Origin: an uncultured Saprospiraceae bacterium
GTDB taxonomy: Bacteria; Bacteroidota; Bacteroidia; Chitinophagales; Saprospiraceae
Direction: 5' to 3'
NCBI GenBank assembly: GCA_947311465.1
Contig: CAMZLN010000213.1
Coordinates: 1-33,318, forward strand
DNA length: 33,318 bases
A model generated the notes under the pieces. It was not told the origin of the DNA, did no database searches, and worked only from the letters and a program-made list of their open reading frames with translations. A program made the translations under genes and the position numbers. Positions 1 through 33,318 of this stretch are shown here, one piece after another (within the stretch, counting starts at the first letter, position 1; each line of letters opens with the position of its first letter).

Positions 1-968
1 CCTCCACAATTTCCACAAACAATTTCTATTCGATATCCATCAGCATCTGGAATTTCTTTAACTGCACCTTCTTCATACATATCATCAAAACTTGGCCAAC
101 CCGTTTTAGAATTAAATTTTGAATCTGATTTGAATAATGGCTGATTACATCTTTTACAGATATAAACTCCCTTTTTTTTATTATTCCAATAATTGCCAGA
201 AAAGGCTCTTTCTGTTCCTTTATTTTCTATAATGTTTTCATCAAATTTGCTAAGTTTATTATACTTTCCTTTTGTCAATACTTGATTGTTTTTAATTAAA
301 TTTTGTCCTTTCAGGAGATGTGAGAATTTTTTACGAAGTTTATCAATTTTGGGATTAATAACTGCCACACAATATCCATAATTTGGATTTTCCGCATAAT
401 AGTTTTGATGATATTCTTCCGCAGAGTAAAATTTAGTCAAAGGAACAATCTCTGTCACTATTGGATTATCCCAAACTGTAGGCGCTACATCTTTCTTCGA
501 TTTCTCTGCGATTATTCTTTGATTTTCTGATGTATAAAAGATAGCGGAACGATATTGTGTGCCATAATCTGCTCCTTGCTTATTCAATGTAGTCGGATTG
601 TGCGTGGTCCAAAAAACATCTAATAAAGTCTCGTAGCTAATAATTTTCGGATCAAATTTTATCAAGGCCACTTCAGCATGTCCTGTTTCCTTATTAGAAA
701 TATCATCATAGGTTGGGTTTTTTGTTTTTCCGCCTGTATATCCAGATTCTACAGATGCAACTCCTTCTAATTCCTCAAACACAGCTTCTGTACACCAAAA
801 GCAACCCATTCCAAAAACAGCATCATCAAGTGCCCCATATTGAATTGGTTTAGAATTAACTTGAGATTTATGTGTTGATATATCTTTTTTTGATTTAGAA
901 TTATTGGGTTTTGGTTGAGAACAAGCAAAGATTCCAATAAATAATAGAAAGCTAAGTAATTTATTCAT
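1..968 (-). CDS. msrAB: Bifunctional peptide methionine sulfoxide reductase MsrA/MsrB, lipoprotein-like N-terminus; 3' end truncated by window edge
   Basis: Reverse-strand reading from ATG at 968: MNKLLSFLLFIGIFACSQPK..., MsrA motif GMGCFWCTEAVFEELEGVASVESGYTGG, then MsrB-like YWNNKKKGVYICKRCNQPLFKSDSKFNSKTGWPSFDD...IVCGNCGG. Absent from ORF track because it runs off the window. Confidence 0.95.
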   Translation of the reverse strand, partial: MNKLLSFLLFIGIFACSQPKPNNSKSKKDISTHKSQVNSKPIQYGALDDAVFGMGCFWCTEAVFEELEGVASVESGYTGGKTKNPTYDDISNKETGHAEVALIKFDPKIISYETLLDVFWTTHNPTTLNKQGADYGTQYRSAIFYTSENQRIIAEKSKKDVAPTVWDNPIVTEIVPLTKFYSAEEYHQNYYAENPNYGYCVAVINPKIDKLRKKFSHLLKGQNLIKNNQVLTKGKYNKLSKFDENIIENKGTERAFSGNYWNNKKKGVYICKRCNQPLFKSDSKFNSKTGWPSFDDMYEEGAVKEIPDADGYRIEIVCGNCG

Positions 969-2418
969 TTTTAGTATTGATTATTGTTTTTAAATATGAA
1001 ATGTCAATCATTTTTGTCAAAATAGCAAGTATTCCTCCTAAAACCAATGATATTGAGAATAAAAATTTCCAATCAAATGTTTGAATAGAAATGTAATATG
1101 TTGTAGAAATAGTCAATATTAGAAAAATTAGAATTTTACCCATTAGTATGATATTAGTCGGAATGGAAAATATCTTTTTAGATAATAATATCATCCCAAT
1201 AGCCATAATAAATTGTGTAATCAAAGTTGCAATTGACGCACCATAAGCTTTGAATTCAAGAATTAAAAAATAGTTCAAAATGAAATTTAGTATAATTCCT
1301 ATTACAAAAATTTGGTTCATTTTTCTAATACTTCCATTTGCAGTCAACAAAGTACTATAAATGTATATAGTCGCACTCATTATAAAAGTCAAAATCAACA
1401 TTCCTAGTACCTTGCCCCAGTATTCATTTGCTTCTACATACAATAATACGGAAATATCCTTTTGAAAGAAAAACACACTGATAGAAATGGGAATCGCTAT
1501 CGCCAATATCGTTTGAAAACTAAATCTTAACAAGGGTACTATCTCCGCCTGATTTTCCTTTATTAGCCTTGCAAACATTGGTAATAAAAGTCCTGCAAAT
1601 AAAAATCCTAGCATATTTACAGCATCCAAAATCCGATATCCACCGTAATAAACGCCATTTTCATATTTTCCATTTTCCAATAGTTGATCGATCATTAAAG
1701 TATCCATCCGAGTATAAATGGTCATCATTAAAATTAATAACGCATACGGAGCACTTCGTTTTATTATTAAAATGATAAAAGCTTTATTGAATTTGAAATT
1801 TATAACTTTGATATGCTTTTTGACAAAAATAAAAATAATAAATGCCGTTATTGAAAGTGTAAAAGTTTGTGCAAACACAAACCATTCTATGACAAATTGA
1901 CCTTCAAAGCTAGGATGCCACAGTAAAATACTACAAATGAAAATAAGTAAAAGTCGATCAATGACAGAAAACAGACTATCCATCTTGTAAAATCCCAACC
2001 CCGATACATTAGAACGTAGAAAAAAGACCATAGAAATCAATACTTGATTGATAATCATGAAACCTATAAATGGAAATAAATATTCTTTATATCCAAAACC
2101 AATTGCAAATATGATTGTAATAATAGAATAGGCAAATGTTAAAAAGACCTTAGTAATAAGGATATTCGGGAAATATTTATGAATAAGTTGGCGATGCTGA
2201 GAAATATTTTTGCTATTAAAATTTTGTATCCCAAAATCATTGATGATTTGTAATAAAAATGTAAAATTAATCAAGGTGACATACAAACCATATTGCTCTG
2301 TGCCTACTACATTCTGAATTGTACGATCAATACCAAAGATGTAAAATGGCTTGATTAGCACATTTACAAAAATTAAAAAAAGAATATTTAGAAAGAAACT
2401 TCTATTCATCAACAGCAA
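961..2418 (-). CDS. Oligosaccharide flippase family (Wzx/MOP-like) multi-pass membrane protein
   Basis: 485 aa, about 12-14 hydrophobic segments; N-terminal pattern (VNVLIKPFYIFGIDRTIQNVVGTEQYGLYVTLINFTFLLQIINDFGIQNFNSK) typical of polysaccharide biosynthesis/flippase proteins. Stop overlaps the msrAB start region. Confidence 0.8.
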   Translation of the reverse strand: MLLMNRSFFLNILFLIFVNVLIKPFYIFGIDRTIQNVVGTEQYGLYVTLINFTFLLQIINDFGIQNFNSKNISQHRQLIHKYFPNILITKVFLTFAYSIITIIFAIGFGYKEYLFPFIGFMIINQVLISMVFFLRSNVSGLGFYKMDSLFSVIDRLLLIFICSILLWHPSFEGQFVIEWFVFAQTFTLSITAFIIFIFVKKHIKVINFKFNKAFIILIIKRSAPYALLILMMTIYTRMDTLMIDQLLENGKYENGVYYGGYRILDAVNMLGFLFAGLLLPMFARLIKENQAEIVPLLRFSFQTILAIAIPISISVFFFQKDISVLLYVEANEYWGKVLGMLILTFIMSATIYIYSTLLTANGSIRKMNQIFVIGIILNFILNYFLILEFKAYGASIATLITQFIMAIGMILLSKKIFSIPTNIILMGKILIFLILTISTTYYISIQTFDWKFLFSISLVLGGILAILTKMIDISYLKTIINTKNE

Positions 2419-2543
2419 GGATTTACAACAAAGATAGATTATTTGTTAAAAACTTTTGGATTTTTTAAACTATCATTAACATCATTCGTAAAATATGTGT
2501 ACGTCGAAAAACGTATAAGTACAAACAAAAAAAATATAAAAAC

Positions 2544-3347
2544 ATGAAAAACATTGGATTATTAACAGCAATTGTATCTCTCTTTATTTTATTGGGATGT
2601 AATACTATGAAAAAAGCAGGACAAAATATTAATTTGTTCCCCGTCAGTCAAGATGTAGAACTTGGACAACAAGTCAGTGATGAAATAAATAGCAAGCCTA
2701 AAGAATATCCTATTCTAAATCCTGCTAAAAACAAAGAAGTTTATAAGTTTATCAATGGAATAACGAGAAGTATTTTAAAAACGGGAAAAGTCAAGCATTC
2801 CAATGAATTTAAATGGGAAGTTAAAATTATTGATGATCCTAAAACTTTGAATGCTTTTTGTACTCCAGGAGGATATATTTATGTTTACACAGGTTTGATC
2901 AAATATTTAGATTCAGAAGATGAATTAGCAGGGGTAATGGGACACGAAATGGCTCATGCAGCTTTACGTCATTCTACTCGTCAAATGACCAATATGTATG
3001 GATTGCAAGCATTGGTGCAACTGGCAACAGGAGAAGCAAGTTCAAGTCAATCTGCCCAAATCGTACAAGCTTTGGTCGGATTAAAATTTAGTAGAAAGAA
3101 CGAAACTGAAGCAGATGAAGCATCTGTTTCCTACCTATGTGGTACGAAATACAATGCCGCTGGAGCCGCTGGTTTTTTTGAGAAAATTCAAAAATCAGGT
3201 CAAGGAACACCACCGCAATTTTTAAGTACTCATCCAAGTCCAAAAAATAGAGTAAAAAATATTCACGCTAAAGCAAAAGAACTAAAATGTAGAGGCAAAA
3301 GCAAAAATGAAAGTCGTTATGCCAAAATTAAGCGATTGTTGAAATAA
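2544..3347 (+). CDS. M48 family zinc metalloprotease, lipoprotein
   Basis: Lipobox-like LLGC; NAFCTPGGYIYVYTGL, GHEMAHAALRHS (HExxH), ETEADEAS third-ligand region and STHPSPKNR motif. Confidence 0.92.
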   Translation: MKNIGLLTAIVSLFILLGCNTMKKAGQNINLFPVSQDVELGQQVSDEINSKPKEYPILNPAKNKEVYKFINGITRSILKTGKVKHSNEFKWEVKIIDDPKTLNAFCTPGGYIYVYTGLIKYLDSEDELAGVMGHEMAHAALRHSTRQMTNMYGLQALVQLATGEASSSQSAQIVQALVGLKFSRKNETEADEASVSYLCGTKYNAAGAAGFFEKIQKSGQGTPPQFLSTHPSPKNRVKNIHAKAKELKCRGKSKNESRYAKIKRLLK

Positions 3348-3453
3348 TAGAATCTAGGGTCATACTCAAAATAAATATTCACAACTAAAAATACTTTTCT
3401 TCAAAAATCACTTTTTGATTAAAAAATCAAGTTATTTGTAAAAATTTTCATAA

Positions 3454-5586
<2,133 letters not shown>

Positions 5587-5596
5587 AAAAGTTAAT

Positions 5597-5752
5597 CTAT
5601 GCAAACGATCCGATATAAGTCACAACACTCAAAATAATCAACAAAAAGATACTCATCCAGATACGAAAATCTCGAATAGATCCACTTTGAGAATCTGTTA
5701 CTAAACTAAAAATATGGTAAAATAAACCGAAAAGGACAAATGGTACAAGCAT
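5597..5752 (-). CDS. Small (51 aa) predicted two-TM membrane protein, downstream of pyrD
   Basis: Manual reverse-strand reading: MLVPFVLFGLFYHIFSLVTDSQSGSIRDFRIWMSIFLLIILSVVTYIGSFA*. Below the ORF-track size cutoff. Confidence 0.5.
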   Translation of the reverse strand: MLVPFVLFGLFYHIFSLVTDSQSGSIRDFRIWMSIFLLIILSVVTYIGSFA

Positions 5753-5808
5753 AGTGTAATAATTTTGGATGTTCAAAAATATTTGTTTGCGTTGTTTGTC
5801 GTTTTATA

Positions 5809-6834
5809 TTATGATTTCAATTGGAAAGTCTGCTTAATCCGCTCAACCAAGGTTGGGCCTTCAAAAATAAATCCTGAAAATAATTGGATTAACGAAGCTC
5901 CTGCTTCCATTTTCTCAACAGCGTCTTTTGGACTTGATATTCCGCCTACGCCGATGATAGTAAGATTTCCATTTGTTTTGGTATGTATATAACGGACGAC
6001 TTCTGTAGAACGCTGCTTCAATGGTTTGCCACTCAGTCCGCCGTTGCCGATTTGGTCAATTTTATCGCTACTAGTTGTCAAATTAGATCTAGAAATAGTC
6101 GTATTTGTAGCTATAATTCCAGCAAGCTTAGTTTGTTGAACAATTTCAATGATATCATCCAATTGCTCATTTGATAAATCAGGGGCTATTTTTAATAAAA
6201 TTGGTTTTGATTTTGAGTGAGCATGATTTAGTTTTTGTAAATGCGTCAACAACTCTGTCAATGGTTTTTTATCTTGAAGTGCTCTTAGGTTGGGAGTATT
6301 TGGAGAACTGATATTTATCACAAAATAATCTACGTAAGGAAATAATTTCTGAAAACAAATTTCATAATCATCAATTGCTTTTTCATTAGGAGTGTCTTTA
6401 TTTTTTCCAATATTTCCTCCAATGACAATATTTTTATTTTGAAGTTTTTTTAGATTTTCCACTAGATAATCAACGCCAAGATTATTGAATCCCATTCGAT
6501 TGATCAAGGCATTGTCTTCGGGCAATCTAAATAATCTAGGTTTTGGATTTCCGATTTGTGGAATAGGAGTAACGGTTCCCACTTCAATAAACCCAAAGCC
6601 CATTTTGTCTAAATTTTCGATATAGTCCCCATTTTTATCAAAACCCGCAGCTATTCCAATGGGATTTTTAAAAGTCAAACCCAAAAAAGATTTTTCCAGT
6701 CGTTTGTCTTCTTTAGAACTAAAAACTCCACCAAGTCCTAGTTTTCTCATTACAGTGAAAGATTTCATTGCAATTTGATGTGCAGATTCTGGTGAAAATA
6801 AAAAAAGAAATGGTTTTATTATTAATTTATACAC
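5809..6834 (-). CDS. pyrD: Dihydroorotate dehydrogenase (class 2, quinone-dependent)
   Basis: [16 protein letters not shown], [24 protein letters not shown], [46 protein letters not shown] motifs. GTG start. Confidence 0.96.
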
Positions 6835-7523
6835 TAGGCAATTTCAGATTTTAGTTTATCAAAGTCTCTTATTAATAATCGTTTTCTATCAAAAGTAAGG
6901 ATTTCATCATTTCTCAATTCATTCAAAGTAGTTGTAACTGTTTGACGAGATGTAGCAGTCAAATTTGCTATTTCTTGATGAGTTATAAATTTTCGAACTA
7001 CCATTTCATAACCAACTCTTTCTCCTTTTTCGTTCACATAGTCAATAATAAATTCGACAATTCTCGTTCTTGAATCTTTAAAAACAAGTGATTCTAAACG
7101 ACTTTCCATCTTCAATAAGCGACTTCCCATAATTTTTAGAAGAAACATATTCAAGCCATTATGATCTTTCACAAGCGCTTTCATTTCTGCTAGTTCCACC
7201 ACACAAACCGACACATTATCCATTACGTAAGCAAAATCTCGTCTTTTTTCTTCACCAGTCAATGCCAATTCTCCAAATACTTCACCTGCTCCAATAATTG
7301 CCTTAGTAATTTCTTTTCCAGAATCACTATATGCACCTATTTTCACACGACCTTTCGTAATAAAGAATATTTTATTTGAAATATCCTCGGGCCAATAAAT
7401 ATATTCACCTTTCTTGAAATGTTTAGTTATATGAGAATTATCATCAATGTTTCCCATTTTTTTAGGACAAAACAATACATCAATATTCTCTAGATACCAG
7501 AAACTTGTTTGATTATTCCCCAT
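6834..7523 (-). CDS. Crp/Fnr family transcriptional regulator
   Basis: N-terminal cNMP-binding fold ([52 protein letters not shown]) and winged HTH ([29 protein letters not shown]). Confidence 0.9.
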
Positions 7524-7642
7524 ATTTTTCTTTGATTAGAATTAATAGTTTTCAATTAGCACTATATAACTCAAGTAAAATTCAAGCAAAATTGTTCACA
7601 AAACAAAGCTAAATGTAGCAAAAATGTTTGCCAAAAGACATT

Positions 7643-7805
7643 TAAGTAGGTGGACACATGTTTTTTCACATATCTTTTTGATATATTTTGCCCAACTCTT
7701 CAGCAAAAATACTCGCAATAATTAGGCTATTACTGTGCTTTTTCTTTTGATTTGAACAAAATCTATTTAAAAATATACACATAAAAACATATGTCCACCT
7801 ACTTA
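7643..7805. mobile_element. Candidate MITE-like or internally deleted IS element: 163 bp flanked by 22-bp near-perfect inverted repeats
   Basis: Left end taagtaggtggacacatgtttt (7643-7664); right end aaaacatatgtccacctactta (7784-7805), whose reverse complement matches the left end at 21/22 positions. Interior carries a 38-codon ORF on the minus strand. No clear target-site duplication. Confidence 0.5.
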
Positions 7806-7835
7806 GGAACTGTGAAAAAATCCATTTTCAAGAAA

Positions 7836-9599
7836 TCAATTCATTTCTGGACGCAAATCAAATTTCCTAACAAAATCATCAACTAATGGGTTTTTAGAAC
7901 GCATATCAATGAAAATATCTTTGTTGCTCATCATACGCTTAGGCGCAACAACTTTTTCTATTTTTTTATCCGCTTTAATAACAATATTCCTTGTCAATTG
8001 AGGTGCATCAATATTTTTTCGAATCAAATCAAAAATAACAGATTCTTCAATGATTGTACTTTCAGCAATAACATTTGCAACTTCAATAGTCAAAAGATCG
8101 CCATCAATAGATAATTTAGCAGTATTTAATGTAGATTGAACCATCTTTGAACAATGTTTTTCTGCATGTTCATCCCATATTCTCTGAACATTTTGGATGG
8201 TCAACTCTAATTTCGAAGGAGTTTGTTCTTCTTGTTCATCGGACACACTTCCAATACCGCCAATAATATAACTTTTCTTAAGTTTTGAAGAGAGTTTCCC
8301 TTTTTTATAATTTACCTTTGGCTCTGCAATTTTCTTATCAATTTCTACTGATGTTGGTGCAGGTGTGATTTTTTCTTCTACTTTTTCTTTTACCTTTTCT
8401 ACTTTTGGAGCTATTGACCCTGTTTTAGGTCTTATAGGAAATGGTTCACTTAATCTAGGATTTTTTTTTTCAGCGGATGCAGTGCCTTTTTGAAAAGCAT
8501 CTACGGTTTGATTGATATAAGCCATCCTAATCAATGTCATTTCTACATGTAACTGTTTATTTCTTGCCATTCTATAATTGACATCACAATCGTTTATAAC
8601 TCCTAACGCAGTTAGTAAAAATGAACTTGGTGTATTTTTAGATTGTTCAGTATATCTTTTTTTCAATCCATCACTCATCTCTAAAATACCCGCAGTTTTT
8701 GGATCTTTGGCTATTAAAATATTACGAATATGTTCTCCAAGACCCATGATAAAAATATCTGGCTCGAATCCATTCTTAATAATTTCATTAAAAGTTAATA
8801 AAATTTCACTTGTATTTGATGTTAATAGATTATCAACAATTTTGAAATAATATTCATAATCAAGAATATTCAAATTGCTAATCAAATCATCATAAGTAAT
8901 GGCTTTATTTACACCACTAACGATTCTATCAAATAGAGAAAGTGCATCTCTTAAAGCGCCATCTGCTTTTTGAGCAATGACATGTAACGCTTGTTCCTCA
9001 GCTTCAATCCCTTCTCTAGTACAAATTTCTTGTAAAAAGTGCACAATTTCTTTTACTTGGATTCTCCTAAAATCAAAGATTTGACATCGAGAAAGAATCG
9101 TAGGAATAATCTTGTGTTTTTCAGTCGTTGCTAAAATAAATATAGCATAAGGTGGCGGCTCTTCTAACGTTTTCAAAAAAGCATTGAAAGCTTGAGAAGA
9201 AAGCATGTGCACCTCATCAATAATAAATATTTTATACTTTCCTTGTTGTGGTTGGAAACGAACCTGCTCAATCAATGCACGAATATGTTCAACACTATTA
9301 TTCGATGCTGCATCAAGTTCTGTGATATTAAAAGAAGCATTATTATTGAAAGCTACACAAGAGCTACAAGTATTACAGGGTTCAAAATCACTGGTTCTAT
9401 CTTCACAGTTCAATACTTTGGCAAGGATTCTAGCAGTGGTAGTTTTTCCTACTCCACGAGGTCCCGTGAATAAAAACGCATGGGCCAAATGATCTGTTTG
9501 CAAGGCATTCTTCAAGGTCAAAGTAATGTGTTCTTGACCCACTACATCCTTAAAGATTCCTGGACGATATTTTCGTGCTGATACAATGAAATTTCCCAT
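7836..9599 (-). CDS. dnaX: DNA polymerase III subunit gamma/tau
   Basis: YRPGIFKDVVGQEHITLTLKNAL, Walker A GPRGVGKTTTARILAK, zinc module C..C..C..C, IIDEVHMLSSQAFNAFLKTLEEPP. Confidence 0.96.
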   Translation of the reverse strand: MGNFIVSARKYRPGIFKDVVGQEHITLTLKNALQTDHLAHAFLFTGPRGVGKTTTARILAKVLNCEDRTSDFEPCNTCSSCVAFNNNASFNITELDAASNNSVEHIRALIEQVRFQPQQGKYKIFIIDEVHMLSSQAFNAFLKTLEEPPPYAIFILATTEKHKIIPTILSRCQIFDFRRIQVKEIVHFLQEICTREGIEAEEQALHVIAQKADGALRDALSLFDRIVSGVNKAITYDDLISNLNILDYEYYFKIVDNLLTSNTSEILLTFNEIIKNGFEPDIFIMGLGEHIRNILIAKDPKTAGILEMSDGLKKRYTEQSKNTPSSFLLTALGVINDCDVNYRMARNKQLHVEMTLIRMAYINQTVDAFQKGTASAEKKNPRLSEPFPIRPKTGSIAPKVEKVKEKVEEKITPAPTSVEIDKKIAEPKVNYKKGKLSSKLKKSYIIGGIGSVSDEQEEQTPSKLELTIQNVQRIWDEHAEKHCSKMVQSTLNTAKLSIDGDLLTIEVANVIAESTIIEESVIFDLIRKNIDAPQLTRNIVIKADKKIEKVVAPKRMMSNKDIFIDMRSKNPLVDDFVRKFDLRPEMN

Positions 9600-9638
9600 T
9601 CTACAAATATACGAAAATGAATTCGGAAGAGAAATTTT

Positions 9639-11660
9639 TTATCTACCCAATTTTTTCTTTAAGGCAAATAATTCATCTCGAAATTGAGCAGCACTGATAA
9701 AATCTAATTCTTTTGCAGCTGCTTTCATTTTTCTTTCAGTTTCTAAAGCCAATTTTTCAATCTGATCACGATCCATATATTGAATTAATGGATCCGCTGC
9801 TAAACTTGGACTCTCAGGCTCAATATAGGCGTTATCTTTTCTCGCTCCCCGCACATCTAAGATTGAAGTCTGCCCCAAGATTTCTTCCCGTGATTTTGTT
9901 ACGGTCCTTGGCGTAATTCCATGTTTAATATTGTAATCCATTTGGATAGTTCGGCGACGATTGGTTTCATCAATCGTCAACTGCATAGAATTTGTAATTT
10001 TATCCGCATAAAAGATAACCAATCCATTGACATTTCGAGCTGCTCGACCAGCAGTCTGTGTCAAAGAACGATGATTTCGTAAAAAACCTTCTTTATCTGC
10101 ATCTAAAATTGCGACCAAAGAAACTTCAGGTAAATCCAAGCCTTCTCGAAGTAAATTGACTCCAATCAAAACATCAAACTCTCCCAATCGAAGCTGTTGC
10201 AATATCTCAACTCTTTCCAGCGTATCTACTTCGGAATGAATGTAACGACATTTGATTTGAACTTTAGCCATATATTTTGCCAATTCTTCAGACATTCTTT
10301 TGGTCAAAGTTGTGATAAGTACACGTTCATCTAGTTTGATTCTTTCACTTACTTCTTCCAGCAAATCGTCTATTTGATTTAAACTTGGACGTACTTGAAT
10401 GGGTGGATCTAGCAGCCCCGTTGGACGAATGATTTGCTCCACAATTACCCCTTGTGTTTCTTCCAATTCATAATCAGAAGGCGTAGCACTTACATATACA
10501 ATCTGGTTGGTGATTGCTTTAAATTCATCAAAATTCAAGGGTCTATTGTCCATCGCAGAAGGCAATCGAAATCCATAATTTACCAAATTTAGTTTTCGTG
10601 CTCTATCACCACCCCACATACCCCTGACTTGCGGTATTGTAACGTGACTTTCATCAATAATCATTAAATAATCATCAGGAAAATAATCTAAAAGACAGAA
10701 AGGTCGAGTTCCAGGTCGTCTTCCGTCAAAAAAACGAGAATAATTTTCTACGCCATTACAATAGCCCAACTCCTTTATCATTTCGAGATCAAAAAGTGTT
10801 CGTTCTTTGATTCTTTTTGCTTCCAAAAACTTCATTTCTTTTTCAAAGTAGTCGATTTGGGCAACCATTTCATCTTGAATATTGCTTACGATTTTTGGGA
10901 TTTTAGCGCTATTGGCTAAATACAAATTGGCTGGAAAAATAGCCATTTGATCAATATCAATAATTTTTTTCCCTGATTCGATTTCAATTCTTTGAATCGT
11001 CTCAATTTCATCCCCGAAGAAAATAATTCGACATCCATAGTCCACATACGGCAAATTGATATCTACCGTATCACCCCGAACACGAAAAGCCGCTCTACCG
11101 AATTCGGCTTCTGTCCGATGATACAAACTTTCAACAAGACGATACAAAAATATATTTCTAGGAATAGTCATTCCCGTTTCAATACGAATCACTCCATCAT
11201 TAAAATCTTCAGGATTCCCCATACCATATATACAAGATACAGACGCTACTATGATGACATCACGCCTCCCTGTCAACAAAGCCGCAGTAGCCCGAAGTCT
11301 TAATTTATCAACTTCTTCATTGATTTGTAAATCTTTTTCTATAAAGGTATCTGAAACTGAAATATAAGCTTCTGGTTGATAATAATCGTAGTATGAAACG
11401 AAATATTCGACAGAATTGTCAGGAAAAAATTCGCACATTTCACCGTAAAGCTGAGCGGTCAAGGTTTTATTGTGCGTCAAAATCAAGGTTGGGCGATTCA
11501 ACTGTTGAATCACATTCGCCATAGTAAAAGTCTTTCCAGAACCAGTAACCCCAAGGAGTACTTGAGCTTTGTCTCCATTTTCAACACCTTCTACCAATTG
11601 TTTAATTGCTTCGGGCTGATCTCCTGTGGGAACGAAAGGGGATTCTATTTTGAATTTCAT
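9639..11660 (-). CDS. uvrB: Excinuclease ABC subunit B
   Basis: GDQPEAIKQLVEG, Walker A GVTGSGKTFT, SYYDYYQPEAY, DESHVTIPQVRGM, GVNLLREGLDLPEVSLVAILDADKEGFLR, C-terminal UVR motif. Confidence 0.98.
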   Translation of the reverse strand: MKFKIESPFVPTGDQPEAIKQLVEGVENGDKAQVLLGVTGSGKTFTMANVIQQLNRPTLILTHNKTLTAQLYGEMCEFFPDNSVEYFVSYYDYYQPEAYISVSDTFIEKDLQINEEVDKLRLRATAALLTGRRDVIIVASVSCIYGMGNPEDFNDGVIRIETGMTIPRNIFLYRLVESLYHRTEAEFGRAAFRVRGDTVDINLPYVDYGCRIIFFGDEIETIQRIEIESGKKIIDIDQMAIFPANLYLANSAKIPKIVSNIQDEMVAQIDYFEKEMKFLEAKRIKERTLFDLEMIKELGYCNGVENYSRFFDGRRPGTRPFCLLDYFPDDYLMIIDESHVTIPQVRGMWGGDRARKLNLVNYGFRLPSAMDNRPLNFDEFKAITNQIVYVSATPSDYELEETQGVIVEQIIRPTGLLDPPIQVRPSLNQIDDLLEEVSERIKLDERVLITTLTKRMSEELAKYMAKVQIKCRYIHSEVDTLERVEILQQLRLGEFDVLIGVNLLREGLDLPEVSLVAILDADKEGFLRNHRSLTQTAGRAARNVNGLVIFYADKITNSMQLTIDETNRRRTIQMDYNIKHGITPRTVTKSREEILGQTSILDVRGARKDNAYIEPESPSLAADPLIQYMDRDQIEKLALETERKMKAAAKELDFISAAQFRDELFALKKKLGR

Positions 11661-11688
11661 AATATTGTTTAATCATAAAGATACTGCA

Positions 11689-13293
11689 CTAAGCACTCAA
11701 AGACCGATTCACATAATACATATCAATTTGCCCTTTATTTTTTGCTTCTATTTTGCCACGATATGTACAATCAAACTTGTACCGAATTTGATTATAGGTT
11801 GATTCTGATACATTAATCTTTCCTGGTTCACATTGTGCTTCCATTCGAGCCGCAATATTCACCGTATCACCCCATATATCATAAACAAATTTATTGAAAC
11901 CAACAACCCCTGCAACCACAGAACCAGAATGAATACCGATTCGAGCTTCAAAATAGGGTTTACCTTTACTTATTTTGTCTTTTTTGTATTCTTCTAAAAA
12001 CTCTTGCATTTCTATGGCAGCTTTCACTAATTCCATTGGAGTACTCGCTTTTTTAGAAAGACCAGAGGCACACATGTACGCATCTCCAATAGTCTTGATT
12101 TTTTCAATACTTGGATATTGTGAAACGATATAATCAAAAGCTTTGAAACAATGATCTATATCTGCGACCAACTCTTCTGGAGTTAGTAATTCTGACATCC
12201 TAGTGAAGTTTTTAAAATCTGTAAACAGAACGGAAGTAGAATTAAATTTTTGGGCTTTCACTTTACCCTTAGTTTTTAGTTCTTCAGCGATATTTGCAGG
12301 TAAAATATTGAGCAATAATTCATCAGAACGTTTTTGTTCTTCTTCAATAATTTTGTTTTTATCTTCTAAAATTTTTCTTGCTTTTTTAGTGGATCTGAAT
12401 CTACTATAAAACAACCCGGCAAGCGCCAAAACGAAAAGAGAAATAAGTCCAAATAATTTATTTAAGTTGCTCGTTTTTTCTTGTTGCAACTGCAATTGAG
12501 CCAATTCAGTTTCTTTTTCTTTCAGCATTGCTTCTTGAAGGATGTCTTCCTTTGATAGTTTTCGATATTTTCTTTCATATCTTTTTCTACGTTCTTCTTC
12601 TTTGATTTTTTCTTGCTCCAATATTTTTAATCGTTCATCTCTTGATGATATTTCATCTAGTACTTTTGCTCTATCGGCTTCTAAGGCTTCTTCTCTATCA
12701 GCTAAAGAACCTTCGTCGTCTTTTTTATTACCTTTCAAACTCATCAACTCATCTCTTACTTCGTCCAATTTTCTGCGTAATTGTTTATTTTCATTTTTAA
12801 GTTTAATTGCAGTATTAGAGTTTTTCGTTTCGCTAGGCGAACCACTACTTCTTATCAAACTGAGTAATTCTTTATTGATTTCATAAATTTTTCGTGCATC
12901 TTTTCCTTGTAGTGCAATTTTTGAAATCATTTCAGCACTATTGGCTGCTAAATCATTGTCCTTGATTCGCTTCGCATACCTCAAAGCTGCTTCATATCTA
13001 TTTTTCGCTTTCCCTGGTTGCTTAAGTTTTATAAAGATATTTGCATCTAAATAGGCAATATTCGCCTTCATGCGTTCATCTTTCAATTTTGCTGCAATTT
13101 CGAATGCTTCTTTTGCATATTTACTTGCTTTTGTAGCATTTGTGCTTTTGTATGCTTGAGCAAGATCATATTTCAATTCCATTTTTTCTTTAAGTCCTTT
13201 TGTTGCTTCCAATTGACTTTCCAAATCAGAAGTGGATTGTCCAAAGAGATTAATGGAAATAAAACAAAAAAGAAGAATGCTAGATAATTTCAT
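11689..13293 (-). CDS. Membrane-anchored class III adenylate/guanylate cyclase with N-terminal TPR-like/coiled-coil sensor region
   Basis: Signal peptide, TPR-like helical repeats, coiled coil, one TM (LFGLISLFVLALAGLFYSRF), then a cyclase domain with SVLFTDFKNFT, KIKTIGDAYMCASGL, YDIWGDTVNIAARME. Confidence 0.9.
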   Translation of the reverse strand: MKLSSILLFCFISINLFGQSTSDLESQLEATKGLKEKMELKYDLAQAYKSTNATKASKYAKEAFEIAAKLKDERMKANIAYLDANIFIKLKQPGKAKNRYEAALRYAKRIKDNDLAANSAEMISKIALQGKDARKIYEINKELLSLIRSSGSPSETKNSNTAIKLKNENKQLRRKLDEVRDELMSLKGNKKDDEGSLADREEALEADRAKVLDEISSRDERLKILEQEKIKEEERRKRYERKYRKLSKEDILQEAMLKEKETELAQLQLQQEKTSNLNKLFGLISLFVLALAGLFYSRFRSTKKARKILEDKNKIIEEEQKRSDELLLNILPANIAEELKTKGKVKAQKFNSTSVLFTDFKNFTRMSELLTPEELVADIDHCFKAFDYIVSQYPSIEKIKTIGDAYMCASGLSKKASTPMELVKAAIEMQEFLEEYKKDKISKGKPYFEARIGIHSGSVVAGVVGFNKFVYDIWGDTVNIAARMEAQCEPGKINVSESTYNQIRYKFDCTYRGKIEAKNKGQIDMYYVNRSLSA

Positions 13294-13483
13294 TTGTATA
13301 ATTATTGAATGATTTCAAGTCAGTTGCGACAAAAATACAAAGTACTTATTATTATCTATACTTATATGAGTATTTTCTTTGAAAAAAAACTATTTTTCCC
13401 TTGAAATTGAACCGTATAATTTTCAGAACGACAATCAAAACTAAACTTTTTAAATGATGAATTGTTTTTGCTAAAATCCATAT

Positions 13484-14245
13484 ATGCAATTAAATTTTAA
13501 ACAATACGGGCAAGGAGAGCCAATAGTCATCCTTCATGGTTTACTAGGTTCTTTAGACAATTGGCAAACTCTAGCACGAGCATTTGCCAAAACACATACC
13601 GTATTTACAATTGATCAACGAAACCATGGTCGCTCAGAGCATGATGATAAAATGGATTATTCGATTTTGGCAAATGATGTTGCTGAGTTCATGAATAATC
13701 AATGGATTTATGATGCCAATATCATAGGACATTCAATGGGGGGTAAAACTGCGATGCAATTGGCACTTGATTTTCCAGAATTGGTAAATAAATTAATCGT
13801 TGTCGATATTGCACCAAAAAAATATATTGGCAATCATTTACCTTTATTCGATGCTATGATGAGTTTGGATTTGAAAAATTTAAATAATAGAGAAGAAGCA
13901 AATTCGATTTTAAAATCAAAAATCCCCAATGATAATATTCGATTGTTTTTATTGAAAAATTTAACTAGAAAAAAAGAAGGTGGCTATCGTTGGAAACCCA
14001 ACTTAGTAGCTATTGTAGAAAATTATCAAAATATTCTTGAGAATGTGACGGGAGATATACCTTCAGATATACCCACATTGTTCATTAAAGGCGGAAAATC
14101 AGATTATATCCAAAAATTAGATTATGAAACGATAAAATCATTTTTTTCAGATTCAAAGATTGAAACTATTGAAGGAACAGGACATTGGGTCCATGCAGAA
14201 CAACCAAAACAACTTACCAAATTGATTTTAGATTTTTTGGATTAA
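13484..14245 (+). CDS. Alpha/beta hydrolase (YbfF-like esterase family)
   Basis: ILHGLLGSLDNWQTLA, DQRNHGRSEH, nucleophile elbow GHSMGGK, C-terminal GTGHWVHAEQP. Confidence 0.9.
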   Translation: MQLNFKQYGQGEPIVILHGLLGSLDNWQTLARAFAKTHTVFTIDQRNHGRSEHDDKMDYSILANDVAEFMNNQWIYDANIIGHSMGGKTAMQLALDFPELVNKLIVVDIAPKKYIGNHLPLFDAMMSLDLKNLNNREEANSILKSKIPNDNIRLFLLKNLTRKKEGGYRWKPNLVAIVENYQNILENVTGDIPSDIPTLFIKGGKSDYIQKLDYETIKSFFSDSKIETIEGTGHWVHAEQPKQLTKLILDFLD

Positions 14246-14874
14246 AATTTTATTACTTTCAAGTTAGCTTCTTTTTCAAACCATTCAACTGGCGTTTGAA
14301 TTTTATCTCCTGTTTTGGTATCCGCAAGAAAAAACTTGTAATAAAGGTCAAGATTATCGCCCATTTTATTGATTAACTGTTCCAGTTTTATTTTAGCTTT
14401 TACATCATCACCACGATGAGATAAATTCCAAGCATGAAATACATCATCATGAGATTCGATAATATCTAAAATAACTTGATCGTCTAAATAGCTCTTGAGC
14501 CATTTTGTGGCAAGAATTGCGTGATGTTTAGACCAATCTCTGGGTTTTGTTTTATCTTCTATGTATTTGAAAGTATCATGCACATAAGCAATAATTCTCA
14601 AGGCTTCACGCTCCTTTCGATTCGTTGCAATGATATCAATATTAAATAAAACTTCTTGGATATGAAAAATGACTTTTCCTTCAGGATGTCCAAATCTAGG
14701 CTCTCCCCAAAATAGTCCTTCTTTAAATGCTTTAGAATTGACCATTTTTTTTTCAAACGCTGTTTCAGGTTTCAATAAGTCAAACACCAATTGTTTAGAC
14801 TCGGACTTACTTGACTGAAACCCATGCCAGAGATTTTTGAAATTGGATGATATTTTTTTAGGAAAATAGTTCAC
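14242..14874 (-). CDS. HD-domain-like protein, putative phosphohydrolase
   Basis: GHPEGKVIFHIQEV, IIAYVHDTFKYI and ESHDDVFHAW resemble an H...HD...D metal-ligand arrangement. Stop codon overlaps the convergent hydrolase stop (shared TTAA). Confidence 0.55.
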   Translation of the reverse strand: MNYFPKKISSNFKNLWHGFQSSKSESKQLVFDLLKPETAFEKKMVNSKAFKEGLFWGEPRFGHPEGKVIFHIQEVLFNIDIIATNRKEREALRIIAYVHDTFKYIEDKTKPRDWSKHHAILATKWLKSYLDDQVILDIIESHDDVFHAWNLSHRGDDVKAKIKLEQLINKMGDNLDLYYKFFLADTKTGDKIQTPVEWFEKEANLKVIKF

Positions 14875-15047
14875 ATTTATTTTTTCTTATATTTTTATAC
14901 TCTTTTCATCTTAATAATGTTCTTTAAAAAGTTAAAAACTTGTTAATATATCACTTCAATAAACAACTTTTTCTACTTAAACGTTATCTATATCTGTATA
15001 GGAAATTAAAGTTGTCAATAAATTTTAAACTCAAAAAAAGAAAAATC

Positions 15048-16166
15048 ATGAAAAAACAACTCTCAATGCTACTCTCTGGAATATTAGGAGGGTGTATCGT
15101 ATTAATTGGAATGTACTTTTTAAATTTCCAAAATACTCAAGATTTCAAAAATAATTCTTTTGCTCAACAGGTTTCTAATATTAACGTTTCAAAAAACAAA
15201 TTTGCTGCTCCATTTGATTTTACAGATGCCGCTGAAAAGGCAATGAAATCAGTTGTACACATATATGCGGCAGAGCAAAAAGAAGTAAATCAAAGACGTG
15301 ATCCGTTTGGTGGATTTTTTGGACAATTTTATGGCCCCAAAGAAGGAACTGGTTCTGGTGTGATTATAGAAGCAAACGGATATATTGTAACTAATAACCA
15401 TGTTGTTGAGTTTGCAGATGACATACAAGTAACCTTGGCAGATAATCGGAAATATACGGCTAAGATAGTCGGAACTTATCCCAAAGCAGATTTAGCAGTA
15501 CTGAAAATTGATGCAATTGATTTACCTGTTATGGAATATGGTGATCCCAATAAAGCCAAAGTAGGTCAATGGGTTTTGGCGGTTGGAAATCCACTTAATT
15601 TAACATCAACTGTTACTGCTGGGATTATATCTGCAAAAGGACGAGATATCAACATTATAAGAGATCAAGATGCTATTGAATCTTTTATTCAAACAGATGC
15701 AGCAGTGAACCCTGGAAACAGTGGAGGAGCTCTTGTTAATACTGATGGAAAATTAATTGGCATAAATTCTGCTATAAAATCAGGTACAGGCTATTTTGCA
15801 GGCTATTCATTTGCGATACCATCTGATTTGGTAAAAAATATTGTAAATGAAATAATTGACAATGGTAGTTACGAAAGACCTTATTTAGGAATTTCGATAA
15901 TTGAAATTGATGATGAATATGCCACTGAAAATAATTTAGACATAAGCCAAGGAGTAGCCATAGAAAGTTTATTGGATGGTGGCTCAGCACAATATGCGGG
16001 TTTATTCCCTGGAGATATTATTATTTCTTTAAACAATGAAATGATTAAATCGGTACCAGAATTGCAAAAAGCCGTAGGAAGTGCGAAAGTTGGAGATACT
16101 GTTGTTTTGGTTGTTAATCGAAATGGTAAAGAAAAAGAAATTAAAATTAAGTTAAAAGCAGGATAA
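15048..16166 (+). CDS. Do/DegP/HtrA-like serine endoprotease with one C-terminal PDZ domain
   Basis: Triad motifs TNNHVVE, KADLAVLKI, TDAAVNPGNSGGALV; one PDZ-like region (YLGISIIEIDDEYA...GLFPGDIIISLNNEMIKSVPELQKAVG). ATG at 15048 fits the signal anchor better than the track's 14940 start. Confidence 0.92.
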   Translation: MKKQLSMLLSGILGGCIVLIGMYFLNFQNTQDFKNNSFAQQVSNINVSKNKFAAPFDFTDAAEKAMKSVVHIYAAEQKEVNQRRDPFGGFFGQFYGPKEGTGSGVIIEANGYIVTNNHVVEFADDIQVTLADNRKYTAKIVGTYPKADLAVLKIDAIDLPVMEYGDPNKAKVGQWVLAVGNPLNLTSTVTAGIISAKGRDINIIRDQDAIESFIQTDAAVNPGNSGGALVNTDGKLIGINSAIKSGTGYFAGYSFAIPSDLVKNIVNEIIDNGSYERPYLGISIIEIDDEYATENNLDISQGVAIESLLDGGSAQYAGLFPGDIIISLNNEMIKSVPELQKAVGSAKVGDTVVLVVNRNGKEKEIKIKLKAG

Positions 16167-16311
16167 AAATGTTAAAGTGTCGGCTAGGACAACAAAAACA
16201 TCATTTTGAGTGCAACAATAATTAGCTTTTTATTGTTTCTAAGATATAAAACTTAAACAAAATATTTTTAAGAAATACTTGTTTAAAGTTGGTTTTTCGT
16301 TTTGTTTTGAT

Positions 16312-16348
16312 GCGTCTGTCTTATTAATTTAGGGCAGACGTTTTTTTA
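16312..16348 (+). terminator. Rho-independent terminator downstream of the htrA-like gene
   Basis: Stem CGTCTGTC...GGCAGACG (16313-16320/16333-16340, one G-U pair) followed by T7. Confidence 0.75.
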
Positions 16349-16375
16349 TATTCAGTTTTTTCTCTATATTACGAC

Positions 16376-17077
16376 ATGAGAAAACTACAAAAGTATCTAG
16401 ATGATTTTATTGGAATCTTCTTCCCCGACCTATGTCTTGCTTGTATGGATGAGCACCCAATGCAAGATGATATCCTTTGTGTAGAGTGTTATTACGGCTT
16501 GCCTGAGACAGGATTTCATTTAATAGATAAGAACCAAATGTTTAATAAACTAGCTGGCAAAGTTTGGTTTGAGAAAGCTACGGCACTTTTTTATTTTCAA
16601 AAAGATGGACCTACACAAAAACTAATTCATAATTTAAAATATGATGACCAAATCAATGTCGGTATTTATTTGGGAAAGTATTATGGTGTAATCTTAAAAA
16701 GGAGCAATTGGTGTCACGATATTGATTTGATAATCCCAGTGCCACTTCATAAAAGAAAACTACAAAAACGCGGCTATAATCAAAGTCAATTACTTGCAGA
16801 AGGATTATCTGAGAGCTTAGGCATTCCATATTCAAAAAAAGCCCTTCTTCGAGTGACAAATAGTAAATCACAAACCAAAAAGAATTTATTGGAAAGGCTC
16901 TACAATGTTGAATCTGTATTTCAAGCAAATCCTAGGTTTTCACTCAAAGGAATGCATGTATTAATTGTAGATGATGTGATGACAACAGGGGCGACTATGG
17001 TTGCTTGTGCAGATGCTATTTATGAGGTTACAAAAGATGTGAAAATCAGTTTTGTTTCTATGTTGTATGTTGAGTAA
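16376..17077 (+). CDS. comF: ComF family protein (phosphoribosyltransferase fold)
   Basis: N-terminal zinc-finger-like CLACMDEH...CVECY; IPVPLHKRKLQKRGYNQSQLLAEGLSE; PRPP motif VLIVDDVMTTGATM. Confidence 0.9.
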   Translation: MRKLQKYLDDFIGIFFPDLCLACMDEHPMQDDILCVECYYGLPETGFHLIDKNQMFNKLAGKVWFEKATALFYFQKDGPTQKLIHNLKYDDQINVGIYLGKYYGVILKRSNWCHDIDLIIPVPLHKRKLQKRGYNQSQLLAEGLSESLGIPYSKKALLRVTNSKSQTKKNLLERLYNVESVFQANPRFSLKGMHVLIVDDVMTTGATMVACADAIYEVTKDVKISFVSMLYVE

Positions 17078-17129
17078 TATCTTATTGTGAAAGTAAGATT
17101 TTTGTATGAAATTTAGTTTAGCAAGTGAG

Positions 17130-17154
17130 TCATTCCAAACTTTGTTTGGAATGA
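17130..17154. repeat. Perfect 11-bp palindromic hairpin with 3-nt loop in the comF/flippase convergent intergenic region
   Basis: TCATTCCAAAC ttt GTTTGGAATGA; no adjacent T-tract. Confidence 0.6.
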
Positions 17155-17213
17155 GTTGAGTGCTGTGCTGCTGAGTTAAAAAATTGCAATGTTTGATATA
17201 GTTTTGATTTAAC

Positions 17214-18701
17214 TTATTTCTTTTTTTTCAACAATTTTAAAATTGCATTTTTGTCTAACAGAAAAATCAATACAATATAACCTATTAAAAATATAGTATT
17301 AATGGTTATTTTAAGAACTAGATTTGGAGTGGTATTGATAAACAAACTTAAATAATATATACCCACTGCACTTAAGATGTAAAAGCTAATTTTCTTAATT
17401 GGATAATCAATTGGATAATATTTTTGTCCATAATAATAAGCGGCAACCACCATGAAACCATAACAAGCCAATGCAGCCCAAGCAGATGCTATGAAGCCAT
17501 ATTTGGTAAGAAATAGATAATTTATAAAAAATGTAATCATACTTCCTCCCCAAGCAATAGCGGCTCCATATTTTGTCTTATCAGTAAGTTTGTACCAAAT
17601 TGAAAAATTATAATAAAGCCCTAAAAATAAATAACTAATTAATAAAATTGGAACTACAGACATACCTCCACGAAACTCTTTCCCTAAAATCAATTGAATC
17701 AAATCAAGATAGAATAAAATACCTAGAAAAATAATACAAGCAACAATTGAAAAGGCTTGTGCTACTTGTGCATAAATTGTACGTGAATCTGATTTTTCTG
17801 CATGCGAAAAGAAAAAAGGTTCTGCAGCATAATTGAAAGCATAGGTAAACAAATTCATTAATATGGCAATTTTAGCAGCAGCACCATAAACTCCTCCGCT
17901 ACTTAAATTTTCATCTAAACCTCCTGGCAGTAAATATTTTTGAATCGGAACTGCGATTGATTGATTAACAACAGCAGCAATCCCAACTAAAACTAATGGG
18001 AGTGAATAAACAACCATTTTTTTCCAAAGTACTTTATCAAAGACAAATTTTACTTTCAAAAATTCAGGAATCAAAAACAAGAATGTGATACCACTCGCTA
18101 TAATATTTGAAAGAAATACATAATCCAAAAGTTCATCTTTATGATAAAAAGACTTAAGTCCACTATAATTATTCTCAATCAAATAAGGAATTACTTCCAA
18201 AAAAATAAATATTGCAACAATATTGATTATAATATTCAATGTTTTTAGAGCAGCAAATTTTATAGGCCTATTTTCTAATCTAAGTTTTGCAAAAGCAATT
18301 GAAGAAATAACATCAAAAGCAATAACTCCTGTCAAGATTCTTACATAATCACTGTGATTAGGATAGGAAAGTAAATTTGCAATTTCCTGAGCATTAAAAT
18401 AAAAAAGAACAGTAAGAAATAAAGTTGAAATCAAAAGAGAAAATGATGCCGTAGAAAACGTTGTATCGAGATTTTCTTTTTTTCGTCCATATCTAAAAAG
18501 TGCAGTATCCATGCGATATGCCATCAAAGTAACTAAAATCGCTACATAAAAATACATCTCCGTAAAAACACCAAACTCTTTAGTTGAAATAAATCTTGTC
18601 AGATAGATTGTAAAAAGCACATAATGTAATATTCTACTGAGAATACTACTGACGCCATAAATGGCAGTTTGTCCTGCTAATTTTTTTAGTGCTTTTGACA
18701 T
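17214..18701 (-). CDS. Oligosaccharide flippase / polysaccharide biosynthesis family membrane protein
   Basis: 495 aa multi-pass protein; N-terminus LKKLAGQTAIYGVSSILSRILHYVLFTIYLTRFISTKEFGVFTEMYFYVAIL typical of the MOP flippase superfamily. Confidence 0.85.
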   Translation of the reverse strand: MSKALKKLAGQTAIYGVSSILSRILHYVLFTIYLTRFISTKEFGVFTEMYFYVAILVTLMAYRMDTALFRYGRKKENLDTTFSTASFSLLISTLFLTVLFYFNAQEIANLLSYPNHSDYVRILTGVIAFDVISSIAFAKLRLENRPIKFAALKTLNIIINIVAIFIFLEVIPYLIENNYSGLKSFYHKDELLDYVFLSNIIASGITFLFLIPEFLKVKFVFDKVLWKKMVVYSLPLVLVGIAAVVNQSIAVPIQKYLLPGGLDENLSSGGVYGAAAKIAILMNLFTYAFNYAAEPFFFSHAEKSDSRTIYAQVAQAFSIVACIIFLGILFYLDLIQLILGKEFRGGMSVVPILLISYLFLGLYYNFSIWYKLTDKTKYGAAIAWGGSMITFFINYLFLTKYGFIASAWAALACYGFMVVAAYYYGQKYYPIDYPIKKISFYILSAVGIYYLSLFINTTPNLVLKITINTIFLIGYIVLIFLLDKNAILKLLKKKK

Positions 18702-19035
18702 ATTATTCGCAATCTTTGACTATTCCCGCTTTTAAGGAAAAAACATTTTTAAAATAAGAAGTGCAAAGTAAAGAATTTTATTTTTACAACGTGCGGATTC
18801 TTTAGGTGTATGTGAAATTATACAGATCTATGAAATGTTTTCGTGAAATTATAATGAAATATTAAATAATTACATTATATTTATCTTGAAATATACATTA
18901 CATTGTTATTTTTATAACCCTAATTTGAATTTGGGAATAAGATTGTCCGATTATTTCAGACATATTATTACAAAATAGCACAACGAACAATTATAACATT
19001 TTATTTCATTTTAAATGGAATAAAGCTATAAAACT

Positions 19036-19893
19036 ATGCTAATAAAAATCATACAAAAATATAGCTATTTTTTCGCATTTGCAATTGGAAGCTTTGCTTT
19101 CATCACATCTTGCCAAGAAGACCTACCTCCCAATATCAGTGAAATAACTAAAGGAGATAGAGAGCAGCTAGGTGATGAAATTTTGATTTTTGTTGAAGAT
19201 AAAAGTCTTGATTGCAAAGTGATTTTTGAAAATGAATATCCTTTTGTCTATGAATATTTACAAGGAATTTATGATTTCGCAACTTTTTTCCCAAGAGAAG
19301 ATCTTCAGTCTCCTGATAATAACCGTTGGGACAAAAATCGTGAATGGAGAATCGTAATTATAAATCAAGATGAAGTAAAGGCATTTTGTTTACCTGGAGG
19401 CCATTTTATTATATCAACGGGCATGCTCAAAAAAATCAAATATGAATTTGAGCTTTTTTTCATAATGAATTTCGAGATTGCATTAATGGAAGAAAAATAT
19501 CTATTACAATCACTGGTCAAAATAAATCGCAATCCCCAACCTATTTTAGAAGTCGCCTACGGGAAATCAACCGAAGATGTAAATCGTGAATCACTAGGTC
19601 GATCGTTAGCAAAAATCACTTATGATCCATCTGAATATTCTATAAAAAAACTAGACAGCATTGCTTGTACGAATATTTGCAAACATTCTACTTTTTCCAA
19701 TCTTGGATTATTAAAATTATTACAAAATCAAATTGTGGCTGATGATATTTGGTTAATTACTCGTCCAACCTATCCCAATAGAGAAGAATATATTAGGAAA
19801 TTTGGAAATGATCAATTAAAATGTTCTGGTAAAAAATGGGGCAAAAACGGACCACGCTTTTTTAGAGATAGTATTATTTCTAGATTGCCATAA
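19036..19893 (+). CDS. M48-peptidase-like lipoprotein lacking the zinc-binding motif (predicted pseudoenzyme)
   Basis: Lipobox-like FITSC; WRIVIINQDEVKAFCLPGGHFIISTGML aligns by eye with M48 [29 protein letters not shown], but HExxH is replaced by NFEIAL. Confidence 0.65.
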   Translation: MLIKIIQKYSYFFAFAIGSFAFITSCQEDLPPNISEITKGDREQLGDEILIFVEDKSLDCKVIFENEYPFVYEYLQGIYDFATFFPREDLQSPDNNRWDKNREWRIVIINQDEVKAFCLPGGHFIISTGMLKKIKYEFELFFIMNFEIALMEEKYLLQSLVKINRNPQPILEVAYGKSTEDVNRESLGRSLAKITYDPSEYSIKKLDSIACTNICKHSTFSNLGLLKLLQNQIVADDIWLITRPTYPNREEYIRKFGNDQLKCSGKKWGKNGPRFFRDSIISRLP

Positions 19894-19895
19894 AG

Positions 19896-21779
19896 TTATC
19901 GTCCAATATATACCAACAAAACCGAAATATCCGAGGGAGAAACCCCACTAATTCTACTGGCCTGTCCAATTGATTTGGGTTTCAACGTTTCCAATTTTTC
20001 TCTTGCTTCCAAAGAAAGAGATTTTATTTGACTATAATCAAAATCATCCGACAAAATAACATCTTCCAAGCGATTCATTTTAGAAACCATTTCCTTTTCT
20101 TTATTTATATAACCAGCATATTTCAAATGAATTTCTGCTGAATTAATAATTTCAGAATCAAAATCATTTAAAAACTGATCAAATTCAGGAAGATTTTCTC
20201 GCAAACCATCAATTCCTAGATGTGGTCTTGCAAGTACTTTGATTAATTTTCCTTTTTGTTTTAAAGGAGCTGAATTGTTTTCTAATAAATATGGATTTAT
20301 ATCATCTGGTAATACGCTGTATTTTTCCAAATACGCTCCGATAGATTTTATCCCTATCAATTTCTTCTCAACTCTTGCCAATCTTTCATCCATATTCATC
20401 ACTCCCAATTTATGAGCAATTGGCGTCAATCGCAAATCAGCATTATCTTGGCGCAACAAAATTCTATGTTCTGCTCTGGAAGTAAACATCCGATAAGGCT
20501 CATCAGTTCCTTTATTAATAAGGTCATCAATCAATACACCGATATAAGCTTCCGATCGTTTTAATATCAATGGCTGCTCTTCTTTTATTTTAAAATGAGC
20601 ATTCATACCTGCAATCATTCCTTGACCTGCGGCTTCTTCATAACCCGTTGTACCATTAATCTGTCCTGCAAAAAATAAATTTTCTATCAATCTAGTTTCT
20701 AGTGACAAGGTCAATTGAGTAGGTTGAAAAAAATCATATTCAATAGCATATCCAGGACGGAACATTTTCGCATTTTCAAAACCAATAATTTTCCTTAATG
20801 CTTTAAATTGAACATCTTCTGGAAGCGATGAAGAGAATCCATTTACGTATATTTCATTTGTATTTCTTCCTTCTGGCTCTACAAATAACTGATGACGGTC
20901 TTTCTCCGAAAATCGTTCAATTTTATCTTCTATTGATGGACAATACCTCGGACCAATACCTTGAATTCTTCCAGCAAACATAGGAGAACGATCAAAACCA
21001 GTTTTTAAGGTATCATGAACATCAAGATTAGTATAAGCGATATGACACGGGATTTGTTTTTCTAATTTTGGAGTATCGGTAAAAGAAAATTTTCCAGGAT
21101 TTTCATCTCCAGGTTGAGTTTCCATTTTATCCCAATCCAAGGATCGACCATCTACTCTAGGAGGTGTTCCCGTTTTCATTCTCCCAGATTCAAAACCCAA
21201 TTCTAAAAGTTGTTCTGTAATACCAGTAGCTGCTCTAGCCCCTGCTCTTCCTCCACCGAATTGTTTTTCTCCAATATGGATAATTCCATTTAAGAAAGTA
21301 CCATTGGTAAGAATGACCGTTTTTGAAGGTATTTCTAAACCTAATGCTGTTCGAACTCCAACCACTCGTTTGTTTTTTACAACAATACCCGTTACCATTT
21401 CTTGCCAAAAATCAATATTGGAATGATTTTCAAGCATTTGTCGCCATTTTGCAGCAAAAGCCATTCGATCACTTTGAGCCCTAGGACTCCACATTGCTGG
21501 ACCTTTGGAAAGATTCAACATTCTAAATTGAATCATGGTATGATCAGTGACAATTCCAGAGTAGCCCCCCAATGCATCAATTTCTCTTACGATTTGACCT
21601 TTCGCAACCCCGCCCATAGCAGGATTACAAGACATTTGTGCAATTGTATCCATATTCATGGTAACTAAAAGCACCTTTGAACCTAAATTTGCCGCAGCCA
21701 CTGCAGCTTCACTACCTGCGTGACCAGCACCAACAACTATCACATCATATTCTGGAAACATATTCAATTTTTTATGCAA
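19896..21779 (-). CDS. mnmG: tRNA uridine-5-carboxymethylaminomethyl(34) synthesis enzyme MnmG (GidA)
   Basis: YDVIVVGAGHAGSEAAVAAANLG, CNPAMGGVAKGQIVREIDALGG, LTNGTFLNG, KTGTPPRVD, FAGQINGTTGYEEAAGQGMIAGMNA, FTSRAEHRILLRQDNADLRLT. True start may be the internal Met in MFPEYDV. Confidence 0.97.
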   Translation of the reverse strand: MHKKLNMFPEYDVIVVGAGHAGSEAAVAAANLGSKVLLVTMNMDTIAQMSCNPAMGGVAKGQIVREIDALGGYSGIVTDHTMIQFRMLNLSKGPAMWSPRAQSDRMAFAAKWRQMLENHSNIDFWQEMVTGIVVKNKRVVGVRTALGLEIPSKTVILTNGTFLNGIIHIGEKQFGGGRAGARAATGITEQLLELGFESGRMKTGTPPRVDGRSLDWDKMETQPGDENPGKFSFTDTPKLEKQIPCHIAYTNLDVHDTLKTGFDRSPMFAGRIQGIGPRYCPSIEDKIERFSEKDRHQLFVEPEGRNTNEIYVNGFSSSLPEDVQFKALRKIIGFENAKMFRPGYAIEYDFFQPTQLTLSLETRLIENLFFAGQINGTTGYEEAAGQGMIAGMNAHFKIKEEQPLILKRSEAYIGVLIDDLINKGTDEPYRMFTSRAEHRILLRQDNADLRLTPIAHKLGVMNMDERLARVEKKLIGIKSIGAYLEKYSVLPDDINPYLLENNSAPLKQKGKLIKVLARPHLGIDGLRENLPEFDQFLNDFDSEIINSAEIHLKYAGYINKEKEMVSKMNRLEDVILSDDFDYSQIKSLSLEAREKLETLKPKSIGQASRISGVSPSDISVLLVYIGR

Positions 21780-21837
21780 AATTACAAAAAAATAGAATAC
21801 GGTATTGATTTATTAATCATTAGGGAAAAACTTCTAA

Positions 21838-22881
21838 TTAATTAGGCATATTTTTAAGTTTATCAGAATCTAAGACTTTAATAATTCCTTTTTCTATACT
21901 AATAATATTTTCACTTTTAAAATCGGATAAAGTTCTAATCACACTTTCTTTTGCGGTACCAACTAGGTTTGCCAAATCGTCACGTAAAATAGAAAATTCC
22001 TTTTTTTCATTTTGACTACAAACGTAAACCAATGCATCTGCTACACGTTTTCTTATTGAATTGTAGGCAAGTTTCAATAATTGATTTTCTTTATCTACTA
22101 CATTATTTGATAAAATTTTAATAAATTGAGAAGCAAAGTCTTGATTTTTATACAATAAGTGGAAAAAATCTTCTTGACTAACAAAAGCAATTTCTGTTTC
22201 TTCTAAAGCAATTGTAGTTTCATCATACTTCTCCCCCTTTAACAATCCAAGATAACCAAAGAAGTCACCTTTTTTATAAATGTCCGTTATGTAATCTTTT
22301 CCCTCATCGTTGGTTAAAAAAGCTTTTACTCTTCCATGTAGAATATAGAATATTTTTCTTGGATACTGACCAACTTCATAAATTCTTTCCTTTTTAAAAT
22401 AAGTTTTATGTTCACTTTGTTCGGAGATATCTTTTAATTCAGAAAGACCTTTTGCTTCATTGACAAAAGTACGTAGACCTTCTAGGGTTCCATCAAATGC
22501 TTTGATTAATCTTTCCCTTTTCTTCAACCTAACTTCTATAGCATCCAGTAATTCGACATCACTAAAAGGCTTCATAATATAATCATCTGCACCAAGCAAC
22601 ATTCCTTTTCGAAAATCTTCACGTTCCGTTTTCGCTGTAAGAAAAATAAAAGGGATATCAGCAGTTTTAGGATTATGGCTTAAAATATGCAGCATTCCAT
22701 AACCATCCAAAACAGGCATCATTACATCACAAAGAATAAGATCAGGAATATGTTCAATGGCAAGTTGCGCCCCAATTTTTCCATTTTCTGCAGTCACAAT
22801 ATCATAGCCTGATAACTCTAATAATTCAGCAATATTTTCTTTTACTTCGACATTATCTTCTACAACTAATATTTTTTTCAT
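21838..22881 (-). CDS. Response regulator: CheY-like receiver fused to cNMP-binding/CRP-type winged HTH
   Basis: Receiver KKILVVEDN...DLILCDVMMPVLDGYG...FIFLTAKTE...GADDYIMKPF; then effector-domain-like FKKERIYEVGQYPRKIFYILHGRVKAFLTNDEGKDYITDIYKKGDFFGYLGLL and HTH ILRDDLANLVGTAKESVIRTLSDFKSENII. Confidence 0.92.
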   Translation of the reverse strand: MKKILVVEDNVEVKENIAELLELSGYDIVTAENGKIGAQLAIEHIPDLILCDVMMPVLDGYGMLHILSHNPKTADIPFIFLTAKTEREDFRKGMLLGADDYIMKPFSDVELLDAIEVRLKKRERLIKAFDGTLEGLRTFVNEAKGLSELKDISEQSEHKTYFKKERIYEVGQYPRKIFYILHGRVKAFLTNDEGKDYITDIYKKGDFFGYLGLLKGEKYDETTIALEETEIAFVSQEDFFHLLYKNQDFASQFIKILSNNVVDKENQLLKLAYNSIRKRVADALVYVCSQNEKKEFSILRDDLANLVGTAKESVIRTLSDFKSENIISIEKGIIKVLDSDKLKNMPN

Positions 22882-24194
22882 AATTTTTGATTAATTTTTA
22901 CTTCCCAATATTCTTTTTTAGAATTAAACTTTACAGGAATTCTTATACAAAAAGTACTACCGACTTGATATTCACTTTTAAAAGTAACCTTTCCCCCCAT
23001 ACGTTCAATATAGTTCTGCACTATCGACAACCCCAATCCTGTCCCTTTAATGTTTTGGACGTTTTTTGCTCTAAAAAACCGTGTAAACAAATAAATTTGA
23101 TCTTCATCAGGAATACCAATTCCTTCGTCTTTTATTTCAATTACAAATTCATCCCCAGATATCCAGCTATTGAAATAAATAGTTTGATTTTCCTTTGAAT
23201 ATTTTACCGCATTAGAGATTAGATTAAAAATACCGTGACTTAACATCCCTTCGTCAAAAAACAATGGAATTTTTTTTTGACGATGGCTCTGAATAATCCT
23301 TTGCCCAGACTTTAGCAAAACATTTGCTTCCTTTTCAATTTTTTTTACAAACTCATCCCAACAAAACAACACTTCTTTCATATCAAGTTGACCATCTTCT
23401 GCTTTACTATAAAAAAGAAAATCTTCCAATATACCAGTCAAAGTATTTATAGCTTGTTTTATTCTTGCCAGATGTCTATCTCTTTTTGGTTGCTCATCTG
23501 TGGTAATATACCTTCCCAATAAGCCTACCGAAGAAAGAATAACACTCAAAGGTGTTCTAAATTCGTGAGAAGCCATAGAAACAAATCGTGATTTCAAATC
23601 ATTTAATTCTCGTTCTTTAGTAAGAGCGAGTTTTATTTCAGACTCGCGTATTTTCAATTTATTTTCAAAATGCTTTCTTTCTGCAATTTCAGTTTTTAAT
23701 CTATTATTGGTTTCAAGAAGTTTATTGATAGCCCGAGACAATTCATCCGTTCTATCCTTTACTAAATTTTCTAATGTAGCATTAGAAGCTTTTAAATCTG
23801 ATTGAATATTCTTAATTTCGGTTAAATCGTAAATAATTCCTGTGAAATAGATTTCATCACCTAATGTAAATTCACTAACAGAAAGTCTTATTGGAAAAAC
23901 GCTACCATCTTTTTTTTGCCCGACAGCCTCTCTACCGATTCCTACAATTCGTTTCTTGCCATGTTTGTGATAATTTTCAAGGTATGAATCATGCTCCGTC
24001 TTAAACGGAGCAGGCATAAGTGTTGAAATATTCTTACCAATCAACTCTTTAGGTGTATAGCCAAATGTATTTAAAACTGCCTTGTTAATACTTACAATTA
24101 TTCCTCTTTGATTAATAGTAATAATAACGTCTATTGCAGCTTCAATAACTGCCTTTAATTTTTGTTCACCTGCTTGTTCAAATTTCGTTGGCAT
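22878..24194 (-). CDS. PAS-domain sensor histidine kinase (FixL-like PAS)
   Basis: PAS (AAIDVIITINQRGIIVSINKAVLNTFGYTPKELIGKNIS...IVGIGREAVGQKKDGSVFPIRLSVSEF), H-box ASHEFRTPLSVI, N/G boxes NLISNAVKYS, DEGIGIPDE, GTGLGLSIV. ATGA overlap with the downstream regulator gene. Confidence 0.94.
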   Translation of the reverse strand: MPTKFEQAGEQKLKAVIEAAIDVIITINQRGIIVSINKAVLNTFGYTPKELIGKNISTLMPAPFKTEHDSYLENYHKHGKKRIVGIGREAVGQKKDGSVFPIRLSVSEFTLGDEIYFTGIIYDLTEIKNIQSDLKASNATLENLVKDRTDELSRAINKLLETNNRLKTEIAERKHFENKLKIRESEIKLALTKERELNDLKSRFVSMASHEFRTPLSVILSSVGLLGRYITTDEQPKRDRHLARIKQAINTLTGILEDFLFYSKAEDGQLDMKEVLFCWDEFVKKIEKEANVLLKSGQRIIQSHRQKKIPLFFDEGMLSHGIFNLISNAVKYSKENQTIYFNSWISGDEFVIEIKDEGIGIPDEDQIYLFTRFFRAKNVQNIKGTGLGLSIVQNYIERMGGKVTFKSEYQVGSTFCIRIPVKFNSKKEYWEVKINQKL

Positions 24195-24328
24195 GGGTTA
24201 TTATTTAACTATTCGTCATGATTTGATAATGGATTTAACTATAATTCTTTGGGTAACTCACATTTTAATTTTGTAAATTTTCGTTTAGACGTGAGATACA
24301 AAAAAACGTCTATTAAATAGGAAAAATA

Positions 24329-24342
24329 GTGACAAAAGTCAT
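24329..24342 (+). promoter_or_regulatory. Candidate CRP/FNR-family binding site (GTGACAAAAGTCAT)
   Basis: Palindromic TGAC-AAAA-GTCA in the divergent kinase/CBS intergenic region; closely matches the site at 28526-28539. Confidence 0.5.
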
Positions 24343-24489
24343 TATTTCTAATGAACAATATCATTCAATCTATTTTATAGAATGTTGACCTTGCATATAT
24401 TAAGGAACGATGATTAAATAAATCTTTAGATTTTTTACAGTTCCTAAAATTGAATTTCAATAAATTATTTTAACAAAATCGACATAATT

Positions 24490-24906
24490 ATGAATTTATT
24501 ATCACCAGTTTCAGAATTAATGACTAAGAATTTGATAACTGTAAATTCAAATGATTCTCTCTTTACTGTAAAAGAAAAATTTGATGCAGGACAATTTCAT
24601 CATTTACCAGTTGTAAATGGTAAACTTTTATTAGGAATAATTAGCAAATCAGATCTTTTATATTTTTTAGAAGGAATGAAAGAAAAGGACGCAAACGATG
24701 CTATTCTTAATGATTTAGTTGCCGAAAAAATTATGACAAAAGGATTGGCTAAAGTTGAAAGTACGGATAGAATTAATGTAGCCTTAGAAGTATTTAAAGT
24801 AAATCTTTTCCATGCGATTCCTGTAGTAGACAATAATGAATTGGTAGGAATATTGACAACCTATGATATCATAAAAGCTTTAGCGGATGGCAATTTAACC
24901 CAATAA
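24490..24906 (+). CDS. Tandem CBS domain protein
   Basis: Two CBS repeats: PVSELMTKNLITVNSNDSLFTVKEKFDAGQFHHLPVVNGKLLLGIISKSDLL and VAEKIMTKGLAKVESTDRINVALEVFKVNLFHAIPVVDNNELVGILTTYDIIKAL. Confidence 0.92.
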   Translation: MNLLSPVSELMTKNLITVNSNDSLFTVKEKFDAGQFHHLPVVNGKLLLGIISKSDLLYFLEGMKEKDANDAILNDLVAEKIMTKGLAKVESTDRINVALEVFKVNLFHAIPVVDNNELVGILTTYDIIKALADGNLTQ

Positions 24907-24913
24907 ACCATAG

Positions 24914-25936
24914 ATGAACCAAATCACATTGATTGGAATAAAAAACGATCAATATACTTATTTTAAAAACGAATTATCTAAAGCATTGACTCTTATGGAT
25001 GAGCCATATCATCTTACAGAAGTCAATGCCTTGGATGCTATTGTAGAATCAGAACTAGAATCAATTCCAGCTTTGTTTATTAATGGTAAATTGGTTTTTG
25101 TGGTGAATGGATACGTGCCCGATGTTAATGAAATTTTACAAAGTTTAAAAAAATTTGTTGCTCCTATTACAGCATTAAATAGCATACTTATACCTATAGA
25201 CTTTTCTGAGATTTCAAAAAATGCATTTATATACGGTCAAAATATGGCGCACCATTATGGACAAGCCATACATGTAATTCATGTCACTCCATCACTCAGT
25301 ACAAAACTAGGATTTGCTGATCCAATTGGTATAAAAACCAAGAATCTTCGAAAAACCGTGGAACAGAATATAATCTCAAATAATTTGAAAATTTCAACAG
25401 ATATAGTCAAAGGAAATGTTGTCAATGGTATTATAAATAGTGCACAAAAGCGTGATACAGATTTTATTGTAATGGGTACAACAGGTAAAACAAATAATAC
25501 ATTTTTAGGAAGTATTTCAAGAAAAATTAGCTTAAACAAAAAATATCCGACTTTTTTAATTCCAGAAAACTATTTATTTACTCCTTTTTCAAAAATTGTC
25601 TTTGCAGGACATTTGAATACTCAAAATCAAAAATTAGCAGAAAAGCTATCAGAATCCAAACTGTTTTCGCAAGCGATGATTAATATTGTTGAGATAAAAG
25701 TACAACAGGATGTGAAGTTTAAAGAAATATCCAATAAAAAGACAAAAAATTATTCTAAAATCTTAATTCAAGACAACGATGTTGTTTCTGGACTTACTAC
25801 TTTTATTAAAAAGATTGATGCTGATTTATTAATTATGTATAAACCAAGTAAGCCTTTTTGGCAAAATATTTTCCATAAGAGTACCACAAAAAAAATTCAC
25901 AATGAAATCAAAATTCCTCTATTATTATTACATTAG
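24914..25936 (+). CDS. Universal stress (UspA-like) protein with N-terminal degenerate thioredoxin-like domain
   Basis: UspA region: ILIPIDFSEISKNAFIYGQNMAHHYGQAIHVIHVTP...DFIVMGTTGKTNNTFLGSISRKI. N-terminal ~85 aa ends in SIPALFINGKLVFVVNGYVPDVNEILQSL, resembling the cis-Pro half of a Trx fold. Confidence 0.75.
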   Translation: MNQITLIGIKNDQYTYFKNELSKALTLMDEPYHLTEVNALDAIVESELESIPALFINGKLVFVVNGYVPDVNEILQSLKKFVAPITALNSILIPIDFSEISKNAFIYGQNMAHHYGQAIHVIHVTPSLSTKLGFADPIGIKTKNLRKTVEQNIISNNLKISTDIVKGNVVNGIINSAQKRDTDFIVMGTTGKTNNTFLGSISRKISLNKKYPTFLIPENYLFTPFSKIVFAGHLNTQNQKLAEKLSESKLFSQAMINIVEIKVQQDVKFKEISNKKTKNYSKILIQDNDVVSGLTTFIKKIDADLLIMYKPSKPFWQNIFHKSTTKKIHNEIKIPLLLLH

Positions 25937-25995
25937 TTAAAACAATATGATTATTATGGTGTTTTGCGAGTATTTTAAATTGGGAAGAATAGACA

Positions 25996-28380
25996 ATGAG
26001 TGAAATTTTAAATTCGAACAATAATACACAAAACACAGACGTCAAGTGTTTTCATTGCGGGACTCCTTGCAATGAAATTGATATTGTTGTTGAAGAAAAG
26101 CATTTTTGCTGCAACGGCTGTCAATTAGTATATGAAATTCTCAATCAAAATGATTTATGCAACTATTACGATTTAGAATCAAATCCAGGATATTCTTTAA
26201 AAGGAAAAAGAAAAAATCAATATGCTTATCTTGATAATGAAAATATAAAAGACCAATTAATTGATTTTGAAAATGATGATATAATAAAAATCAGTTTCCC
26301 ATTACCTTCCATTCATTGTTCGTCATGTATTTGGTTATTAGAAAATCTTTATAAGTTGAACACAGGAATTCAACAATCAAGAATCAATTTTACAAAAAAA
26401 GAAGGCTACTTTATCCTTGACAAAAAGACAATATCCCTTAGAGAATTAGTTGAGATTCTTGATTCCATCGGATATCCGCCTGCAATAAATTTTGGGTCAC
26501 TAGATGAAAAAGAGCAACCACAAAAACTCAGTAAAACATTCTCATATCAAATAGCTATTGCAGGATTTGCATTTGGAAATATAATGATGCTTAGTTTTCC
26601 TGAATACCTAGGTTTAGAAAAAGGAAATTTTAAACAAATTTTCAGTTATATCATGGTTGTTTTGTCTTTGCCCGTAATTTTTTATAGTGCCAAGGACTAT
26701 TTTCTTTCCGCATGGACTGGAATTAAAGAAAAATATCTCAATATTGACTTTCCAATTTCTTTAGGAATAATCACTCTTTTTCTACGTAGCTTATTTGAAA
26801 TTTTCTTTTTGCAAGAAGCGGGTTATTTGGATAGTTTAGCGGGTTTAGTATTTTTCCTTTTAATAGGAAAATGGTTTCAACAAAAAACATATCATCAACT
26901 TTCATTTGATAGAGATTATAAATCATACTTCCCAATAGCAACCAATGTAATTCGTGATGAAAAAGAAATCCCAACCCCGTTAAATAAGTTGGTCGTAGGC
27001 AATCTGATTATTGTAAAACATCAAGAATTAATACCTGCTGATGGTATTTTAACCAAAGGGAAAGCTTTAGTAGATTATAGTTTTGTTACGGGAGAAGCTG
27101 ATCCTATTGAAAAGAACATTGGAGACAAAATTTTTGCAGGCGGACGTCAATTAGGTAAAAATATAGAGTTGACCGTCAATAAAAATGTAACCAATAGTTA
27201 TTTGACTCAGTTATGGAACAATGATTCTTTTAAAGATTCTGATTCCCAATTATCCAAATTCGCAGATAAGGTGGGGCGAATATTTACTGGATTTATTCTA
27301 TCTGTAGCAATATTATCTCTCTTTTATTGGGTGCCTAAAGATTTAAGTATAGCCATAAATGTATTCACATCTGTATTAATTATTGCATGTCCATGTGCTG
27401 TAGCTTTAACTATACCTTTTACTTATGGTAATATTGTTCGCCTTTTTGGATTAAATCAGTTTTACTTAAAAAACACGAATGTTATAGAAGATATGCAAGA
27501 AATTGATCATATTATTTTTGATAAAACAGGTACGATTACAGACACTTCAAATACTCAAATTTCCTTCAATGGAAAAATGACCAAAATACAAAAAAACATG
27601 GTTTTATCTATTACAAATCAATCTACACATCCAAAAAGTAGAGAGATTAGTCTATATTTAAATGAATTTGAGATCTTAGAAATTGATAAAGTAGAAGAAA
27701 TAGTAGGACTTGGAATCACTGGCAAAATTGGTAATCATAATATAAAAATTGGCTCGGCAAAATTTTTAGATCAGCGTCACAGCGATAATAAAGGAGTCTT
27801 TGTCGCTATCAATGATGAAATTTTAGGCGTATTTACTTTTCAACATCAATATAGAAAAGATTTTATCACTATAGTTGAACAGCTCAAGAAAAAATATACA
27901 CTTTCTATTTTATCAGGAGATAACGATAGTGAAAAGCAATATTTAGAACAATATTTTGATCATCTACTGTTTAATCAAAGTCCACAAGATAAATTAGATT
28001 ATGTTCAAAATTTACAAGAAAATGGCAAAAAAGTAATGATGATTGGAGATGGTTTAAATGATGCTGGTGCACTTCAAAAAAGTGACGCGGGAATTGTCAT
28101 AACTGAAAATATTAATAATTTCACTCCCGCCTGTAAAGGAATTATTTCTGCAAATAAATTTGGTAAAATTCCTGATTATCTCACTTTTTCAAATAAAAGT
28201 GTAAATTTAATCATTGCTGCCTATATACTGGCTGCCATATACAATATAATAGGATTGAGTTTTGCTGTCCAAGGTTTGCTTTCTCCTGTGGTCGCTGCGA
28301 TTTTAATGCCCTTGAGTTCAATTACTATTGCTGCATTTGGCGTTTTTTCAAGTAATATTGTAGGAAAAAGATATCTATAG
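25996..28380 (+). CDS. ccoI: Copper-translocating P-type ATPase for cbb3 oxidase assembly (CcoI/FixI)
   Basis: N-terminal CFHCGTPC...HFCCNGCQLVYEIL, HMA-like IHCSSCIWLLENL, membrane CPC (IIACPCAVALTIPF), DKTGT, MMIGDGLNDAGAL; adjacent to ccoS/ccoNO. Confidence 0.95.
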   Translation: MSEILNSNNNTQNTDVKCFHCGTPCNEIDIVVEEKHFCCNGCQLVYEILNQNDLCNYYDLESNPGYSLKGKRKNQYAYLDNENIKDQLIDFENDDIIKISFPLPSIHCSSCIWLLENLYKLNTGIQQSRINFTKKEGYFILDKKTISLRELVEILDSIGYPPAINFGSLDEKEQPQKLSKTFSYQIAIAGFAFGNIMMLSFPEYLGLEKGNFKQIFSYIMVVLSLPVIFYSAKDYFLSAWTGIKEKYLNIDFPISLGIITLFLRSLFEIFFLQEAGYLDSLAGLVFFLLIGKWFQQKTYHQLSFDRDYKSYFPIATNVIRDEKEIPTPLNKLVVGNLIIVKHQELIPADGILTKGKALVDYSFVTGEADPIEKNIGDKIFAGGRQLGKNIELTVNKNVTNSYLTQLWNNDSFKDSDSQLSKFADKVGRIFTGFILSVAILSLFYWVPKDLSIAINVFTSVLIIACPCAVALTIPFTYGNIVRLFGLNQFYLKNTNVIEDMQEIDHIIFDKTGTITDTSNTQISFNGKMTKIQKNMVLSITNQSTHPKSREISLYLNEFEILEIDKVEEIVGLGITGKIGNHNIKIGSAKFLDQRHSDNKGVFVAINDEILGVFTFQHQYRKDFITIVEQLKKKYTLSILSGDNDSEKQYLEQYFDHLLFNQSPQDKLDYVQNLQENGKKVMMIGDGLNDAGALQKSDAGIVITENINNFTPACKGIISANKFGKIPDYLTFSNKSVNLIIAAYILAAIYNIIGLSFAVQGLLSPVVAAILMPLSSITIAAFGVFSSNIVGKRYL

Positions 28381-28525
28381 AAACCAGACAGAACCTTTAT
28401 TATACGATAATTGGTGATAATATATCTGAAATATAAATTAGTTTCTTTTTTTTTATCGAACATATTTTTGCTAATTCCGTATTAATCGACTTAGGGATAT
28501 TTTACAGAAGTAAATATGTCGATAT

Positions 28526-28539
28526 GTGACAAAAATCAT
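28526..28539 (+). promoter_or_regulatory. Candidate CRP/FNR-family binding site (GTGACAAAAATCAT) upstream of ccoS
   Basis: 13/14 identity to the site at 24329-24342; center 22 bp upstream of the site at 28548-28561. Confidence 0.5.
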
Positions 28540-28547
28540 TTTTTTTT

Positions 28548-28561
28548 TTGATGAGAATCAC
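28548..28561 (+). promoter_or_regulatory. Candidate FNR-like box (TTGATGAGAATCAC) upstream of ccoS
   Basis: Matches TTGAT-N4-ATCAA at 9 of 10 positions; about 42 bp upstream of the inferred transcription start. Confidence 0.55.
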
Positions 28562-28564
28562 TAA

Positions 28565-28591
28565 TTGAAGTTAATGATTTTCCTACTTTTG
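28565..28591 (+). promoter_or_regulatory. Candidate Bacteroidetes-type promoter for ccoS-ccoNO (TTG ... TACTTTTG)
   Basis: TACTTTTG (28584-28591) fits the TAnnTTTG -7 element, with TTG (28565-28567) upstream at plausible -33 spacing; 20 bp before the ccoS ATG. Confidence 0.5.
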
Positions 28592-28610
28592 TGTATTGAA
28601 ATAATTATTT

Positions 28611-28781
28611 ATGAAAATAATATTCGGATTAATTGCAATAAGTTTTGTAATTGCTATAGGTTTTTTGATTTCTTTTTTTTGGGCGGTTAAATCAGGTCAA
28701 TATGACGATGATTATACACCATCCGTCCGAATGCTATTTGACGATGAATTAATAAATAATAAAAATAATAAAACAGAATAA
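28611..28781 (+). CDS. ccoS: cbb3-type cytochrome oxidase assembly protein CcoS
   Basis: MKIIFGLIAISFVIAIGFLISFFWAVKSGQYDDDYTPSVRMLFDDELINNKNNKTE*: TM followed by the AVKSGQYDD...P..RML.DD CcoS signature. Missed by ORF track (56 aa). Confidence 0.9.
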   Translation: MKIIFGLIAISFVIAIGFLISFFWAVKSGQYDDDYTPSVRMLFDDELINNKNNKTE

Positions 28782-28802
28782 TTAACTAAAACAATTACTG
28801 AA

Positions 28803-30932
28803 ATGTCAAACATGGAACAATTTAGTTACGACAATAAAATCGTACGAAATTTTGCACTAGCTACTATCATTTGGGCCTTGGTCGGAATGTCCGTTGGGCT
28901 TTGGGCTGCAATTGAACTTTATTTCCCCTCGATGAATCTCGATTTATCTTGGTTAACATTTGGTCGTATCCGACCTCTTCATACCAATGCAGTGATTTTT
29001 GCTTTTGTTGGAAATGGAATTTTTATGGGAGTTTATTACTCCTTACAACGACTAGTAAAAGCTAGGATGTACAGTGACACACTTTCAAAAATACATTTTT
29101 GGGGGTGGAATTTTATTATTGTACTCGCTGCTATTACTTTGCCATTAGGTTATACTCAATCCGGAGAATATGCAGAACTTTCATGGCCAATAGATATTAT
29201 GATTGCGGTTGTTTGGATTATTTTTGGTATCAATATGTTTGGTACAATGATTAAGAGAAGAGAAAATCACTTATATGTTGCCATTTGGTTTTATATTGCT
29301 ACATGGGTTACAGTGACTGTTCTTCATGTATTTAAGAGTTTAGCCATACCAATTGCTTTGACATCATTGACTAGTTATCCAGTGTATTCTGGGGTTACAG
29401 ATGCCTTAGTTCAATGGTGGTATGGTCATAATGCAGTTGCATTTTTCTTGACTACACCCTATTTAGGATTAATGTATTATTTTATGCCTAAGGCGGCCAA
29501 TAGACCCGTTTATTCATATAAGCTTTCTATCATTCACTTTTGGTCGTTGATTTTTATCTACATTTGGGCAGGTCCACACCATTTATTATACACATCATTA
29601 CCCGATTGGGCTCAATCATTAGGAACTGTATTTTCAATCTCATTAGTTGCTCCATCTTGGGGGGGGATGTTAAATGGTTTATTGACACTAAGAGGTGCAT
29701 GGGATAGAGTAAGAGAAGACCCGATTTTAAAATTTATGGTTGTAGCCGTAACCGCTTATGGTATGTCAACCTTTGAGGGACCGATGCTTTCCATAAAATC
29801 AATTAATGCGATAAGTCATTTTACAGATTGGACTGTTGCCCATGTACATATTGGTACATTAGGTTGGAATGGAATGTTAACTTTTGGTATTTTGTATTGG
29901 TTGATTCCTAGAATTTATAATACAAAATTACATTCTGTATCTAGTGCTAATACACACTTTTGGTTAAGTACTTTAGGATTGTTGTTTTATTCAGTTCCAT
30001 TATACTGGGCTGGTTGGACACAAAGTTTGATGTGGAAACAATTTAATGCAGACGGATTTTTACAATACAATGAATTCCTTTCAACAGTAACTCGAATCTT
30101 ACCAATGTACGGAATGAGAATTATTGGGGGAACAATTTATCTTACAGGAGTTATTTTGATGACAATCAACTTGAAGAAAACAATGAACTCTGGTAAATTG
30201 ATTGAAAATGAAGCCGCAGAAGCACCTGCGAGAGTAAAATATGTCAAACACGCAGGAGAGCATTGGCATAGATTAGTAGAAAGACGTCCTATGCAAATGT
30301 TACTTTGGGCTACAATAACTATTTTAATTGGTGGTTTTGTAGAATATTTCCCATTAGTAATGGTGGATGACAATATTCCTAAGATTGATTCTGTAATGCC
30401 ATATACTCCACTAGAATTAGAAGGACGAGATATTTATATTAGAGAAGGTTGTGTAAGTTGTCACTCTCAACAAATACGACCATTTAGATCAGAGACGGTA
30501 CGTTATGGTGAGTATTCAAAAGCTGGAGAAGCAATCTATGATCGACCATTTTTGTGGGGGTCAAAAAGAACAGGTCCAGATTTAGCGAGAGAAGGAGAAC
30601 GTAAACGAAGTCATGGATGGCATTATGATCACTTGAGAGATCCTAGAGAGATTTCTGATGGTTCAATCATGCCTAATTATCCATGGTTGATATCAGATGA
30701 TCTTGACACAGGTTATTTAATTGCAAAAATAAAGACTTTACAGTTGTTGGGCACACCATATCCAGAAGGCTATGCGGAAATCGCTCATGATGATTTAGTC
30801 GCTCAGGCAAAACAAATCGCAGATGAGTTAAGAGCAGAAAAGAAAATTCCAATGGAAGGAGTAGAAAATAAAGAGATTATTGCAGTTATCGCATATCTCC
30901 AAAGATTGGGAACTGATATTAGTGCAGAATAA
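28803..30932 (+). CDS. ccoNO: cbb3-type cytochrome c oxidase subunits I and II fused (CcoNO)
   Basis: CcoN region (FGRIRPLHTNAVIFAFVGNGIFMGVYY, VQWWYGHNAVAFFLTTPYLG, GPHHLLYTSLPDW, WTVAHVHIGTLGWNGM) continuing in one frame into CcoO (GRDIYIREGCVSCHSQQIRPFRSETVRYGEYSKAGE). Confidence 0.96.
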   Translation: MSNMEQFSYDNKIVRNFALATIIWALVGMSVGLWAAIELYFPSMNLDLSWLTFGRIRPLHTNAVIFAFVGNGIFMGVYYSLQRLVKARMYSDTLSKIHFWGWNFIIVLAAITLPLGYTQSGEYAELSWPIDIMIAVVWIIFGINMFGTMIKRRENHLYVAIWFYIATWVTVTVLHVFKSLAIPIALTSLTSYPVYSGVTDALVQWWYGHNAVAFFLTTPYLGLMYYFMPKAANRPVYSYKLSIIHFWSLIFIYIWAGPHHLLYTSLPDWAQSLGTVFSISLVAPSWGGMLNGLLTLRGAWDRVREDPILKFMVVAVTAYGMSTFEGPMLSIKSINAISHFTDWTVAHVHIGTLGWNGMLTFGILYWLIPRIYNTKLHSVSSANTHFWLSTLGLLFYSVPLYWAGWTQSLMWKQFNADGFLQYNEFLSTVTRILPMYGMRIIGGTIYLTGVILMTINLKKTMNSGKLIENEAAEAPARVKYVKHAGEHWHRLVERRPMQMLLWATITILIGGFVEYFPLVMVDDNIPKIDSVMPYTPLELEGRDIYIREGCVSCHSQQIRPFRSETVRYGEYSKAGEAIYDRPFLWGSKRTGPDLAREGERKRSHGWHYDHLRDPREISDGSIMPNYPWLISDDLDTGYLIAKIKTLQLLGTPYPEGYAEIAHDDLVAQAKQIADELRAEKKIPMEGVENKEIIAVIAYLQRLGTDISAE

Positions 30933-30947
30933 TAAAAATATATAATT

Positions 30948-31118
30948 ATGTTTAAATCATTATTATCAAATGCCGAACATCTTAATTGGATGGGTATTCC
31001 ATCTCTTTTAACATTTACAACAATTTTTGTAATTGCACTTGTTCTTGTGTTTACGAAGAAAAAAGAAATGTATGAGCATTTAGAAAGTTTACCTTTGGAA
31101 GATGGAACAAAAAAATAA
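30948..31118 (+). CDS. ccoQ: CcoQ-like small membrane subunit
   Basis: MFKSLLSNAEHLNWMGIPSLLTFTTIFVIALVLVFTKKKEMYEHLESLPLEDGTKK*: single TM, located between ccoNO and ccoP. Missed by ORF track. Confidence 0.75.
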   Translation: MFKSLLSNAEHLNWMGIPSLLTFTTIFVIALVLVFTKKKEMYEHLESLPLEDGTKK

Positions 31119-31142
31119 CTTTAATTTTAAAAAATAGTCAAA

Positions 31143-31952
31143 ATGAAATATAAATTATTATTAGGATTATTCTTTTTTGCTGGAATTTCGAGTATTCACG
31201 CTGAAAGTAATCTTATTTCTACTACAAATAATACCTTGCTCGTGGTAGTTGGTATTGTCTTACTTGGAGCGCTTTTGGTCCTTTTTAGAGCTGTTAATAT
31301 TCTATCTAAAGCCAATTTAGATAAATTGATGTCTGATCAGGGAATTTCTTATCAACAATCTGGTGGTTTTTTTGACAATGCAGTAGCTGTTGAAAATGAA
31401 GCAGATATACTTTTAGACCATGAGTATGATGGTATCCGAGAATTGGATAATAGTTTACCGCCATGGTGGGTTGTTATGTTTTATGGCTGTATAGCAGTTA
31501 GTACAGTTTATTTTACTTATTATCATGTTCTTGATATGGGGTTGACATCATCACAAGAATATGAACTGGAGATACAAACAGCGGAAGCATTGAACAAAGC
31601 CAATAAAAAGAATGGTCCAAGTATCAATGAAGATAATGTTGTTGCCTTGACAGATGCAGGAAAACTGGAGCAAGGTAAAACAATTTTTGAAGGAAACTGT
31701 GCTGCTTGTCATATCAAAGATGGTGGTGGAGGAATAGGTCCAAACTTGACTGACAAGTATTGGCTACATGGAAATGGAACTATCAATACAATATTTCATA
31801 CTATTTCTGAAGGAGTTCCTGGGAAAAGTATGATTGCTTGGAAAACAGCACTAAGCCCCACTGATATTCAAAAGGTTGCAAGTTATGTATTGACGCTGCA
31901 AGGAACGACTCCAGCTGCTCCAAAGGAATCAGAAGGTGAATTAATTGAATAA
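31143..31952 (+). CDS. ccoP: cbb3-type cytochrome c oxidase subunit III (CcoP), single c-type heme motif
   Basis: LPPWWVVMFYGCIAVSTVYFTYYH CcoP_N-like TM; one CXXCH (GNCAACHIKDGGGGIGPNLTDKYWLHG). Confidence 0.93.
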   Translation: MKYKLLLGLFFFAGISSIHAESNLISTTNNTLLVVVGIVLLGALLVLFRAVNILSKANLDKLMSDQGISYQQSGGFFDNAVAVENEADILLDHEYDGIRELDNSLPPWWVVMFYGCIAVSTVYFTYYHVLDMGLTSSQEYELEIQTAEALNKANKKNGPSINEDNVVALTDAGKLEQGKTIFEGNCAACHIKDGGGGIGPNLTDKYWLHGNGTINTIFHTISEGVPGKSMIAWKTALSPTDIQKVASYVLTLQGTTPAAPKESEGELIE

Positions 31953-31976
31953 ATTTTATTTTTTTTAGAATATTAA

Positions 31977-32019
31977 AAGGGAAGTCTTTGATATATTCAT
32001 AGACTTCCTTCTTTTTTAT
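31977..32019 (+). terminator. Rho-independent terminator between ccoP and ccoG
   Basis: GGAAGTCT (31980-31987) ... AGACTTCC (32001-32008), followed by a T-rich tract ttcttttttata. Confidence 0.75.
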
Positions 32020-32048
32020 ACATTTTTTTAGATAATAATATTAATATT

Positions 32049-33318
32049 ATGGAACAACCAATTAAAGATACAGAAGAGTTTCGAAACTCTGTATCTACCA
32101 TAAGTGAAACTGGGAAACGATTATGGGTGTATCCAAAGAAACCCAAAGGTAGCTTCTATAATAAACGTAAAATTTTTAGTTATTTTTTATTAGCAAGTTT
32201 GTTTGGTCTACCATTTATTAAGTTTGAAGGAAAACCTTTCGTATTATTCAATTTTATTGAAAGAGAATTTATTATTTTTGGATTGCATTTTACACCTCAA
32301 GATTTCTTTCTTTTTGCTTTAGGAATGTTAACTTTTATAGTGTTTATAATACTCTTTACCGTTATTTTTGGCAGAATATTTTGTGGGTGGATGTGTCCTC
32401 AGACCATTTTCATGGAAATGGTTTTTCGACGTATTGAATACGCAATTGAAGGGGATAATAAAGCTCAAATAAAACTAAACAAAGCACCCTGGGATAGATC
32501 TAAAATTATCAAAAAGACCTTAAAACATACGATCTTTATTATTATTTCGCTTTTGATAGCCAATACTTTTTTGGCTTATATTATTGGAATAGATAAGGTT
32601 GGACAAATAGTGTCCGAGCCAATAAGTCAACATCTTCAAGGATTTATTACCATGTTACTTTTCACGGGAGTATTTTATGGAGTTTTTGCCTTTTTTCGGG
32701 AACAAGTATGTACCAATGTTTGTCCTTATGGTAGACTTCAAGGAGTAATGCTTGACAAAAATTCAATTGTCGTTTCTTATGACAATGTAAGAGGTGAACC
32801 AAGAGGAAAGAAAAGCAAAAAAAGTGTTGCTGATTTAGGAGATTGTATTGATTGTAAATTATGCGTTCAAGTATGTCCTACTGGAATTGATATTAGAAAT
32901 GGAACTCAATTGGAATGTATAAACTGTACTGCCTGCATGGATGCTTGTGATGATGTAATGACAAAAATATCAAGACCAACTGGTTTGATCCGATATGATA
33001 GTCTATATGGAATAGAACAGGGACGTGGAAAGTTATTTACGGGAAGAGTTTGGGGTTATACTGCTGTATTAGCATTATTAATCGGAGTAAATGTATTTCT
33101 TTTCGCAACTAGATCTTCTGTCGAAACGTTAATTTTAAAAGCTAGAGGTACAAGATATATCGAGGTAGATGAAAATCATATTTCAAATATTTACGACTTT
33201 GAAGTCAATAATAAAACAAATAATGATCTTCCTGTTGAATTTAAAATTAACGTTTCGACAGAAGATCTAGTTGCGAAAAGAAATACATTTACTCCGATTA
33301 ATAATGCTAATACAGCAG
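32049..33318 (+). CDS. ccoG: Cytochrome c oxidase accessory protein CcoG (RdxA/FixG), 3' truncated by window
   Basis: MEQPIKDTEEFRNSVSTISETGKRLWVYPKKPKGSFYNKRK..., CGWMCPQTIFMEMVFRRIEYAIEGD, ferredoxin motifs CIDCKLCVQVCPTGIDIRNGTQLECINCTACMDACD. Confidence 0.95.
   Translation, partial: MEQPIKDTEEFRNSVSTISETGKRLWVYPKKPKGSFYNKRKIFSYFLLASLFGLPFIKFEGKPFVLFNFIEREFIIFGLHFTPQDFFLFALGMLTFIVFIILFTVIFGRIFCGWMCPQTIFMEMVFRRIEYAIEGDNKAQIKLNKAPWDRSKIIKKTLKHTIFIIISLLIANTFLAYIIGIDKVGQIVSEPISQHLQGFITMLLFTGVFYGVFAFFREQVCTNVCPYGRLQGVMLDKNSIVVSYDNVRGEPRGKKSKKSVADLGDCIDCKLCVQVCPTGIDIRNGTQLECINCTACMDACDDVMTKISRPTGLIRYDSLYGIEQGRGKLFTGRVWGYTAVLALLIGVNVFLFATRSSVETLILKARGTRYIEVDENHISNIYDFEVNNKTNNDLPVEFKINVSTEDLVAKRNTFTPINNANTA

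Follow-up and report, generated by a model that had tools for sequence, protein, structure and literature searches.

The window, which is the whole analysed stretch of 33,318 nucleotides from an uncultured Saprospiraceae bacterium, carries a histidine kinase and response regulator pair next to a divergent cluster of CBS, universal stress protein (Usp) and ccoI genes, followed by genes of a cbb3 oxidase:

21838-22881, minus strand: response regulator with receiver, cNMP-binding and Crp-type HTH domains (REC-cNMP-HTH_Crp, Pfam), the proposed binder, hereafter REC-CRP
22878-24194, minus strand: FixL-like PAS histidine kinase (best PDB match the FixL heme-PAS 1d06)
24490-24906, plus strand: CBS-domain protein (Pfam), which opens the divergent CBS-Usp-ccoI cluster
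24914-25936, plus strand: thioredoxin-like/universal stress protein fusion (Pfam)
25996-28380, plus strand: CcoI-type copper P-type ATPase (Pfam E1-E2_ATPase, Hydrolase, ATPase-cat_bd)
28611-28781, plus strand: ccoS, a small cbb3 assembly gene (an ORF identified by position and length), the first gene downstream of the second pair of sites listed below
28803-30932, plus strand: ccoNO, a cbb3 oxidase fusion (ORF)

Orthologues of ccoNO were found in 45 of 80 genomes of the family. The original prediction described three sites of the form GTGA-N6-TCA in the kinase/CBS and ccoI/ccoS intergenic regions, the last two with centres 22 bp apart. All three sites are present with every letter matching, and their spacing agrees. 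A fourth site (ATGAACAATATCAT) that had been overlooked lies exactly 22 bp from the first, and therefore the same tandem operator occurs in both intergenic regions. The predicted sites and promoter elements are:

24299-24306, minus strand: -7-like box TTTTTTTG of the kinase/regulator operon, one mismatch to TAnnTTTG, predicted start near 24294
24329-24342, no strand: strong predicted operator half GTGACAAAAGTCAT (10/10 consensus), proximal to the kinase/regulator operon (predicted centre -41.5)
24351-24364, no strand: second predicted operator half ATGAACAATATCAT (9/10 consensus), 22 bp from the GTGACAAAAGTCAT site
28526-28539, no strand: distal predicted operator half GTGACAAAAATCAT (10/10 consensus), upstream of ccoS-ccoNO, predicted centre -63.5
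28548-28561, no strand: proximal predicted operator half TTGATGAGAATCAC (9/10 consensus), upstream of ccoS-ccoNO, predicted centre -41.5
28584-28591, plus strand: -7 box TACTTTTG (TAnnTTTG) of the ccoS-ccoNO promoter, predicted transcription start near 28596

The mirror-image motif is not a product of chance and forms one half of a proposed two-site switch. In its loose form, GTGA-N6-TCA has eight matches in the window against 4.25 expected, and since five of 100 shuffles reach as many, this pattern alone is marginal there. The palindrome as such proved real, while its consensus had to be refined to RTGAY-N4-RTCAY, in which position 1 is preferably A, and its unit is the tandem pair. This strict form has two matches in the window and 61 in the genome, compared to 19 for the reversed control. 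Across 80 orthologous regulator loci, it was the most intergenic-enriched among 840 permuted palindromes, and 86 intergenic copies (permuted-palindrome mean 3.5) and 19 coding copies were counted around the REC-CRP loci. Replacing the spacer of 4 between the 5-mers with 6 abolished the enrichment (3 intergenic copies versus 86), in line with N6-spaced TGA/TCA half-sites of the CRP/FNR type. A second copy of the motif follows at 22 bp in 65 cases, compared to 1-4 at offsets other than 22-23. A genome-wide scan and a comparison of relatives had been proposed as checks. The scan found the motif enriched as 22-bp doublets with at most three mismatches, of which the 3-Mb genome holds 19 versus one for the control. 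Only the two in the window have a single mismatch, making them the two best genome-wide; the doublet at 24329-24364, with 1 mismatch in 20, ties for this rank.

The comparison of relatives showed that the motif is kept upstream of the corresponding genes. Of the 36 genomes that encode the regulator, 25, among them this one, have a strict site upstream of ccoN, versus one of five that do not encode it, leaving about one third of the regulator-bearing relatives without such a site. At 30 of 80 loci from relatives, a strict site immediately precedes the kinase gene. In many relatives, the operator is flanked by divergent Usp or CBS genes, and partner sites as weak as TTGATGAGAATCAC recur at the corresponding place. 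Counts of single sites per genome are dominated by the coding background and fail to tell genomes that have the regulator from those that lack it, whereas doublets distinguish them. Genomes with REC-CRP contain 6.8 doublets on average and those without 2.0 (p=1.4e-6), and in a second genome set the values are 5.5 and 1.6 (p=1.9e-5), both by rank tests uncorrected for genome size and shared ancestry. The regulator and cbb3 genes also co-occur (40/54 versus 5/26, p=7e-6). About half of the strict matches in 20 genome stretches lie inside genes and were left out of regulon membership. Genomes without REC-CRP still contain some doublets, and as some of these genomes encode an FNR-like protein with a helix of the same kind, the operator is not reserved for REC-CRP. 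In such lineages, this FNR-like protein probably acts through the same operator.

Across many Bacteroidota, the doublets are phased with the promoters of genes for respiration at low oxygen. The TTTG of the -7 box occurs at two fixed offsets from the sites, 33 and 29 times compared to a mean of 2.5. The complete TAnnTTTG is found at 58 bp in 16 promoters, including the ccoS-ccoNO promoter of this genome, and at 36 bp in eight. Here, the TACTTTTG box lies exactly 58 bp from the start of the distal site and 36 bp from that of the proximal site, and the TTTTTTTG box on the minus strand lies exactly 36 bp from the start of the GTGACAAAAGTCAT site, the same phylum-wide fixed offset. The box in the CBS direction is poor. 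A transcription start map of a related member of the phylum (PMC9723704) places the -7 box at -12 to -5 relative to the start, which together with the fixed offset puts the proximal centre at a predicted -41.5. The phasing is identical at the cbb3 and kinase promoters. Judged from these predicted starts, the proximal sites would occupy a class II activator position, in agreement with the class II-like placement originally suggested.

The regulator belongs to the CRP/FNR family according to Pfam (PF00027 and PF13545 above cut-off) and has a Glu/Arg recognition helix. The recognition-helix string AKESVIRTL noted beforehand was located at residues 310-318; in the phmmer alignment GTAKESVIR matches GCSRETVGR of CRP, and it is kept in 30 relatives. 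The structural model has a pLDDT of 82. At the places of Glu72 and Arg82, the cAMP-contacting residues of CRP, the phmmer alignment shows a Tyr and an acidic residue. A reading as a cAMP-responsive CRP was rejected because these contacts are missing. The regulator has no FNR-type N-terminal cysteine cluster, its N-terminus being the receiver domain. The best PDB match of the kinase is the FixL heme-PAS 1d06 (E=6e-29), and sequence alignment with FixL 1dp6 and 1d06 pairs both the heme-ligating His (HDSY) and the distal Arg (of GIGR), R220 of Bradyrhizobium FixL; both are conserved. The equivalent of FixL R206 is Asn. By sequence, the kinase is thus a candidate for heme binding and oxygen sensing. 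Kinases from distant relatives have either PAS domains with a weaker resemblance to FixL or REC domains.

Taken together, an oxygen-responsive FixL-type kinase/REC-CRP pair quite probably activates the cbb3 oxidase genes and its own operon via tandem CRP/FNR-type operators. The operator consists of two RTGAY-N4-RTCAY palindromes, usually a stronger and a weaker one, whose centres are separated by 22 bp, and the proximal one would lie at -41.5 upstream of TAnnTTTG. The adjacent REC-CRP is most likely the binder in this genome. As it has the Glu/Arg helix but no cAMP contacts, phosphorylation of its receiver rather than cAMP should switch it on, and since the PAS domain of its partner kinase resembles the heme PAS of FixL, low oxygen should increase this phosphorylation. 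This would lead two dimers to bind next to each other, with the proximal dimer touching RNA polymerase in the manner of class II activation, and the cbb3 oxidase genes, the accessory Usp, CBS and ccoI genes, stress genes and the operon of the regulator would be switched on.

Other explanations have to be weighed against this. The marginal enrichment of the loose pattern in the window would fit chance AT-rich palindromes, but this possibility is practically negligible given the doublet counts, the fixed spacing, the fixed promoter phasing and the cross-phylum conservation. It is unlikely that the regulator acts at the doublets mainly as a repressor or dual regulator, e.g. by negative autoregulation of the kinase/regulator operon, instead of as an activator of class II. 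A site close to a promoter can cause repression, and the one at the kinase promoter overlaps the region that the polymerase needs. However, the phasing at both promoters corresponds to the activating position, and TAnnTTTG is kept while the operator occupies or abuts the -33 region, which argues against repression.

Regarding the binder, it is rather improbable that a stand-alone FNR-like iron-sulfur protein binds the doublets and that REC-CRP co-occurs through the part that both proteins play in low-oxygen biology. Where a genome has no REC-CRP, FNR-like proteins that have N-terminal cysteines and the helix GTATETTIR or GTVKETAIR are found near the same doublets and ccoI, and the CRP half of REC-CRP adjoins them in the tree. 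Against this, four full CRP-family HTH proteins were found in this genome, namely the regulator, those on contigs C258 and C151 and one at 6834, and none besides the regulator is of this FNR type; C258 has SSNAIR. Moreover, the doublet number follows REC-CRP in two genome sets, and doublets flank the REC-CRP operon itself. Binding by the C151 protein, despite its canonical Glu/Arg helix (SRETISR), is very improbable. Its orthologues occur in 64 of 80 genomes without tracking the doublets, genomes with this orthologue but without REC-CRP have about 1.9 doublets on average, five with REC-CRP but without the orthologue have 3 to 10, and in the tree the protein is placed very far from the REC-CRP clade. 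The C258, C151 and 6834 proteins were each weighed as candidate binders and discarded; C258 orthologues occur in only about nine genomes. As the doublets follow the REC-CRP gene and not C151, the comparison supports the proposed role of the motif as a putative operator to which the receiver-CRP fusion, or else a different member of the CRP/FNR family, would bind.

Low-oxygen sensing and the control of high-affinity oxidases are poorly known in non-gut Bacteroidota. In Flavobacterium psychrophilum, cbb3 and heme genes are induced by low oxygen, with the regulator unnamed in the relevant passages (PMC9723704), and earlier work assigned CRP proteins of Saprospiraceae to carbon sensing (PMC8510549). 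A literature search found no prior description of the tandem sites, the REC-CRP fusion or an oxygen regulator in Bacteroidota. The present result supplies a specific regulator and an operator whose geometry is exact to the base pair, together with predicted start sites and a list of targets. A broader reading, to which we give rather less than even credence, is that of a phylum-wide Bacteroidota operator, whose two CRP-type palindromes 22 bp apart need two adjacent dimers, joined by receivers where present. It would have passed in evolution between an iron-sulfur FNR-like one-component protein and the FixL-type kinase/REC-CRP pair, with operator and promoter spacing unchanged, and would be a case in which the sensor is replaced and the operator stays the same.

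Class II promoters of E. coli FNR and CRP combine N6-spaced TGA half-sites, a Glu/Arg recognition helix of the regulator and a proximal site at -41.5, all of which recur here. Differences are the tandem partner at a predicted -63.5, the Bacteroidota TAnnTTTG promoter and a regulator that is predicted to be switched by its receiver and has neither the cAMP residues nor the FNR cysteine cluster. The stand-alone Bacteroidota FNR-like proteins found in this analysis share a related CRP domain, a similar helix and the same doublets near cco genes, but they have no receiver, and their N-terminal cysteines suggest direct oxygen sensing by an iron-sulfur cluster. The FixL-FixJ-FixK cascade of rhizobia (PMC4999443) has the same FixL-like PAS kinase input, an output by a CRP/FNR-type protein and TGA-N6-TCA, and cbb3 targets. 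There, a separate FixJ with REC and LuxR-type HTH activates fixK, whereas here the receiver and the CRP-type DNA-binding part are fused in one protein, so that the FixJ and FixK steps are condensed into one; in addition, single TTGA-type boxes are replaced by 22-bp tandem pairs of RTGAYN4RTCAY. The multi-repeat operators of ArcA (PMC3798270) likewise serve an aerobic/anaerobic response regulator and have repeats about one or two helical turns apart, including 22 bp, but ArcA is of the OmpR/PhoB type and uses direct repeats, whereas whole palindromes are repeated here. Finally, the MalR-type prediction (PMC8510549) likewise deals with CRP/FNR family members of Saprospiraceae; it proposes carbon sensing based on a Bacteroides MalR matrix, whereas the operator and regulon described here point to oxygen.

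The original prediction placed a shared operator-like motif, GTGA-N6-TCA, in the kinase/CBS and ccoI/ccoS intergenic regions, and its three instances were found in the window sequence exactly where reported (24329-24342, 28526-28539 and 28548-28561). Although the pattern is present as written, its enrichment in the window is marginal, with 8 matches versus 4.25 expected and a count equalled or exceeded in 5 of 100 shuffles, and this statistic provides no ground for the claim by itself. The strict palindrome RTGAYN4RTCAY occurs in the window only at 24329 and 28526. Scanning the 3.04-Mb source genome, as had been proposed, gave 61 matches to this palindrome versus 19 for the reversed control. 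Intergenic matches precede, among others, genes for polyphosphate kinase 2, nucleotide pyrophosphatase, multiheme cytochrome c, rhodanese, an EF-G-type GTPase and cupin.

The second and third sites form one doublet with centres 22 bp apart, and the first site has a partner at 24351-24364 (ATGAACAATATCAT) at the same spacing, which had been overlooked. The surroundings of 117 strict sites were searched for a second copy with 8 or more of the 10 consensus positions. The centres were 22 bp apart in 65 cases and 23 bp apart in 12, compared with 1 to 4 cases for other spacings; where both halves were strict, as in a few doublets, the pair was counted from both sides. With up to three mismatches allowed, the whole genome contains 19 matches to the 36-bp doublet, the reversed control giving 1. 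Only the two doublets of the window have a single mismatch. Three repeats in a row, 22-23 bp apart, occur on two other contigs of this genome, adjoining Hsp20/ATP-grasp-like genes (L200, C66:15809-15866) and a metallo-beta-lactamase/rhodanese-like gene (L196, C337:20884-20942), all named by sequence resemblance. Identical 36-bp doublet-like matches lie at C10:167-202 and C325:8329-8364; the former, inside a gene, was judged to be coding background.

Within about 120 bp, the distances from the start of a strict site to a TAnnTTTG box cluster at two exact values, 58 bp (16 boxes) and 36 bp (8 boxes), every other distance being represented by one or two boxes at most; the two offsets differ by 22, which is also the spacing within a doublet. 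The TTTG that ends the box occurs 29 and 33 times at the two offsets, respectively, versus a mean of 2.5 per offset. In Flavobacterium psychrophilum, the box lies at -12 to -5 from mapped starts, according to PMC9723704. Combined with the fixed offsets, this would centre the proximal palindrome at -41.5 and its upstream partner at -63.5. The class II-like placement proposed for the proximal site agrees with the predicted centre: at class II promoters, CRP and FNR sit at -41.5. Transcription of ccoS-ccoNO is predicted to start near 28596, 15 bases ahead of the ccoS start at 28611, and that of the kinase operon near 24294, with the following box:

24306-24299, minus strand, kinase operon box TTTTTTTG

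Towards the CBS gene only a poor box is present, which makes regulation on that side less certain.

Phylogenetic footprinting covered 80 loci at REC-CRP orthologues from Saprospiraceae, Cytophagales, Chitinophagales and other Bacteroidota, which together with the window comprise 1.39 Mb, 180 kb of it intergenic. RTGAYN4RTCAY gave 86 intergenic and 19 coding matches and ranked first among 840 permuted palindromes with spacers of 2-8, whose means were 3.5 and 18.8, respectively; the runners-up were mostly the same motif in shifted reading. The expected conservation in relatives was recovered, as 30 loci out of the 80 carry a strict site directly ahead of their kinase gene, often facing a divergent Usp or CBS gene as in the window. 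Further strict sites lie upstream of ccoI, ccoN and ccoG, and other predicted targets include hemA, hemN, Hsp20, DoxX-like and ScdA/RIC-type genes and sufB, several named by sequence resemblance alone. The content of these predicted targets is as expected for an FNR/FixK-like regulon. The case for a shared motif in both intergenic regions stands and is stronger than originally made.

The sites had been attributed to the receiver-CRP fusion or another CRP/FNR protein. Comparative sequence evidence supports the fusion (21838-22881, minus strand) as the predicted binder. Its domain order is REC-cNMP-HTH_Crp (Pfam), and its recognition region GTAKESVIR, which aligns with GCSRETVGR of CRP, is kept across 30 relatives, in which its G, T, K, E, I and R never vary; G308, E312, I315 and R316 are still invariant in a broader set of 41 regulators. 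In raw tests that ignore shared ancestry and genome size, 80 genomes of the family have on average 6.8 doublets per genome with the regulator (control 0.8) versus 2.0 without it (control 0.5; p=1.4e-6), 69 further genomes have 5.5 versus 1.6 (p=1.9e-5), and genomes outside the family alone also differ (p=0.003). Equally uncorrected, the cbb3 oxidase is found in 40 of 54 genomes with the regulator versus 5 of 26 without it (p=7e-6), and a strict site upstream of ccoN in 25 of 36 versus 1 of 5, the one genome with a site and no regulator being a fragmented assembly.

The genome's second CRP protein with a Glu/Arg pair, C151, was set aside as binder because it fails to track the doublets across genomes, and C258, another CRP-family protein, because its orthologues are too rare. 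The second CRP-family protein in the window (6834-7523; recognition helix SRQTVTTTL) does not have the Glu/Arg pair and should therefore read another DNA motif. Stand-alone FNR-like proteins with N-terminal cysteines and the helix GTATETTIR or GTVKETAIR are common in doublet-bearing genomes without REC-CRP. Doublets accompany these proteins, close to their own gene or to ccoI, or ahead of ccoN. In stretches L207, L208, L220 and L223, from genomes of the same order that mostly lack REC-CRP, FNR-like proteins with N-terminal cysteines lie near doublets. No stand-alone FNR-like gene was seen in the source genome, the assembly of which is 83.5% complete. In a tree with many weakly supported forks, the CRP halves of REC-CRP form one group adjoining the FNR-like proteins, and C151 is far away. 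We read this as one operator type that would be used by related regulators with different sensors.

The cAMP-contacting Glu72 and Arg82 of CRP are not conserved in the aligned REC-CRP regulator, so the switch is probably the receiver instead of cAMP. In the predicted structure, the REC and HTH parts are modelled with confidence and are connected through a flexible linker and a long dimer helix; its low pTM (0.41) makes it informative on the single domains and not on their arrangement. Among PDB entries, the kinase at 22878-24194, adjacent to the regulator, matches best with 1d06, the heme-PAS domain of FixL (E=6e-29). The alignment retains the HDSY histidine and the GIGR arginine, which in FixL are the heme ligand and the distal arginine (R220 in Bradyrhizobium), with R206 replaced by Asn. 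Most kinases of relatives conserve the region aligned to this histidine, and the full FixL-like signature is shared by only part of them. In several (Pontibacter, Rufibacter), a receiver domain takes the place of this region, and outside Saprospiraceae the kinases of relatives often differ at this position, with another PAS signature or a receiver domain. For this reason, oxygen sensing is likely for the window kinase and uncertain across the whole group. At 24914-25936, thioredoxin-like and universal stress protein domains (Pfam PF13192, PF00582) are fused.

CRP/FNR-type activation of cbb3 genes is already known as a kind of system. Previously undescribed, relative to the literature searched, are the fusion of REC and CRP as the output of a FixL-like kinase and the tandem operator of 22-bp spacing in fixed phase with the promoter.
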